64,000 nt of DNA. Source: Pseudomonas sp. FP2309. Its GTDB lineage: Bacteria; Pseudomonadota; Gammaproteobacteria; Pseudomonadales; Pseudomonadaceae. Under the pieces are notes generated by a model. The model was given only the letters and a program-made list of their open reading frames with translations, was not told the DNA's origin and did no database searches. Made by a program: the position numbers and the translations under genes. Shown in pieces: positions 1-64,000 of the stretch. Within the stretch, counting starts at the first letter, position 1, and each line of letters opens with the position of its first letter. The DNA is taken from contig NZ_CP117439.1 in assembly GCF_030687575.1 (NCBI RefSeq), positions 434,001 through 498,000 on the forward strand, in the 5' to 3' direction.

Positions 1-1
1 C

Positions 2-976
2 CTGTTTCTGGTGCTGTCCACGGCCCTGCTGGCGGTGAACACCCTGATGGAGCCGCAGTACTTCATGGCGCCGCGCCAGTTGTACCCGCTGTGGCCACAA
101 TGGCATCCGGACAAGGCGGTGGCGCTGTTCTCCACCACCATCGTGCTGCTGTTCCTGCCCAAGTTGCTCAGCATCATCCTGATCTGGGCCAAGGGCGCGA
201 AAGAGTTCGGCGGCAAGTTCAAGGTGACCATGTCGATGCTCCTGGAGATGCTGTTCTCCATGCTGCTGGCGCCTGTGCGGATGATTTTCCACACCCGTTT
301 CGTCCTCGCCGCGTTCCTCGGCTGGGCCGCGACCTGGAACTCGCCCAAGCGTGACGACGACTCGACCACCTGGGGCGAGGCGTTCAAACGTCACGGCACC
401 CAGACGTTGCTGGGCTTCCTCTGGGCCTTGCTGGTGGTGTGGTTGAACCCCAGCTTCCTGTGGTGGCTGGTGCCGATCGTCGGTTCGCTGATGTTGTCGA
501 TCCCGGTATCGGTGATCTCCAGCCGTGTGAACCTGGGCCTCAAGTCTCGCGACGAGAGCCTGTTCCTGATCCCTGAGGAGTACAACCCGCCGCAAGCGCT
601 GCTGTCGACGGAGAAGTACACCCACGAAAACCGTTGGCATGCCCTTAACGATGGGTTCGTGCGTTCGGTGGTGGACCCGCAGCAGAACGCCCTGGCGTGT
701 GCCCTGGCGACCTCGCGTCACCGTGAGGCCGAGCCGATTGAATACCTGCGTACCGAACGTGTTCGTCACGCGTTGAAAGTCGGTCCTGCCGGCCTCAACA
801 ACGCTGAACGCGTGGCCTTGCTCAGTGACCCGGTCGCCCTGGCGCGCCTCCACGAGCAGGTCTGGAGCGAGGGGCATGCCGAGTGGCTGGCCGCTTGGCG
901 TGACTCGATCAAAGCCGATCCACACGCGCCGTTGCTGCCGCTGCAACCGCTGTCGTCTCAGGCCCAGCCGGCCTGA
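2..976 (+). CDS. opgH: Glucans biosynthesis glucosyltransferase OpgH, C-terminal part (5' end outside window)
   Basis: This is the last ~325 residues of the inner-membrane glucosyltransferase that polymerises UDP-glucose into the beta-1,2 backbone of osmoregulated periplasmic glucans. The frame is open from base 2, so the true start lies upstream. The visible part holds several hydrophobic segments (the stretch around [20 protein letters not shown], the [18 protein letters not shown] region, and two more near residues 135-175 of the visible part), followed by a cytoplasmic tail. The family is usually about 850 residues with the GT2 catalytic domain N-terminal, so catalytic motifs cannot be checked here. 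Identification rests on the characteristic C-terminal sequence and on gene order next to a polar amino acid transporter, as in other Pseudomonas. A strong hairpin follows the stop codon. Confidence 0.93.
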
Positions 977-981
977 TTCAG

Positions 982-1010
982 ACACCCCCGAGGGCTCACC
1001 TCGGGGGTGT
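982..1010 (+). terminator. Hairpin after opgH
   Basis: Perfect 11-bp inverted repeat ACACCCCCGAG / CTCGGGGGTGT with a 7-nt loop, starting 5 nt after the opgH stop codon. There is no clear T-run after it, so termination strength is uncertain, but the position and stability fit an operon end. Confidence 0.7.
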
Positions 1011-1163
1011 TCCAAGCGCTGGTCCTACGGCGTTTCGCACCTCTTCCGAATATCCCTGACCCCTTGTTATTTCGAAACAAAAGACCCTCGTCCGAGGCGT
1101 TTTTGCCTGCCTGCGACTGGAGTAGGATCGCCCCCCTCATTCGACTCGATCACTGGGGGACTC

Positions 1164-1964
1164 ATGATCAAAAGGTATTGCTCGGCCTGGCTGATGGGCG
1201 TTGTGGCGTGGGTACTTGCCGGGGTTGCGCACGCGGGAGCGATTGACGACGCGGTGCGCCGGGGTGTGCTCAAAGTCGGCACCACGCCGACCTATGTGCC
1301 GTTCGAAATGACCGATAAACAGGGGCGCATCGTTGGCTTCGAAATCGACTTGCTCAAGGTGATGAGCCAGGCCCTGGGGGTTGAGCTTGAACTGGTTGCT
1401 GTGCCCTACACCGAGTTGTTATCGGGGTTGCAGGCGAAAAAATTCGACATGATCGGCAGCGGCATGACGGTCACCCAGGAGCGCAATCTCAAGCTGAACT
1501 TCAGCGATGCCTTTATCGTGGTCGGCCAGACCGTGCTGCTGCACCCCAGCCTGGCCGGCAAGGTCACCAGTGTTGAAGACCTGGACGACGCCAGCTACCG
1601 CATCGTCGCCAGCGAAGGCACCACCGGCGAAGCCGCCGCGCAGCGGTTTTTGGGGGCGGCTCGGCTGAGCAGCTTTGCCACGCCGGAAGAGGGCGTGCGC
1701 CAGGTCGTACAAGGCAAGGCCGACGCGTTTATCCACGATGCGCCGTACAACCTGATCGCCATGAGCCGGCCGGAGAACAGTGCGTTGCTGTTGCTGGAGC
1801 AGCCGTTCACCTTCGAGCCCCTGGCGTTCGGCGTCAAAAAAGGCGATTTCGACAGCCTCAACTGGATCAACCATTTTCTCAATCAGGTGGCCCAGGACGG
1901 CACCTATGATCGCCTGCATGACCGTTGGTTCAAGGACACCGCGTGGCTGGCGGAAATCGACTGA
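1164..1964 (+). CDS. Polar amino acid ABC transporter substrate-binding protein (first of two tandem paralogs)
   Basis: A 266-residue periplasmic solute-binding protein (SBP_bac_3 family) that would deliver an amino acid to the permease encoded at 3086-4045. Residues 1-24 form a signal peptide (MIKRYC..., hydrophobic core, VAHA cleavage site). The mature protein shows the family hallmarks: PTYVPFEM near the first strand, GSGMTVTQER around residue 100, a TTGE motif and HDAPYN. ATG 1164 was chosen because it gives the signal peptide and the same length as the paralog at 2147; a longer frame upstream has no matching sequence. The paralog has Asp where this protein has Thr in the segment before PTY, so the ligands may differ. 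Ligand identity cannot be read from sequence. Confidence 0.88.
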   Translation: MIKRYCSAWLMGVVAWVLAGVAHAGAIDDAVRRGVLKVGTTPTYVPFEMTDKQGRIVGFEIDLLKVMSQALGVELELVAVPYTELLSGLQAKKFDMIGSGMTVTQERNLKLNFSDAFIVVGQTVLLHPSLAGKVTSVEDLDDASYRIVASEGTTGEAAAQRFLGAARLSSFATPEEGVRQVVQGKADAFIHDAPYNLIAMSRPENSALLLLEQPFTFEPLAFGVKKGDFDSLNWINHFLNQVAQDGTYDRLHDRWFKDTAWLAEID

Positions 1965-2055
1965 AAGTCATAACTGCTTACACATCAATCCCTTGCTGCG
2001 TGCGCGGGCGCGAGGCTTTTCCGACATACGCCGATAACAATTACCCGTGAAACCT

Positions 2056-2083
2056 TTGTGACAGGAGACGAGTGGGTTAGCAT
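2056..2083 (+). promoter_or_regulatory. Candidate sigma-70 promoter of the second binding protein gene
   Basis: TTGTGA, 16-bp spacer, TAGCAT, ending 63 nt before the ATG at 2147. A small hairpin GCACCC-cgact-GGGTGC lies just downstream at 2085-2101, in the would-be leader. This is a consensus match by eye only; it would allow the second binding protein, permease and ATPase to be expressed separately from the first. Confidence 0.35.
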
Positions 2084-2146
2084 CGCACCCCGACTGGGTG
2101 CAGCCCTTTTGCGCACCGACCTTATAAGAACCGTTCAGGGGACCTG

Positions 2147-2947
2147 ATGATGAAAAAGTATCTTTCGATGCTGCTGCTGGGCGTCACCGCGCTGGTGGCG
2201 GCCAATGCCGCCCAGGCTGGGGCCATCGATGATGCGGTCAAGCGCGGCACGCTCAAGGTCGGCATGGACCCGACCTACATGCCGTTCGAAATGACAGACA
2301 AACGCGGTGACATCATCGGTTTTGAAGTCGACATCCTCAAGGCCATGGCCAAGTCCATGGGCGTCAAGCTGGAGCTGGTCTCCACCGGCTATGACGGCAT
2401 CATCCCGGCCTTCCTGACCGGCAAGTTCGACATGATCGGCAGCGGCATGACCCTGACCCAGGAGCGCAACCTGCGCCTGAACTTCAGCGAACCCTTCATT
2501 GTGGTCGGCCAGACCCTGCTGATCCGCAAGGAGTTGGAAGGCACCATCAAGTCCTACAAAGACCTGAACGACGAGAAGTACCGCCTGACTTCCAAGCTCG
2601 GCACCACTGGTGAAATGGTTGCCAAGAAGCTGATCGCCAAAGCCAAGTACCACGGCTACGACAACGAGCAGGAAGGCGTGCTGGATGTGGTCAACGGCAA
2701 GGCTGATGCCTTTGTGTATGACGCGCCATACAACGTGGTGGCGGAAAAGAAAGTCGGTAACGGCAAGCTGGTGTTTCTCGACGAACCCTTCACCTTTGAG
2801 CCATTGGCGTTCGGCCTGAAGAAAGGCGATTACGACAGCATCAACTTCATCAACAATTTCCTGCACCAGATCAAGAACGACGGCACCTACGATCGCATCC
2901 ATGACAAGTGGTTCAAGAGCTCCGAGTGGCTCAAGGACATGGAATAA
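2147..2947 (+). CDS. Polar amino acid ABC transporter substrate-binding protein (second of two tandem paralogs)
   Basis: A 266-residue SBP_bac_3 protein, the same length as and clearly paralogous to the product of 1164-1964. The signal peptide spans about residues 1-24 (MMKKYLS..., AAQA site) and the mature protein again begins GAIDDAV. Key segments are DPTYMPFEM, GSGMTLTQER, GTTGEM and YDAPYN, the regions that line the amino acid pocket in this family. It is separated from the first paralog by 182 bp with its own candidate promoter, and lies 138 bp before the permease gene. From memory, P. aeruginosa and P. putida carry only one binding protein at this position, so a lineage-specific duplication is inferred. 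Confidence 0.9.
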   Translation: MMKKYLSMLLLGVTALVAANAAQAGAIDDAVKRGTLKVGMDPTYMPFEMTDKRGDIIGFEVDILKAMAKSMGVKLELVSTGYDGIIPAFLTGKFDMIGSGMTLTQERNLRLNFSEPFIVVGQTLLIRKELEGTIKSYKDLNDEKYRLTSKLGTTGEMVAKKLIAKAKYHGYDNEQEGVLDVVNGKADAFVYDAPYNVVAEKKVGNGKLVFLDEPFTFEPLAFGLKKGDYDSINFINNFLHQIKNDGTYDRIHDKWFKSSEWLKDME

Positions 2948-3085
2948 GGGCTGACACCGAGTCGACTCCATTGGGTGCAAGTCGAACCGTCGCATCGCCC
3001 CTCTCACGTTGAAATGCGTTCAACTGTGGGAGTGGGCCTGCCCCCGATGAAGGCCTGTCAGGCGACACCTCTCCCGGAAAGTGAA

Positions 3086-4045
3086 ATGAAACAGAAAAAA
3101 GCCCAATGGCCCTGGCACCTGCTGACCGTGGTTGTGCTGGTCGGTCTGGCTGGCGCCTTGTACTACGCCACGTCGCTGATGTCCTACGAATGGCGCTGGA
3201 ACCGTGTACCGCAGTACTTCGCCTACCAGGCCGAAGAAGCCCAGCGCGCGGCGGATATCTCCACCGTCATTGAGTTGGTGCGCAAGGGTGAAGTGGCCGA
3301 AGTGACCCTGCGCAATGACGCCGGTGCCGAACAACGGGTGACCGTCGCCGACAACAGCCTGCAAGTGGCGCGTGGCGATGACGTGGCCGAAGGCGATGTG
3401 ATTGGGGTGAACCGCCACTGGGCGCTGGGACCGTTGATGTGGGGCTTGTGGACCACGCTGTGGCTGTCGGTGGTGTCCGGCATCCTTGGCCTGGCGATTG
3501 GTCTGGCCACCGGTCTGTGCCGTCTGTCCAGCAACCCGACCTTGCGCGACCTGTCGACGATCTACGTCGAGTTGGTGCGCGGCACGCCATTGTTGGTGCA
3601 GATCTTCATTTTCTATTTCTTTATCGGCACGGTGCTCAACCTGTCCCGCGAGTTCGCCGGGATCGCCGCGCTGTCGCTGTTCACCGGTGCTTATGTGGCA
3701 GAAATCGTGCGTGCCGGCGTGCAGTCCATCACCCGTGGTCAAAACGAAGCCGCTCGCTCCCTGGGCCTGAGTGCCAGCCAGTCGATGCGGCATGTGGTGT
3801 TGCCGCAGGCGTTCAAGCGCGTGCTGCCGCCGTTGGCCGGGCAATTTATCAGCCTGGTAAAGGACACCTCGCTGGTGTCGGTGATTGCGATTACCGAACT
3901 GCTCAAAAGTGGCCGCGAAGTGATCACCACCTCGTTTTCGCCGTTTGAAATCCTGTTCTGCGTGGCAGGCCTGTACCTGCTGATCAACCTGCCGCTGTCG
4001 AAAATGGCCAGTCGGCTTGAGCGGAGGCTCGCCCAAAGTGATTGA
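3086..4045 (+). CDS. Amino acid ABC transporter permease (HisM/GlnP family)
   Basis: A 319-residue inner-membrane permease. It has one N-terminal transmembrane helix (about residues 10-30), then a soluble stretch of roughly 75-80 residues (about 35-110), then the conserved His/Glu/Gln permease domain with several helices and the EAA loop ([20 protein letters not shown]) that contacts the ATPase. Start ATG 3086 is preceded by GGAAAG at 7-nt spacing; in-frame starts further upstream lack this. The extra loop makes it longer than the ~220-250 residues of simple GlnP-type permeases. The stop codon overlaps the start of the ATPase gene, implying translational coupling. Only one permease gene is present, so a homodimeric channel is inferred. 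Confidence 0.88.
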
Positions 4046-4772
4046 AGTGCGCGATTTGGTAAAAGTCTTCGACACCCGTGGCCAGGTGGTGCGCGCGGTG
4101 GACCACGTGAGCACTCAGGTGGCCAAGGGCGAAGTGCTGGTGGTGATCGGCCCGTCCGGCTCCGGCAAGTCCACCTTCCTGCGCTGCCTCAATGGCCTGG
4201 AAGACTTCGACTCGGGCTCGGTGAGCATCGACGGCCTGCAACTGGCTGATCCGAAAACCGATGTGAACGCCTATCGCCGCGAAGTCGGCATGGTGTTCCA
4301 GCATTTCAACCTGTTCCCTCATATGACCGTGCTGGAAAACCTGTGCCTGGCGCAAAAGGTCGTGCGCAAGCGCGGTAAACAAGAGCGCGAAGCCAAGGCC
4401 CTGGCGCTGCTGGAAAAGGTCGGTATTGCACAGAAGGCCAACGAGTTCCCCTCGCGCCTGTCCGGTGGCCAGCAGCAGCGGGTCGCCATTGCCCGCGCCC
4501 TGGCGATGGAGCCCAAGGTGATGCTGTTCGACGAGCCGACCTCGGCCCTCGACCCGGAGATGGTCGGCGAGGTGCTGGACGTTATGAAAACCCTCGCCCT
4601 TGAAGGCATGACCATGGTCTGCGTCACCCACGAGATGGGTTTTGCCCGCGAAGTGGCTGACCGGGTGCTGTTCTTCGACCATGGCAAGTTGCTTGAAGAC
4701 GCCGCTCCGGCCGAGTTCTTCGATGCACCGAAAGACCCGCGTGCCCAGGCGTTCCTGCGTCAGGTGCTGTAA
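4038..4772 (+). CDS. Amino acid ABC transporter ATP-binding protein (GlnQ/HisP type)
   Basis: A 244-residue cytoplasmic ATPase powering the transporter. All ABC motifs are present: Walker [10 protein letters not shown] (about residues 36-44), Q-loop [10 protein letters not shown], signature LSGGQQQR, Walker [15 protein letters not shown], and switch His in [13 protein letters not shown] 4038 is chosen as start: GGAGG lies about 10 nt upstream and the product begins [11 protein letters not shown] as expected; a TTG at 4017 would add seven unconserved residues. It overlaps the permease gene by 8 nt. It ends 20 bp from the convergent chemoreceptor gene, with no obvious terminator between them. 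Confidence 0.93.
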
Positions 4773-4792
4773 GCCCACCGGATCTGTGTCGC

Positions 4793-6700
4793 TCAGAGCC
4801 TGAATTTACCGACAAGTGTCTGTAAATCCAGGCTCAGCTGCGTCAACTGGGCACTGGCGGCTGCCGTGTCCTCGCTGGCGCTGGCGGTGTGTTCGGCAGC
4901 GTCACGCACCTTCAATACGCTGCGATTGATCTCTTCGACCACTGCGCTTTGCTCCTCGGCGGCGGCGGCGATCTGCGGGTTCATTTCCTGGATGACCGAC
5001 ACCGTACGCGCAATCGCCGCCAGCGCATCCCCGGCATCGCGGGTCAGGCCGACGCTGTCATCGGTCAGGTTGCGGCTGCTGTCGATGGTGTCTGCCACCT
5101 GCTGGGTGCCGTTGTTCAGGCCCAGGATCAACCCTTCGATTTCTTCGGCCGACGCCTGGGTGCGCTGGGCCAGGCTGCGCACCTCGTCGGCCACCACGGC
5201 GAAGCCTTCACCTGCACTGCCCGCGCGGGCGGCTTCGATAGCGGCGTTCAGTGCCAGCAGGTTGGTCTGCCGGGACACGGACTTGATCACGTCCAATACG
5301 CTGCCGATCTTTTGACTCTCTTGCTGCAATGCCAGCATCGCCCGGCTGGATAAGGTCATTTCACTGGCCAAGTGGCCGATTTGTTCAATGGCTTGTGCGA
5401 CCACCTTGTCCCCGACGCTGGCTTGTCTGTCCGCCTCGCGCGCCGCCAATGAGGCCTGCTCGGCATGCCGGGCGACCTCCTGGGCGGTGGCGAGCATTTC
5501 GTTCATGGCGGTGGCGACCTGGTCGGTCTCGTCTTTCTGATGGTTGACCACACTGCGGGTTTGCTCGGTCACCGTGGATAATTGCCCGGCCGCGCTGGCG
5601 ATCTGCCGGGCGCTGTCACCGATGCCGCCGATCAGCTTGCGCAGGTTGCGCGCCATTTCCCTGATGCTGTGCTGCAGTTGGCCCAGCTCATCGGTGCGCT
5701 CCACCCGGATATCCTGACTCAAGTCACCGTTGGCGATGAGGTTGGCGGATGCCAGGGCCTGACGCAGTGGTACCGCGATCTGCCGGGCAATCCACCAGGC
5801 GGCAAGTACCCCGAACACCAGTGCGATAGAGGTGACACTGATCAGCCAGGTGCGGGTTCGATCGGCCTCTTGGTCGCGCTTGAGGGTCTGGCCCTGCACC
5901 ACCCGCTCGCTGTGTTCCAGTAGTTGCGAAAGCTGTTGCTTGAACAGCTCTTGCACGGTTTCTGTGCTCATTTGGGCCTCGTTGAACCGGATCAGCCGCT
6001 CGCGATAGACCGCCAGGTCGGTGTCGAGCTGGGAGGCATCCACAGGCAGGCGTGTCACGGCGGCCAGCGCAATGTCCAGGGCATCGAGCGCCTGGCTGAC
6101 CCGCTCGGCATAGAGCTGCAACGTATCGAGCGCCCAGGCGGGCTCCTGAACGCGATCTTCGGCCTGTGCCATGGCCTGGCGTAGTTGCTCAATGGCATCG
6201 AGTGCTTGCTGGTCGTCTTGATCCGGCAAATCGCTGGCCAGTTGGGCCAGTGTATCGCTGGTCTGGAGCGCACTTTGCTTGAGGGCGGGGCGGGCATTTT
6301 CGCGCTGCTCGATCAGCGGCGGCAGTTGTTCAAGCTCGGTTTTGACGCGGCTCACCAAGCCCTGCGCTGCCTGGATGTGCAGCAGATCGGCCGGATCCTT
6401 CAGGTGGTCTGTCAGGTAGCTCAGGTGCAGGTCGATTTGGTCGATCTGCGCGGTCATGTTGCCCAGGCTGAGGGCGTCCGCCAGGGTCCGATACAGCAGT
6501 CGATCGGCGTTCATGGCTTCGGTGACGGTATTGAGTTGCCCCAGCACCGTCAGGTTGCTCGAACGCAGGAGTGCAGCATTCAAGGCCTGCCAACCGGTCG
6601 TGGCGATGATCAGGCTGAGGATCAGCACTTGGCCGAAGCCCAGGGCGAGTTTGAGGCGGATGCTGGCGTTGGCCAGTAAGTGGGTCAGTCGAGCAAACAT
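4793..6700 (-). CDS. Methyl-accepting chemotaxis protein with HBM-type sensor region and atypical signalling tip
   Basis: A 635-residue transmembrane chemoreceptor. Order: TM1 about residues 20-38, helical periplasmic sensor about 40-283, TM2 about 284-305, HAMP about 306-358, then the coiled-coil signalling domain ending ...LVGKFRL without a CheR/CheB-tethering pentapeptide. Length and helical sensor match the McpS/McpQ/McpK class (helical bimodular domain), whose members, as known from P. putida and P. aeruginosa, bind TCA intermediates, citrate or 2-oxoglutarate. From memory, McpQ and McpK are encoded at this chromosomal position. Odd point: the hairpin tip reads [11 protein letters not shown] and [10 protein letters not shown], so the almost invariant Glu and Arg of AGExGRGF are Ser495 and Glu498. 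It lies 127 bp downstream of a paralogous receptor gene in the same orientation. Confidence 0.88.
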
Positions 6701-6827
6701 GCTGCACCTCCCAATCTGAAAAAGCGCTGTGTAAACGCTAAATCGATTCGAGGTGTTCGCGGTCTGATAACTGTGTAGGAAGTTTCACAACGTGCGGCGG
6801 CCATGATCGGCCGCCGCATGGCACAGG

Positions 6828-8744
6828 TCAGATGCGGAAGCGTCCGACCAGGGTCTGCAGGTAAACGCCCAGGCGCGCCAATTCGGCACTGGACGCGGCG
6901 GTCTCCTCACTGGCCGATGAGGTTTGTTCCGAAACGTCGCGCACGTTCAGCACGCTGCGGTTGATCTCTTCGGCCACGGCGCTTTGCTGCTCGGCGGCGG
7001 TGGCGATCTGCGAGTTCATCGCCTGGATGGTCGAGACGGTGCGGGTGATATTTTCCAGGGCGCTGCCGGCGCGGCGGGTCAGTTCGACACTGCTGTCGGT
7101 GAGGCCGCGGCTGTTGTCCATGATGGTCGCCACCTGTTGGGTGCCGCTTTGCAGGCCGACGATCAGCTCTTCGATTTCTTCGGTGGATTTTTGAGTGCGC
7201 TGGGCCAGGCTGCGCACTTCGTCGGCCACGACCGCGAAACCACGCCCGGCCTCACCCGCGCGAGCGGCTTCAATCGCCGCGTTGAGGGCCAGCAGGTTGG
7301 TTTGCTGTGCCACGGACTTGATTACGTCGAGCACGCTGCCAATTTTGTCGCTTTCGCGCTTGAGGTCGGCCATGGCGATGGTCGAGTTACCCACCTCAGT
7401 GGCCAGGCGTTCGATCTGGGCGATGGCTTCGCCGACCACTTTGTCGCCTTCGCGCGCCTGTTGATCAGCGGCCACGGCAGCTTCGGAGGCCTCCTCGGCG
7501 TTGCGTGCCACTTCCTGCACGGTTGCGGCCATCTCGTTCATGGCGGTGGCCACCTGGTCGGTTTCGACCTTCTGGCTGTTAACCCCGGCGCTGGTCTGCT
7601 CGGTGACAGCGGACAGTTGCTCGGCAGCACTGGCGATCTGGGTCACGCCTTCGCTGATGCCGCCGATCAGTTCGCGCAGGCCTACGCTCATGCTCTGCAT
7701 GGCGCGCTGCAGCTGGCCCAGTTCGTCCTGGCGCTGGGAGGTCAGGTTGTGGCTCAGGTCGCCGGAGGCAACGCGTTGGGCCACTTCGAGTGCCTGGTTC
7801 AACGGGATGATGATCTGGCGGGTGATGGCCCAGGCCGCGACCAGGCCGAAGATCATTGCCAGTGCGGTGGCCAGCAGCAGGAAGTACTTGGCTTGCGCCG
7901 CATCGGTGTCGCGCACGACGGTCTGGGAGATGGTCAGTTTGTCGCTGTGGCTCAGGAGCAGATCGCCTTGAGCGGCCATGATCTTCAGGGCCGCTGCGCT
8001 GGCCACTTGGGAGTCGCGATATTGGCTCACGGCGGCGCGGTAGGCCTGCAGCGAGACGCTGGCCTGTTGCAGGTTGGTCGAATATTGCTCAGGCAGTTCA
8101 CTGGCGAGGCTGGCGTCCTTTTTCAGGGCGTTGTCGATGGCATCCAGTGCGGGCTGTTCGGCTTCAACTTTGCCGCTGTAGGTGTAGCCGCGCACCTGAA
8201 AACGCGCCTGTTGAATCAGCTTGCTCAGGTCGACCACGCTGTTGAACTGGGTGACGCTGTCACCTTGCAGCAGGGATTTCTCGATTGCCTTGATGTTGGC
8301 CACGGCGTTGTCGGCCGTATCACCCAACTTGCTGCGTGCGTTTTCACGGTTTGCACCGGCCTGCACCATGTCGTTGAACGCGCGCTTGTAGGTGTCCACG
8401 GCCGCCAACTGCTCCTCGACCAGGGCCACGTCGGCGGGCTGTTCGATCAGGGTACGCGCGGTCTTGAGGCCACTGTCGAGCTTGTTCAGCAATTCATTGA
8501 CCGCGTCGGGGCCTTGTTCGCCGCGGCGCATCTCGTAGTCCAGGCGTGCCAGGCGCAGGTCCTTGGTCAACCCGTTGAGGCTGGAGATATACCCCAGTTT
8601 GTCGCCGCGGCTGATCACCTCACCCAGGCCGCTCCAGCCGGTGAGCATAATCATCAGCGTCAATACCAGCACCAGGCCAAAGCCTACGCCCAGCTTGGTT
8701 TTGACGCTGACATTCCCCAGCTTTTCGGCTAACCAACGATACAT
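6828..8744 (-). CDS. Methyl-accepting chemotaxis protein, HBM-type (McpS/McpQ/McpK-like)
   Basis: A 638-residue chemoreceptor with the same architecture as its neighbour: TM1 about residues 18-38, long all-helical periplasmic sensor to about residue 285, TM2 about 288-310, HAMP, signalling domain. The sensor contains the stretch [19 protein letters not shown], typical of helical bimodular domains that bind carboxylic acids. Here the signalling tip is canonical ([29 protein letters not shown]), so this is the receptor expected to couple normally to CheA/CheW. No C-terminal pentapeptide. In P. putida the gene at this locus is McpQ (citrate) and in P. aeruginosa McpK (2-oxoglutarate), as I recall; the ligand here is an inference. 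It is separated by 111 bp from rsmE, which is also on the minus strand upstream. Confidence 0.9.
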
Positions 8745-8855
8745 GCTGCGAACTCCCCTGGAACAAGGCTTTGACTTATTGCAGGGTTATCGGCTGTCAG
8801 CGGGATATCTGTAGTTAATGGGCTCGTTGGGGTGAAAGGGGTGGGTGTGGTGAGG

Positions 8856-9563
8856 TTAGAACAGTCGCGCGAGCAGCGCGGTGACGGCTGTTTCAACCCG
8901 CAGGATTCGCGCGCCGAGTTGCACCGGTTGCAAGCCTGCCTTGGCCAGCAGGTCCACTTCGTAGGGGATCCAGCCGCCCTCAGGGCCGATGGCCAGAGTA
9001 ACCGCCTCATCCAGGCCGCGAGGGCAGGGCGGGTAGTCGCCGGGATGGCCGATCAGGCCCAGGGTGCCTTGGGTCAGGGCCGGCAGGCGGTCTTCGACGA
9101 AGGGCTTGAAGCGTTTCTCGATAATGATCTCGGGCAGCACCGTGTCCCGTGCCTGTTCCAGGCCGAGGATCAATTGCTCGCGAATTGCCTCGGGTTCCAG
9201 GAACGGGGTTTGCCAGAAGCTTTTTTCGACCCGGTAGCTGTTGAGCAGCACCACTTTCGGCACGCCCATGGCCGCCACGGTTTGCAGCACGCGGCGCAGC
9301 ATCTTCGGGCGCGGCAGTGCCAGCAGCAGGGTCAGCGGCAGTTTGGTCGGCGGTGCCTGGTCGAAGCTCACTTGCAGCTCGGCTTCGCCGGCTTCCAGAC
9401 GCAGCAGTTGGGCGGTGCCCATCAAGGCACCAATGCGCCCCACCCGCAGGCTGTCGCCTACGGCGGCGCGGTGGACGTCCTGCATGTGCACCAGACGCCG
9501 ATCACGCAGCACCACGCGGTCGGCGGCGATAAAGTCGGCCTCCTCGAGCAGCAACAGGTTCAC
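8856..9563 (-). CDS. rsmE: 16S rRNA (uracil(1498)-N(3))-methyltransferase RsmE
   Basis: A 235-residue SPOUT-class methyltransferase that adds the N3 methyl group to U1498 of 16S rRNA using SAM. An N-terminal PUA-like part (about 1-70) precedes the trefoil-knot catalytic domain, whose SAM-binding signatures [13 protein letters not shown] and [12 protein letters not shown] are present near the C-terminus. Length is close to the family norm of ~240. The start is GTG 9563, which overlaps the tatC stop as GTGA, so translation is probably coupled to the upstream tat genes. Nothing in the sequence suggests separate regulation. Confidence 0.94.
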
Positions 9564-10351
9564 GGCTGGGTCGCTGGTGGCTGGTCGTCGTCGGCGGGCT
9601 GGTCATCCGGGTGTTCGCCACGCTTGCTGATCAAGCCGCTGAACAGGATGCCGATCTCGAACAGCATCCACATCGGCACGGCCAGCAGGGTCTGGGAGAA
9701 GATGTCCGGCGGCGTGAGAATCATGCCGACCACGAAGCAGCCGATGATCACGTAAGGGCGGATCTTCTTCAGGTACGCAACGTTGACCACGCCGATCCAT
9801 ACCAGCAGCACCACGGCCACCGGGATTTCGAATGCCACGCCGAAGGCGAAGAACAGCGTCATCACGAAGTCGAGGTAGCTGGTGATGTCGGTCATCATCT
9901 CCACGCCGGCCGGGGTGGCGGCGGCGAAGAATTTGAAGATCAGCGGGAACACCAGGAAGTAGGCGAACGCCATGCCGGTATAGAACAGCAGGATGCTCGA
10001 CACCAGCAACGGCACCGCGATGCGCTTCTCATGCTTGTACAGGCCCGGCGCGATGAAGCCCCAGATCTGATGCAGGATCACCGGGATCGCCAGGAACAGC
10101 GAGACCATCATCGTCAGCTTCAATGGCGTGAGGAACGGTGATGACACGTCGGTGGCGATCATCGTCGCGCCGGCCGGCAGGTACTGGCGCAGGGGCGTGG
10201 AGACGAAGGTGTAGATCTGCTGGGTGAAGGCGAACAACCCGGCAAAAATGATGAAGATGGCCGCTACGCAACGCAGCAGGCGGGTTCGCAACTCGGTGAG
10301 GTGCGAGACCAGCGGCATATGCTGGTCGTTTTCCGGTTTATCAGCGCTCAT
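9560..10351 (-). CDS. tatC: Sec-independent (Tat) protein translocase subunit TatC
   Basis: A 263-residue multi-spanning inner-membrane protein, the receptor for twin-arginine signal peptides in the Tat pathway for folded proteins. Six hydrophobic segments are visible. Family motifs include [11 protein letters not shown] near residue 20, the F/P-rich [14 protein letters not shown] segment, and a conserved Glu in FGVAFEIPV. The C-terminus is short and hydrophilic with many Asp and Pro residues. The gene overlaps tatB by 4 nt (ATGA) and rsmE by 4 nt (GTGA), fitting one polycistronic mRNA with tatA and tatB. Confidence 0.96.
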
Positions 10352-10749
10352 GGGGCTCGCGGCGGCAATGTAGGGTCATGGGGCGCGGGCGACGCGACGG
10401 GCGTCGGCGCAGGCTCGGTGGGGGTGGCAACGGCGGGCGGTGCTTCTACAGCCGGTGCGATGCTGTTTGCGACCACAGGCTCGGCGGGCTTGGCCTGTTC
10501 ATTCACGGGGGACAGGATTTTGCGTGCCTCTTGCTCCAACGACAGGATGTGTTCGTTGTGCAGTTGCCGGCGAATCTCGTCGGCGCCGATTTCCCGTTCA
10601 ACTTCCTGTTTGATGGCGTTGAAACTGCGTTTCAGGCGCCCGATCCACAGGCCGGCCGTGCGCGCGGCACCGGGCAGGCGTTCCGGCCCCAGTACCAGCA
10701 GGGCCACGAGGCCGACGAGGAGCAGTTCAGAGAAGCTGATACCAAACAT
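10348..10749 (-). CDS. tatB: Sec-independent (Tat) protein translocase subunit TatB
   Basis: A 133-residue membrane protein that forms the substrate-receptor complex with TatC. A single N-terminal transmembrane helix ([20 protein letters not shown]) is followed by the Gly-Pro-Glu-Arg-Leu-Pro hinge, an amphipathic helix, and a disordered Pro/Ala-rich tail from about residue 85. The GPERLP hinge and Glu8 in the helix distinguish TatB from TatA. It overlaps tatC by 4 nt and follows tatA by 10 nt. Confidence 0.94.
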
Positions 10750-10759
10750 TAGTCAGTGC

Positions 10760-11038
10760 TCACGAGTCTTTGCGGGTCGGCTCTTCGACTTTTTCAGCCT
10801 GCACGTCGAAGGTGCGACGCTCGGTGATCGGCTGGGCGGCCTGGGGGTGCACAGGCTGTGCCGGTGGCACCGGGCTGGCAGCCGGGTCGGCAGGCTTTTC
10901 GTCGTCGTTCATGGCTTTACGAAAGCCCTTGATCGACTCGCCGACGTCGGTGCCCAGGTTCTTGAGTTTCTTGGTGCCGAACACCAGTACCACCACCACC
11001 AGAATGACGATCCAGTGTTTCCAGTCAAAAATGCCCAT
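10760..11038 (-). CDS. tatA: Sec-independent (Tat) protein translocase subunit TatA
   Basis: A 92-residue pore-forming Tat subunit. It has a short membrane helix ([12 protein letters not shown]), the [10 protein letters not shown] hinge and an amphipathic helix (about residues 22-42), then an acidic and proline-rich tail. The FGTKKL hinge is typical of TatA rather than TatB. It is first of the tatABC set and begins 27 bp after hisE on the same strand, so the tat genes may be read from the his/ubi promoter as well as their own. Confidence 0.94.
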
Positions 11039-11065
11039 GCTGCAAATCCTCTAGTCTTAAGTTGT

Positions 11066-11398
11066 TCAAGCTGACGGGCGCGAGGCCTTTTCGGCATGCC
11101 CGGACAAGCCGAAACGACGGTCCAGTTCATCCAGTACGGCCTGCGGATGCTGCCCCAGTTGGGCGAGCATGACCAGGCTGTGGAACCACAGGTCGGCGGT
11201 TTCGTAGATCACATCACTGCAGTCGCCGCTGATCTGTGCGTCCTTGGCGGCAATGATGGTCTCGACGGATTCTTCGCCGAGCTTTTCCAGAATCTTGTTC
11301 AGACCCTTGTGGTACAGGCTGGCGACATAGGAGCTGTCGGCGTCCGCACCTTTGCGGTCTTCCAGCACCTGGGCCACGCGGTTCAGGGTATCGCTCAT
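11066..11398 (-). CDS. hisE: Phosphoribosyl-ATP pyrophosphatase HisE
   Basis: A 110-residue enzyme for step 2 of histidine biosynthesis, hydrolysing phosphoribosyl-ATP to phosphoribosyl-AMP and pyrophosphate. It shows the MazG-like all-alpha fold with the metal-binding acidic motifs EKLGEESVE and [12 protein letters not shown] 11398 is used; the open frame continues upstream into hisI but has no conserved sequence there. It starts 2 nt after the hisI stop codon. In enterobacteria HisI and HisE are fused, whereas here they are separate, as is usual in Pseudomonas. Confidence 0.95.
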
Positions 11399-11400
11399 GG

Positions 11401-11793
11401 TCAGTGTCCTGCCGAGTAAATAGCGTGCGGGTCTTTGAGCACCGGTTCCACCACCTTCCATTCGCCGTTCTCGAACACGCGATAGAAGCAGCTGTGACGG
11501 CCGGTGTGGCAGGCGATATCGCCGATCTGCTCGACCTTGAGGATCACCACGTCGGCGTCGCAGTCGATGCGCATCTCGTGCAGGGTCTGCACGTGCCCGG
11601 ACTCTTCGCCCTTGCGCCACAGTTTGCCACGCGAACGTGACCAGTAAATGGCGCGCTGCTCAGTGGCGGTGAGGCTCAGGGCCTCGCGGTTCATCCAGGC
11701 CATCATCAGCACGCGCCCGGTCTTGTAGTCCTGGGCAATGGCCGGCACCAGGCCGTCACTGTCCCACTTGATCTCGTCCAGCCAGTCTTTCAT
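11401..11793 (-). CDS. hisI: Phosphoribosyl-AMP cyclohydrolase HisI
   Basis: A 130-residue zinc/magnesium enzyme for step 3 of histidine biosynthesis (opening of the purine ring of phosphoribosyl-AMP). Metal ligands are seen as DCDAD near residue 80 and the [10 protein letters not shown] motif near residue 97. ATG 11793 gives the usual start [11 protein letters not shown]; upstream codons in frame read antisense to ubiB and are not conserved. The gene is 41 bp downstream of ubiB and immediately before hisE, so the two steps are produced together. Confidence 0.95.
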
Positions 11794-11834
11794 GTTCGGC
11801 TCCGGCAATTTGCGACAGTGTATAACCGGATCGG

Positions 11835-13439
11835 TTATCGACGCACGATCAGATAAACACCCACGGCGACCATGACACCTGCGGGCCAATGGCCCAGCTG
11901 ATTCAAGGGGCCGCCAATGGCCAGCATTGCCCCGCCCACCAAATGGGCGGCGCCCAGCAGGCGCAGGAACCAGTCGTCCTTGCGTTTGCGCCACGGCGGT
12001 TCGGGGTCTTTGGCGTGGGGCTGGGACATGCGCTCCAGCAGGTCGCGGGTCATGTTGGCCAAATGCGGCAACTGTTCCATCTGGCTGTGCAGGTTGCCCA
12101 GCATGGTTTTCGGGCTCATCCGCTCGCGCATCCAGCGCTCGAGGAACGGCTGGGCGGTGTTCCACAGGTCCAGGTCCGGGTACAGCTGGCGGCCCAGACC
12201 TTCGATATTGAGCAGGGTTTTTTGCAGCAGGACCAACTGCGGTTGCACTTCCATATTGAAGCGTCGCGCAGTCTGGAACAGGCGCATCAGCACCTGGCCA
12301 AATGAAATATCTTTTAACGGTTTCTCAAAGATCGGCTCGCACACCGTGCGAATCGCCGCTTCGAATTCATTGAGCTTGGTCTCTGCCGGCACCCAGCCCG
12401 AATCGATGTGCAACTGCGCCACGCGGCGATAGTCGCGCTTGAAGAAGGCGAACAGGTTGCGCGCCAGGTAGTCCTGGTCTTCCGGGGTGAGGCTGCCGAC
12501 GATGCCGCAGTCGATCGCGATGTACTGCGGGCTCCACGGGTTGACGGTGCTGACGAATATATTGCCTGGGTGCATGTCGGCGTGGAAGAAACTGTCGCGG
12601 AACACCTGGGTGAAAAAGATCTCCACGCCGCGTTCGGCAAGCATCTTCATGTCGGTGCGCTGGTCGGCGAGGGTCGCCAGGTCCGTCACCTGCACGCCGT
12701 AGATGCGCTCCATTACCAGCACCTTGGGGCGGCACCAGTCCCAATACACTTGCGGCACGTACAGCAGCGGCGAGCCCTCGAAGTTGCGCTTGAGCTGGCT
12801 GGCGTTGGCCGCTTCACGCAGCAGGTCGAGTTCGTCGTAGATGGTTTTTTCGTAGTCGGCGACCACGTCCACCGGGTGCAGCAGGCGCGCATCGGCGGAG
12901 AACCGCTCGGCCGCGCGAGCCAGGATGAACAGCCATGCCAGGTCCTGGCCGATGATCGGCTTGAGGCCCGGGCGAATCACCTTCACCACCACCTCTTCGC
13001 CACTCTTGAGCTGCGCCGCGTGCACTTGTGCGACCGAGGCCGAGGCCAGCGGTTCGACGTCAAAGCGGCTGAACACCTCGCTGATCTTTTTGCCCAGTTG
13101 CTCTTCGATCAACGCCATCGACTGCTTTGAGTCGAACGGTGGTACGCGGTCCTGCAACAGCATCAGTTCGTCGGCGATGTCTTCCGGAAGCAGATCGCGG
13201 CGCGTCGAGAGGATCTGGCCGAACTTGATAAAGATCGGCCCAAGGTCCTGCAACGCCAGGCGCAGGCGCGCGCCACGGCTGAGCTGCAGTTGCTTGCGCG
13301 GGAACCAACGCCATGGCAGCGCATAGCGCACCGCCAGCAGGAACCATGGCAAGGGCAGGGCGAACAGCAGGTCATCGAGGCGGTAGCGGATTACGACGCG
13401 CTGGATACGAAACAAACGGCGGACGGCGAGCAGCTTCAT
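11835..13439 (-). CDS. ubiB: Ubiquinone biosynthesis protein UbiB (ABC1/ADCK atypical kinase)
   Basis: A 534-residue membrane-anchored protein-kinase-like ATPase that supports the aerobic ubiquinone pathway. The KxGQ motif appears as [16 protein letters not shown] (about residues 69-84). An alanine-rich loop SVAQVHAA replaces the kinase P-loop, and [10 protein letters not shown] and AIDCGIVG correspond to the catalytic and metal-binding loops. Two hydrophobic helices close the C-terminus (after about residue 490). Length matches the family. It overlaps ubiJ by 4 nt (ATGA), so ubiE-ubiJ-ubiB form a coupled operon. Confidence 0.95.
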
Positions 13440-14059
13440 GCGTTATCGCTTGGATCAAGGGAACGGCTCAGGCGCTCGAAGCGAGCTTCGAGACGTTCCA
13501 GGTCGATTTTGGCCTTGTCGAGTTCGCGAAAGCGCGCTTGCGCTTCCCGCTGCCCGACCAGGGTGCGCGATTCTTCGCTCAGGTATTCGGCGAGGTTCTG
13601 GTTGAGGCTGGCGAACCCTTGCTGGTACCAGCGCGTGCGGCTGCGCAGGTGCCCGCTGATCAGTTGGGTGGCGACGGGGCCGATCCAGCGTGACAGCTCG
13701 TATTCCCAATCCAGTTCCAGGTCTTGCAGCACTGCGGCCAGGTCCATCAGCACCGCGCTGTCGCCTTCCAGCGCCACGTCGGCGCTGTGCAAAATGGCGG
13801 TCTTGTTGCGGCTCAGGGCCAGGTGCAACAGGCTCGATGCCGGTGCGCGCAACGTGCAGTCGGCGTCGGCGGCCCATTGGCTGGCGAGCAGCAGGCCTTC
13901 ATCGCTGGGCAGAATAAACAGCTGCAAGGCGGGGCTGGTGCAATCGACGGCAATCACCTTGCCGTTTAGGTGCGCGAGCCGCGCCAGGGCGGTACTGTCC
14001 AGGCGCAACACACGGTTGAGGCCGTGTTCAACGCTGGCGAGCAGGCCTTGCAGCAACAT
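13436..14059 (-). CDS. ubiJ: Ubiquinone biosynthesis accessory factor UbiJ (SCP2 domain)
   Basis: A 207-residue soluble lipid-binding accessory protein of the Ubi metabolon. An N-terminal SCP2-like domain (about residues 15-115) is followed by a charged helical, probably coiled-coil, C-terminus (about 165-205, ...[19 protein letters not shown]...). Identification depends on this architecture and on its place between ubiE and ubiB, which is the standard order in gammaproteobacteria. Start ATG 14059 overlaps the ubiE stop as TGATG, and the end overlaps ubiB by 4 nt. Confidence 0.9.
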
Positions 14060-14829
14060 CAGGGCTTGATGCCGCGGTGCAGGGCGACAATGCCGGAGGT
14101 CATGTTGTGATAGGTCACGCGGTCGAACCCCGCCTCGACCATCATCGACTTCAGGGTTTCCTGGTCGGGGTGCATGCGGATCGATTCGGCCAGGTAACGG
14201 TAGCTCTCGGCGTCATTGGTGATCAGCTTGCCCATCAACGGCATGAAGGCGAACGAGTAGGTGTCGTAGACCTTGGACATCAGCGCGTTGGTTGGCTTGG
14301 AGAACTCCAGCACCAACAGGCGGCCACCCGGCTTGAGCACGCGCAGCATCGAGCGGATCGCGTCTTCCTTGTGGGTGACGTTGCGCAGGCCGAAAGCGAT
14401 GGTCACGCAGTCGAAATGGTTGTCGGGGAACGGCAGCTTTTCAGCGTCGGCCTGGACGAACTCGATATTGCCCGCCACGCCTTTGTCGAGCAGGCGGTCG
14501 CGACCGACCTTGAGCATCGAGCCGTTGATGTCCGCCAGTACGACCTGGCCGGTCGGGCCGACGAGCTTGGAGAACTTGGCCGCCAGGTCGCCCGTGCCGC
14601 CGGCGATGTCCAGCACGCGGTTGCCGGTGCGTACGCCCGACAACTCGATGGTGAAGCGCTTCCACAGACGGTGCATGCCGCCGGAGAGCACGTCGTTCAT
14701 CAGGTCGTACTTGGCGGCGACGGAGTGGAACACCTCAGCGACTTTTTCCGCTTTCTGGCTTTCCGGGACGTTCTTGAAGCCGAAGTGAGTGGTGGGTTCG
14801 GCATCGCTGCCTTTGCGCTGATCAGTCAT
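14059..14829 (-). CDS. ubiE: Bifunctional demethylmenaquinone/2-octaprenyl-6-methoxybenzoquinol C-methyltransferase UbiE
   Basis: A 256-residue class I SAM-dependent methyltransferase acting in ubiquinone (and, where present, menaquinone) synthesis. Motif I is [15 protein letters not shown], and the signatures [17 protein letters not shown] and [12 protein letters not shown] are diagnostic of UbiE. ATG 14829 is the start giving [19 protein letters not shown]; an in-frame extension to 14970 runs through a REP element and is rejected. It is the first gene of the minus-strand ubi-his-tat-rsmE block, so its promoter should lie in the 242-bp gap at 14830-15071. Confidence 0.96.
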
Positions 14830-14915
14830 ATCGCTGTCACCAAAAGAGAATGCGGGACATGATAATCCCCAAGGCTTGCTTTGTCTTGGCAAGGCTGAAG
14901 ACACAGACGCAATCT

Positions 14916-14958
14916 GTAGTGAGCGGGCTTGCCCCGCGCTGGGTGGCGAAGCCGCCCT
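14916..14958 (+). repeat. REP-type palindromic element upstream of ubiE
   Basis: The sequence GTAGTGAGCGGGCTTGCCCC, continuing into CGCGCTGGGTGGCGAAGCCGCCC, contains two nested hairpins and matches the general Pseudomonas intergenic REP form. It lies in the divergent gap between ubiE and the gene at 15072. A second copy in opposite orientation is at 24659-24705. Confidence 0.6.
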
Positions 14959-15071
14959 AAAACATGCCACCGCGGTCTACCTGACAAACCGCGTATGGGT
15001 AAGATAGGCCGCCACCGAGACCTTTTGACGCATGGACGGTGTTCATATCCCTATAAAGAGGAGTCATTGCA

Positions 15072-15347
15072 ATGGCCCGTATAACCGTTGAACGTGCACA
15101 TTCCCTGGGTAAAGAAGGGGCGCGGGCAAAGGCCGAGAAGTTGGCGCATAAACTCAAGGAGCAATATGGCCTTGAGCCGTCGTGGTCTGGCGATACCCTG
15201 AATCTCAAACGCTCCGGGGTAAAAGGCACGGTATTAGTGGCCGATGATTCGCTGCGCATCGATGTGGAATTGGGCCTGCTGATGTCGGCCATGAGCGGCA
15301 CTATCAAATCCGAAATCGAGAAGGCGCTGGATAAGGCGTTGGCGTGA
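15072..15347 (+). CDS. Polyhydroxyalkanoic acid system family protein (PHA_gran_rgn)
   Basis: A 91-residue small protein (MARITVERAHSLGKEGARAK...), with a basic, lysine-rich helical N-terminal half and a beta-rich second half. It matches the small protein family found next to pha phasin genes in Pseudomonas; its biochemical role is not established, though association with granules has been suggested for the family. The RBS AGAGGAG lies about 8 nt before ATG 15072. It precedes phaI by 105 bp on the same strand. Confidence 0.8.
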   Translation: MARITVERAHSLGKEGARAKAEKLAHKLKEQYGLEPSWSGDTLNLKRSGVKGTVLVADDSLRIDVELGLLMSAMSGTIKSEIEKALDKALA

Positions 15348-15452
15348 CCCGCATGTTCTTAGGGTGCCGATTCTAATTTTTCCTCCTACTTTGTGCCCAC
15401 GCCCTCAACTCCTGTGGGCCGTTCCTCCACCCTATTCTGCGTGAGGTGCACT

Positions 15453-15875
15453 ATGGCCAAAGTTATCCTGAAGAAAAAAATCGACGCACAGACCGGCGCC
15501 CTGACTGACGTTAAAACCTACGCCCGTAAGATCTGGCTGGCGGGCCTCGGCGCTTATGCCAAGGTCGGCAGCGAGGGCGGCGAGTACTTCAAAGAGCTGG
15601 TTAAGAGTGGTCAACATGTTGAAAGTAAAGGCAAAAAAGTTGCTATTGAACAACTGGATGCCGCCAACAGTCAGATTGACCAAGTAAAGAGTAATGTCTC
15701 CTCTGTCAAAGGTCTGGTAGACGTTCAGCTGGATAAAGTTGAAAAAGCTTTTGATACTCGTGTTGCCAGTGCCTTGAATCGAATTGGCATTGCGTCTAAA
15801 CATGACGTGGAGACACTCTCTGCTAAGCTCGAAGAGCTGACGGCATTGCTCGAACGTGTCGCGCGTAAACACTAA
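15453..15875 (+). CDS. phaI: PHA granule-associated phasin PhaI
   Basis: A 140-residue phasin coating medium-chain-length PHA granules. The amphipathic N-terminal region (KTYARKIWLAGLGAYAKV) is the segment that binds granules and is shared with PhaF; the rest is helical with heptad character (about residues 60-135), consistent with a coiled coil. ATG 15453 follows GAGGTG. phaF begins 12 bp after the stop, so phaIF are co-transcribed. They are convergent with phaC1-phaZ-phaC2-phaD, the arrangement known from P. putida. Confidence 0.93.
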   Translation: MAKVILKKKIDAQTGALTDVKTYARKIWLAGLGAYAKVGSEGGEYFKELVKSGQHVESKGKKVAIEQLDAANSQIDQVKSNVSSVKGLVDVQLDKVEKAFDTRVASALNRIGIASKHDVETLSAKLEELTALLERVARKH

Positions 15876-15887
15876 GGAGACATCGGG

Positions 15888-16814
15888 ATGGCTGTTAAAA
15901 AGACTACTCAGAAAGAAGGCAGCTCGTGGGTCGGGAAAGTTGAAGAATATTCCCGCAAGATCTGGCTCGCGGGTTTAGGCGTGTACTCGAAGATCGACAG
16001 TGACGGCAGCAAACTCTTCGAGACTCTGGTTAAAGACGGTGAGAAGGCCGAGAAGTTGACCAAGAGCGCAGTGGGTAAACAAGTCGGTGCGGCTAAAGCG
16101 ACTGCCGGCTCGCGCATCAGTGATGCGAAGAAACAGGTATTGGGTACTTGGGGCGAACTTGAAGGGGCGCTGGATAAACGTCTCAACAGTGCTATTTCGC
16201 GTTTGGGCGTGCCGAGCAAGGCTGAATTGAAAGCATTGCACGGCAAGGTCGATACCCTGACCAAGCAAATCGAGAAACTCACCGGTGCCAAAGTGGCTCC
16301 AGTGAAAGCAGCGGCAGCTAAACCGGCGGCCAAGCCTGCCGCTAAAACCGCCGCGGCCAAACCCGCTGCGAAAGCTGCTGCCAAGCCTCTGGTAAAAGCC
16401 GCCGCCAAACCGGCTGCAAAACCTGCGGCCAAGGCCCCGGCAAAAGCGGCCGCCAAGCCTGCTGCCAAAACCGCAGCCGCCAAACCTGCGGCCAAGTCCG
16501 CTGCAAAACCGGTCGCGGCCAAAGCAGCGGCCAAGCCGGCAGCCAAGGCGGCCACCAAACCCGCAGCCAAGCCTGCGGCTAAAACCGCAGCCGCTAAGCC
16601 TGCTGCCAAGCCAGCCGCCAAGGCCGCCGCTAAACCTGCGGCGGCGAAGAAGCCGGCAGTTGCGAAAAAAGCCGCTGCACCAAAGCCTGCCGTTGCCGCC
16701 AAGCCGGCCACCCCGGCTCCGGCTGCTTCGACAACCAACTCGGTGTCCGCACCGGCACCCGCTGTAGCCCCGACTGCAACGCCGGCAACCCCGACGCCAT
16801 CCAGTCAGTCCTGA
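15888..16814 (+). CDS. phaF: PHA granule-associated protein PhaF (phasin with histone H1-like tail)
   Basis: A 308-residue two-domain protein. Residues about 1-135 are a phasin domain similar to PhaI (EEYSRKIWLAGLGVYSKI, then helical coiled coil). Residues about 140-285 are a low-complexity Lys/Ala/Pro tail of repeated AAKPAAKPAAK units, which in P. putida PhaF binds DNA non-specifically and helps partition granules with the nucleoid. The final ~25 residues are Pro/Ala/Thr-rich. Start ATG 15888 follows AAGGAGA. Repeat number is expected to vary between strains. A strong terminator follows. Confidence 0.94.
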   Translation: MAVKKTTQKEGSSWVGKVEEYSRKIWLAGLGVYSKIDSDGSKLFETLVKDGEKAEKLTKSAVGKQVGAAKATAGSRISDAKKQVLGTWGELEGALDKRLNSAISRLGVPSKAELKALHGKVDTLTKQIEKLTGAKVAPVKAAAAKPAAKPAAKTAAAKPAAKAAAKPLVKAAAKPAAKPAAKAPAKAAAKPAAKTAAAKPAAKSAAKPVAAKAAAKPAAKAATKPAAKPAAKTAAAKPAAKPAAKAAAKPAAAKKPAVAKKAAAPKPAVAAKPATPAPAASTTNSVSAPAPAVAPTATPATPTPSSQS

Positions 16815-16830
16815 TTCTTCAGGCGCACAA

Positions 16831-16862
16831 ACGCCCTGCCTGTGAAGGCAGGGCGTTTTTTT
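16831..16862 (+). terminator. Rho-independent terminator of phaIF
   Basis: Perfect 11-bp stem ACGCCCTGCCT / AGGCAGGGCGT with a 3-nt loop, followed directly by a T-run, 16 nt after the phaF stop codon. Confidence 0.92.
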
Positions 16863-16921
16863 TGCGCGCCGAAAACGTCGCGATGGACGTCACCGGCTGC
16901 CAGATGTCAGGTGTCTGATCC

Positions 16922-17542
16922 TCAAGCCGGCTCCTCCAGATAGCCCAGTGCCAGGCGTTCCGTCGCCAGCCGCGCCGGTAACAGCAGATGCGGCGCTACC
17001 AGCATCATGATCTGGTACACCACCACCCGTACTTCGCCGTCGCGGCCGAGAATCCGTTGATAGTCCAGGGAGAACAGCAGCGTCATGGTGATCTGTTCCA
17101 CCAGTTGCCCGAGCGCCTGGGTATCGCTCACCAATTGCCCATCCGCCTTGAGTCGAGCCAGCAACGAAGCGAGTGTGCGCTTGAGGGCGTTGAGCAGGGT
17201 GCGAATGCCCTTGGCCAGTTTTGGCAGGCGTCCGGCCAGGTTCGACAGGTCCTGGAACAGAAACCGGTAATGGGCCATGCGCTCGACGATCAAGTGCAGG
17301 AATAGCCAGTAATCCTCAGCCACCAATTGCGCATCGGCCGGTGGGTCGAGCAACGGCGCCAACTCCTGTTGAAAATGCTCGAACAGCCCGAGCACCAGGG
17401 GCTCCTTGCCATGGAAGTGATAGTAGAGGTTGCCGGGGCTGATCCCCATTTCATTGGCCACCTCCATGGTCGACACGTTCGGCTCGCCCTTCTGGTTGAA
17501 CAACTGCAGGGCACATTCAAGGATACGGTCGCGGGTCTTCAT
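16922..17542 (-). CDS. phaD: TetR-family regulator PhaD of the PHA genes
   Basis: A 206-residue TetR-type regulator. An N-terminal helix-turn-helix (residues ~20-45, VSTMEVANEMGISPGNLYYHF) precedes an all-helical ligand/dimer domain. In P. putida PhaD is a carbon-source-dependent activator of the phaC1 and phaI promoters; the same role is inferred here from sequence and position. It starts 27 bp after the phaC2 stop and ends 59 bp from the phaIF terminator of the opposite strand. Confidence 0.9.
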   Translation of the reverse strand: MKTRDRILECALQLFNQKGEPNVSTMEVANEMGISPGNLYYHFHGKEPLVLGLFEHFQQELAPLLDPPADAQLVAEDYWLFLHLIVERMAHYRFLFQDLSNLAGRLPKLAKGIRTLLNALKRTLASLLARLKADGQLVSDTQALGQLVEQITMTLLFSLDYQRILGRDGEVRVVVYQIMMLVAPHLLLPARLATERLALGYLEEPA

Positions 17543-17569
17543 CCAGTCTTCTTAATGTGATCGTTGAGC

Positions 17570-19252
17570 TCAGCGTATGTGCACGTAAGTGCCCGGCGCC
17601 GCTTCCATTGGTGGGTAATTCTGGTTGCCCAGGGCGGTGAGGGTTTCGCGTTGTACGCCCGAGCGTTGCTGGATCCACGCCAGCCACTGCGGCCACCAAC
17701 TGCCTTCGACATGGTTGGCGTCGTAGTACCAGGCGCGCGGGTCGCTGCTCAGTTTGGGGTTCTCGACATAGTTGGCCTTGGGGTTGCCCGGCGGGTTGAG
17801 GATGCTCTGGATATGCCCGCTGTTGGACAGCACGAAGCGCCGGTCCCCACCAAGCAGTTGCGTGGAACGGTACACCGCGTCCCACGGCGTGATGTGATCG
17901 TTGATCCCGGCCACGCTGAAGCTGTCCACCGTGACTTTCTGCAAGTCGATGGGCGTGCCGCACACTTCCAGGCCACCGGGATGGCTCAGTGGGTTGTGCT
18001 TGAAGAAGTCCAGCAGGTCGCCATGCAGCGCGGCGGGCAGACGGGTGTTGTCGTTGTTCCAGTACAGGATGTCGAAGGCTGGCGGCTCTTTGCCCAGCAG
18101 GTAGTTATTGATCCAGTAATTCCAGATCAGATCATTGGGGCGCATCCAGGCGAACACCTTGGCCATGTCGCGGCCGTCCAGCACGCCTTGCTGATAGGAG
18201 CGGCGCTTGGCGGCTTCCAGGGTTTGCTCATCGGCGAACAAGGTGGCGGGGCTGTCGATCTGGCTGTCCAGCAGGCTTACCAGGTAGCTGGCGCTGGAGA
18301 TGCGGCGCAGCTGGCGTTTGGCTTGCAGGTGGCCCTGCAGGGCGGCGATGGTCAGGCCGCCTGCGCAGGCGCCCATCAGGTTGACCTCGCGCGCGCCAGT
18401 GATCGCCCGGCACACATTGAGTGCTTCTTCCAACGCGGCGACGTAGGTGGACAAGCCCCACTCGCGGTGCCGCACATCCGGGTTGCGCCAGCTGACCATA
18501 AACGTCTGCAGGCCGTTCTTGAGGGCGTATTGCACAAAGCTGTTAGCCGGGCTCAGGTCAAAAATGTAGTACTTGTTGATTTGCGGCGGCACGATCAGCA
18601 GCGGCCTGGCGTACTGCTTTTCGCTCATGGGCTTGTATTGGATCAGCTCCAGCAGCTCATTGCGAAACACCACGGCGCCTGGGGTGGTGGCGACGGTCTT
18701 GCCCACTTCGAAGGCGTGCTTGCTCACTTGGCGCGGCAGGCCGTTGTTGTGCAGCAAATCTTCGAACAGGTTACTCACGCCGCGCACCATGCTGTTGCCG
18801 CCGGAGTTGAGTAACTCCTTGATCGCCAGCGGGTTGAGCAGGGTGTTGGACGGTGACACCGCGTCGTTGATCAGCGCAAAGGCAAAGTGCGCGCGGGCCC
18901 GGTCGTCGTCGCTCAAGGTGCTGTCGTCGATCCACTGGCGGGTTTGCTTCTGCCAGCTCAGGTAGGCCTGCAGGCTGCGCCGATAAAACGGGTTGAGGGC
19001 CCAGGTCGGGTCAACGAAGCGACTGTCGCGCGGGTTGGGTTCATGCACGGTTTCACCGAGCAGCACGCGGCCCAGTTGGCCGCCCAGTGCCAGCGCATGA
19101 CGGGCGGTATGCACCGGGTTGCGCAGGCCATGAACGGCGACGCTGCGCAGCGTGGACAGCAGGTCCCGGCCGCGCAGACCGGTGATCGCATTTTGCGCAT
19201 TAATGAACGCGGCGGGGGTGGGCGCCGGGTTCGTCACGGGTCTTTCTCGCAT
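17570..19252 (-). CDS. phaC2: Class II poly(3-hydroxyalkanoate) polymerase PhaC2
   Basis: A 560-residue PHA synthase that polymerises medium-chain 3-hydroxyacyl-CoA monomers. Alpha/beta-hydrolase fold with the synthase box GACAGG carrying Cys296; the other triad residues are Asp452 (in INDHITPW) and His480 (in SNSGH). ATG 19252 is chosen over an in-frame ATG at 19288: GGAG lies ~12 nt upstream and the product has the 560-residue length typical of PhaC2. It is separated from phaZ by 88 bp and is about as similar in layout to PhaC1 as expected for the duplicated pair found in most Pseudomonas. Confidence 0.96.
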   Translation of the reverse strand: MRERPVTNPAPTPAAFINAQNAITGLRGRDLLSTLRSVAVHGLRNPVHTARHALALGGQLGRVLLGETVHEPNPRDSRFVDPTWALNPFYRRSLQAYLSWQKQTRQWIDDSTLSDDDRARAHFAFALINDAVSPSNTLLNPLAIKELLNSGGNSMVRGVSNLFEDLLHNNGLPRQVSKHAFEVGKTVATTPGAVVFRNELLELIQYKPMSEKQYARPLLIVPPQINKYYIFDLSPANSFVQYALKNGLQTFMVSWRNPDVRHREWGLSTYVAALEEALNVCRAITGAREVNLMGACAGGLTIAALQGHLQAKRQLRRISSASYLVSLLDSQIDSPATLFADEQTLEAAKRRSYQQGVLDGRDMAKVFAWMRPNDLIWNYWINNYLLGKEPPAFDILYWNNDNTRLPAALHGDLLDFFKHNPLSHPGGLEVCGTPIDLQKVTVDSFSVAGINDHITPWDAVYRSTQLLGGDRRFVLSNSGHIQSILNPPGNPKANYVENPKLSSDPRAWYYDANHVEGSWWPQWLAWIQQRSGVQRETLTALGNQNYPPMEAAPGTYVHIR

Positions 19253-19340
19253 GAGCCAACACTCCTTCGTCAAGCGATCAACGGGCACGCCAATTCAGAA
19301 CCATAGTCGGTTCCTGGCAAGTTGCGCGGCGGTGTGGTCC

Positions 19341-20186
19341 TTACATCGCCGGTCTTGGGTGAATCACTGCGCGCAGGCGCTCTTGCTCCAGGAATTTCAT
19401 GATGATCGGCGCCACGGCTTCGGCCCGGGTGATCAGGAACAGGTGGCCGTCATCGATGATGTGCAACTGGGCGTTGGGAATGCGCCAGGCCAGCATGCGC
19501 ATGTTAATCAGCGGGATCAGCGGGTCATCGTCCCCGGCCAGCACCAGGGTCGGCTGGCGGATCTTGTGCAGCCAGTGGATGCTGGTCCAGCCCAGACCTG
19601 CGAACAGCTGCCAGTAATAGCCCAGTTTGCCGGCCGAACGCACTTTGCTGGCATGCTCGGCAGCCAGTTTTGAGTCGCGGCGGAACGAGCCGCCATAAAT
19701 CATCGGCGCGATGCGCACCACATGGGACGGTTGGATGTAACGCCGCGGGCTGGCCATCAGCCATAGCACCTTCGGCTTGCCCGGCACCATCACCGCTCCC
19801 GCCGCCGTGGCCGCGAGGATCAACTTCTTGCAGCGCTCCGGATAGTCGTAGGCAAATTGCTGTGCCAACGCGCCGCCCCAGGACACCCCGACGACGTTCA
19901 CCTGGCCATAGTCCAAGTAATCGAGCATGCGCGCGGTGAGTTTGGCCAGGCCGGGAAAACGGTAGGGCCGCTTGGGCGTTGAGGAACCGCCCACGCCTGG
20001 CACATCGAAGGCGATCACTTCCAGATCGGGGTCCAGCGCTTGAACGAACGGAAACACCAACTCAAGGTTGGCGCCGATGCCGTTGAAAATCAGCAGCGGC
20101 GTCAAGTGAGGCTTGCCTGGGCGTACCGCCGTGCGGATGGTTTGGCCATCCAGGTCGATGGTACGGAAGATGAACGGTTGCGGCAT
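19341..20186 (-). CDS. phaZ: Intracellular poly(3-hydroxyalkanoate) depolymerase PhaZ
   Basis: A 281-residue serine hydrolase that mobilises granule polyester. Lipase box GVSWG with Ser102, plus Asp221 (GDDDPLIPL) and His248 (DDGHLF), reproduces the Ser-Asp-His triad known for P. putida PhaZ. There is no signal peptide, fitting an intracellular granule enzyme. It sits between the two synthase genes, and a long imperfect hairpin (20213-20265) separates it from phaC1, which could lower read-through or stabilise the upstream message. Confidence 0.95.
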   Translation of the reverse strand: MPQPFIFRTIDLDGQTIRTAVRPGKPHLTPLLIFNGIGANLELVFPFVQALDPDLEVIAFDVPGVGGSSTPKRPYRFPGLAKLTARMLDYLDYGQVNVVGVSWGGALAQQFAYDYPERCKKLILAATAAGAVMVPGKPKVLWLMASPRRYIQPSHVVRIAPMIYGGSFRRDSKLAAEHASKVRSAGKLGYYWQLFAGLGWTSIHWLHKIRQPTLVLAGDDDPLIPLINMRMLAWRIPNAQLHIIDDGHLFLITRAEAVAPIIMKFLEQERLRAVIHPRPAM

Positions 20187-20212
20187 GGTGGAACCCTTGG
20201 GGTTAGAGGGGC

Positions 20213-20265
20213 AGCTTCAAGCCTCAAGCCGAACTCAATCAGCTTGAGGCTTGCAGCTTGAAGCT
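20213..20265 (-). repeat. Imperfect inverted repeat between phaC1 and phaZ
   Basis: AGCTTCAAGCCTCAAGC (20213-20229) pairs with GCTTGAGGCTTG and AAGCT on the other side (20242-20265), interrupted by a 7-nt insertion. The hairpin begins at the phaC1 stop codon. Similar AAGC/GCTT-rich repeats occur at 22593-22650 and 48177-48241. Confidence 0.6.
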
Positions 20266-21943
20266 AGCGTTCATGCACATAGGTACCCGGTGCCGACTCG
20301 GCCGCGGCGTAAGTTTTGTTACCCAGGATTGTCGGCGCCTTCTTCAATTTTCCCGCCCGCTCCGCTTGCCAGGCCTGCCAATGCAGCCACCACGAATCCG
20401 TGTGCTTGGTTGCGTTCTCCTGCCATTCCAGCGGCTTTCCCGCCAGGGTGTCGCTGGTCTGGTAGCGCGCTTTGGGGTTGCCGGGCGGATTGAGGATGCT
20501 CTGAATATGCCCGCTGCTCGACAGCACGAACTCCACCTTGCCACCGAACAGTTGCGCAGACTTGTAGCAGGACTGCCACGGCGTGATGTGGTCATTGGTA
20601 CCGGCCAGGGAGTAAATATCGGCGGTGACCTGTTTGAGGTCGATAGGCGTGCCGCACACTTCCAGGGCATTGGCGCGTACCAACGGGTTGTTTTTGAACA
20701 GTTCGATCAGGTCGCCGTGGAACGCCGCGGGCAGGCGCGTGGTGTCGTTGTTCCAGAACAGAATGTCGAACACCGGCGGCTCGTTGCCCAGCAGGTAGTT
20801 ATTGACCCAGTAGTTCCAGATCAGGTCGTTGGGGCGCATCCAGGCAAACACCTTGGCCATGTCGCGGCCTTCCAGCACGCCGGCCTGGTAGGAGTGGCGC
20901 TTGGCCGCCTCCAGGGTTTGCTCATCGACGAACAACGCCACCTGAGTATCCAGGGTGGTGTCGAGCACGCTGACCAGCAGGGTCAGGGCATTGACCTTCT
21001 TCTCCCCCAGCGCGGCGTAGTGACCGAGCAGGGCCGTGCACGTGATGCCGCCGGAGCAGGCGCCAAGCATGTTGATGTCTTTGCTGCCGGTGATCGCCGT
21101 GACCACATCCACCGCTTCCTTGAGTGCCTCGATATAGGTCGACAGGCCCCACTCACGCTGGGCCTTGGTCGGGTTACGCCAGCTGACGATAAAGGTCTGC
21201 TGCCCATTACGCAGGCAGAACCGCGCCAGGCTCTTATCCGGGCTCAGGTCGAATACGTAGAATTTGTTGATCTGCGGCGGAACCACCAGCAGTGGGCGCT
21301 CATGCACCTGTTCGGTGATCGGCTTGTACTGGATCAGCTCCAGCACGTCATTGCGAAACACCACCGCGCCTTCGGTGGTGCCCAGGGACTTGCCCACTTC
21401 AAAGGCGCCCATGTTGACCTGGCTCGGCATGCCGCCGTTGTGCACCATGTCCTTGGCCAAGTGCGACAGGCCGTCGAGCAGGCTTTTGCCGCCGGTTTCA
21501 AAGAAACGTTTGACGGCTGCCGGGTTGGCCGCGCTGTTGGTGGGGGCCATGGCTTCGGTCATCAGGTTGATCACGAAGTGGCCGCGGCTGATGTCCTGTT
21601 CCGACAGGTTGCTGTCGCCGATCCAGTCGTGCAGTTCCTTGCGCCACGCCAGGTAGGTCTGCAGGTAGCGTTTATAGAGCGGGTTCTGGCTCCAGGCCGG
21701 GTCGTGGAAGCGACGGTCGTCGCTCTCCGGCGCCAGCGCCGATTTGCCGAACATCACGTTCTTGAGTTCCACGCCGAAATGGGCGACGTGTTTGACGCTG
21801 TGCAACGGTTGCTTGATGGCTTGGGTCAGCACCATCTTCGCTGAAGCCAATAAATCCTTTTTGCGTAACGCGATGATCGGGTTCAGCCCCAGGGTGTTTT
21901 CCGAGGCCTGGCGTTTCAAGTCATCGTTGTTCTTGTTACTCAT
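20264..21943 (-). CDS. phaC1: Class II poly(3-hydroxyalkanoate) polymerase PhaC1
   Basis: A 559-residue medium-chain-length PHA synthase, first gene of phaC1-phaZ-phaC2-phaD. The catalytic triad is fully conserved: Cys296 in GACSGG, Asp451 in TNDHITPW, His479 in SSSGH. The length equals that of characterised Pseudomonas PhaC1 enzymes. Regulation can be read from the DNA: codons 3-6 are AAC AAG AAC AAC, an A-rich Crc/Hfq target of the type linked to catabolite repression of PhaC1 translation in P. putida, and a sigma-54-like promoter lies about 117 bp upstream within an inverted repeat. Confidence 0.96.
   Translation of the reverse strand: MSNKNNDDLKRQASENTLGLNPIIALRKKDLLASAKMVLTQAIKQPLHSVKHVAHFGVELKNVMFGKSALAPESDDRRFHDPAWSQNPLYKRYLQTYLAWRKELHDWIGDSNLSEQDISRGHFVINLMTEAMAPTNSAANPAAVKRFFETGGKSLLDGLSHLAKDMVHNGGMPSQVNMGAFEVGKSLGTTEGAVVFRNDVLELIQYKPITEQVHERPLLVVPPQINKFYVFDLSPDKSLARFCLRNGQQTFIVSWRNPTKAQREWGLSTYIEALKEAVDVVTAITGSKDINMLGACSGGITCTALLGHYAALGEKKVNALTLLVSVLDTTLDTQVALFVDEQTLEAAKRHSYQAGVLEGRDMAKVFAWMRPNDLIWNYWVNNYLLGNEPPVFDILFWNNDTTRLPAAFHGDLIELFKNNPLVRANALEVCGTPIDLKQVTADIYSLAGTNDHITPWQSCYKSAQLFGGKVEFVLSSSGHIQSILNPPGNPKARYQTSDTLAGKPLEWQENATKHTDSWWLHWQAWQAERAGKLKKAPTILGNKTYAAAESAPGTYVHER
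21926..21937 (-). promoter_or_regulatory. Crc/Hfq catabolite-activity motif at the phaC1 start
   Basis: The mRNA reads AACAAGAACAAC at codons 3-6 of phaC1, matching the AAnAAnAA pattern bound by Hfq-Crc. Binding within the initiation region would block ribosome loading in the presence of preferred carbon sources. Direct Crc control of phaC1 has been reported in P. putida; the site here is inferred by pattern. Confidence 0.6.
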
Positions 21944-22026
21944 CTACGACGCTCCATTGTCCGAAAGACGAGTACCGGGTACCGCTGCGCACGAAGTTTC
22001 GATACACAACACAAGCCTGGTACTGC

Positions 22027-22095
22027 GACTCGGGTGACCGTTGATACCGCATCGTCAAATGCAGGGAACTTGCCAGTTCCATTGGTTACCCGAGT
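22027..22095. repeat. Inverted repeat flanking the phaC1 promoter
   Basis: ACTCGGGTGACC (22027-22038) and GGTTACCCGAGT (22084-22095) are inverted copies matching at 11 of 12 positions, separated by 45 bp that contain the sigma-54-like site. This layout suggests a regulator-binding dyad able to loop across the promoter; PhaD is a candidate, not shown. Confidence 0.5.
22060..22075 (-). promoter_or_regulatory. Sigma-54-like promoter upstream of phaC1
   Basis: TGGCAAGTTCCCTGCA on the minus strand has the invariant GG and GC doublets exactly 10 bp apart and matches TGGCACG-N4-TTGCA closely. It lies 117 bp before the phaC1 ATG. A sigma-54-type sequence upstream of phaC1 has been noted in P. aeruginosa. 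Whether it is used here is unknown. Confidence 0.55.
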
Positions 22096-22192
22096 TTAAA
22101 TTTTTTCGCAAGCGGGCCGATCGTTGGCCGCGCGACAGGGCATTCAAGCAGATGAAATTAGAAAATGCCCACTAATGAGCAAGAGGCCTGGG

Positions 22193-22570
22193 CTAGAGCA
22201 TCAGCCGCACGACCGATTGACTCGGGTCGCGGGTTTTTCCGGCGGCCTTGAGCTCGGCAAGATAATCGGCCCACAGCGCGTCCTGACGCACGGCGAGTTG
22301 ATAGAGGTAGTCCCAGGTGAACAGTCCGCTGTCATGTCCGTCGTCGAAGGTCAATTTCAGTGCGTACTGACCGGCTGGTTCTATCTTGATCAACTTAACG
22401 TTGAGCTTGCCGAATTGCAGGATGGGTTTGCCGTGGCCCTGGACCTCGGCGGAAGGCGAGTGCACCCGCAGCAGTTCGGCGGGCAACTGGTAGACCTCAT
22501 CGAGCCCGTAGGTGAGGCCGAGGGTGTTGGAGGTTTTGTGCAAATTAACAGCGGTGGGGAATTTTGGCAT
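22193..22570 (-). CDS. DUF971 (gamma-butyrobetaine hydroxylase-like N-terminal domain) protein
   Basis: A 125-residue single-domain protein of the DUF971 family, which corresponds to the small N-terminal domain of gamma-butyrobetaine dioxygenases. Typical pieces are LPAELLRVHSPSAEVQGHG near the start and FDDGHDSGLFTWDYLYQLA near residue 90. Free-standing members are common in proteobacteria and have no firm function; a role in metal or Fe-S handling is sometimes proposed. ATG 22570 is preferred over an upstream in-frame ATG because conservation starts at MPKFPTAVNLHK. It follows hslU on the same strand after an inverted repeat, the same neighbourhood as in P. aeruginosa. Confidence 0.82.
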   Translation of the reverse strand: MPKFPTAVNLHKTSNTLGLTYGLDEVYQLPAELLRVHSPSAEVQGHGKPILQFGKLNVKLIKIEPAGQYALKLTFDDGHDSGLFTWDYLYQLAVRQDALWADYLAELKAAGKTRDPSQSVVRLML

Positions 22571-22592
22571 TGGGGGACACCTTGGGCTGCAC

Positions 22593-22650
22593 GCTACAAG
22601 CGGCAAGTTGAGTGTGTTCAGCTTGCGGCTCGTAGCTTACAGCTTGCGGC
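22593..22650. repeat. Inverted repeat between hslU and the DUF971 gene
   Basis: GCTACAAGCGGCAAGTTGA (22593-22611) pairs with TCAGCTTGCGGCTCGTAGC (from 22619), 16 of 19 positions, and a further partial copy CAGCTTGCGGCTTA follows to the hslU stop codon. It shares the core GCAAGCGGCAAGTTGA-like sequence with the repeat at 48177-48241. Confidence 0.55.
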
Positions 22651-23988
22651 TTACAGAATGTATCGCGACAGGTCTTCGTTCTGCGCCAATTCGCCCAGGT
22701 GGCTGTTGACGTAGTCGGCGTCGATCTTGATCGCTTCGCCATTCTGCGCACCGGCCATGTCGCCCGCGCTGAAGGACACTTCCTCGAGCAGGCGCTCAAG
22801 CAAGGTGTGCAGGCGACGGGCACCGATGTTCTCGGTCTTCTCGTTGACCTGCCAGGCGATCTCCGCCAGGCGCTTGATGCCGTCGGCCTGGAACTCGATC
22901 TTCAAGCCTTCGGTTTTCAGCAGTTCGCGGTATTGCTCGGTGAGCGACGCGTGCGGTTCGCTGAGGATGCGTTCGAAGTCTCCTGGCGTCAGCGCCTTGA
23001 GTTCCACGCGAATCGGCAGACGGCCTTGCAGCTCCGGCACCAGATCGCTTGGCTTGCTCAAGTGGAACGCACCGGAGGCGATGAACAGGATGTGGTCGGT
23101 CTTGACCATGCCCAGCTTGGTGTTCACCGTGCAGCCTTCGATCAGCGGCAGCAGGTCGCGCTGCACGCCTTCGCGGGAGACATCGACGCCACCGGAGTTG
23201 CCGCGCTTGGCCACTTTGTCGATCTCATCGATAAACACGATGCCGTGCTGCTCGACCGCTTCGAGGGCCTTGGCCTTGAGCTCTTCCTCGTTCACCAGGC
23301 GCCCGGCTTCTTCATCGCGCACCAGCTTGAGCGCCTCTTTAACCTTGAGCTTGCGGCTCTTCTTCTTGCCCTTGCCCATGTTGGCGAACAGGTTCTGCAA
23401 CTGGCTGGTCATTTCTTCCATGCCAGGCGGGGCAGAGATGTCTACGCCAGACACTTCGGCGACTTCGATCTCGATTTCCTTGTCGTCCAACTGGCCTTCG
23501 CGCAGGCGCTTGCGGAACAGCTGGCGGGTATTGGAATCCGACGACGGCGCGGCGTCTTCGTTGAAGCCCATGCGTGCCGGTGGCAGAAGGGCGTCGAGGA
23601 TGCGTTCTTCGGCGGCGTCTTCGGCGCGGTGGCTGACCTTGGTCACTTCCTGTTCGCGCAGCATCTTCAGGGCGGCGTCGGCCAGATCACGGATGATCGA
23701 CTCCACATCGCGGCCCACATAGCCGACTTCGGTGAACTTGGTCGCTTCGACCTTGATGAACGGTGCATTGGCGAGTTTGGCCAGGCGACGGGCGATCTCG
23801 GTTTTACCGACACCGGTCGGACCGATCATCAGGATGTTCTTGGGCGTTACTTCAACGCGCAGTTCGGCGGGCAGTTGCATGCGGCGCCAGCGGTTACGCA
23901 GGGCGATGGCAACGGCGCGCTTGGCATCGTCCTGGCCGATGATATGGCGGTTGAGTTCGTGGACGATTTCGCGGGGAGTCATGGACAT
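22651..23988 (-). CDS. hslU: ATP-dependent protease ATPase subunit HslU
   Basis: A 445-residue AAA+ unfoldase (ClpY) that feeds substrates to the HslV peptidase. Walker [10 protein letters not shown] (about residues 56-64), the YVGRDVE pore motif, Walker [13 protein letters not shown] and a sensor region are present, with the family's intermediate (I) domain between. ATG 23988 (MSMTPREIV) gives the standard 445-residue length. It lies 37 bp after hslV on the same strand, a normal hslVU operon. Confidence 0.97.
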
Positions 23989-24025
23989 AGTGTTTGGCGG
24001 CCTCAAGCGGGAATAAGCCTACGGC

Positions 24026-24556
24026 TTACTCTGCGAGGTCCTGCTCCTCAATGGTCTGGTTGTGGTTGGTAAACACGCAGATATCGCCTGCGATACCCAG
24101 GGCGGTCTCGACGATTTCACGGGCCGACAGATCGGTTTTCTTCAGCAGTGCGCTGGCCGCCGCTTGGGCGTAGCCACCGCCGGAACCCATGGCGATCAGG
24201 CCATGCTCTGGCTCAACCACGTCACCGTTACCGGTGATGATCAGGGACGCGTCTTTGTTAGCAACAGCCAGCATGGCTTCCAGGCGGCTCAGGGAGCGGT
24301 CGGTGCGCCATTCTTTGGCGAGCTCGACGGCGGCGCGCACGAGGTGGCCCTGGTGTTTTTCCAGTTGGCCTTCGAAACGCTCAAAGAGGGTGAAAGCGTC
24401 GGCGGTGGCGCCTGCGAAACCGGCGAGTACCTGGCCGTGGTACAGGCGACGCACTTTTTTGGCGTTGCCTTTCATCACGGTATTACCCAGGGAAACCTGG
24501 CCGTCGCCGCCCATGACGACTTTGCCGTGGCGACGTACTGAAACGATGGTGGTCAA
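24026..24556 (-). CDS. hslV: ATP-dependent protease peptidase subunit HslV
   Basis: A 176-residue threonine peptidase (ClpQ) of the proteasome-like HslVU complex. The start is the rare codon TTG at 24556: the product then begins [19 protein letters not shown], so that removal of Met exposes the catalytic N-terminal Thr; an ATG at 24571 would bury it behind six residues. GGAG lies about 9 nt upstream of the TTG. The Gly-rich [13 protein letters not shown] and the C-terminal region are typical. hslU follows after 37 bp. The upstream gap holds a REP element. Confidence 0.95.
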
Positions 24557-24658
24557 GGGGAGAGTCTCCACGCAGCGGGGCGAAAATGCCCTGATGGAAA
24601 CTGATATGGGGGTGGTGGGGGTGATTTCAAGCGTAGGACATGTGCTGAGCAGGCTTGC

Positions 24659-24705
24659 GGTGATGAGCGGGTTTGCACCCGCGCGGGGCGAGCCCGCTCA
24701 CCACC
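24659..24705 (-). repeat. REP-type palindromic element between hslV and the SPOR gene
   Basis: Outer arms GGTGATGAGCGGGTTTGC and GCGAGCCCGCTCACCACC pair at 15 of 18 positions, with an inner GC-rich hairpin. Read on the minus strand it resembles the element at 14916-14958 (GTGAGCGGGCTxGCCCCGCGC), so both belong to one Pseudomonas REP family. Confidence 0.65.
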
Positions 24706-24744
24706 ACAAGCGCCCTCAGACACTTTGACCGGTGTTGCCTGGGG

Positions 24745-25446
24745 TCAGCGGCTCTGGCGTTGTTGTAACAACAGGTTGCTAAACCCGGCGCCGGCCAATT
24801 GTTTCTGGGCCACGGTCAGCTGTTCACGGTTGCTGAACGGTCCGACCAGCACGCGATACCAGGTCGCGTCCTTGACCGTACCGGACTCCACCGTCACCGA
24901 CTGGCCCAACAGGATGATCTGCGCCCGCACACGGTCCGCATCCGCCTGTTTCGGGAACGAGCCCGCTTGCAGGAAGAACTTGGTCACAGGCGCCGCTTTG
25001 GTTTCGGCCACGGGCGGTGCCGGCGGTGGGGTAATCCCGGCCAGCGCCGCCTGGGCGCGCGCGGTGTCGATTTTCGCCGCTTCTGCCGGCGTCACCGGGG
25101 TGGTCGGCACTTGTGGGGTCGGCAGGGTTTTTTCCGGCACGGCGTCGGGCGGCACGATCACTTCCGATTCCGGCAGCAAGGTGTAGAAGTCGTACTTCGG
25201 CTTCACCGGTGCGGTCGGGCTCGGCGCAGTCTTGTTGGCTTCAGCGATTTTGCTGGCCTTCTGCTGTTCCTGTTTGACCCGTTTGACGTCATCACCCTGG
25301 CCTGGATCCAGCTTCATCAAGAACACGATAAACGCGCCGACGGAAAGACCGATGGCCATCCACAACCAGCCCGGAATCGGCTTCTTCGCCGGGGCCTGGT
25401 AGCGGCTGGCGCCGCGCTTGGGTGCAGGTTTTTTCTTGGCAGCCAA
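24745..25446 (-). CDS. SPOR-domain cell division protein (FtsN-like)
   Basis: A 233-residue bitopic membrane protein. Basic cytoplasmic N-terminus (AAKKKPAPKRGASRYQ), one transmembrane helix (about residues 26-46), a Pro/Ala/Thr-rich periplasmic linker, and a C-terminal SPOR domain (about 155-230) that binds denuded septal peptidoglycan. Its position next to hslV, with argS and priA beyond, is where E. coli carries ftsN, so an FtsN role in activating septal synthesis is inferred. The start is taken as TTG 25446, one base after the argS stop, preceded by GGAG about 13 nt upstream; no ATG or GTG in frame gives a sensible N-terminus. Confidence 0.85.
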   Translation of the reverse strand: MAAKKKPAPKRGASRYQAPAKKPIPGWLWMAIGLSVGAFIVFLMKLDPGQGDDVKRVKQEQQKASKIAEANKTAPSPTAPVKPKYDFYTLLPESEVIVPPDAVPEKTLPTPQVPTTPVTPAEAAKIDTARAQAALAGITPPPAPPVAETKAAPVTKFFLQAGSFPKQADADRVRAQIILLGQSVTVESGTVKDATWYRVLVGPFSNREQLTVAQKQLAGAGFSNLLLQQRQSR

Positions 25447-25447
25447 C

Positions 25448-27184
25448 TTACATACGCTCCAGAGTTTCCAGGCCCAACAGTTCCAGGCCTTGCTTGAGGG
25501 TCCGTCCAGCCAGTGCGGCAAGGCGCAGGCGACTTTGCTTCTGCGCTTCGTCGTCGGCGGTGAGGATCGGGCAGTTCTCGTAGAAGCTGGAGAACAGGCC
25601 GGCGACTTCATACAGGTAGGTGCACAGGATGTGCGGCGTGCCCTTTTCGCCGACGCTGTTCAGCACTTCGCCAAATTGGGCCAGTTTGGCCGCCAGTTCC
25701 TGTTCATGGGGCGCGTCCAGCATGATCCGGCCTTCGACTTCGTTGAAGTCCTTGCCCAGTTTGCGGAACACGCCGGCCACGCGGGTGTACGCGTACAGCA
25801 GGTACGGCGCGGTGTTGCCTTCGAAGTTGAGCATCAGTTCGAAGTTGAAGCTGTAGTCGCTGGTGCGATGCTTGGACAGATCGGCGTATTTCACCGCGCC
25901 AATACCGACCACGCGGGCAATGTTGCGCAAGTCGGCCTCGGCCAGTTCCGGGTTCTTTTCCTTCACCAGGTTGTAGGCACGTTCCTGGGCTTCGTTGAGC
26001 AGGTCGATCAGTTTGACCGTGCCGCCGTCGCGGGTCTTGAACGGGCGGCCGTCAGCGCCGTTCATGGTGCCGAAGCCCATGTGTTCCATGTGCATCGGGT
26101 GAGTCACGAAGCCTGCACGATGCGCCACTTCGAACACCTGCTGGAAGTGCAGCGCCTGGCGCTGGTCGACGAAGTACAGCGCACGGTCAGCCTTGAGCAC
26201 GCCGCTGCGGTAGCGCACGGCGGCCAGGTCGGTGGTGGCGTAGAGGTAGCCGCCATCGGCCTTGACGATGATCACCGGCAGCGGCTCGCCGTCGGCGGTC
26301 TTGAATTCTTCGAGGAACACGCACTGGGCGCCGTTGCTCTCCACCAGCAGGCCCTTGGCCTTGAGGTCGTTGACCACGTTGATCAGGTCGTCGTTGTAGG
26401 CGCTTTCGCCCATCACGTCAGCCATGGTCAACTTGACGTTGAGCAGCTCGTAGATTTCCTGGCAGTGGGACAGCGAGATATCGCGGAAACGGTTCCACAG
26501 CGCCAGGCATTCGGCATCGCCTGCCTGCAGCTTGACCACCAGGCCACGGGCGCGATCGGCGAATGCTTCGGACTCGTCGAAACGCTTTTTGGCGGCGCGG
26601 TAGAAATTTTCCAGGTCCGACAGCTCGTTGCTGGTGATCGGGTTCTCTTGCAGGTAGGCCATCAACATGCCGAACTGCGTGCCCCAGTCGCCCACGTGGT
26701 TCTGACGGATCACGGTGTCGCCGAGGAACTCCAGCACCCGCGCCACGCCGTCGCCGATGATGGTCGAGCGCAGGTGACCCACGTGCATCTCTTTGGCCAG
26801 GTTCGGTGCCGACAGGTCGACGACCACGCGCTGAGCAGCCCCTGCTTTGCGTGCACCGATCCTGGCATCGGCCAGGGCGGCGTCCAGGCGCGAGGCCAGG
26901 GCCTGGGTGTTCTGGAAGAAGTTGATAAAGCCGGGGCCGGCGATTTCAGCCTTGGTGATGCTCTCGTCGGCCGGCAGCGCGGCGATGATTTTTTCCGCCA
27001 GGTCGCGCGGTTTCATGCCGGCAGGTTTGGAGAGCATCATCGCGATGTTGCTGGCGAAGTCACCGTGGGTCTTGTCGCGGGTGTTCTCCACCTGGATCGC
27101 CGGCGTCAGGCCTTCAGGCAACACACCTTCGTTGACGAGTTGGGTGAGGGCTTGTTGGATCAGCTGGCGAATGGTGTCTTTCAT
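25448..27184 (-). CDS. argS: Arginyl-tRNA synthetase
   Basis: A 578-residue class Ia aminoacyl-tRNA synthetase that charges tRNA-Arg. An N-terminal additional domain (about 1-110) precedes the Rossmann catalytic core with the HIGH-equivalent motif [16 protein letters not shown] (HVGH), and the all-helical anticodon-binding domain fills the C-terminal ~130 residues ending [15 protein letters not shown] 27184 gives the normal Pseudomonas length; an upstream in-frame ATG reads through a REP-like sequence. It abuts the SPOR-domain gene by a single base and follows priA by 110 bp. Confidence 0.97.
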
Positions 27185-27248
27185 GGTGTTCTCTTTCGAC
27201 CGCAAGCGGCGGCGCGCGATGCGCAGGTGGAAAAACTGGGCATTATCC

Positions 27249-27280
27249 GTGGCGAGGGCGGGCTTGCCAACCTTCGCGGG
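27249..27280 (+). repeat. Degenerate REP-like sequence between priA and argS
   Basis: GTGGCGAGGGCGGGCTTGCC followed by AACCTTCGCGGG resembles the conserved half of Pseudomonas REP elements, but the partner arm is eroded. It is listed only as a probable remnant. Confidence 0.35.
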
Positions 27281-27294
27281 ACCTGCGGCCAGGC

Positions 27295-29514
27295 TTAATA
27301 CAAATCTACCGGGTCTACATCCAACGACCATCGCACCTGTCGGCCGCTGGGCATTTGCTCCAGGGCAAGTAACCAGCTGCTTAATAACCGATGCAGCGGC
27401 GCGCGGGAGGTGGCTTGCAACAGCAGTTGCGCGCGGTAACGCCCGGCACGGCGCTCCATGGGCGCGGGCACCGGACCGAGCAATTCGATGCCGCTCAGGC
27501 CCAGCTCGCCGAGTAAATGCTCGGCGGCGCTGCAGGCTTCATCCAGAAAGCTTTCGGCCTGCCCCGGTTTGTGGGCTTCGGCGCGCAGCAGGGCCAAGTG
27601 GGCAAAGGGCGGCAGGCCGGCGGAGCGGCGTTCGCTCAAGGCCTGTTCGGCAAAGGCGAAGTAGCCTTGTTCGGTCAGTTGAATCAGTAGCGGGTGGTCG
27701 GCCAGGTGGGTCTGGATAATCACCTTGCCCGGCTCTTCGGCACGCCCGGCGCGGCCGGCGACTTGCACGATCAACTGCGCCATGCGTTCGCTGGCGCGGA
27801 AGTCGCCGGAGAACAAACCACCGTCGGCGTCCAAAATCGATACCAGGGTCACCCGCGGAAAGTGATGCCCCTTGGCAAGCATTTGCGTGCCCACCAGGAT
27901 GCACGGCTGGCCCTTCTGGATGGTGGCGAACAGCTGATTCATCGCGTCTTTGCGCGAGGTGCTGTCGCGATCGACCCGCAATACCGGGTAGTCCGGGAAC
28001 AGGATGCCCAGCCGTTCCTCTGCGCGCTCGGTGCCTGCGCCCACCGGTCGCAGGTCGACCTTGCCGCACTGCGGGCAGTGGCGCGGTACCCGTTCGACGT
28101 GGCCGCAATGATGGCAGCGCAACTCGCCGTGACGCTGGTGCACAGTCATGCGCGCATCGCAGCGCTCGCATTCGGACATCCAGCCGCAGTCATGGCACAG
28201 CAGTGTCGGCGCAAAGCCTCGGCGGTTGAGAAACACCAGGACTTGCTGGCCGGCGGCGAGGGTCTGGCCGATGGCTTGTTGCATCGGCCCGGAAATGCCG
28301 CTGTCCAGCGGACGGCTTTTTACGTCCAGGCGCAGGAAGCGCGGTTGCTTGGCGCCGCCGGCGCGCTCATTCAGGCGCAGCAGCCCGTAGCGGCCGGTGT
28401 AGGCGTTATGCAGGCTTTCCAGGGACGGCGTGGCCGAGCCCAGCACAATCGGGATGTCTTCCTGGCGCGCACGCACCAACGCCAGGTCACGGGCGTGGTA
28501 GCGCAGGCCTTCCTGCTGTTTGTAGGAGCCGTCGTGTTCCTCGTCGATGATGATCAGCCCGGGGTTTTTCATCGGCGTGAACAGGGCCGAGCGGGTGCCG
28601 ATAATAATGTCGGCTTCGCCATCACGCGCCGCGAGCCAGGATTCCAGGCGCTCACGGTCGTTGACCGCCGAGTGCACCAGGGCGATGCGTGCGTTGAACC
28701 GCTGCTCGAAGCGCGCCAGGGTCTGCGGGCCGAGGTTGATCTCCGGGATCAGCACCAGCGCCTGTTTGCCGGCTTGCAGGGTTTCGCGGATCAACTGCAA
28801 ATAGACTTCGGTCTTGCCGCTGCCGGTGACGCCGGCCAGCAGGAACGCGTGGAAACTGTCACACCCTGCGCGAATGGCCTCATAGGCGGCGCGTTGTTCG
28901 GGGTTGAGCGGCAATTCCGGTTGGGCCAGCCAATGCTCATGGCGCGGGTCGGGGGCGTGCTTGCGGATCTCCACTTGCACCAGGCCCTTGGCCAGCAGCA
29001 GATCCAGGCTGTCTTTGCTCAGCATCAGCTTGCTCAACAGCTGATGAGCCACGCCATGGGGATGCTGGGCCAGGGTCGCCAGGGCCTCACGCTGGCGCGG
29101 CGCGCGGGCGATGCGTGGGTCGTCGAGGCGTGCGCCGGGGACCATCGACCAGAAACGCTCCTGGCGTGCCTCGGCCAACTCGCCCTGGCGCAACAACACC
29201 GGCAGCGCCCAACTCAAGGTATCGCCCAGGCTGTGCTGGTAATACTGGGCCGTCCACAGGCACAGCTTGAACAACGCGGGCGGTAGCGGTGGCGTGGCGT
29301 CGAGAATCGCCAGCGCGGGTTTTAGCTTCTCGGCAGGTACTTCGCTGTGGTCGGCGACTTCTATAAGGATGCCGATCATCTCCCGTCGGCCGAACGGTAC
29401 GCGCACGCGCATGCCCGGTTGCAACTGCGTCCGCAGCACGCCGGCCGGGGCTCGGTAGTCGAACAGGCGGCGCAGGGGCGAGGGCAGGGCTAGGCGCAAA
29501 ATGGCGTCGGGCAC
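27295..29514 (-). CDS. priA: Primosomal protein N' (replication restart helicase PriA)
   Basis: A 739-residue superfamily 2 helicase that recognises stalled forks and reloads the replicative helicase. The N-terminal 3'BD/winged-helix region (about 1-200) is followed by Walker [11 protein letters not shown] and the DEEH box [11 protein letters not shown]. An inserted zinc-binding region has eight cysteines in C-x2-C pairs ([24 protein letters not shown]), then helicase motifs IV-VI (QVAGRAGRA). Length matches the family. It reads away from rpmE, which lies 227 bp away on the plus strand. Confidence 0.97.
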
Positions 29515-29643
29515 GCGGGGAGTCTCATATAAAGGCGGGCGGTGGTGCAGGGGCGCGAGCCTAGCAGACGAGGGGGGTGTTGGGTATGCCGTGGTTTTCT
29601 GATGAAAGGCGCTTTTATGTTCAGCTGCGACGGGTACCGCCGC

Positions 29644-29671
29644 TTGCGTGATTGAAAAGGTCTGGTAGAAT
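29644..29671 (+). promoter_or_regulatory. Candidate rpmE promoter
   Basis: TTGCGT, 16-bp spacer, TAGAAT, with the -10 hexamer ending 70 nt before the rpmE start codon. A good -10 and a moderate -35 by eye. Confidence 0.5.
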
Positions 29672-29695
29672 CCGCGGCCTAATTACGTGCGGTAT

Positions 29696-29711
29696 TCGAC
29701 AATAGTGTCGA
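29696..29711 (+). promoter_or_regulatory. Hairpin in the rpmE leader
   Basis: TCGACA-atag-TGTCGA forms a 6-bp stem with a 4-nt loop 30 nt before the rpmE ATG. Ribosomal protein L31 has been reported to repress its own mRNA in E. coli, so a leader structure is a plausible operator; that is inference only. Confidence 0.35.
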
Positions 29712-29741
29712 GTGGCGGCACGCTAGCCCGAGGAAGTCACC

Positions 29742-29975
29742 ATGAAAGCCGATATCCATCCAGCGTACGAAACCATCGAAGTTACCTGCAGCTGCGGCAA
29801 CAAGTTCGAAACGCGTTCGAACCTGTGCAAGCCACTGGGTACTGACGTATGCAACGAGTGCCACCCGTTCTACACCGGTAAGCAGAAAACTCTGGACACC
29901 GGCGGCCGTGTACAGCGCTTCGCAGATCGCTTTGGTGCTTTCGGCAAGAAGCCTGCTGCTACTCCAGCAGAGTAA
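29742..29975 (+). CDS. rpmE: 50S ribosomal protein L31 (zinc-containing type)
   Basis: A 77-residue large-subunit protein that bridges the two ribosomal subunits. It is the zinc-binding (C+) form: Cys16 and Cys18 in CSCGN, and Cys37 and Cys40 in [21 protein letters not shown] lies before ATG 29742. Zinc-free paralogs often replace this form under zinc limitation, but none is in the window. A 7-bp hairpin TAAGGCT/AGCCTTA begins at its own stop codon, and a stronger terminator-like hairpin follows inside the next gene. Confidence 0.96.
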
Positions 29976-29989
29976 GGCTCAAAAGCCTT

Positions 29990-30820
29990 ATGGGCTTTTG
30001 CCAGCTGTTGAAAAAGGCGTCCTTTGCGGGCGCCTTTTTTGTGCCTGGGATTTGGCACCAAGCCGCCCAGGCTGGGGTGTTTTGCCCGGCGCCGGCGTCC
30101 GTGGTTCAGGTCGAGGTGCAGCGCGTGGTGGATGGCGACACGGTGCGCCTCAAAGACGGTCGCAGCGTGCGCATGATCGGCCTCAATGCCCCGGAAACCG
30201 CGAAAAAAGGCCGTACCGACGAGCCCTATGCCGTCGCCGCTCGCCAGCGTTTGCAGGCATTGGTGGCAACCAGTGGCGGTCGCGTCGGCCTGATGCCTGG
30301 GCGTGAGCGTAAAGACCGTTATGGTCGCACCCTCGCCCATCTTTTCGGCGCCGATGGCGAGAACCTTGAGGCGCAGCTGCTCGCCGAAGGCTTTGGCTTT
30401 CAAGTGGGGGTCGCGCCCAATGTCGATCTCGTCGCGTGTCAGCGGGCGGCTGAAAACGCGGCGCGTCAGGCCGGTTTGGGGCTTTGGCGACAATCGCCGG
30501 TGCGATCGGTGACCAGCCTCAGGCGGTCCGGCTTTGCCTTGGTCAGCGGCAGGGTGAGCAAAGTCGAACGCAACCGCGGTGGAATTTGGATCGAGTTGCA
30601 GGGTTCACTGGTATTACGCGTTGCACCCGATCTGGCCCGTCAATTCGACAGCGCCCTGCTGGATGGTCTGCAAGGCAAGCAGGTCGAGGCGCGAGGCTGG
30701 ATTCAGGATCGTTCTTCGCGTAGTGGCCTGAAGAGCAGCCAGGCGCGCTGGATGTTGCCGCTGACCGATCCCGGTATGCTCAAACCGACTTCTGAACAAA
30801 AAATTGTAGACATTTTTTAA
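29990..30820 (+). CDS. Secreted thermonuclease-family (SNase-like) nuclease
   Basis: A 276-residue protein with an N-terminal signal-peptide-like segment (KKASFAGAFFVPGIW, AQAG cleavage region about residue 28), an SNase domain (about residues 38-160) and a further ~100-residue C-terminal region of beta-rich character. SNase catalytic residues are recognisable: VVDGDT (Asp48, Asp50), Arg61, Glu69 in LNAPET, and Arg113 in DRYGRT. The calcium ligand corresponding to Asp40 of staphylococcal nuclease is Asn66 here. It starts 14 bp after rpmE; the same neighbour follows rpmE in P. aeruginosa. ATG 29990 is the only in-frame start giving the leader. A terminator-like hairpin overlaps codons 8-17. 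Confidence 0.82.
   Translation: MGFCQLLKKASFAGAFFVPGIWHQAAQAGVFCPAPASVVQVEVQRVVDGDTVRLKDGRSVRMIGLNAPETAKKGRTDEPYAVAARQRLQALVATSGGRVGLMPGRERKDRYGRTLAHLFGADGENLEAQLLAEGFGFQVGVAPNVDLVACQRAAENAARQAGLGLWRQSPVRSVTSLRRSGFALVSGRVSKVERNRGGIWIELQGSLVLRVAPDLARQFDSALLDGLQGKQVEARGWIQDRSSRSGLKSSQARWMLPLTDPGMLKPTSEQKIVDIF
30011..30039 (+). terminator. Terminator-like hairpin downstream of rpmE, inside the nuclease signal-peptide codons
   Basis: Perfect 9-bp stem AAAAAGGCG / CGCCTTTTT with an 11-nt loop, its right arm merging into a run of T, 36 nt after the rpmE stop codon. It has the form of an intrinsic terminator but lies within the first 20 codons of the downstream open frame. Confidence 0.6.
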
Positions 30821-30856
30821 TTGGATTGTGAACAGTGCGGCCCTTGTATCCCGTGG

Positions 30857-30869
30857 CTTTAGACTAAAG
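30857..30869. promoter_or_regulatory. Palindrome upstream of the malic enzyme gene
   Basis: CTTTAGACTAAAG is a perfect 6+1+6 palindrome 108 bp before the maeB start, in a 157-bp gap. A TTGACA hexamer lies at 30887-30892, but the sequence 17 bp further (TTGTAG) is a poor -10. The palindrome may be an operator; no regulator is known to me. Confidence 0.35.
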
Positions 30870-30977
30870 TACGGCGCTGCGGGGCCTTGACACCCGTGAC
30901 CGAGCAGTCTTGTAGGGGCTTTACGACACGAGTATCCTCGGCGGTCCGTCGACCAACAGTAAAAGCGGAATGCCGAT

Positions 30978-32246
30978 ATGTCTGATTTGAAAACTGCCGC
31001 TCTCGAATATCATGCCAATCCTCGTCCAGGAAAGCTGAGTGTAGAGCTCACCAAAGCCACTGCCACTGCTCGCGACCTCTCGCTGGCCTACAGCCCTGGT
31101 GTTGCCGAGCCCGTACGTGAAATCGCCCGTGACCCTGAATTGGCGTACAAGTACACCGGCAAGGGCAACCTGGTTGCAGTGATTTCCGATGGCACCGCGA
31201 TTCTTGGCCTGGGTAACCTCGGCCCATTGGCATCCAAGCCAGTCATGGAAGGCAAGGGCGTGCTGTTCAAGCGCTTCGCCGGCATCGACGTATTCGACAT
31301 CGAAGTCGACTCCGAAAGCCCGCAGGCCTTCATCGACACCGTCAAGCGCATCTCCATCACCTTCGGTGGCATCAACCTGGAAGACATCAAGGCACCTGAG
31401 TGCTTTGAGATCGAAAAGGCTTTGATCGAGCAGTGCGACATTCCGGTATTCCACGATGACCAGCACGGCACGGCGATCGTGACCGCAGCCGGGATGATCA
31501 ACGCCCTGGAAATCGCTGGCAAAACCCTGTCCGACGCTAAGATCGTCTGCCTGGGTGCCGGCGCTGCGGCCATCTCCTGCATGAAGCTGATCGTGAGCAT
31601 GGGCGCCAAGCTGGAAAACATCTACATGGTCGACAGCAAGGGCGTGATCCAGTCCGAGCGTACCGACCTGAACCAGTACAAGGCGATGTTTGCCCACCCG
31701 TCCTCCAAGCGCACCCTGGCTGACGCCCTCGATGGTGCAGACGTGTTCGTCGGCCTGTCCGGCCCGAACCTGCTGAGCGCTGAAGGCCTGAAGTCGATGG
31801 CGGCCAACCCGATCGTGTTCGCCTGCTCCAACCCTGATCCGGAAATCGCCCCGGAGCTGGCCCATGCCACTCGCAACGACGTGATCATGGCCACCGGTCG
31901 TTCGGACTACCCGAACCAGGTCAACAACGTTCTGGGCTTCCCGTTCATCTTCCGTGGTGCCCTGGACGTTCGCGCCAAGCGCATCAACGAAGAGATGAAA
32001 GTAGCTGCCGCCAACGCCCTGCGCGAACTGGCCAAGCTGCCGGTGCCTCAGGACGTATGCGACGCCTACGGCGGCGCCAAACTGGAATTCGGCCGTGAGT
32101 ACATCATTCCGAAACCAATGGACAAGCGCCTGATCACCCTGATCTCCGACGCCGTGGCCAAGGCCGCGATCGAGACCGGTGTGGCCACCCTGCCGTATCC
32201 GAAGAACTACCCGCTGCAAAGCGTGGATGATGTGTTCAACGGTTAA
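30978..32246 (+). CDS. maeB: NADP-dependent malic enzyme, short form
   Basis: A 422-residue enzyme oxidatively decarboxylating malate to pyruvate with formation of NAD(P)H. The N-terminal malic domain carries the catalytic Tyr (LAYSPGVAEP, about residue 36) and Lys region (GNLVAVISDGTAILGLGNLG), with metal ligands in FHDDQHGTA. The Rossmann nucleotide-binding domain starts at VCLGAGAAAISC. It lacks the C-terminal phosphotransacetylase-like domain of E. coli MaeB (759 residues), giving the ~420-residue form usual in Pseudomonas. NADP versus NAD preference is not certain from sequence. A strong terminator separates it from convergent mrcA. Confidence 0.93.
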   Translation: MSDLKTAALEYHANPRPGKLSVELTKATATARDLSLAYSPGVAEPVREIARDPELAYKYTGKGNLVAVISDGTAILGLGNLGPLASKPVMEGKGVLFKRFAGIDVFDIEVDSESPQAFIDTVKRISITFGGINLEDIKAPECFEIEKALIEQCDIPVFHDDQHGTAIVTAAGMINALEIAGKTLSDAKIVCLGAGAAAISCMKLIVSMGAKLENIYMVDSKGVIQSERTDLNQYKAMFAHPSSKRTLADALDGADVFVGLSGPNLLSAEGLKSMAANPIVFACSNPDPEIAPELAHATRNDVIMATGRSDYPNQVNNVLGFPFIFRGALDVRAKRINEEMKVAAANALRELAKLPVPQDVCDAYGGAKLEFGREYIIPKPMDKRLITLISDAVAKAAIETGVATLPYPKNYPLQSVDDVFNG

Positions 32247-32252
32247 TCGCAG

Positions 32253-32296
32253 CCCCATAAAAAACCCCGGCCTCTGAGCCGGGGTTTTTTATGGGG
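32253..32296. terminator. Bidirectional terminator between maeB and mrcA
   Basis: Perfect 19-bp inverted repeat: CCCCATAAAAAACCCCGGC, 6-nt loop CTCTGA, then its exact complement ending TTTTTTATGGGG. A GC core is flanked by A- and T-runs on both sides, so it can stop transcription from either direction; the two genes are convergent. Confidence 0.93.
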
Positions 32297-32351
32297 AAGA
32301 TGAACGCTGCAAGCTTAAGAGCAGCGCGCGGCAGATGGTTCTTGCCGCTCT

Positions 32352-34814
32352 CTAAAAGAGATCTATCGGCGCCGCCTCATCTGCCGGCAGCGGGCTGCCC
32401 GGTACCACACCGTTGCCCAGTTCGTTGACCGACGGCGGCGTGTCTTCGCTCTTGAACAGCTCAAAGTAGGCGTTCGGCGTGCTTGGCGAGGCTGCACGGC
32501 CACTGATCGGGTCGATCCGCAGGCTGAGGATGCCTTCCGGCTCCGGCTGGGTGTGCAGCGGTTTGTCTTTAAGGGCCGCACCCATGTAACTCATCCAGAT
32601 CGGCAGCGCGACGGTGCCACCGAACTCGCGGCGCCCGAGGCTTTCAGGTTGGTCGTAGCCTGTCCACACGGTGGTGACGTAGTCGGCGTTGTAGCCGGAG
32701 AACCAGGCGTCCTTGGATTCGTTGGTGGTACCGGTCTTGCCCGCGATATCCGCACGGCCCAAGGCCAGGGCGCGACGGCCGGTGCCTTTTTTGATCACGT
32801 CTTCAAGGATGCTGTTGAGGATATAAGTGGTACGGGCATCGACAATGCGCTCGGCCACGGCGGGCGTTTGCGGCTCGGTCGGTGCTGCGTTTGCGGCCGG
32901 TGCGGCCCCTGGCGTCGGCTCAATGGTAATCCCGCCGGTGCTCGGCGCGGCCATGCCGTCGGTGGCGGCTACGCCATTGACCACGTCACCGGGCACCCGT
33001 GGCGGGTTGGCGGTGAACAGGGTGTCGCCATTACGGCTTTCGATCTTGTCGATCAGGTACGGCGTGATCTTGTAGCCGCCGTTGGCAAAAGTGCTCCAGC
33101 CCGTGGCGATTTCCATCGGCGTGAGCGTGGCGGTGCCCAGGGCCAGGGACAGGTTCGCCGGCAGGTCCGATTTGTTGAAGCCAAAGCGCGTGATGTAGTC
33201 GATGGTCTTGCCTACGCCCATCGCTTGCAGCAGACGGATCGACACCAGGTTGCGCGACTTGTAGAGCGCCTCGCGGATGCGGATCGGGCCGAGGAACGTG
33301 TTGGTGTCGTTCTTCGGACGCCAGACCTTGTCCAGGTACTCGTCGACAAACACGATCGGCGCATCGTTGACCAGGCTGGCGGCGGTGTAGCCGTTATCCA
33401 GCGCGGCGCTGTAGATGAACGGTTTGAAGCTCGAGCCCGGTTGGCGCTTGGCCTGGGTGGCGCGGTTGTAGTTGCTCTGCTCAAAGGCGAAACCACCGAC
33501 CAGGGCACGGATCGCACCGTTCTGCGGGTCGAGGGAGACCAGTGCGCCCTGGGCCAGCGGCACCTGGCTGAATTTTAGGCTGTCGTCCTTCTGGCGTTGC
33601 ACGCGGATCAGGTCTCCCACTTGCGCAACGTCCGATGGCTGCTTGGGCATCGGGCCCATGCTGTTGGTGTTCAGGAAAGGCCGCGCCCACTTCATGCTGT
33701 CCCAGGCCACGTGGGCTTCGCCGGTACGGGTGAGTACCTGCACGCCGTCTTTGTTCACCTGGGTGACGATGGCCGGCTCCAGGCCGCTGATCGCGCGTTG
33801 TTTGCCCAGTTCGGTGGCCCAGGCGCTCAGGGTCTTACCCGGCAGGCGTGATTCAGGGCCCCGGTAGCCGTGACGCTGGTCATACGTGATCAGGCCGGAA
33901 TGCACGGCGTTATTGGCGATTTCCTGGGTGTCGCTTGGCACCGTGGTGGTCACGCGGAAACCTTCGGTGTAGGCCTCGCTGCCGTAGCGTCCGACCATTT
34001 CGGCACGGGCCATTTCGGCGATATAGGGTGCGTTCACCTCCGGCGTCGGCACGTGATAGCTGGCATTCAACGGTTCAGCCACGGCACTTTCATAGGCGGC
34101 CTGGTCGATCTTGCCCAGCTTGTACATGCGCCCCAGGATCCAGTCGCGACGTTCCTTGCTGCGCGCCGGGTTGGCCAGGGGGTTGAAGCGCGAAGGTGCC
34201 TTTGGCAGACCGGCAATCATCGCCATCTGCGCCAGGCTGGCGTCGCGAATCGACTTGCCGTAATACACCTGCGAAGCGGCTTCGATGCCATAGGCGCGGT
34301 TGCCCAGGTAGATCTTGTTGACGTAAAGCTCGAGGATTTCGTCCTTGGTCAGCTGCCGTTCGATCTGCAACGCCAGGAGGATCTCGGTGGCCTTACGCGA
34401 AAAACTGCGTTCGCTGGTGAGGAAGAAGTTCTTCGCCACCTGCATGGTGATGGTGCTGCCGCCGGATTGAATGTGTCCGCTTTTTACCAACTGCGTGGCG
34501 GCACGCACCAGGCTGCTGGGGTCGACGCCATAGTGGTTGGCGAAGTTATCGTCTTCGGCAGACAGCAGGGCGCTGATGAAATTAGGCGGAATATCGGCAA
34601 AACGGATCGGTGTGCGGCGCATTTCGCCGAACTCCGCGATCAGTTTTTCATCGCTGCTGTAGACCCGCAAAGGAATCTGCAACTGGATACTTCTGAGGGC
34701 CTCTACGGACGGCAAACCCGGACTAAGGTAGAGGTAGGCCCCGCTGAGTACGAGCATCAGCCCGCAGACGATCGCGACAATGGAGTACCCGAAAAACTTC
34801 AGCAGACGAATCAA
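32352..34814 (-). CDS. mrcA: Penicillin-binding protein 1A (class A PBP)
   Basis: An 820-residue bifunctional peptidoglycan synthase. One N-terminal transmembrane helix (about 10-30), then a GT51 glycosyltransferase domain with catalytic Glu87 in SAEDDNF and the TITMQVAKNFF motif. An OB-like insert follows (about 320-420), then the transpeptidase domain with Ser461 in SSFK, SRN (519-521) and KTGT (Lys692). A Pro/Ala-rich insertion of about 30 residues lies near 615-650 between SRN and KTGT. The gene is divergent from pilM, with about 220 bp between starts, as in P. aeruginosa and as E. coli mrcA is from hofM. Confidence 0.96.
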   Translation of the reverse strand: MIRLLKFFGYSIVAIVCGLMLVLSGAYLYLSPGLPSVEALRSIQLQIPLRVYSSDEKLIAEFGEMRRTPIRFADIPPNFISALLSAEDDNFANHYGVDPSSLVRAATQLVKSGHIQSGGSTITMQVAKNFFLTSERSFSRKATEILLALQIERQLTKDEILELYVNKIYLGNRAYGIEAASQVYYGKSIRDASLAQMAMIAGLPKAPSRFNPLANPARSKERRDWILGRMYKLGKIDQAAYESAVAEPLNASYHVPTPEVNAPYIAEMARAEMVGRYGSEAYTEGFRVTTTVPSDTQEIANNAVHSGLITYDQRHGYRGPESRLPGKTLSAWATELGKQRAISGLEPAIVTQVNKDGVQVLTRTGEAHVAWDSMKWARPFLNTNSMGPMPKQPSDVAQVGDLIRVQRQKDDSLKFSQVPLAQGALVSLDPQNGAIRALVGGFAFEQSNYNRATQAKRQPGSSFKPFIYSAALDNGYTAASLVNDAPIVFVDEYLDKVWRPKNDTNTFLGPIRIREALYKSRNLVSIRLLQAMGVGKTIDYITRFGFNKSDLPANLSLALGTATLTPMEIATGWSTFANGGYKITPYLIDKIESRNGDTLFTANPPRVPGDVVNGVAATDGMAAPSTGGITIEPTPGAAPAANAAPTEPQTPAVAERIVDARTTYILNSILEDVIKKGTGRRALALGRADIAGKTGTTNESKDAWFSGYNADYVTTVWTGYDQPESLGRREFGGTVALPIWMSYMGAALKDKPLHTQPEPEGILSLRIDPISGRAASPSTPNAYFELFKSEDTPPSVNELGNGVVPGSPLPADEAAPIDLF

Positions 34815-35032
34815 GGCTTTTGGATTTCCAGAGAAAAGAATGAGTTACGCGTCGGGGCATGCATGGCAAACGATGGATCAACCCGAGCTGCAGATAAAAA
34901 GCGGGGAAAAACGCTGGGCATTAAAGCATTTTTCGCCTTGGGGCGTCATTCGCGGCGCCTGAACAAGCCGACCGAATGCAGGGTGCACAACAGCAATCAG
35001 GCGGTATGACAGGCAAAGTTTTAGGGAGTTTT

Positions 35033-35686
35033 ATGGCAAAGGGATTTTTCAGGCAAAAAGTCGACGCCTTGCTGGGTGTCGACATCAATGACACGTCCAT
35101 CCGGTTGGTCGAACTGGAGCGTTCAACCACCGGTTACAGTGTCCAGGGCTATACCACTCAGGTGTTGCCTGCCCAGGCGGTAGTCGATGGCACCGTGCTT
35201 GACGTCGAGGGTGTGGGGCGCGCTTTGCACACGGCGTTGGCTCGGTTGCAAACCCGCGCCCGTGGCGCGGCGGTGGCGGTTGCGGGGCCATCGGTCATCA
35301 CGCGGGTGGTCGAGTTGGAGGCTGGGCTCAGCGACGATGAAATGGCATGGATGATCCAGATGGAGGCCGAGCAGTACATACCGTGCCCCCTGGATGACAT
35401 GGCCATTGACTTTCAGGTGCAGGGCCGCTCGGCTCATGACCCCGCGCGGGTCGAGGTGTTGCTGGCGGCGTGCCTGAAGGAGCAGGTGGAGGCCCGCGAG
35501 GCGGTTTTGGCCCTGGCGGGGCTGGTGCCCAAGGTTATCGATGTTGAAGCGTTTGCATTGGCGCGCGCGAACAGTCAGGATTTCGCCAGCTTCACGCCGG
35601 GCCATCGAGTCAATGATGCACAATGGGCCGTGGATGCCCAAGGGATGGGAGTTGCCTGCGGGCTGGCCCTGAGGAGTTTCGCTTGA
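35033..35686 (+). CDS. pilM: PilM-like type IV pilus assembly protein with internal deletion
   Basis: A 217-residue cytoplasmic actin-like protein, expected to bind the PilN N-terminus and link the inner-membrane complex to the motor. Residues 1-178 align in character with normal PilM (ALLGVDINDTSIRLVEL nucleotide loop, AGLSDDEMAWMIQMEAEQYI, VIDVEAFALARA). The C-terminal ~26 residues (RVNDAQWAVDAQGMGVACGL and ALRSFA) match the PilM end. The ~137 residues normally between, including the second phosphate and adenosine motifs, are absent in frame. Start ATG 35033 has AGGGAG 7 nt upstream and aligns with known PilM starts. The stop overlaps the pilN TTG start. ATP binding is probably lost. E. coli HofM is also shortened. 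Confidence 0.85.
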   Translation: MAKGFFRQKVDALLGVDINDTSIRLVELERSTTGYSVQGYTTQVLPAQAVVDGTVLDVEGVGRALHTALARLQTRARGAAVAVAGPSVITRVVELEAGLSDDEMAWMIQMEAEQYIPCPLDDMAIDFQVQGRSAHDPARVEVLLAACLKEQVEAREAVLALAGLVPKVIDVEAFALARANSQDFASFTPGHRVNDAQWAVDAQGMGVACGLALRSFA

Positions 35687-36237
35687 AGACATTGATCAAC
35701 CTTTTGCCTTGGCGTCAGGCACTGGCAGAGCGGCGACGCAAATATCTCCTGGCGTTTCTGCTGGCGTTTGTCTGTGTGGCGTTGGCGGCCGTGTGGCTGG
35801 CGGACCAGGTGATCGATCAGGCGATCGATCGGCAGGTGACGCGCAACAACCACTTGGACAAGGACGTTGCTCTTCAGGCCTCCAGCATCAAGACCATCGA
35901 CGACCTGCAGGAGCGAAGCCAGCAATTGGCCCAGCGCATGAAGGTCGTGCAGGACCTGCATGATGGCCGTTCGGCCAGTGCCCAACTGTTGGACCAATTG
36001 GCGCGTGCAGTGCCCGAGGGTGTCCACCTGCATGAAGTGGTGGCGAAGGGCGATACGGTGAGTATCAGCGGCAGCGCCGAATCCAGTCAGGACATCGCTC
36101 AGTTGATGCGCCGTCTGGAGGCCTCCGAAGGTGGCCACGCTGCCCGCCTGCAACATGTGCGAACCGAAGGTGCGCATGGCAACAACGAATTTCAAATGAT
36201 GGTGCGTCAGGGAGCGTCTTCCGAGGCCCAGCCATGA
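35683..36237 (+). CDS. pilN: Type IV pilus assembly protein PilN
   Basis: A 184-residue bitopic inner-membrane protein. The cytoplasmic N-terminus MKTLINLLPWR carries the INLLPWR motif that docks into PilM. One transmembrane helix follows (about 20-42), then a periplasmic coiled coil (about 45-100) and a ferredoxin-like domain (VPEGVHLHEVVAKGDTVSIS...). The start is TTG 35683 with GAGGAG 7 nt upstream, overlapping the pilM stop as TTGA. The retention of the PilM-binding motif suggests that the PilM-PilN contact is still under selection. It overlaps pilO/P by 4 nt. Confidence 0.92.
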   Translation: MKTLINLLPWRQALAERRRKYLLAFLLAFVCVALAAVWLADQVIDQAIDRQVTRNNHLDKDVALQASSIKTIDDLQERSQQLAQRMKVVQDLHDGRSASAQLLDQLARAVPEGVHLHEVVAKGDTVSISGSAESSQDIAQLMRRLEASEGGHAARLQHVRTEGAHGNNEFQMMVRQGASSEAQP

Positions 36238-37205
36238 GCCTGCCCAGGCTCGATTTCTACGCACTGACCCACAACGCTGCAAAATGGCCCTGGCCTGCCA
36301 AGGTCTTGCTTGGCTGCGCGCTGGCGGGGATGGTGCTGGTAGTGGGTGAGCTGATGGTCCTGAGTGCATCCCGGCAGCGCTTGTCTCAGGTCGAGACTCA
36401 GGGCGAGGTTCTGCAGCGCCGGTTCGCGGAAAACGCCGTCTTCAGCGCTGCCCTCGATGCGCAGGCTGAACAATTGCAGCGTATGCAGTTAAAGGCCGAT
36501 GAGCTGTTGCAGCAATTGCCCCGTGCGTCTGAAATGCCCGGCCTGCTGGAGGATATCGCCAGGCTGGCACTGGCCAATGGTCTGGTGGTCGAGAGCGTCA
36601 TGCCATTGGATGAGCGGCCCCAGGCGTTCTATGTCGAGCAACCCGTCCAACTCGGCGTCACTGGGGGTTATCACGACCTGGCAACGTTCGTGAGCGCCTT
36701 GGGCAGCCTTTCGCGAATGACCATGGTGCGCGATGTCTCCCTGCAAAGGGATGGCGGCCTGCTGCGCCTGGACATGCTGGCCACCACCTATTGGCTGACG
36801 CGGCCAGACGTCAGTCGCGGCGAGGTGCTCCCTCAGCGGCCCTCATTTGTCTACGACGCCACTGCGCTGCGCGATCCGTTCCAGCCATCGGCTCTGCAAG
36901 TCGATCATGTGCCGGGGCGGTTTGCGCAGGCTCCGGACCTTGCTCGACCACGGAGCGTGCTGGAAGGCCTTGCGGTGGACCAGTTCAAAATGGTCGGCAC
37001 GTTGTCCCGCGGCACGCAGACGTTTGCGCTGCTGCAAGCGGCATCAAGGGTCTACCGCCTGGCGGTCGGTGATTACCTGGGGCCGGATCATGGCCGGGTC
37101 ACGGCGATCCATGCCGGCCATCTCGAGCTGGTCGAGCTGTTCCCCGATGAGCAGGGCGCATGGCTGGAACGCCCGCGAACCCTCGTGCTAAACATCAACT
37201 CATAA
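36234..37205 (+). CDS. PilO-PilP fusion protein
   Basis: A 323-residue protein joining two alignment-complex subunits that are normally separate. Residues 1-186 are PilO-like: cytoplasmic N-terminus, transmembrane helix (about 23-45), coiled coil (46-95) and ferredoxin-like domain (GVTGGYHDLATFVSALGSLS). Residues about 205-320 are PilP-like: RDPFQPS, then VDQFKMVGTLSRGTQTFALL and the beta-domain with VGDYLGPDHGRVTAI, ending ERPRTLVLNIN. The PilP lipoprotein signal peptide and lipobox are missing, so PilP is tethered through the PilO helix instead of a lipid anchor. No stop codon or frameshift interrupts the join. It overlaps pilN by 4 nt and precedes pilQ by 12 bp. Confidence 0.88.
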   Translation: MSLPRLDFYALTHNAAKWPWPAKVLLGCALAGMVLVVGELMVLSASRQRLSQVETQGEVLQRRFAENAVFSAALDAQAEQLQRMQLKADELLQQLPRASEMPGLLEDIARLALANGLVVESVMPLDERPQAFYVEQPVQLGVTGGYHDLATFVSALGSLSRMTMVRDVSLQRDGGLLRLDMLATTYWLTRPDVSRGEVLPQRPSFVYDATALRDPFQPSALQVDHVPGRFAQAPDLARPRSVLEGLAVDQFKMVGTLSRGTQTFALLQAASRVYRLAVGDYLGPDHGRVTAIHAGHLELVELFPDEQGAWLERPRTLVLNINS

Positions 37206-37217
37206 CGGACTAAACCA

Positions 37218-38600
37218 ATGAAAAGGACTTTTTCGTCCTTCGGTGTGGCGCTATGGATAGCGTTCACGGCACCGATGGCTGTCGCTGTGCCCAATCGCAT
37301 GGATCTGATCCAGTTGCCACCGCCTGGCAACGGAGTGTCGGGCGCCTACAAAGGCGACAAACTTAACCTCAACTTCCAGAACATCGAGTTGCGCGCCGTA
37401 CTGCAGCAGATCGCTGACGTAGCGGGCCTCAACCTGGTGGCCAGTGACGAGGTGCAAGGCTCGATCACGCTGCGCCTCAAGGATGTGCCCTGGGATCAGG
37501 CGTTGGACCTGGTGTTGCAAACCAAAGGCTTGGATAAGCGGATTAACGCCGGCGTGTTGCTCGTGGCGCCGGCCGAAGAGCTGGCCGCGCGCGAACTGCT
37601 GACGCTGGAGTCGCGCAAGCAAATGGCCGACCTGGCGCCGTTGCGTCGTGAACTGCTGCAGGTCAATTACGCCAAGGCGGCCGACCTGGCCAAACTGTTC
37701 CAGTCGGTGAGCGGCCTGGAAGGTACGACCGATGAGCGCGGCTCGGTGGCGGTGGATGATCGCACCAACAACATCATCGCCTACCAGACCGGCGAGCGAC
37801 TCGAAGAGCTGCGACGAATCGTGGCGCAGCTGGATATTCCTGTTCGCCAGGTGATGATCGAAGCGCGCATCGTCGAGGCCAATGTCGACTATGACAAAAG
37901 CCTGGGTGTGCGCTGGGGGGGGCGGCTCAATCGTGGCAACTGGGCGGCTGGCGGTGTCGACAAGCCCGTGGCTGACGGTGCGCAAGCGCCGGACAACCCG
38001 CCCAGCTCACCATTTGTCGACCTGGGTTCGTTGGGCGGTACCTCCGGTCTGGGCATCGCCTATATCACCGATAACCTGCTGTTGGACCTGGAGCTGACGG
38101 CCATGGAAAAAACCGGGAACGGCGAAATCGTCTCGCAGCCCAAGGTCGTCACCTCCGACAAAGAGACCGCACGCATCCTCAAGGGCACCGAGATTCCCTA
38201 CCAGGAATCCACCTCTCAGGGCGCCACGTCGGTGTCATTCAAGGAAGCCTCGTTGTCCCTGGAAGTCACGCCGCAGATCACCCCTGATGACCACGTGATC
38301 ATGGTGGTCAAGGTGACCAAGGATGAGCCGGACTACCTGAACAAACTCAACGACGTTCCGCCGATCAAGAAAAACGAGGTCAACGCCAAGGTGCTGGTCA
38401 AGGATGGCGAGACCATCGTGATTGGCGGAGTTTTCTCCAATACCCAAAGCAAAGTGGTAGATAAAGTGCCATTTTTGGGCGATGTGCCGTATCTTGGCCG
38501 CCTTTTCCGGCGCGATGTGCTGGCGGAGAAAAAATCCGAGCTGCTGGTATTCCTGACTCCGCGTATTATGAATAACCAGGCGATTGCTGTGAGTCGTTGA
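37218..38600 (+). CDS. pilQ: Type IV pilus/HofQ-like secretin PilQ, short form
   Basis: A 460-residue outer-membrane secretin. The signal peptide spans about residues 1-23 (AVAVPN region). An STN domain follows (about 45-120, [20 protein letters not shown]), then an N1 secretin domain ([20 protein letters not shown]) and the C-terminal secretin barrel with [11 protein letters not shown] and [17 protein letters not shown]. aeruginosa PilQ is ~714 residues with N-terminal AMIN domains that bind peptidoglycan; these are absent here, so size and layout resemble Haemophilus ComE and E. coli HofQ. The C-terminal secretin motifs look intact. It ends 4 bp before aroK. Confidence 0.9.
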
Positions 38601-38604
38601 TTCT

Positions 38605-39123
38605 GTGCGAAATTTGATTCTTGTAGGACCGATGGGGGCTGGAAAAAGCACCATCGGCCGTTTGCTGGCCAAAGAGCTGCGCCTGCCATTCAAAGACTCC
38701 GATAAGGAAATTGAATTGCGCACGGGTGCCAATATCCCGTGGATCTTCGATAAGGAAGGCGAACTGGGCTTTCGTGACCGCGAGCAGGCGATGATCGCCG
38801 AGCTGTGCGGCTGCGACGGCGTGGTATTGGCCACCGGCGGTGGCGCAGTGATGCGCGATGAAAACCGTCGGGCGCTGCATGCCGGCGGACGGGTGGTTTA
38901 TTTGCACGCATCGGTCGAACAGCAGGTGGGTCGCACCGCCCGCGATCGCAATCGCCCACTGTTGCGCACGGCCAATCCGGAAAAAACCTTGCGCGACCTG
39001 CTGACGCTGCGCGATCCGCTGTACCGGGAAATCGCCGATCTGGTGGTGGAAACCGATGAGCGGCCCCCTCGGATGGTGGTGCTGGACATTCTTGAGCGCC
39101 TGCAACGGCTGCCACCCCGTTAA
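38605..39123 (+). CDS. aroK: Shikimate kinase
   Basis: A 172-residue P-loop kinase phosphorylating shikimate at the 3-hydroxyl in chorismate synthesis. Walker [10 protein letters not shown] (residues 8-16), the shikimate-binding DSDKEIE and [13 protein letters not shown], and the lid Arg in RDRNRPLL are all present. The start is GTG 38605, 4 bp after pilQ; no ATG fits. aroB follows 125 bp downstream. The pilQ-aroK-aroB order is widespread in gammaproteobacteria. Confidence 0.95.
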
Positions 39124-39248
39124 AGCCAGGCCCGAAATGCGCTATTCTCGGCGGCGCGCTTTCACCCTACGGGGTGTGGCGTAGAGCCATCAGGCAGTGT
39201 CGAATCTTGACGCTGTCGGTCGTCACACCATCTCTAACGCGGGGACAC

Positions 39249-40349
39249 ATGCAGACACTTAAGGTCGATCTAGGCGAGCGCAGCTACCCGATCCATATTG
39301 GCGAAGGTCTGTTGGACCAGCCCGAGTTGCTCGCACCGCATATTGCCGGGCGGCAAGTGGCGATCATCTCCAACGAAACGGTTGCGCCGCTGTATCTTGA
39401 GCGTCTGAGCCGCAGCCTGGCGGCATACTCCGTGATCTCTGTGATTTTGCCCGACGGCGAAGCACACAAGAACTGGGAAACCCTGCAACTGATTTTCGAT
39501 GGCCTGCTCACTGCACGCCATGACCGGCGTACTACTGTCATTGCCCTGGGCGGCGGCGTGATCGGCGACATGGCAGGCTTCGCGGCCGCCTGCTACCAGC
39601 GTGGCGTGGACTTTATCCAAGTGCCGACCACGCTGTTGTCTCAGGTCGATTCGTCGGTGGGCGGCAAGACCGGTATCAACCACCCGTTGGGCAAGAATAT
39701 GGTGGGTGCGTTCTACCAGCCCCAAGCCGTGCTCATCGACACCGCGACCCTTAACACTCTGCCGCCGCGCGAGCTGTCGGCCGGGTTGGCCGAGGTCATC
39801 AAGTACGGCTTGATCTGTGACGAACCATTCCTGGTCTGGCTGGAAGAGCACGTCGACGCCTTGCGCGCCCTTGACCAAGTGGCGCTGACCGAAGCGATCT
39901 CCCGCTCCTGCGCCGCCAAGGCGCTGGTGGTCAATGCCGACGAACGTGAGTCCGGCGTGCGGGCCACCCTCAACTTGGGCCACACGTTCGGCCATGCGAT
40001 CGAAACGCACATGGGCTATGGTGTGTGGCTGCATGGAGAGGCCGTAGCGGCTGGCACAGTGATGGCGTTGGAGATGTCGCATCGCCTGGGCTGGATCACC
40101 GCCCAGGAGCGCGATCGCGGTATCCGCCTGTTCCAGCGTGCCGGCTTGCCGGTGATTCCGCCGCAGGAGATGACCGAGGCGGACTTCCTCGAACATATGG
40201 CGATAGACAAGAAAGTGATCGACGGTCGACTGCGACTGGTGCTGCTGCGCCACATGGGTGAAGCAGTCGTGACCGACGATTATCCGAAAGAGATTTTACA
40301 GGCCACGCTGGGAGCGGATTACCGCGCCCTGGCCCAGCTTAAAGGTTAA
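39249..40349 (+). CDS. aroB: 3-Dehydroquinate synthase
   Basis: A 366-residue NAD-dependent, metal-requiring enzyme converting DAHP to 3-dehydroquinate, step 2 of the shikimate pathway. NAD and substrate motifs: [32 protein letters not shown] and the [19 protein letters not shown] loop. The zinc site is in [11 protein letters not shown] and [17 protein letters not shown] 39249 gives the usual start [15 protein letters not shown]; an earlier in-frame start at 39174 has no conserved sequence. The DamX-like gene follows after 10 bp. Confidence 0.96.
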
Positions 40350-40359
40350 TAAGATCCCG

Positions 40360-41910
40360 ATGACTAGTTTGCATGCCGACGAGGCGTTCCTCGGCCATTA
40401 CCACCTGAGCCACGACCCTTTTGCGCCGCGGGTGCCAGGTTTCAAATTCTTCCCGGCCCAGCGCAAACCGGTGCTGGGCCAGTTGCACCACCTCGCGCGC
40501 TACAGCCAGTTGCTGTTGGTCGTGACCGGCCCGCTGGGCAGCGGCAAGACCCTGTTGCGCCAGGCCCTGGTGGCCAGCACCAACAAGCAGTCGGTACAGA
40601 GCGTGGTGGTGTCGGCCCGTGGTGCCGGTGATGCGGCAGGCGTGTTGCGCCAGGTTGCACAGGCGCTGGACGTGTCCACTGCCGAGCCGAACGCGATCCT
40701 CAAGCAAGTGGTGCAACTGGGGCTGACCGGCCAGGAAGTCTATCTGCTGGTGGATGATGCCGAGCAGCTTGACGAGTCCGCCCTCGAAGCGCTGTTGGCG
40801 CTGGCGGCGGGTACGCCTGAAGGTCGCCCCCATGTGTTCCTGTTCGGTGAGTCGTCGTTGATCGCCGATCTGGAACAGATCAGTGGTGATCAGGAGCTGT
40901 TCCACGTCATCGAACTGCAGCCATACGAGGAGGACGAAACCCGCGAATACCTGGCTCAACGCCTCGAAGGCGCAGGGGCCGGTATCGAACTTTTCTCCGC
41001 TTCTCAGATCTCTGATATTCACGACAGCGCAGGCGGCTGGCCAGGCACCATCAACCAGGTTGCCCGCGATGCAATGATCGAAGCCATGATTGCCAGCCGC
41101 TCTGCGGTCAAGCGTCCAAAGATGGGGTTCACTATGCCTAAGAAGCACGTATTGGCGATTTCCGCCGTTGTCGTGGTCGCCGTTGCCGCCGCCTGGCTGA
41201 TCCCCGGTCGCAGCAAGGCCCCGACCACCGCCGGCGCGCCAACCGAACAGGCGCAGTTGCCGCTGGGCAAGCCCACGCCAAACGTTGAATTTGCCAACTC
41301 CGGCCAACCGACCAACCTGCCGATGGTCGGTCAGCCAGTGATGCGCGGTCCGCTTGCCGAAGAGGCCGGAGGTATTTCCGAAGGCGACGATGGCGTTCCG
41401 GTGGAAGGCTCCAGTACCACGCCGCCGACCGTGACCACCACGGCACCACCGGCGGGCGTCCCAGCGGGTCAGCCGGCTGCCAAGCCGGTGCCGACGCCTA
41501 CGGTCGCCACCGCCAACCCCGCACCGGTCACCAAACCTGTCGCGCCTGCGCCGGCTGCCAAACCGGCGCCAGCGGCCAAGCCAGCTGAAAAACCTGCCAC
41601 CGTTGCCAAAGCGGGCGCCGCGGGCAGCAGTTGGTACAGCAGCCAGCCTACCGGCAACTTCGTGGTGCAGGTCCTGGGCACCAGCTCCGAAGCCAACGCC
41701 CAGGCGTTCGTGAAAGAGCAGGGCGGCGAGTACCGTTATTTCAAGAAAGTGCTCAACGGCAAGCCTCTCTACGTGATCACTTACGGCAGCTTCCCAACCC
41801 GCGCCGCAGCTGATTCGGCGATCAAAGCCTTGCCAGCGAAGGTTCAGGCTGGTAAACCTTGGCCTCGCACGGTTGCCAGCGTTCAACAAGAACTGGCCAC
41901 AACTCGCTGA
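40360..41910 (+). CDS. AAA-ATPase/SPOR domain protein (DamX-like)
   Basis: A 516-residue membrane protein. The N-terminal ExeA-like AAA domain (about 1-245) has Walker A GPLGSGKTLL and Walker B VYLLVDDAE. A transmembrane helix follows (about 262-280), then a long Pro/Ala/Lys-rich periplasmic linker (about 285-430) and a C-terminal SPOR domain (about 432-510, FVVQVLGTSSEANAQAFV). Its place after aroK-aroB is that of E. coli damX, a septal-ring SPOR protein, but E. coli DamX lacks the intact ATPase motifs, so the name is by architecture and synteny. A role at the septum via SPOR binding to glycan is inferred. Confidence 0.85.
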   Translation: MTSLHADEAFLGHYHLSHDPFAPRVPGFKFFPAQRKPVLGQLHHLARYSQLLLVVTGPLGSGKTLLRQALVASTNKQSVQSVVVSARGAGDAAGVLRQVAQALDVSTAEPNAILKQVVQLGLTGQEVYLLVDDAEQLDESALEALLALAAGTPEGRPHVFLFGESSLIADLEQISGDQELFHVIELQPYEEDETREYLAQRLEGAGAGIELFSASQISDIHDSAGGWPGTINQVARDAMIEAMIASRSAVKRPKMGFTMPKKHVLAISAVVVVAVAAAWLIPGRSKAPTTAGAPTEQAQLPLGKPTPNVEFANSGQPTNLPMVGQPVMRGPLAEEAGGISEGDDGVPVEGSSTTPPTVTTTAPPAGVPAGQPAAKPVPTPTVATANPAPVTKPVAPAPAAKPAPAAKPAEKPATVAKAGAAGSSWYSSQPTGNFVVQVLGTSSEANAQAFVKEQGGEYRYFKKVLNGKPLYVITYGSFPTRAAADSAIKALPAKVQAGKPWPRTVASVQQELATTR

Positions 41911-42090
41911 AGATCCGGCGGCCTTACCCAGGCCGCCCTCCCGGCACCTCAAAATTAAAATCGCAAGTGCGTTCGACCTCTACAGGCCGCGCGCTTTGTG
42001 GTGTCTGCGTCACAGTAGCTTTTGAGTCGTAGCGGTCAGAATTAAAAAAGTTTTGACTAGCACAGCGTATCGCTTTAAACCTTTCATAAA

Positions 42091-42118
42091 TGCGACATAG
42101 ATTTGCGACATTTCGTCG
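42091..42118 (+). promoter_or_regulatory. Repeated TGCGACAT boxes upstream of gltB
   Basis: TGCGACAT occurs at 42091-42098 and again at 42104-42111, 13 bp apart, and the second copy opens a dyad GCGAC-atttc-GTCGC (42105-42119). Their position just ahead of the -35 region suggests an activator or repressor site for the glutamate synthase operon. The protein is unknown. Confidence 0.4.
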
Positions 42119-42124
42119 CTAAAT

Positions 42125-42153
42125 TTGTGAGCGTCTGTGTCGGTGTGTACAAT
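42125..42153 (+). promoter_or_regulatory. Likely sigma-70 promoter of gltB
   Basis: TTGTGA, 17-bp spacer, TACAAT. Both hexamers are close to consensus and the spacing is optimal. The expected transcript has a leader of about 105 nt before the gltB ATG. Confidence 0.6.
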
Positions 42154-42264
42154 GACCTCCCTTTTGCCCCCGCTAAGCCGGCGTACGTTCGGCGTGGAAG
42201 GTAACCGGTTGAATTGAAAAGAAATTTGCCTCGGTATAAGAGGCAGCCTGGTGAGAAAGTGTCT

Positions 42265-45200
42265 ATGAAAGCAGGTCTGTACCAACCCGATGAATTCAAG
42301 GATAACTGTGGTTTCGGCCTGATAGCCCACATGCAGGGCGAGCCCAGTCATACCCTTTTGCAAACGGCCATCGAGGCCCTGACCTGCATGACCCACCGCG
42401 GTGGGATCAACGCCGACGGCAAGACCGGTGACGGTTGCGGCTTGCTGATTCAAAAGCCCGACCAGTTCCTGCGCGCCGTCGCCAAAGAGCATTTCGCGGT
42501 CGACCTGCCCAAGCAATACGCCGTAGGCATGGTGTTCTTCAACCAGGACCCGGTCAAAGCCGAAGCCGCGCGCGAGAACATGAATCGCGAGATCATCGCT
42601 GCCGGCCTGCAACTCGTCGGCTGGCGCAAAGTGCCGATCGACACCAGCGTGCTCGGTCGCCTGGCCCTTGAGCGCCTGCCGCAGATCGAGCAAGTGTTCA
42701 TCGCCGGCGACGGCCTGAGCGACCAGGACATGGCGATCAAGCTGTTCACCTCCCGTCGCCGCTCGTCCGTGGCCAACGCCGCCGATGCCGATCACTACAT
42801 CTGCAGCTTTTCGCACAAGACCATCATTTATAAAGGCCTGATGATGCCGGCGGACTTGACCGCCTTCTATCCGGACCTGAGCGACGAGCGCCTGCAAACC
42901 GCGATCTGCGTGTTCCACCAGCGCTTCTCCACCAACACCCTGCCGAAATGGCCGCTGGCTCAGCCATTCCGCTTCCTCGCCCACAACGGCGAGATCAACA
43001 CCATCACCGGTAACCGCAACTGGGCCGTTGCCCGTCGCACCAAGTTCGCCAACGATCTGATGGACCTCGAAGAGCTTGGCCCGCTGGTCAACCGCGTGGG
43101 GTCGGACTCCTCCAGCATGGACAACATGCTCGAACTGATGGTCACCGGCGGTATCGACCTGTTCCGTGGCGTGCGCATGATCATTCCGCCTGCGTGGCAG
43201 AACGTCGAAACCATGGACCCGGATCTGCGTGCGTTCTACGAGTACAACTCGATGCACATGGAACCGTGGGACGGTCCGGCCGGCGTGGTCATGACCGATG
43301 GCCGCTACGCCGTGTGCCTGCTCGACCGTAACGGCCTGCGCCCGGCGCGTTGGGTCACCACCACCAACGGCTTCATCACCCTCGCCTCGGAAATCGGCGT
43401 GTGGAACTATCAGCCCGAAGACGTGATTGCCAAAGGCCGCGTCGGCCCAGGCCAGATCCTGGCCGTGGACACCGAAACCGGGCAGATCCTCGACACCGAC
43501 GCCATCGACAACCGTTTGAAGTCCCGTCACCCGTACAAGCAATGGCTGCGCAAGAACGCCCTGCGTATCCAGGCGACCATGGAAGACAACGACCACGGTT
43601 CGGCCTTCTACGACATCGACCAGCTCAAGCAGTACATGAAGATGTACCAGGTCACGTTCGAAGAGCGTGACCAGGTGCTGCGTCCGCTCGGCGAGCAAGG
43701 CTACGAGGCCGTCGGCTCCATGGGCGACGATACGCCGATGGCCGTGCTGTCCCAGCGCGTGCGCACGCCGTACGACTATTTCCGCCAGCAGTTCGCCCAG
43801 GTGACCAACCCACCGATCGACCCGCTGCGTGAAGCCATCGTGATGTCCCTGGAAGTCTGCCTCGGTGCCGAGCGCAACATCTTCCAGGAATCGCCTGAGC
43901 ATGCTTCGCGCGTGATCCTCAGCTCGCCGGTCATTTCCCCGGCCAAGTGGCGCTCGCTGATGAACCTGGATCGTCCAGGCTTCGACCGCCAGATCATCGA
44001 CCTGAACTACGACGAGAGCCTGGGCCTTGAAGCCGCGGTGCGTAACGTCGCGGACCAGGCCGAAGAAGCCGTGCGTGCCGGTCGTACTCAGATCGTGCTG
44101 ACCGACCGCCATATCGCGCCCGGCAAGTTGCCGATCCACGCCTCCCTCGCCACCGGCGCGGTGCACCACCGCCTGACCGAAAAAGGCCTGCGTTGCGACT
44201 CCAACATCCTCGTGGAAACCGCCACTGCCCGCGACCCGCACCACTTCGCGGTGTTGATCGGTTTCGGCGCCTCGGCGGTGTACCCGTTCCTGGCGTACGA
44301 AGTACTGGGCGACCTGATCCGCACCGGTGAAGTGCTGGGCGACCTCTACGAGGTGTTCAAGAACTACCGCAAAGGCATCACCAAGGGCCTGCTGAAGATC
44401 CTGTCGAAGATGGGCATCTCCACCGTCACGTCCTACCGCGGCGCTCAATTGTTCGAAGCTATCGGCCTGTCCGAAGAAGTCTGCGAGCTGAGCTTCCGTG
44501 GCGTGCCAAGCCGCATCAAGGGTGCGCGTTTCGTCGACATCGAAGCCGAACAGAAAGCCCTGGCAGCCGAAGCCTGGAGCGCGCGCAAGCCGATCCAGCA
44601 AGGCGGCCTGCTCAAGTTCGTGCACGGTGGCGAATACCACGCGTACAACCCGGACGTGGTCAGCACCCTGCAAGCCGCTGTGCAGCAGGGCGACTACGCC
44701 AAGTTCAAGGCATACACGAGCCTGGTGGATAACCGCCCGGTGTCGATGATCCGCGACCTGTTCAAGGTGAAGACCCTGGACACGCCGATGGACATCAGCG
44801 AAGTCGAGCCGCTGGAGTCGATCCTCAAGCGCTTCGACTCCGCCGGTATTTCCCTGGGCGCGCTGTCGCCGGAGGCTCACGAAGCCCTGGCCGAAGCCAT
44901 GAACCGCCTGGGGGCGCGTTCCAACTCCGGCGAAGGCGGCGAAGACCCGGCGCGCTACGGCACCATCAAAAGCTCGAAAATCAAGCAGGTCGCCACCGGC
45001 CGTTTCGGCGTAACCCCCGAATACCTGGTCAACGCCGAAGTGCTGCAGATTAAAGTCGCACAGGGCGCCAAGCCCGGTGAAGGCGGGCAGTTGCCAGGTG
45101 GCAAGGTCAACGGTCTGATCGCCAAGCTGCGTTATGCAGTGCCGGGCGTGACCCTGATTTCGCCGCCGCCGCACCACGACATCTACTCCATTGAAGACTT

Positions 45201-46710
45201 GTCGCAGCTGATTTTCGACCTCAAGCAAGTCAACCCGCAGGCCTTGGTCTCGGTGAAACTGGTGGCGGAAGCCGGCGTGGGCACCATCGCCGCCGGCGTG
45301 GCCAAGGCTTATGCCGACCTGATCACCATCTCCGGCTATGACGGCGGCACCGGCGCTTCGCCGCTGACCTCCATCAAGTACGCCGGTGCACCATGGGAAC
45401 TGGGCCTGGCGGAAACCCACCAGACCCTGCGCGGCAACGACCTGCGCGGCAAAGTGCGGGTACAGACCGACGGCGGCCTGAAAACCGGCCTCGACGTGAT
45501 CAAGGCCGCGATCCTCGGCGCCGAAAGCTTCGGCTTCGGCACGGCGCCCATGATCGCCCTGGGTTGCAAATACCTGCGCATCTGCCACCTGAACAACTGC
45601 GCCACCGGCGTGGCAACCCAGAACGAGAAGCTGCGCAAGGATCACTACATCGGCACCGTCGACATGGTGGTGAATTTCTTCACCTACGTCGCCGAAGAAA
45701 CCCGGGAGTGGCTGGCCAAGCTGGGCGTGCGCTCGCTCGAAGAGCTGATCGGCCGTACCGACCTGCTGGAGATCCTTCAGGGCCAGACCGCCAAGCAGCA
45801 ACACCTGGACCTGACGCCGTTGTTGGGCAGCGATCACATCCCGGCCGACAAGCCGCAGTTCTGCGGCGTGGAACGTAACCCGCCGTTCGACAAGGGCCTG
45901 CTGGCCGAGAAGATGGTCGAGATGGCGGCTTCTTCGATCAGCGACGCCAGCGGTGGCGAGTTCGACCTGGATATCTGCAACTGCGACCGCTCCATCGGCG
46001 CACGCATCTCCGGCGAAATCGCGCGCAAACACGGCAACCAAGGCATGGCCAAGGCGCCGATCACCTTCCGCTTCAAGGGCACTGCGGGCCAGAGCTTCGG
46101 CGTGTGGAACGCCGGCGGTCTGCACATGTACCTGGAAGGCGACGCCAACGACTACGTAGGCAAGGGCATGACCGGCGGCAAACTGGTCATCGTTGCGCCT
46201 AAAGGCAGCGTCTACAAATCCCAGGACAGTGCCATCATCGGCAACACCTGCTTGTACGGCGCCACTGGTGGCAAGCTGTTTGCCGCAGGGACTGCCGGTG
46301 AGCGTTTCGCCGTGCGTAACTCCGGTGCCCACACCGTGGTCGAAGGCACTGGCGATCACTGCTGCGAGTACATGACCGGGGGCTTTGTCGCGGTACTGGG
46401 CAAGACCGGTTACAACTTCGGCTCGGGCATGACCGGCGGCTTCGCCTACGTGCTCGACCAGGACAACACCTTCGTCGACAAGGTCAACCACGAGTTGGTC
46501 GAGATCCAGCGGATCAGCGGCGAAGCCATGGAGTCCTACCGGAACCACTTGCAGCACGTGCTGGACGAGTACGTCGAGGAGACCGGCAGCGAATGGGGGC
46601 GCAACCTCGCCGAAAACCTCGATGATTACCTGCGTCGTTTCTGGCTGGTCAAGCCCAAGGCTGCCAACCTGAAATCGTTGCTTTCCAGCATCCGTGCCAA
46701 CCCGCAGTGA
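42265..46710 (+). CDS. gltB: Glutamate synthase (NADPH) large subunit
   Basis: A 1481-residue iron-sulfur flavoprotein that transfers the amide of glutamine to 2-oxoglutarate. The N-terminal class II glutamine amidotransferase domain has its nucleophile at Cys15 ([12 protein letters not shown]), exposed after removal of a short propeptide. The central and FMN synthase domains contain the Cys cluster for the 3Fe-4S centre ([17 protein letters not shown]). The C-terminal GXGXG beta-helix domain (from about residue 1230) is typical. ATG 42265 is used because it gives the short propeptide before Cys15; an in-frame upstream ATG at 42214 adds 17 unconserved residues. gltD follows after 32 bp. Confidence 0.97.
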
Positions 46711-46733
46711 TATGCGCCTGAAGAGTTTGATGA

Positions 46734-48161
<1,428 letters not shown>

Positions 48162-48176
48162 CGACGCCAGTTGCGA

Positions 48177-48241
48177 GCGATAAGCTGCAAGCGGCAAGTT
48201 GAAGCAATCGAGCTTTAAACTTGCCGCTGGTAGCTTGTCGC
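48177..48241. repeat. Inverted repeat between gltD and hemE
   Basis: GCGATAAGCTGCAAGCGGCA (extending to AGTT, 48177-48200) pairs with 48218-48241 at 21 of 24 positions around a 17-nt loop. The same AAGCGGCAAGTTGA core recurs at 22593-22611, so it looks like a dispersed intergenic element that could also act as a transcript-end hairpin for gltBD. Confidence 0.6.
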
Positions 48242-48304
48242 GAGTCACTGTCTTTCTCCGTCTCGCTCTGAGAAAATGCCCGCACTTTTTTTGCGGATGC
48301 CGAC

Positions 48305-49372
48305 ATGACTGCCCTCAAGAACGACCGTTTCCTTCGTGCCCTGCTCAAGCAGCCTGTAGACGTCACCCCGGTGTGGATGATGCGTCAAGCCGGCCGCTAC
48401 CTGCCGGAATACCGCGCCAGCCGCGCCCACGCCGGCGACTTCATGAGCCTGTGCATGAACCCGGAGTTCGCCTGCGAAGTCACCCTGCAGCCGTTGGACC
48501 GTTATCCACAACTGGATGCGGCCATCCTCTTCTCCGATATCCTCACCATTCCTGACGCCATGGGGCAGGGCCTGTACTTTGAAACTGGCGAAGGCCCGCG
48601 TTTCAAGAAGGTCATCAGCACACTGGCCGACATCGAAGCCCTGCCGATCCCCGACCCGCACAAAGACCTGGGTTACGTGATGGACGCCGTAAGCACCATC
48701 CGCCGCGAGCTGAACGGCCGCGTGCCGCTGATCGGTTTCTCCGGCAGCCCATGGACCCTGGCCACCTACATGGTCGAAGGCGGTTCGTCGAAAGACTTCC
48801 GCAAAACCAAGGCCATGCTCTACGACAACCCGCAAGCCATGCACCTGCTGCTGGACAAACTCGCGCAGTCGGTGACGTCCTACCTCAACGGCCAGATCAT
48901 GGCTGGCGCGCAAGCGGTGCAGATCTTCGACACCTGGGGCGGCAACCTGTCGGCGGCGGCTTACCAGGAGTTTTCCCTGGCCTATATGCGCAAGATCGTC
49001 AGCGGCCTGATCCGCGAGCACGAAGGCCGCAAAGTGCCGGTCATCCTGTTCACCAAGGGCGGCGGCCTGTGGCTGGAAAGCATTGCCGACGCCGGCGCGG
49101 ATGCACTGGGCCTGGACTGGACGTGTGACCTGGGCGAAGCCCGTCAGCGCGTGGGCAACCGCGTTGCGCTGCAAGGCAACATGGACCCGACCGTGTTGTA
49201 CGCCAAGCCGGAAGCGATCCGCGCCGAAGTCGGCCGTATCCTGGCCAGCTATGGCAAGGGCACCGGGCATGTGTTCAACCTGGGCCATGGCATCACGCCG
49301 GAAGTGAACCCGGAGCATGCCGGTGCGTTCCTGCGCGCGGTGCATGAACTGTCGGCGCAGTATCACGAGTGA
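48305..49372 (+). CDS. hemE: Uroporphyrinogen decarboxylase
   Basis: A 355-residue cytosolic TIM-barrel enzyme converting uroporphyrinogen III to coproporphyrinogen III in haem synthesis. Family signatures are [17 protein letters not shown] (residues ~19-35, with the substrate-binding Arg), the catalytic Asp in [12 protein letters not shown], and [16 protein letters not shown]. Length is as expected. It follows the gltD inverted repeat and ends at a bidirectional terminator shared with the convergent MFS gene. Confidence 0.97.
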
Positions 49373-49385
49373 TTGCCGCTCGATA

Positions 49386-49415
49386 AAAAACGCCCGGCGC
49401 ATGCCGGGCGTTTTT
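49386..49415. terminator. Bidirectional terminator between hemE and the MFS gene
   Basis: Perfect 13-bp stem AAAAACGCCCGGC / GCCGGGCGTTTTT with loop GCAT, 13 nt after the hemE stop and 5 nt from the end of the convergent MFS gene. Confidence 0.93.
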
Positions 49416-49420
49416 GTTTT

Positions 49421-50689
49421 TCAGGCTGTTTGCAGCGGCGTCAACTTCGCCAGCCTCACCGCCACCAGCAACGCGCCGACCAACAGCGCAACGATAAACG
49501 CCCCAATGCCGTTCCACCCGGCCAAGTGCCAGAAGAACCCGCCCGCCGTCCCGGCAATGCTGGAGCCGGCGTAATAGCAGAACAGGTACAGCGACGAGGC
49601 CTGCCCCTTGGCCTTGACTGCGCGGCGGCCGATCCAACTGCTGGCCACCGAGTGGGCGCCGAAGAAGCCGAACGTGAATACCAGCATGCCTGGAATCACC
49701 AGCCACAGCGGCGTGAACAGGGTCAATGCCATGCCGCTTAACATCAGCACGATGGTGCCCCACAGCACGCGGCGGCGGCCGAGACGGTCGGCCAGCGAGC
49801 CGATTTTTGCCGAGCTGTAGATGCCCGAGAGGTACACCACAGACAGCAGACCGACCACGGCCTGGCTCAGATCGTACGGATCGGCCAGCAAGCGATAGCC
49901 GATGTAGTTGAACATCGTCACGAACGCGCCCATCAGCAGGAAGGCCTCAAGGAACAGCCACGGCAGGCCCGCGTCCTTGAAGTGCATGACAAACCCGTCC
50001 AGCAGGGTGCGCGGCTTGAGGCTGCTGGCGCGGAAGTTGCGCGATTCGGGAAGGATCTTGCAGAACACCGTGGCGGCGATCAGCGCCAGGCCACCGATGA
50101 TCAGCACTGCGGTGTGCCAACTGACGAAGTCGATCAACACGCCGGTGATCAGGCGCCCGCTCATACCGCCAATCGCGTTGCCGCCGATGTACAGGCCCAT
50201 GGCCAGGCCGATGTGCTGCGGGTGGATCTCTTCGCTGAGGTAGGTCATCGCCACGGCGGCCAGGCCGCTGAGGGACAGCCCCACCAGCGCGCGCATCAGC
50301 AAAATCCCTTGCCAGGACGGCATCAGGCCGCTGGCAATGGTGGCCAGCGCCGCGCAGAACAGCGCCGCTACCATCACCGGCTTGCGCCCCAGTGTGTCGG
50401 AGATCGGTCCGGTGATCAGCAAACCCAGCGCCAGCATCGCCGTGGACACCGATAAAACCAGGCTGCTTTGCGCCGCATTGATAGAGAACTCGTGGGACAG
50501 CGCCGGCATCATCGGCTGCACGCAGTACAACAGGGCAAAGGTGGCAAAACCGCCGGAGAACAGGGCCAGCACCGTACGCATGAACATCGGCGTGCCCTTT
50601 TCGATGTACACGTCGTTGAGCTGCGCCACCACCTCATCCAGGGGGGTGGGCGGGGCATCTTGAGCGAGCGGAGCGACAGCAGATTTCAC
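49421..50689 (-). CDS. MFS transporter (YnfM-like efflux family)
   Basis: A 422-residue, 12-helix major facilitator. MFS loop signatures are visible: GPISDTLGRKPVM between helices 2 and 3, and GSLADRLGRRRVL in the second half. A hydrophilic ~40-residue N-terminus precedes helix 1. The start is GTG 50689 with GAGG about 6 nt upstream; the open frame continues upstream to 50863 but that part would run into the divergent lysR gene. Overall layout resembles E. coli YnfM and sugar or drug efflux proteins; the substrate is unknown. The divergent LysR gene is the likely regulator. Confidence 0.85.
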   Translation of the reverse strand: MKSAVAPLAQDAPPTPLDEVVAQLNDVYIEKGTPMFMRTVLALFSGGFATFALLYCVQPMMPALSHEFSINAAQSSLVLSVSTAMLALGLLITGPISDTLGRKPVMVAALFCAALATIASGLMPSWQGILLMRALVGLSLSGLAAVAMTYLSEEIHPQHIGLAMGLYIGGNAIGGMSGRLITGVLIDFVSWHTAVLIIGGLALIAATVFCKILPESRNFRASSLKPRTLLDGFVMHFKDAGLPWLFLEAFLLMGAFVTMFNYIGYRLLADPYDLSQAVVGLLSVVYLSGIYSSAKIGSLADRLGRRRVLWGTIVLMLSGMALTLFTPLWLVIPGMLVFTFGFFGAHSVASSWIGRRAVKAKGQASSLYLFCYYAGSSIAGTAGGFFWHLAGWNGIGAFIVALLVGALLVAVRLAKLTPLQTA

Positions 50690-50812
50690 GGGGACCTCGG
50701 GGAGCAAAAGCCGGTCAGGCTGGCAGTGCAAAAAAGAATATAGCTGGCTAATGATTCTTTCCAATATATTGTTCGACCTGTTTGATAGCTTTAGCGACCT
50801 AATGAGGCTGAT
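50690..50812. promoter_or_regulatory. Divergent promoter/operator region of the MFS-lysR pair
   Basis: A 123-bp AT-rich gap. It contains the dyad TAGC-TG-GCTA (50741-50750) and the palindrome AATATATT (50763-50770), either of which could be part of a LysR T-N11-A site. GAGG lies 6 nt before the lysR ATG. No promoter hexamers stand out clearly. Confidence 0.45.
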
Positions 50813-51715
50813 ATGGAATTGCGTCATCTGCGGTACTTCATCGCGGTCGCCGAAGAGCTGCACTTTGGCCGGGCCGCGCAGGTACTGGGCATCTCACAAC
50901 CGCCGCTGAGCCAGCAGATCCAGGCGCTGGAGCAGGAAGTGGGGGCGCGGTTGTTTGAGCGTACCAATCGTCGGGTGGAACTGAGCGAGGCCGGTCGACT
51001 GTTCCTGCACGAAGCGCGGCTGGTGCTGGCGCAAGTGGACAAGGCATCGGATGTGGCGCGGCGGGCGCAGTTGGGTGAACTGGGCGAGTTGAAAATCGGC
51101 TTCACCTCTTCGGCGCCGTTCAACGCGAGCATTCCCCAGGCGATCTTTGCGTTTCGCCAGGCCTTCCCCGCAGTGCACCTGCACCTGCAGGAAATGAGCA
51201 GCACCGAGGTGGCCGAGTCGCTGGTGGATGAGTCGATCCAGGTGGGGCTGATGCGCCCGTTGCCGTTGCCGGATTCGTTGAACGTGATCGAATTGATGCG
51301 TGAGCCACTGGTCGCGGTGCTGAACGCCGGTCATCCGTTGGCGGAAGGCAGCGAACGGGGTTTGCACTTGGCGCAACTGGCGCAGGAGCCGTTCGTGTTC
51401 TTCCCGCGGACCTACGGCAGCGGCTTGTACGCCCAACTGCTCAACCTGTGCCGCGACGCCGGCTTCAGTCCGCACTTCGCCCAGGAAGCGGGGGAGGCAA
51501 TGACCATTATCGGTTTGGTGGCGGCGGGGTTGGGCGTGTCGGTGCTGCCGGCGTCCTACCAACGCATCCGCATCGATGGCGTGGTGTATCGCACGTTGCT
51601 CGACCCGCAGGCCGTGACGTCGGTGTGGCTGGTACAGCGCAAAGGCGTGCAGACACCGATGGCGGCGGCGTTTGTGGCGTTATTGACACGTCAGTCGGCG
51701 GTGCAGGGCAGCTGA
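50813..51715 (+). CDS. LysR-family transcriptional regulator
   Basis: A 300-residue LysR regulator. The N-terminal winged helix-turn-helix (residues 1-60, RHLRYFIAVAEELHFGRAAQ, PPLSQQIQALE) is followed by a linker helix and a periplasmic-binding-like effector domain (about 90-290). The opening MELRHLRYFIAVAEELHF resembles the BenM/CatM and YnfL subgroup. It is divergent from the MFS exporter, the usual layout for a regulator controlling its neighbour. The effector is not predictable. A GC-rich hairpin follows the gene. Confidence 0.92.
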   Translation: MELRHLRYFIAVAEELHFGRAAQVLGISQPPLSQQIQALEQEVGARLFERTNRRVELSEAGRLFLHEARLVLAQVDKASDVARRAQLGELGELKIGFTSSAPFNASIPQAIFAFRQAFPAVHLHLQEMSSTEVAESLVDESIQVGLMRPLPLPDSLNVIELMREPLVAVLNAGHPLAEGSERGLHLAQLAQEPFVFFPRTYGSGLYAQLLNLCRDAGFSPHFAQEAGEAMTIIGLVAAGLGVSVLPASYQRIRIDGVVYRTLLDPQAVTSVWLVQRKGVQTPMAAAFVALLTRQSAVQGS

Positions 51716-51759
51716 TTTCAGACAGGAAGCGGCGATGACACGCCAACCTGCTTGCGAAG

Positions 51760-51780
51760 AGGGCGCCGAAAGGCGCCCTT
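51760..51780 (+). terminator. Terminator between lysR and the lipoprotein gene
   Basis: AGGGCGCC-gaaa-GGCGCCCT, perfect 8-bp stem with a GNRA-type tetraloop and a short T-run. It lies between two convergent genes. Confidence 0.75.
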
Positions 51781-51805
51781 TGTCGTTTCTGGAGAATTGA
51801 ACGCC

Positions 51806-52258
51806 TCAGTTCTGTTTGGACGTCCCGGTCTGCTCAAACAACTGCGCCGCCGAGCCCGCCTCGCCACTCACGCCGTTGCTGCGCAAGCCCGCCATGATGT
51901 CGCTGTCCAGGTTGTTGACCCAGCGGTTGTAGTTGCGATGGATCTTGCCGTCCTTGTAGCCCAGCTCGCGGCTGTCGCGGTAGGTGATCGCGTAGCTGGT
52001 GCGGGTGTAGCGGATGTCGACGGCCGCGTAGTACTGGTTACGCACAGTGATCTCGGCCTGCACCAGTTGCGGGCTCAGGCGTTGCACCGTCCAGTCGCGC
52101 TTTTGCAGGGCGTTGATGATGACCGCTTTCATTTTTTCTTCGCTGACCTGCGTGTTGGCCGGCAGGTCGTGCTGGGTGTTGAGTATTGGCTTGCTGGTGC
52201 AGCCAGCAGTGGTCAACAGGGCCAGGGTGATCAACGTGGCGCGTAGCAAGGAAGACAT
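51806..52258 (-). CDS. Small lipoprotein of unknown function at the end of the pigment cluster
   Basis: A 150-residue predicted lipoprotein: signal peptide with lipobox TTAGC, acylated Cys20, followed by a mature domain of mixed structure rich in Tyr and Arg (RNQYYAAVDIRYTRTSYAIT, then YKDGKIHRNYNRWVNNLD). I do not recognise the mature sequence as a named family. It starts 26 bp after the last ketosynthase gene on the same strand, so it could be the last gene of the aryl polyene operon, or an unrelated neighbour. Confidence 0.7.
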   Translation of the reverse strand: MSSLLRATLITLALLTTAGCTSKPILNTQHDLPANTQVSEEKMKAVIINALQKRDWTVQRLSPQLVQAEITVRNQYYAAVDIRYTRTSYAITYRDSRELGYKDGKIHRNYNRWVNNLDSDIMAGLRSNGVSGEAGSAAQLFEQTGTSKQN

Positions 52259-52284
52259 TCCGTATTCTCCAATCGATTAAAAAC

Positions 52285-53511
52285 TCAGGACCAGCGGCGA
52301 AAGATCAGCGATGTGTTCACGCCGCCAAAGGCAAAATTGTTGTTCATCACGTAGTCGTGGTGCATCTCGCGGAATTCACCCTGCAGGTAATCCAGCGCGC
52401 CGCATTGCGGGTCGACGGACGTCAGGTTGAAGGTGTGCACGTACTCGTTGCGGTTCATCATCTCGATGCTGAACCACGACTCCAGCGCCCCGCACGCCCC
52501 CAGGGTGTGGCCGAGGAAGCTCTTTTGCGAGCTGATGGGCATGCGACTGCCGAACAGGCTGCTGGTGGCCAGGGTTTCGGCGATGTCGCCTTGATCGGTG
52601 GCGGTGCCGTGGCCGTTCACGTAGCCGATGGCGGACGGTTCCAGCCCCGCATCTTCGAGGGCCAGCTCCATGGCGCGGCGCATGGTTTTTTGTTCCGGGC
52701 GTGTGGTGTGCTGGCCGTCGGCATTGCTGCCGAAGCCGACCAGTTCGGCGTGGATATGCGCGCCGCGCGCCAGGGCATGTTCCAACTCTTCGAGCACCAG
52801 CATGCCGCCGCCTTCGCCGATCACCAGGCCATCACGCCCGCTGTCGTAGGGGCGCGGGCTGGTCTGCGGTGCGTCGTTTTTCAGGCTGGTGGCGTAGAGC
52901 GCGTCGAACACCATGGCTTCGGTGGGGCACAGCTCCTCGGCGCCGCCGGCGAGCATCAAGGGCAGGCGGCCGAACTTGATTGCCTCGTAGGCGTAGCCGA
53001 TACCCTGGCTGCCGCTGGTGCAGGCGCTTGACGTGGGGATCAAACGCCCGGTCAGGCCGAAAAAGATGCTGATATTCGCCGCCGTGGTGTGCGGCATCAT
53101 GCGCACGTACGAGTTGGCGTTGAGCCCCTCGGCCACCGAGTTCAGCAGCATATTGCCGAATGCCTTGATCTCATCGGTGCTGCCGGTGGACGAGCCACAG
53201 GCCACACCCATGCGGCCGTCCTTGATCGACTCGTCGCCGAGCAGGCCGGCGTCCTGCAGGGCTTGCTCGGCCGCCCACACCGCCAGGCGCGAGACGCGGC
53301 CCATGCTGCGCAGTTGTTTGCGCGTCCAGTGGGCCGGTACCACGAAATCATCGATGGGCCCGGCCAGGCGTGTGTTCAGTTCGGTGAAGCGATCCCACTC
53401 ATCCATGCGCCGGATACCGCTGCGGTTGGCGCGGAAATTGGCCGAAATGGTGGCCCAATCACCGCCCAGGGAGGTCATGCCGGCCATGCCGGTGACGACG
53501 ACGCGCTTCAT
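52285..53511 (-). CDS. apeR: Beta-ketoacyl-ACP synthase of aryl polyene type (ApeR-like)
   Basis: A 408-residue FabF-type ketosynthase. All catalytic residues are present: Cys164 in SSACTSG, His301 in VNGHGTAT, Lys330 and His335 in FLGHTLGA. In aryl polyene systems (Xenorhabdus, E. coli CFT073) ApeR is the ketosynthase at the end of apeO-apeP-apeQ-apeR, and the same order is seen here. ATG 53511 overlaps the stop of the ketoreductase gene (TGATG); a GTG two codons earlier is possible. It would elongate the growing polyene on an acyl carrier protein that must be encoded outside the window. Confidence 0.87.
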   Translation of the reverse strand: MKRVVVTGMAGMTSLGGDWATISANFRANRSGIRRMDEWDRFTELNTRLAGPIDDFVVPAHWTRKQLRSMGRVSRLAVWAAEQALQDAGLLGDESIKDGRMGVACGSSTGSTDEIKAFGNMLLNSVAEGLNANSYVRMMPHTTAANISIFFGLTGRLIPTSSACTSGSQGIGYAYEAIKFGRLPLMLAGGAEELCPTEAMVFDALYATSLKNDAPQTSPRPYDSGRDGLVIGEGGGMLVLEELEHALARGAHIHAELVGFGSNADGQHTTRPEQKTMRRAMELALEDAGLEPSAIGYVNGHGTATDQGDIAETLATSSLFGSRMPISSQKSFLGHTLGACGALESWFSIEMMNRNEYVHTFNLTSVDPQCGALDYLQGEFREMHHDYVMNNNFAFGGVNTSLIFRRWS

Positions 53512-54239
53512 CAGCACAAGCCCCCGTTCACGGCCAGGACCTGGCGCGTGATATAGCCGGCTTCGGCCGACATCAGGAAGTTCACCGCGCCGGCGACTTC
53601 TTCCGGGGTACCCATGCGCTGCGCCGGGATCATTTTCATCAATTCTTCCACCGGTACGTTTTCATCCAGCATCGCCGTGTCGATCAAGCCGGGCGCCACG
53701 CAGTTGACGGTGATCTTGCGCTTGCCCAGCTCGATGGCCAGGGCCTTTGCGGCGCCGATCAGGCCGGCTTTGGACGCACTGTAGTTGACCTGGCCGCGAT
53801 TGCCGATCAGCCCCGAGACCGAGGTAATGCACACGATGCGCCCGCTGGCGCGCCGCCGAATCATCGGCATCATCACCGGGTGCAGCACGTTGTAGAACCC
53901 GTCCAGATTGGTGCGCATCACCACGTCCCAGTCGTCTTCCGACAGCGCCGGAAACGCACCGTCACGGGTCAGGCCGGCATTGAGCACCACGCCGTAGTAG
54001 GCGCCATGGGCTTCTACGTCGGCTTCCAGGATCGCCCTGCACGCTGCACGATCCGCCACATCGAATTGCAACACCCGCGCCTTGCGCCCCAGGGCCTGGA
54101 TCTGGACCTGTACGGCATCGGCTTCGGCACGGCCGCTGCGGCAATGCAGCACGATGTCGTGGCCGGCCTGGGCCAGGCGCAGGGCGATGGCGCGGCCGAT
54201 ACCACGGCTGGAGCCGGTGACCAGTACGGATTCAGTCAT
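53511..54239 (-). CDS. apeQ: 3-Ketoacyl-ACP reductase (ApeQ/FabG-like)
   Basis: A 242-residue short-chain dehydrogenase/reductase. NADPH-binding GSSRGIGR near residue 9; catalytic Asn111, Ser140 (CITSVSG), Tyr153 and Lys157 (NYSASKAG); C-terminal end VLAVNGGLC as in FabG. It would reduce each 3-keto intermediate before dehydration. It is tightly coupled to the dehydratase (4-nt overlap) and the ketosynthase (1-nt overlap), which separates it from the housekeeping fabG. Confidence 0.9.
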   Translation of the reverse strand: MTESVLVTGSSRGIGRAIALRLAQAGHDIVLHCRSGRAEADAVQVQIQALGRKARVLQFDVADRAACRAILEADVEAHGAYYGVVLNAGLTRDGAFPALSEDDWDVVMRTNLDGFYNVLHPVMMPMIRRRASGRIVCITSVSGLIGNRGQVNYSASKAGLIGAAKALAIELGKRKITVNCVAPGLIDTAMLDENVPVEELMKMIPAQRMGTPEEVAGAVNFLMSAEAGYITRQVLAVNGGLC

Positions 54240-54697
54240 GGCGTTTCGTCCTTCGATTCATCTAAATAAGTGGCCGCCTGGGGCGGTCTGAATACGTTCA
54301 AGCGGGCGCTGGCCTGGATACCGTCCCCGGTGAGGTGGCATTCGAACACACCCATGCCGTTGTCGTCTTCCAGGGAGCGTAAGCCGTGGATGGTCAACTG
54401 CGCGCCTGCGGGGAAGTGCGCCACGTTGCACTCGAACTTACGTGTGCCCAACAGGAAACCCAGTTCCACCGCTTCATCGTTCTGGCGCGCCCGGCAGCCG
54501 GCGTAGGCCGCGACGCTTTGCGCCATCAGCTCAATGCCGACCCAGGCCGGCAGGCTGCCGTCGGCGCGATTGAACAGGCCGCCAGGCCTGACGGTGGTGC
54601 GGGTGTGGATCTGCTCTTCATCGAACGACAGCACCTGGTCGATCAGGATCATGTCGCCCGCGTGGGGCAGCAGTTCGGCGAGTGGCCAATTGATCAT
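54236..54697 (-). CDS. apeP: Hotdog-fold 3-hydroxyacyl-ACP dehydratase (ApeP-like)
   Basis: A 153-residue single-hotdog protein. The FabA/FabZ-type His is His12 in LLPHAGDMILID and the acidic partner is Glu56 in AWVGIELMAQSVAAYAG. It would remove water from the 3-hydroxy intermediate to form each conjugated double bond. ApeP works with a partner dehydratase (ApeI) in characterised systems; that partner is not in the window. Start ATG 54697 overlaps the upstream ketosynthase stop by 4 nt; the longer open frame reads antisense-like sequence and is rejected. Confidence 0.87.
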   Translation of the reverse strand: MINWPLAELLPHAGDMILIDQVLSFDEEQIHTRTTVRPGGLFNRADGSLPAWVGIELMAQSVAAYAGCRARQNDEAVELGFLLGTRKFECNVAHFPAGAQLTIHGLRSLEDDNGMGVFECHLTGDGIQASARLNVFRPPQAATYLDESKDETP

Positions 54698-55860
54698 GGG
54701 GCCTCTCCGATAATCAGGCTGATATTGTTGCCGCCGAAGGCAAACGAGTTGCTCATCAAGCGGGGTTTTTCCAGGGTGTCGCCGGTGTTTGCCCATTGCA
54801 AGGCAGGCAGCGCCGGGTCGGGCTGGCCGTCCCACACGTGGGGCGGCAGCCGGCCGTGGGTCAGGCTCAGCCAGCAGAACGCCGCTTCCAACGCACCCGC
54901 CGCGCCCAGGGTATGGCCGCTCATGGGTTTGGTCGACGAGCAGGCCACGCCCTGGGGAAACAGGCTGGCGACGGCCAGGCTTTCCATGGCGTCGTTGTGT
55001 TGGGTGGCGGTGCCGTGCAGGTTCAGGTAACCGATGTGTTCGGGCGTGAGGTTCGCGTTGGCCAGGGCCTTGCGCATTGCCTGCAACGCGCCTTTGCCGG
55101 TCGGCTCGGGTGCGGAAATATGGTGCGCATCGCAGCTGGCACCGCCGCCCAACAGCGCAATCGGCGCGGGTGCCTGGCTCATCACAAACAACACGGCGGC
55201 TTCGCCGATGTTGATGCCGTTACGGTTCACCGAGAACGGGTTGCAGCGCTCATTCGACACGGCTTCCAGCGCACTGAAACCATTGAGGGTCAGCTTGCAC
55301 AGGCTGTCCACGCCGCCGCACAGCACCGCATCGCACACGCCCAGGTCGAGCAGGCGCCGGGCGCTCATCAGCGCTCGGGCGCTGGAGGTGCACGCGGTGG
55401 AAATCACATAGGCCGGGCCACTCAATTGCAGCCAGTCGGCGAGGAAGTTCGCCGGGGCGCTGAGTTCCTGTTGCTGGTAGTCATAGTCGCTGGGGAAGTG
55501 CTGATCGCGCAGGTACTCGGCGATACCGCGGCTGGCTTCGTCGATACCCGAGGTGCTGGTGCCCAGCACGATGCCGACCCGCGAGGCGCCGTACGTGCGG
55601 ATCGCCTGGCGAATCTCGCCTTCGATCTGCAAGGCCGCCTCCAGCAGCAGTTGATTGTTGCGGCTGCTCTGCTGGCCGAGTTCCACCGGGATGGTTGCCA
55701 ACTCACCCGGCACACTGCCCACCGGCAACACGCGTTCGGGCACCCAGCCGCTTTCGGCGCGCATGCCTGAGCAATCACCGGCAAACAGGTTGCGGCTGAC
55801 CTCGGCCTGGCCACGGCCGAGGGCGCAGACGATGCCAAGGGCGTTGAGGTAGGCGGTCAT
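54694..55860 (-). CDS. apeO: Beta-ketoacyl synthase of aryl polyene type (ApeO-like)
   Basis: A 388-residue ketosynthase with an intact triad: Cys157 in STACTSS, His282 in LNLHGTAT, Lys311 and His316 in MSGHTLGAA. From the Xenorhabdus system ApeO forms the catalytic half of a heterodimer with a chain-length-factor-like partner (ApeC), which is not in this window. It overlaps the DUF3261 gene and the dehydratase gene by 4 nt each. Low overall similarity to the other ketosynthase here shows they are distinct paralogs rather than a recent duplication. Confidence 0.87.
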   Translation of the reverse strand: MTAYLNALGIVCALGRGQAEVSRNLFAGDCSGMRAESGWVPERVLPVGSVPGELATIPVELGQQSSRNNQLLLEAALQIEGEIRQAIRTYGASRVGIVLGTSTSGIDEASRGIAEYLRDQHFPSDYDYQQQELSAPANFLADWLQLSGPAYVISTACTSSARALMSARRLLDLGVCDAVLCGGVDSLCKLTLNGFSALEAVSNERCNPFSVNRNGINIGEAAVLFVMSQAPAPIALLGGGASCDAHHISAPEPTGKGALQAMRKALANANLTPEHIGYLNLHGTATQHNDAMESLAVASLFPQGVACSSTKPMSGHTLGAAGALEAAFCWLSLTHGRLPPHVWDGQPDPALPALQWANTGDTLEKPRLMSNSFAFGGNNISLIIGEAP

Positions 55861-56339
55861 CGGGCGGCCCCCAGCGGCGTTACGCGGTAGCTCAACGGCT
55901 GGCCGCTGATGTTCACGCTGAACACTTCGCAGGACTGATACACGATCTGCCAGTGGCCCGGCAGGGTACGCGTCAGGTCCATCGCCTGGGCGCGGGGGTA
56001 GAGCGCACGGAGATCGTCGGCCGAGGTCAGGGCAAACAGCAGCGCGGCGAACAGCTCGCGTGCCTGAGGGTTGGGCGGCAGCAGGCCGTCAGCTTGCCAC
56101 TGGCCATCGATCAGCTTTTGTCGGGCCTGGGGGATGCCCAGCGGGTCCATCATCGACCAACGGATGGCGCCGTCTTCGCGCTGGATCACCAGCAACCAAT
56201 CCTGGCTCTGGCCGTCCGCCAGGCGCTGCACGTGCAACTGCATGGGCAAGGCCAGGGCCGGGTTTTTTTCCGGCAGCGGCGGCTGGCCGGCACAGGCGCT
56301 CAGCAGCAACAGGCAAGCGATCAGCAGACTGCGCATCAT
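55857..56339 (-). CDS. DUF3261 lipoprotein of the aryl polyene cluster
   Basis: A 160-residue outer-membrane-type lipoprotein: signal peptide with lipobox LLSAC and acylated Cys16. The mature domain contains WLLVIQREDGAIRWSMMDPL and LPGHWQIVYQSCEVF. It matches the DUF3261 lipoproteins found in aryl polyene clusters next to the exporter and LolA-like genes, and so is probably part of moving the lipid-linked pigment to the outer membrane; the mechanism is unknown. The start is ATG 56339 in an ATGA overlap with the methyltransferase gene (a second ATG follows directly). Confidence 0.8.
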   Translation of the reverse strand: MMRSLLIACLLLLSACAGQPPLPEKNPALALPMQLHVQRLADGQSQDWLLVIQREDGAIRWSMMDPLGIPQARQKLIDGQWQADGLLPPNPQARELFAALLFALTSADDLRALYPRAQAMDLTRTLPGHWQIVYQSCEVFSVNISGQPLSYRVTPLGAAR

Positions 56340-57070
56340 GGCGCGGCGCTCGCCAGCGGTTTGCGCGCCACGCAGTTGACCAGGGTTTCTTCCCGCTGGC
56401 CCACCGGCGGCGGGTTGCGCAGGCCCCAGCGTTCCAGCAGGCCGAAATCGGTCGCGCGGCTCCACCACAAATACGGGTACGAGACGTTTTGCGGGCCGAA
56501 CTCAAAGCCCTGCTCGCGGAGCATCTGCAAGTAGGCCTCGGCGCTTTTTTGCACGTGCATGGGGTGACGGAACAACCAGCGGATCACCCAGGTGTCGATG
56601 TAGGCCTCGGTGGACTCGGCAAACAGCAGATAGCCACCCGGCTTGAGCACGCGGTAAAACTCCTGCAGGGCGCGCTCCTGTTCGACCAGGTGGTGGAAGG
56701 TCTGGTGGCAGAACAGGATGTCGACGCTGGCGTCCGGCACTTCAAGCGTCGCGCAATCGCTGCCGATCAGCTCGATGGCCAAGCCTTGGCGAGCGGCTTC
56801 TTCACGGCTCAGCTCCAGGCTGTGGAGGTCGGCATCCAAGCCGATCAGACGCGCGGGGGCGAACACCTGTTGCAGCAGCTTGAAGGATTTGCCCTGGCCG
56901 CAACCGGCGTCCAACAATACCGGCGCCTCGGGCAACGGCTCGGTGAACAGGCTGCGCAGGTCGTTGATCGCCACGCGCAACACGTGGTGCTGCCAGGTGT
57001 GACTGCGCAGGAACCAGAAGCCGAACCGGGTTTCTTCGACGTAGTTTTTACTCAGGAACTGAGCGCTCAT
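56336..57070 (-). CDS. Class I SAM-dependent methyltransferase of the pigment cluster
   Basis: A 244-residue methyltransferase. Motif I is LLDAGCGQGKS (about residues 52-62), followed by the acidic end of strand 2 (IGLDAD), motif II-like VDILFCHQTFHHL, and motif III LKPGGYLLFAE. A methyltransferase occurs in many aryl polyene clusters and methylates the aryl head group or its precursor; the target atom cannot be read here. Overlaps of 4 nt on both sides place it within the same translationally coupled operon. Confidence 0.82.
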   Translation of the reverse strand: MSAQFLSKNYVEETRFGFWFLRSHTWQHHVLRVAINDLRSLFTEPLPEAPVLLDAGCGQGKSFKLLQQVFAPARLIGLDADLHSLELSREEAARQGLAIELIGSDCATLEVPDASVDILFCHQTFHHLVEQERALQEFYRVLKPGGYLLFAESTEAYIDTWVIRWLFRHPMHVQKSAEAYLQMLREQGFEFGPQNVSYPYLWWSRATDFGLLERWGLRNPPPVGQREETLVNCVARKPLASAAP

Positions 57071-58314
57071 ACCGGCTCACTCGCACAGATTTCCGACAGC
57101 ATGCGCAAGCGCCGCTTGGGCTCGCTGACAAACGGGTTGCGTTCGTCCCACGCGTAACCGGCGAGGATCGCGCTGATCATCCGACGAATCTCCGGCGAGC
57201 CGTCGGCATGGAAGATCACATCCTGGAACGTCCCCGCGTACCACCCTTCGACGTAGCAGCGGAATGTGTCGACGCCGCGCTTCAAAGGTTCGGCAAACTC
57301 GGTTTGCCAGTCTACAGTCTCGCCGTTGAGCTGACGGTCCAGCAGGCCGGCTGCCATGCTGGCCGAGCGCATGGCAATGGTCACGCCGGAGGAGAATACC
57401 GGGTCGAGGAATTCCGCCGCATTGCCCAGCAGAGCAAAGCCAGGGCCGTGCAGGGTTTTGACGTTGGCCGAGTAGCCGCCGATGGTGCGCGCGGGTGTAT
57501 CCCACACCGCGTTGTGCAGCACACCGGCCAGGCTTGGGGTTTCGTCGATAAAACCACGCAGGCAGGCGTCGAGGTCGGTGTCACGCCCGTCGAAATGCTC
57601 CTTGGCCGCCACCACGCCCACCGAGCAACGTCCGTTGCTGAAGGGGATGGTCCAGAACCAGATATCGCGATGGGTCGGGTGGGTGGTCACGAGGATTTTG
57701 GTGCGGTCGAAACCTGGGTGTTCGATGCGGTCTTCAACGTGGGTAAACACCGCCTGGCGCACCGGGAAATTCGACGGTGCCTCCAAGTCCAGCAGGCGCG
57801 GCAGCACACGGCCGTAGCCGCTGGCGTCGAGCACGAACTTGGCTTTGACGTGGTATTCGCTGCCGTTCTCGCGACGCACATGCAGGTAGCGGCAAGCGTC
57901 GGAAAAATCCACGCCGACGATGGTTTCGCCGTAGCGGATTTCCACGCCTTGCAACGCGGCCTGATCGGCCAGCAACTTGTCGAACTCACCGCGCTGTACC
58001 TGAAAGGTGGTCGGCTTGCCGTTGCTGAAGGTATCGCTGAAATCAAAGGCGCTGTAGCGCTCGCCCCAGGCAAACGCGGCACCGGTTTTTACCTGGAAAC
58101 CAGCGGCCTGCACGGCGTCGAGCATGCCGGCTTCTTCGATAAAGTCGATGCAGTGGGACAGCAGGCTTTCGCCGATCGAGAAACGCGGAAAATGCTGGCG
58201 CTCGATGATCAATACATCATGCCCTTTGCGCTTGAGCAGCGCGGCGGCGATGGCCCCGGACGGACCGGCACCGATCACCACCACGTGGCGACGTTCCATT
58301 TCAACTGTGGGCAC
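57067..58314 (-). CDS. FAD-dependent oxidoreductase with halogenase-like motifs
   Basis: A 415-residue flavoprotein of the tryptophan-halogenase/geranylgeranyl-reductase-like family. FAD-binding GxGxxG is IGAGPSG (residues 14-20). The halogenase-type signature W-x-W-x-I-P is present as WFWTIP (219-224) and a Lys lies at 76 in FQVKTGAAFAWG, near the catalytic Lys position of flavin-dependent halogenases. A second FAD motif occurs in LLGNAAEFLDPVFSSGV. The start is GTG 58314 with AAGGAG 5 nt upstream; ATG 58299 lacks an RBS. It could hydroxylate or halogenate the aryl ring, or oxidise the polyene; sequence alone does not decide. Confidence 0.8.
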   Translation of the reverse strand: MPTVEMERRHVVVIGAGPSGAIAAALLKRKGHDVLIIERQHFPRFSIGESLLSHCIDFIEEAGMLDAVQAAGFQVKTGAAFAWGERYSAFDFSDTFSNGKPTTFQVQRGEFDKLLADQAALQGVEIRYGETIVGVDFSDACRYLHVRRENGSEYHVKAKFVLDASGYGRVLPRLLDLEAPSNFPVRQAVFTHVEDRIEHPGFDRTKILVTTHPTHRDIWFWTIPFSNGRCSVGVVAAKEHFDGRDTDLDACLRGFIDETPSLAGVLHNAVWDTPARTIGGYSANVKTLHGPGFALLGNAAEFLDPVFSSGVTIAMRSASMAAGLLDRQLNGETVDWQTEFAEPLKRGVDTFRCYVEGWYAGTFQDVIFHADGSPEIRRMISAILAGYAWDERNPFVSEPKRRLRMLSEICASEPV

Positions 58315-58347
58315 GAGGGCTCCTTGCCGCATTGGCGATAATCACAT

Positions 58348-60666
58348 TCATAAGGCGTGTGTCCGTTGGCCGGCCCAGGGCGCCAGCATAAAGCTGAATG
58401 CCAGGCCCAGGCTGACCGAAAGACCGAAATTACTCACGGCAGGCGTGCTCGAAACCGCCAGCAGGCCGAACGACAACCAGGTGGTCAGCGCCGCCAGCAG
58501 CGTACCCAGCAGGCTCACGGCTGCGCCGCCGATCTGCTCGCGCATCAGGATCGCGTAGTCGACGCTGATCGCCGTCACCAACAGCAACCCGAACAGGCTG
58601 AACAGCGTCAGCGGCTGGCCCAGCCAACCCAGGCTGGCCAGACTGCACAGCGCCGCCAACAGGGGCAGGGCGACGATGCGCAGGGCGCCGCCAAAACCGA
58701 AAGGCATAACCAGTAACAGCACGATCAGCACGCACGACATCAGCTTCAGCTCCGCGGCGCTGATCTGTGTGGCGGCGAACACGCGGTTCAAATCACCCAG
58801 GCGATCGACCAACTGCACGCCCGGCAAATCCAGTGCTTGCACCCGCAACAGCGCCGGGTTGTTGAGGCCTTGCAGGCTGACCATCGCGGCGACGCCGCCG
58901 TCCACCGGGCCCAGCCAGAGCGTGCGCCAGGGTTCGGCCAGGGGGCCGATCAACGCCGCGTCGATGTCTTCGATGGGCAGTGCCTGCAATTGGGCCACTT
59001 CGGCCTGCAGGGCGGCTGCCGGAACACCGAGGTCCAGCAGCGGCTGCCAATGCTGGGGGAGTGCGTTGAGGGCATCGCGCAGTCGTTGCTGCTCGGCCGG
59101 CAGGCTGACCAATTGATTGAGCGCCAGATAACCCTGGAGCTTGTCCATATTCACCAGTTGATCCAGGCGCTGGGCCAGCGCGCTCTGACGCTCGAGCAAC
59201 TGCTGCTGATTCTCGGCGCGCACCAGGAAGAACTGGCTGGTGGGCTGGAACCCGGTGATACGCGCCACGGCCTGGGCCTCTTGCAGCAGTTGCGGCGGGG
59301 CGCCGATCCACTGGCGGATATCGTTTTTACTGTTGAGCTGCCACAGGCCACCGGCGCAAAACAGCAGCACCAGCGCCAGCAACACCGAGCTAGGCACGCG
59401 CTTGAGCAAGGCGACGCGCAACTGCCACAGGCCTTCGGCGATACGCAGCGGCCACTGCGCCGGGCGCAGTTCGATGCCGTTGAGCAGCGCCGGTAACAGG
59501 CACACGGCCGACAGGTATGCACCGACTAAACCGGCGGCGGAGAACACCGCGATTTGCGTCAGCGCCGGGAACGGTGTCCAGGCCAACGCCAGGTAACCGA
59601 TGCAACTGGTGGCCAGGCTCAGGCTCAGCCCCGGCAGGGTCAGGCGCAAGGCCGGCCAACTGCGCCAGGGCTTGAGGCTCCAGCTTTTCGACAGGTAATG
59701 CAGCGGGTAATCCACCGCCACGCCGATCAGGCTGGAGCCGAGTACCAAGGTCATCACATGCATATGGCCAAACAGCGCCACGCAGGCCACCGCGCCAAAC
59801 AGCATGCCCACCAGCACCGGCACGAAGGCCAGCAGCACGCGCCAGCGGCGAAACGCCAGCAACAGCAACAACAGGATGCCCACGGTCGCGCCGCCGCCGA
59901 CCCAGGTGATTTCCCGGGTTGCCTGCTGCTGGCCGTTGGCCGCATACAGCAAACCGCTGGCGGCGAGCAGTTGTGCGCCCTGCCGGCCTGCTTGTTCACG
60001 GCTGGCCTGGAGCAGGTCCGCCACTTGCAACGGCAGTTTCATATCGAAGGCGTTACCGGTGGTGCGCGCGCGCAGCAGCACCCAGCTTTTGCCGTCGGCG
60101 TCGGCGATCAACGCGCCGCTGCCGATATCCAACTGCACCGAACCGCGCTGCGGCTGGCTGTTCTGGATGCGGCCGGTCAGGCCCAGCCAGTCCTCCTGGC
60201 CAGGCACCAGGCTGAAGCCGGTGAAGGGGTCGAACAGTGACTGCACGCGTTGCTGGATAAATGCGTCGGGGTGTTCGATCAGTTGTTCGCGGTCTTTGGC
60301 CGCGAGCATGGCCAGTCGACCGCGCAGCAGTTGCTCACGCAGCGCCGGCAGGTCGGCTTGCAGGTTCCATTGCACCGTTTCAAACAGCCCGCTGGCCTGC
60401 CAGCGCTCGCCCAACTGTTGGGCCATGGCCACCGCTTGCTGGCGATCGGCGTGCCCCACCAGCACCAGCATCTGGCGGTTCAATGGTTCCTGCATGCGCT
60501 GCTCGGCTTGCAGCTCAAGGGCGTCAGGCGTACTGCCCGGCACCAGTTCCATCAGGTTGGCCGACAGCGGTGCGCCATGGCGCCACTGCCAGCCGGCCAG
60601 TGCCAACACGGCCACCAGCAGGATCAGGAACAGACGCGGCAACAGGCGCTCACTGGGCAAAGTCAT
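58348..60666 (-). CDS. MMPL/RND-type exporter of the aryl polyene cluster
   Basis: A 772-residue RND-superfamily membrane protein with two repeats. Each has one leading transmembrane helix (about 10-27 and 420-440), a large periplasmic domain, and a bundle of about five helices (about 250-400 and 640-765). The Asp typical of proton-coupled RND proteins is present in VAVDYPLHYLS and again in SVDYAILMREQI. Such exporters are conserved in aryl polyene clusters and are thought to extract or move the pigment lipid across the inner membrane. It overlaps the LolA-like gene by 17 nt and precedes the FAD enzyme by 33 bp. Confidence 0.87.
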   Translation of the reverse strand: MTLPSERLLPRLFLILLVAVLALAGWQWRHGAPLSANLMELVPGSTPDALELQAEQRMQEPLNRQMLVLVGHADRQQAVAMAQQLGERWQASGLFETVQWNLQADLPALREQLLRGRLAMLAAKDREQLIEHPDAFIQQRVQSLFDPFTGFSLVPGQEDWLGLTGRIQNSQPQRGSVQLDIGSGALIADADGKSWVLLRARTTGNAFDMKLPLQVADLLQASREQAGRQGAQLLAASGLLYAANGQQQATREITWVGGGATVGILLLLLLAFRRWRVLLAFVPVLVGMLFGAVACVALFGHMHVMTLVLGSSLIGVAVDYPLHYLSKSWSLKPWRSWPALRLTLPGLSLSLATSCIGYLALAWTPFPALTQIAVFSAAGLVGAYLSAVCLLPALLNGIELRPAQWPLRIAEGLWQLRVALLKRVPSSVLLALVLLFCAGGLWQLNSKNDIRQWIGAPPQLLQEAQAVARITGFQPTSQFFLVRAENQQQLLERQSALAQRLDQLVNMDKLQGYLALNQLVSLPAEQQRLRDALNALPQHWQPLLDLGVPAAALQAEVAQLQALPIEDIDAALIGPLAEPWRTLWLGPVDGGVAAMVSLQGLNNPALLRVQALDLPGVQLVDRLGDLNRVFAATQISAAELKLMSCVLIVLLLVMPFGFGGALRIVALPLLAALCSLASLGWLGQPLTLFSLFGLLLVTAISVDYAILMREQIGGAAVSLLGTLLAALTTWLSFGLLAVSSTPAVSNFGLSVSLGLAFSFMLAPWAGQRTHAL

Positions 60667-61240
60667 GGCGCTCCGCGTCGCTTAGCGGCTGGCTTGCCGT
60701 GCTGTCCTGCATGCGCAGTACGGTGCTGTCGCCCTGGGTTTCCAGCAGTTCGATGGTCTGCACCAGTTCACCGCCATTGATAGTGATCTGGGTGAACACC
60801 TGCTTGAGCAGCAACGAACGCGGGATCAGCGTGAGCGTCCACTGCGTGGCTTCGCCTCGCAGCTGCAGTTCGAAGTCACGCTGCAAGCCGCTGCTGTCGC
60901 CCTGCAGCACGGCCAGGAACAGGCGATTCTGCTCCGCGCCGGCGCTCTTGTTCGGCAGGCTTTGCCAGCCATTGGCGTCACGCCGGGCGATGCCCTGGGC
61001 GCTGATGCGGTAGTCCTGTTGCAACGGGGTTTTGAGCAGCCACAGCAGGCCGTGGTCCTTGGCCAGCACAAAGGTGCCCTTGCTGACCAACGGTTGTGGC
61101 AGCGCGCGCAGGTGTTTCTCCTGGATGAAACTGCCGTGGATCACGCTGGGTTTGGCCAACTGATCGCTGAGTTGTTGCAGGTCGAAGGCGTGGGCGTTGA
61201 GGCTCAGCAGCACGCCGACAAACAGGATAAACGCTCTCAT
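60650..61240 (-). CDS. LolA-like outer-membrane lipoprotein carrier of the aryl polyene cluster
   Basis: A 196-residue periplasmic protein. The signal peptide (MRAFILFVGVLLSLNAHA) is cleaved before FDLQQL; the mature part has the LolA/LolB half-barrel pattern, including SFIQEKHLRALPQPLVSKG and the LLWLLKTPLQQDYR strand. It is not LolA of the housekeeping lipoprotein pathway but the cluster-linked paralog, which probably carries the hydrophobic pigment through the periplasm between the MMPL exporter and the outer membrane. ATG 61240 overlaps the thioesterase stop (ATGA). Confidence 0.85.
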   Translation of the reverse strand: MRAFILFVGVLLSLNAHAFDLQQLSDQLAKPSVIHGSFIQEKHLRALPQPLVSKGTFVLAKDHGLLWLLKTPLQQDYRISAQGIARRDANGWQSLPNKSAGAEQNRLFLAVLQGDSSGLQRDFELQLRGEATQWTLTLIPRSLLLKQVFTQITINGGELVQTIELLETQGDSTVLRMQDSTASQPLSDAERHDFAQ

Positions 61241-61662
61241 GCCAAGGCCCTCGCGACCGCATCGGTGAACACCTTGGGCGACGCCAGCTGCATCTCGCGA
61301 CTGGCTATTTCGACCGCCACCTGCACGGTGCTGGCGCGGGTCAAGCGCTCGCCGCTGGCCAGGTCGGTGATCAGGTAATTGACCTTCAAGCGGTTCTCCC
61401 ACTCCACCAGGCTGGCGCGCACGTTGATGGTCTGGCCAAACACGGCACCGCGTACATAGCGCAGTTGCATGTCGATCACCGGCCAGGCGTAGCCGGCTTC
61501 GAGCATCGCCGTGTAGTTGTGGCCGATCTTGTCCAGCAGCGCACAACGCGCCACTTCCAGGTACTTCACGTAATGCCCGTGCCACACCACGTTCATGGTG
61601 TCGACGTCAAAAAACGGCACCAGGATTTCGGTGTCGCAGTGCAGCACGCCGGGGCTACGCAT
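61237..61662 (-). CDS. 4-Hydroxybenzoyl-CoA-type hotdog thioesterase
   Basis: A 141-residue hotdog enzyme. The signature FFDVDTMNVVWHGHYVKYLE holds the catalytic Asp of YbgC/4HBT thioesterases. In aryl polyene systems a thioesterase of this kind is thought to release or proofread acyl intermediates. ATG 61662 gives a normal 4HBT length; the open frame further upstream reads antisense to conserved ammonia-lyase sequence. It overlaps the ammonia-lyase gene by 8 nt and the LolA-like gene by 4 nt. Confidence 0.86.
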   Translation of the reverse strand: MRSPGVLHCDTEILVPFFDVDTMNVVWHGHYVKYLEVARCALLDKIGHNYTAMLEAGYAWPVIDMQLRYVRGAVFGQTINVRASLVEWENRLKVNYLITDLASGERLTRASTVQVAVEIASREMQLASPKVFTDAVARALA

Positions 61663-63196
61663 GCAGCCTCCAGTGTTGCTCGGCAATGCGTTGCAGGCAC
61701 AGGCGCAGTTCACCTTCCAGGGCGCGGTCTTCGATAACGGGCGCAAAGTCCTCGGCCAGTTGCGCGTGCATGGCCGCCAGTGCCGGTGGCAGCGGCCGCG
61801 CATCCTCGGCCCTGGCACGCAGCCACACGCCTTGGTTGGCGGCGAGCAGTGTGGCGGCGGCGACCTGTTCGGTCAGCTCCAGCACGCGGATCGCATCGCG
61901 GGCGGCGATGGTGCCCATGCTCACTTTGTCCTGGTTGTGGCACTCGGTGGAGCGCGAGAACACGCTGGCCGGCATGGTGTTTTTCAGCGCTTCGGCGGTC
62001 CAGGCGCTGGTGCCGATCTGCACGGCCTTGAACCCGTGGTTGATCATCGCGCGGTCGGCTGGCGCGCCCGACAGGTTGCTCGGCAGGCCGTGGTTGTAAC
62101 GCACGTCCACCAGCAGCGCGAGTTGGCGGTCGAGCAGGTCGGCCACGTTGGCCACCAGGGTCTTGAGGCTGTCCATGGCAAAGGCGATATGCCCACCGTA
62201 GAAGTGCCCGCCATGCAGTACGCGTTCTTCTTCGGCGTCGATGATCGGGTTGTCGTTGGCGCTGTTCAGTTCGATTTCGATAAACGAGCGCAGCCAGTTC
62301 AGGCTGTCGGCCAGCACGCCCAGAACGTGCGGCGCGCAGCGCAGGGAGTAGCGATCCTGTAAACGGTGCAGCGGCGCGGTCGGGGCGTCGATGGCCAGGT
62401 CCTGGCGCAGCCACGCAGCGACTTGCATCTGCCCCGGATGCGGCTTGGCCGCGAACAGGCGTTCGTCGAAGTGCTCCGGGTTACCTTGCAGCGCCACCAC
62501 GTTGAGCGCGGTGATACGGGTGGCCAGCTGCAACAGGTAATCGGCGCGGGCAAAGGCCAGGCAGGCAAGACCGGTCATCACGGCGGTGCCATTCATCAGC
62601 GCCAGGGCTTCCTTGGGCCGCAGTACCAGCGGCTCCCAACCGAGTTCGCGGTGCACATCGGCCGCCTGGCGGCGTTCGCCACGGAACAGCACCTCGCGCT
62701 CGCCGGACAGGGTCGCGGCCACGTAGGACAGCGGCGTCAGATCGCCGCTGGCGCCCACCGAGCCTTCTTCCGGGATCAGCGGCAGTACGTCGTGTTCGAG
62801 GAACCCATGCAGGCGCTCCAGCAGCTCCACACGCACCCCGGACACACCATGGCACAGCGACTGCAAACGCGCGGCCAGCACGGCGCGGGTGGCCTGGGCG
62901 TCGAGCAACTTGCCCAGGCCGCAACCGTGGAAGGTATACAGGTGACGCGGCAGCGCTTCGACGTGCTGCAACGGCACCGCCACCACGCACGAGTCGCCGT
63001 AGCCGGTGGTCACGCCGTAGATCACGCCCTCCTTGTCCAGCAGCGAATCGAGGAACTGCGCGCCCTTGGCGATGCGCTGGCGATAGGCAGCATCGCCCTG
63101 CAACTGCGTGGGCGCCTGACGGTTGGCCAGGGCCAGCACGTCTTCGATGCGCAGGGGGCGTTCGCCAAAGGTTACCGGCTCAAGATGCGTCGTCAT
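61655..63196 (-). CDS. Aromatic amino acid ammonia-lyase (HAL/PAL/TAL family)
   Basis: A 513-residue MIO-dependent lyase. The Ala-Ser-Gly triad that forms the MIO cofactor is 149-151 in SVGASGDLTPLSYVAA, and the catalytic Tyr is Tyr60 in VIYGVTTGYG. Other family parts include NSANDNPIID and the QDKVSMGT region. The substrate-selectivity pair, which is Ser-His in histidine lyases and His-Leu in R. sphaeroides tyrosine lyase, reads Phe89-His90 here. In this cluster the product is probably a cinnamic-acid-type starter (for example 4-coumarate from tyrosine) rather than urocanate; this is inferred from context. It overlaps the flanking genes by 17 and 8 nt. Confidence 0.85.
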   Translation of the reverse strand: MTTHLEPVTFGERPLRIEDVLALANRQAPTQLQGDAAYRQRIAKGAQFLDSLLDKEGVIYGVTTGYGDSCVVAVPLQHVEALPRHLYTFHGCGLGKLLDAQATRAVLAARLQSLCHGVSGVRVELLERLHGFLEHDVLPLIPEEGSVGASGDLTPLSYVAATLSGEREVLFRGERRQAADVHRELGWEPLVLRPKEALALMNGTAVMTGLACLAFARADYLLQLATRITALNVVALQGNPEHFDERLFAAKPHPGQMQVAAWLRQDLAIDAPTAPLHRLQDRYSLRCAPHVLGVLADSLNWLRSFIEIELNSANDNPIIDAEEERVLHGGHFYGGHIAFAMDSLKTLVANVADLLDRQLALLVDVRYNHGLPSNLSGAPADRAMINHGFKAVQIGTSAWTAEALKNTMPASVFSRSTECHNQDKVSMGTIAARDAIRVLELTEQVAAATLLAANQGVWLRARAEDARPLPPALAAMHAQLAEDFAPVIEDRALEGELRLCLQRIAEQHWRLHA

Positions 63197-64000
63197 CGGT
63201 CTTCCAGAAAGGGTAAAAGTTGAACCATTGTTGGGGCGCTTCCAGGCAGAACTGGCCCAGGCGTGCGGCGTAGCGCGCGGTCCACTGAGCGATGACCTGC
63301 TCGCGGGTGCTGCGCTTCCATTCGATGGAGTGCGCGAACGGCTCGATCGTCAGGTGATAACGGCCCTGGTGCTTGAGGCACATCAGCAGGTTCACCGGGC
63401 ATTTGAGCAGCCCGGCCAGCAGCCACGGGCCTTGGGGGAACGCGGCGTTCTGGCCGAGGAAGTCCACGCGCACCGTGCGCCCACCGTGCAATGGCACGCG
63501 GTCGCCGGCGATGGCCAGCCACTCGCCGTCGTCCAGGCGCTGGCTGAGCAGCAGCATGGTGGCCGGGTCCAGTTCGCTGACCTGGATCAGACGCAAGTGG
63601 GTCGCGCCGGCTTCGCCCAGCAACCGGTTGAAGCGTTCGGCATGCTTGGTGTGCACCAGCACGTTCATGGTGACTTGCTCGCCGATCTCCGCCAGCGCAC
63701 GGCACACTTCCAGGTTGCCCAGGTGTGCGCCGACCAGCATCTGACCGCGTTCGCCCCGCAGTTGGCCGCGCAGTTGCGCCGGGTCGTGGATGCTGATCTG
63801 TTCCAGGCGCAGCTTGCCGTTCCACACGTCGAGTTTGTCGAGCAGGGCGTCGGCGAAGGCCATGAACTGACCGAACACTTTGCGATGGCTGGGGCGCAAC
63901 TCATCGCGCCCGCTCCATTCGGCCAGGCGTTGCTGGTAGTGCCAGGCGCTCTGGCGCGCGGTGCGGCCAAACAGGAAGAAGTACAACACGATGCCGTACA
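63180..64000 (-). CDS. LpxL/HtrB-type lysophospholipid acyltransferase (5' end outside window)
   Basis: The C-terminal ~273 residues of an inner-membrane acyltransferase of the lipid A late-acyltransferase family. The frame is open to the window edge (upstream codons read YGIV before LYFFLFGR), so the start lies beyond base 64000. Visible features: a hydrophobic segment LYFFLFGRTAR, the catalytic-type motif VGAHLGNLEVCRAL (H-x4-E/D-like), LAIAGDRVPLHGGRTVRVDF, and FPQGPWLLAGLLKCPV. In aryl polyene clusters this protein is thought to attach an acyl chain to the lipid anchor of the pigment. It is the most upstream visible gene of the operon and overlaps the ammonia-lyase gene by 17 nt. Confidence 0.85.
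   Translation of the reverse strand, partial: YGIVLYFFLFGRTARQSAWHYQQRLAEWSGRDELRPSHRKVFGQFMAFADALLDKLDVWNGKLRLEQISIHDPAQLRGQLRGERGQMLVGAHLGNLEVCRALAEIGEQVTMNVLVHTKHAERFNRLLGEAGATHLRLIQVSELDPATMLLLSQRLDDGEWLAIAGDRVPLHGGRTVRVDFLGQNAAFPQGPWLLAGLLKCPVNLLMCLKHQGRYHLTIEPFAHSIEWKRSTREQVIAQWTARYAARLGQFCLEAPQQWFNFYPFWKTDDDAS

Follow-up and report, generated by a model that had tools for sequence, protein, structure and literature searches.

A trimmed pilMN(OP)Q locus in Pseudomonas sp. FP2309, perhaps the base of a stripped-down pilus with a role in DNA uptake

The window, a 64,000-nucleotide stretch of the Pseudomonas sp. FP2309 genome, carries a pil locus flanked by mrcA (32352-34814, minus strand) on one side and aroK (38605-39123) on the other. 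Every gene between these flanks is present and open, as originally predicted, and all read on the plus strand in the order pilM (35033..35686, 217 aa), pilN (35683..36237, 184 aa), a pilOP fusion (36234..37205, 323 aa), and pilQ (37218..38600, 460 aa). We placed the pilM start at 35033 on the basis of homologue fit; the longest open reading frame would begin at an ATG at 34976. The predicted 4-nt overlaps occur at pilM/pilN (TTGA) and pilN/pilOP (ATGA), and 12 nt separate pilOP from pilQ. Pfam domains across the four proteins were PilM_2 (E = 2.5e-50), PilN (E = 1e-15), PilO and PilP within the same protein, and STN/N0, Secretin_N, and Secretin. PilN also carries an N-terminal INLLPWR motif, which we take to be the PilM-binding motif. 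Similar lengths recurred in 25 loci (L015-L039, three of them from the same assembly), where PilM measured 217-218 aa and PilOP 320-333 aa, except for the frameshifted pilM of L024 and pilOP of L038. These loci were retrieved with PilOP as the query, which is why all are fused, but their recurrent lengths indicate that the reduced forms in the window are not due to chance.

PilM is reduced, although not by the mere shortening that had been proposed. The Pfam match covers only profile positions 1-167 of 340, and the protein aligns to residues 5-182 of P. aeruginosa PilM and, weakly (11.7 bits), to 322-356. Therefore, about 139 residues are missing internally and the C-terminus is kept; the same internal gap was seen in alignment with full-length Pseudomonas PilM. 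What remains is the first lobe (about residues 1-180, 35033..35572, plus strand) and, past the deleted lobe, a conserved C-terminal helix (residues 195-216, 35615..35680, plus strand) that also appears as a helix in the structural model. PilM thus lacks the FtsA-like lobe of the full-length protein, and with it the complete actin-like fold that includes the nucleotide lobe. Across 26 aligned short PilMs, A208, C209, G210, and A212-F216 were invariant, and the ACGLA stretch at the C-terminus survives each of the three PilM-lobe losses described below. As a fold match for PilM, EpsL was no better than MreB or Hsp70.

PilO and PilP had been predicted to be fused, and Pfam indeed places both domains (PilO at residues 50-187, PilP at 198-319) in a single open reading frame. 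The modeled PilO core (residues 118-188, 36585..36797, plus strand) matches the P. aeruginosa PilO core 5uvr (TMt 0.75), and the PilP HR domain (residues 242-319, 36957..37190, plus strand) matches P. aeruginosa PilP 2y4x closely (TMt 0.93, 1.4 A). Between them lies a linker of lower pLDDT that contains no lipobox (residues 189-241, 36798..36956, plus strand), within which residues 191-206 had a dN/dS of 0.93. The alignment shows that the lipobox cysteine of PilP has been lost, and no lipobox-like cysteine occurred after residue 150 in any of 42 fused PilOP proteins. PilP is therefore not the separate lipoprotein of a type IVa PilMNOPQ complex, even though the PilN, PilO, and PilP domains are all represented.

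PilQ is short, in line with the original prediction, and lacks both AMIN domains. The protein retains a predicted signal peptide (about residues 1-24, 37218..37289) that by eye resembles the N-terminus of a full PilQ (locus L111), followed by N0/STN (37368..37571; PF21305/PF07660), N1 (Secretin_N, 37650..37850; PF03958), and the secretin domain (38100..38570; PF00263, E = 4.2e-50), all on the plus strand. It belongs to the PilQ family, scoring 503 bits against TIGR02515 (cut-off 284), and fell below the cut-offs of the HofQ (291 bits, cut-off 554) and GspD (224 bits, cut-off 351) equivalogs. The locus had been described as Hof/Com-like. Its position between mrcA and aroK is shared with E. coli HofMNOPQ, with which Haemophilus ComABCDE is grouped as a related system, and both loci encode an AMIN-less secretin of similar size. 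However, HofO and HofP are separate proteins, and hhalign gave E. coli HofM a probability of only 1.1 against the short PilMs, a value from a shallow alignment (Neff 1.7). We therefore keep the similarity in size but reject identity with the Hof system in favor of a PilMNOPQ derivative. Compared with P. aeruginosa PilMNOPQ, the differences are the missing FtsA-like lobe of PilM, the PilO-PilP fusion without a lipobox, the loss of AMIN from PilQ, and the lack of a PilB partner.

The last of these differences emerged from profile searches of the FP2309 genome, which recovered pilA, pilC, pilD, pilT, minor pilins, and comEC; of the five genes whose search had been proposed alongside the original prediction, only pilB was not found. 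PilA, PilD, and PilC domains were all detected. By contrast, no match to TIGR02538 (PilB) exceeded its cut-off, PilU was absent from the six PF00437 matches, and PilY1 was not found in this genome. The gap between pilA and pilC is only 187 bp, and in three PilB-positive loci that we inspected, pilB sits between these two genes. The only pilus-type extension ATPase found is TfpB-like, scoring 810 bits against the TfpB model vs. 497 for PilB and 488 for GspE. Although this falls under the curated NF053534 cut-off of 850, the protein is 68-69% identical to proteins of two genomes (G062 and G011) that both exceed it. Walker A is present in this ATPase and in PilT, and PilT also contains AIRNLIRE, presumably a mark of PilT. 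The genome has two T2SS-like loci elsewhere. No second pilM or pilQ was found, so the second complete set that would have marked this copy as vestigial did not turn up.

To ask how the locus compares across the genus, we surveyed 298 Pseudomonas genomes. PilB was present in 167 and showed no match in 131. By an E-value proxy, PilQ was reduced in 111 genomes, 110 of which were PilB-negative; the sole PilB-positive case (G082) proved to have a full-length PilQ. In a subset of 41 genomes picked to span the classes, TfpB occurred in all (22 above its cut-off), PilB in five, and PilY1 in those five plus one more (G272). ComEC (PF03772) was found in FP2309 and in 41/41 subset genomes, including all five with PilB, and thus does not discriminate. 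The tree requires five AMIN losses, three PilM-lobe losses, and two PilOP fusions. Independent contrasts numbered only three pairs on the tree and one on supported branches, and the sign test was not significant. Trimming recurs in several Pseudomonas lineages and occurs in species without the usual pilus motor, where PilB is gone and the alternative, TfpB-like motor is kept.

The reduced complex was predicted to be maintained, and the proposed dN/dS comparison agrees: over divergent species, medians were far below 1 for all four proteins (PilM 0.19, PilN 0.12, PilOP 0.26 with a PilP core of 0.18, and PilQ 0.09). No internal stops occurred in 47/47 short pilM matches or 36/36 PilQ matches. Still, the locus could be decaying slowly, with loss of PilB leaving a useless pilus and an operon that erodes while PilQ is retained longest. 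Constraint on short PilM and PilOP is partly relaxed, because both evolve at about twice the dN/dS of full-type genes (PilM 0.09, PilO 0.16, PilP 0.13, estimated from more distant pairs). Three inspected reduced loci are frameshifted, in pilM (L024), pilOP (L038), and pilP (L101). Relaxed selection and frequent frameshifts in relatives had been named as grounds for calling the locus vestigial, and the first two of these lesions point mildly in that direction. In the literature, the PilB-less P. putida WCS358 is described as lacking type IV pili (PMC4509608), and one P. fluorescens subclade III strain is reported to be missing numerous pil genes, among them pilB, pilD, and pilT (PMC4672498). 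However, a PilB-positive genome (G248) also has a pilQ frameshift, and lesions are therefore not restricted to reduced loci. Moreover, the pieces lost are entire domains removed in frame, PilM length is constant at 217-218 aa in the window's clade, TfpB has a dN/dS of 0.12, and the remaining pilus set is retained. The locus does not look like simple decay, and we consider slow decay unlikely.

Recruitment of the complex to a different role in the envelope, for example secretion or the display of surface fibers that do not retract, instead of DNA uptake seems somewhat less likely still, given that the minor pilins and a motif-intact PilT-family ATPase are retained and that the genome already has its two T2SS-like loci. 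That the locus still serves a conventional type IVa pilus for adhesion or twitching, with the lost domains immaterial, appears very improbable. In favor of this view, one survey reports 0-3 AMIN domains among 197 proteobacterial type IVa pilus secretins; its authors conclude that this number does not determine function, and judge AMIN loss worth further investigation (PMC7545093). By contrast, AMIN-less PilQ in P. aeruginosa is reported to form secretins that are stable but non-functional, and polar placement of PilO, which requires AMIN, is lost (PMC5285504); this also counts against the reading we favor below. With PilU, PilY1, and AMIN all gone, strong surface pulling of the twitching kind is unlikely.

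We favor, at a probability of roughly 58%, the reading that pilMN(OP)Q encodes a base complex and an outer-membrane gate that have been remodeled yet continue to function, as parts of a slimmed, low-load, T2SS-like type IVa pilus driven by TfpB, with DNA uptake its likeliest predicted function. The losses of whole domains in frame and the purifying selection on the remaining genes are consistent with this. TfpB would dock onto the remaining PilM lobe, itself bound to the PilN N-terminus, and the actin-like nucleotide lobe would be dispensable. PilO could hold the PilP HR domain on the flexible linker, spanning the distance between the inner membrane and PilQ N0, and PilQ, freed from AMIN-based pinning to peptidoglycan, may be an adequate gate for a low-load pilus. 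PilT would retract the slim pilus, most likely pulling DNA towards ComEC.

A TfpB-type extension ATPase is shared with the two-motor pilus (PilB and TfpB) of Acinetobacter baylyi, but FP2309 yielded no pilus-type extension ATPase besides the TfpB-like protein, and its base complex is remodeled. The available text describing that pilus also reports P. fluorescens A506 as a TfpB-only strain and makes no mention of base remodeling (PMC8213720). Like the GspL/GspC/GspD layout of type II secretion, the window's complex combines an AMIN-less secretin with an HR domain on a transmembrane anchor, and the PilM-PilN fusion of two other loci (L125 and L128) resembles GspL. Its sequence and gene set are nonetheless of the pilus type (PilQ, the PilT family, and PilA), and the resemblance would be convergent. 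More tentatively, and at somewhat less than even odds, Pseudomonas may contain a distinct type IV pilus class with TfpB as the sole extension motor, present in at most about 44% of the species sampled. Once freed from PilB, its base would have been repeatedly rebuilt in a T2SS-like manner, through loss of AMIN and of the nucleotide lobe of PilM, anchoring of PilP by its fusion to PilO, and, in one clade, a PilM-PilN fusion like GspL; the lost parts would be those needed for PilB and for pulling under high load, not for assembling a pilus as such.

The natural deletion series offers a ready-made dissection of the roles of the PilM nucleotide lobe, the PilP lipid anchor, and PilQ AMIN. If TfpB does drive a pilus of this slim kind, then a pilus, and perhaps with it a route of DNA uptake, has been missed in many plant and soil species.

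As originally predicted, the genes between mrcA and aroK are all open, with 4-nt overlaps at pilM/pilN and pilN/pilOP: pilM encodes 217 aa, pilN 184 aa, the single pilOP gene 323 aa, and pilQ 460 aa. PilM is indeed reduced, but its loss is internal: it aligned to residues 5–182 of P. aeruginosa PilM and then weakly to 322–356, so ~139 residues are absent in frame. The Pfam FtsA match of L111, a comparison locus with full-length Pseudomonas PilM and PilQ, falls inside this missing part (residues 198–327). PilQ is short as expected, aligning to P. aeruginosa PilQ residues 278–714; at its N-terminus it is similar to the full-form PilQ signal peptide, and it contains neither of the two AMIN matches seen in L111. 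The suspected PilO/PilP fusion also held, with both domains in one protein. No lipobox-like cysteine after residue 150 occurred in any of 42 fused PilOP proteins, the window's included, while 20 of 28 separate PilPs fit the strict lipobox pattern and the remaining eight carry L-x-G-C at the same place. An asponA antisense RNA (Rfam RF02812, 147 bits; window 34542–34835, +) lies over the mrcA start, just upstream of pilM, and could affect both genes.

Searching the window's genome (one contig, 5.66 Mb) for the remaining pilus genes recovered pilA, pilC, pilD, and a PilT-family gene, but not pilB. A gap of 187 bp separates the Pfam Pilin gene (pilA) from pilC, after which come pilD (Peptidase A24) and coaE; in three PilB-positive loci (L142, L143, and L159), pilB occupies the pilA-pilC gap. 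The genome's pilC has a T2SSF domain yet scores under the curated NCBIfam cut-offs, and it shares 64–66% identity with the pilC adjoining pilB in those three loci. Beside pilA, a 466-aa protein (L040:7263–8663) shows a weak likeness to TfpM, a pilin oligosaccharyltransferase (27 bits, cut-off 600). The six PF00437 matches genome-wide comprised GspE-like proteins at two loci (one above the GspE cut-off), a TadA-like protein, the PilT-family protein (above its cut-off), a TfpB-like ATPase, and a single match that was weak and partial, indicating that the genome lacks PilU and PilB. The TfpB-like protein, related to an alternative pilus extension ATPase, is 569 aa with an intact Walker A and scored 810 bits for NF053534 (cut-off 850) vs. 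497 for PilB. It carries an MshEN domain (PF05157; L043:7431–9140), which in MshE binds c-di-GMP. A minor-pilin site flanked by an ispH-like LytB and an FAD oxidoreductase gene encodes PilV (above cut-off), a PilX_N protein, and three further prepilin-type ORFs; it lacks PilY1, which PF05567 did not detect anywhere in the genome. ComEC is present, and a type III secretion secretin, SctC, is encoded elsewhere (L050:1000–3132, −).

In the genus survey, PilB scored above cut-off in 167 of 298 genomes, and a full PilQ query matched in all 298. Taking a match E-value above 1e-250 as a proxy for reduced PilQ, 110 of 111 such genomes were PilB-negative; the exception, G082, proved to have a full-length PilQ of 730 aa. 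The other 187 comprised 166 PilB-positive and 21 PilB-negative genomes. Among these 21, PilQ is shortened in G073 (573 aa) and G272 (587 aa) and full length in G021, G034, G137, and G275, indicating that PilB can be lost before trimming occurs. Every one of the 47 genomes with short PilM was PilB-negative and PilQ-reduced. Among 41 genomes picked to span classes rather than at random, PilB was found in 5, TfpB in 41 (22 above cut-off), PilY1 in 6 (the five PilB-positive genomes and G272), and ComEC in 41; full PilQ, full PilM, and separate PilO and PilP marked exactly the five PilB-positive genomes. With only three independent contrasts, the PilQ-PilB coupling, though consistent, lacks statistical independence.

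A quick maximum-likelihood tree built on mrcA+aroK from 69 loci, with good support for 27 of its 66 inner branches, required at least five changes in AMIN number, three losses of the PilM lobe, and two PilOP fusions. Seven loci (L101–L105, L134, and L135) have a short PilM but unfused PilO and PilP, so the shortening of PilM predates the fusion in the window's clade; lobe loss in L117 was a separate event. An ACGLA stretch at the PilM C-terminus was retained after every lobe loss (ACGVA in L023) and is altered in some diverged long PilMs (L123, L124, L131, and L132). PilM is continuous with PilN in one ORF in L125 (2890–4011) and L128 (3008–3994), whose genomes likewise carry a PilOP fusion; this arrangement resembles GspL of type II secretion. 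The fold match to GspL turned out to be unspecific. Three contigs of Pseudomonas costantinii LMG 22119 (L025, L026, and L037) contain the locus, probably through assembly redundancy.

The proposed dN/dS check showed the reduced-type genes to be constrained (medians 0.09–0.26). Nei-Gojobori medians were 0.19 for PilM, 0.12 for PilN, 0.26 for PilOP, 0.09 for PilQ, and 0.03 for aroK in the fused type (28–29 loci), and 0.09 for PilM, 0.14 for PilN, 0.16 for PilO, 0.13 for PilP, 0.11 for the PilQ core, and 0.07 for aroK in the full type (11 loci); dS limits differed between the types, and the pairs numbered 248–406 and 16–44, respectively. Within fused PilOP, medians were 0.29 for the PilO part, 0.93 for the linker, and 0.18 for the PilP core. 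PilM and PilO are less constrained than before. TfpB gave 0.12 across six fused-clade genomes. None of 47 full-length short-PilM matches had an internal stop. Apparent frameshifts in reduced loci (L024 pilM, L038 pilOP, and L101 pilP) and in one full-type locus (L140 pilQ) are either real lesions or sequencing errors.

Earlier reports note P. fluorescens A506 as TfpB-only without settling what this means (PMC8213720), explain absent pili in P. putida WCS358 by PilB absence (PMC4509608), and describe AMIN number as variable and AMIN loss as worth study (PMC7545093). One more published strain lacks many pil genes; this and the unspecific GspL fold match slightly lower confidence in the overall reading. 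No link of PilM, PilOP, or PilQ remodeling to PilB loss appeared in the literature titles and abstract openings surveyed. In T. thermophilus, PilM is bound by the motor; a PilM deficient in ATP binding retains this interaction and, with PilN, stimulates the motor (PMC6325625). This makes it plausible that the nucleotide lobe is dispensable. For P. aeruginosa, PMC5285504 describes AMIN domains as binding peptidoglycan and placing the machine at the poles and an AMIN-less secretin as stable but non-functional, and its authors suggest that AMIN counters twitching forces. A pilus no longer pulling a cell could spare AMIN. We consider DNA uptake the likeliest job of the reduced pilus because the genome retains a PilT, minor pilins, and ComEC but has lost PilU and PilY1, though ComEC, present in every genome tested, proves little. 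The locus, whose function we infer, is real and maintained and encodes a variant base complex of type IVa pilus kind.
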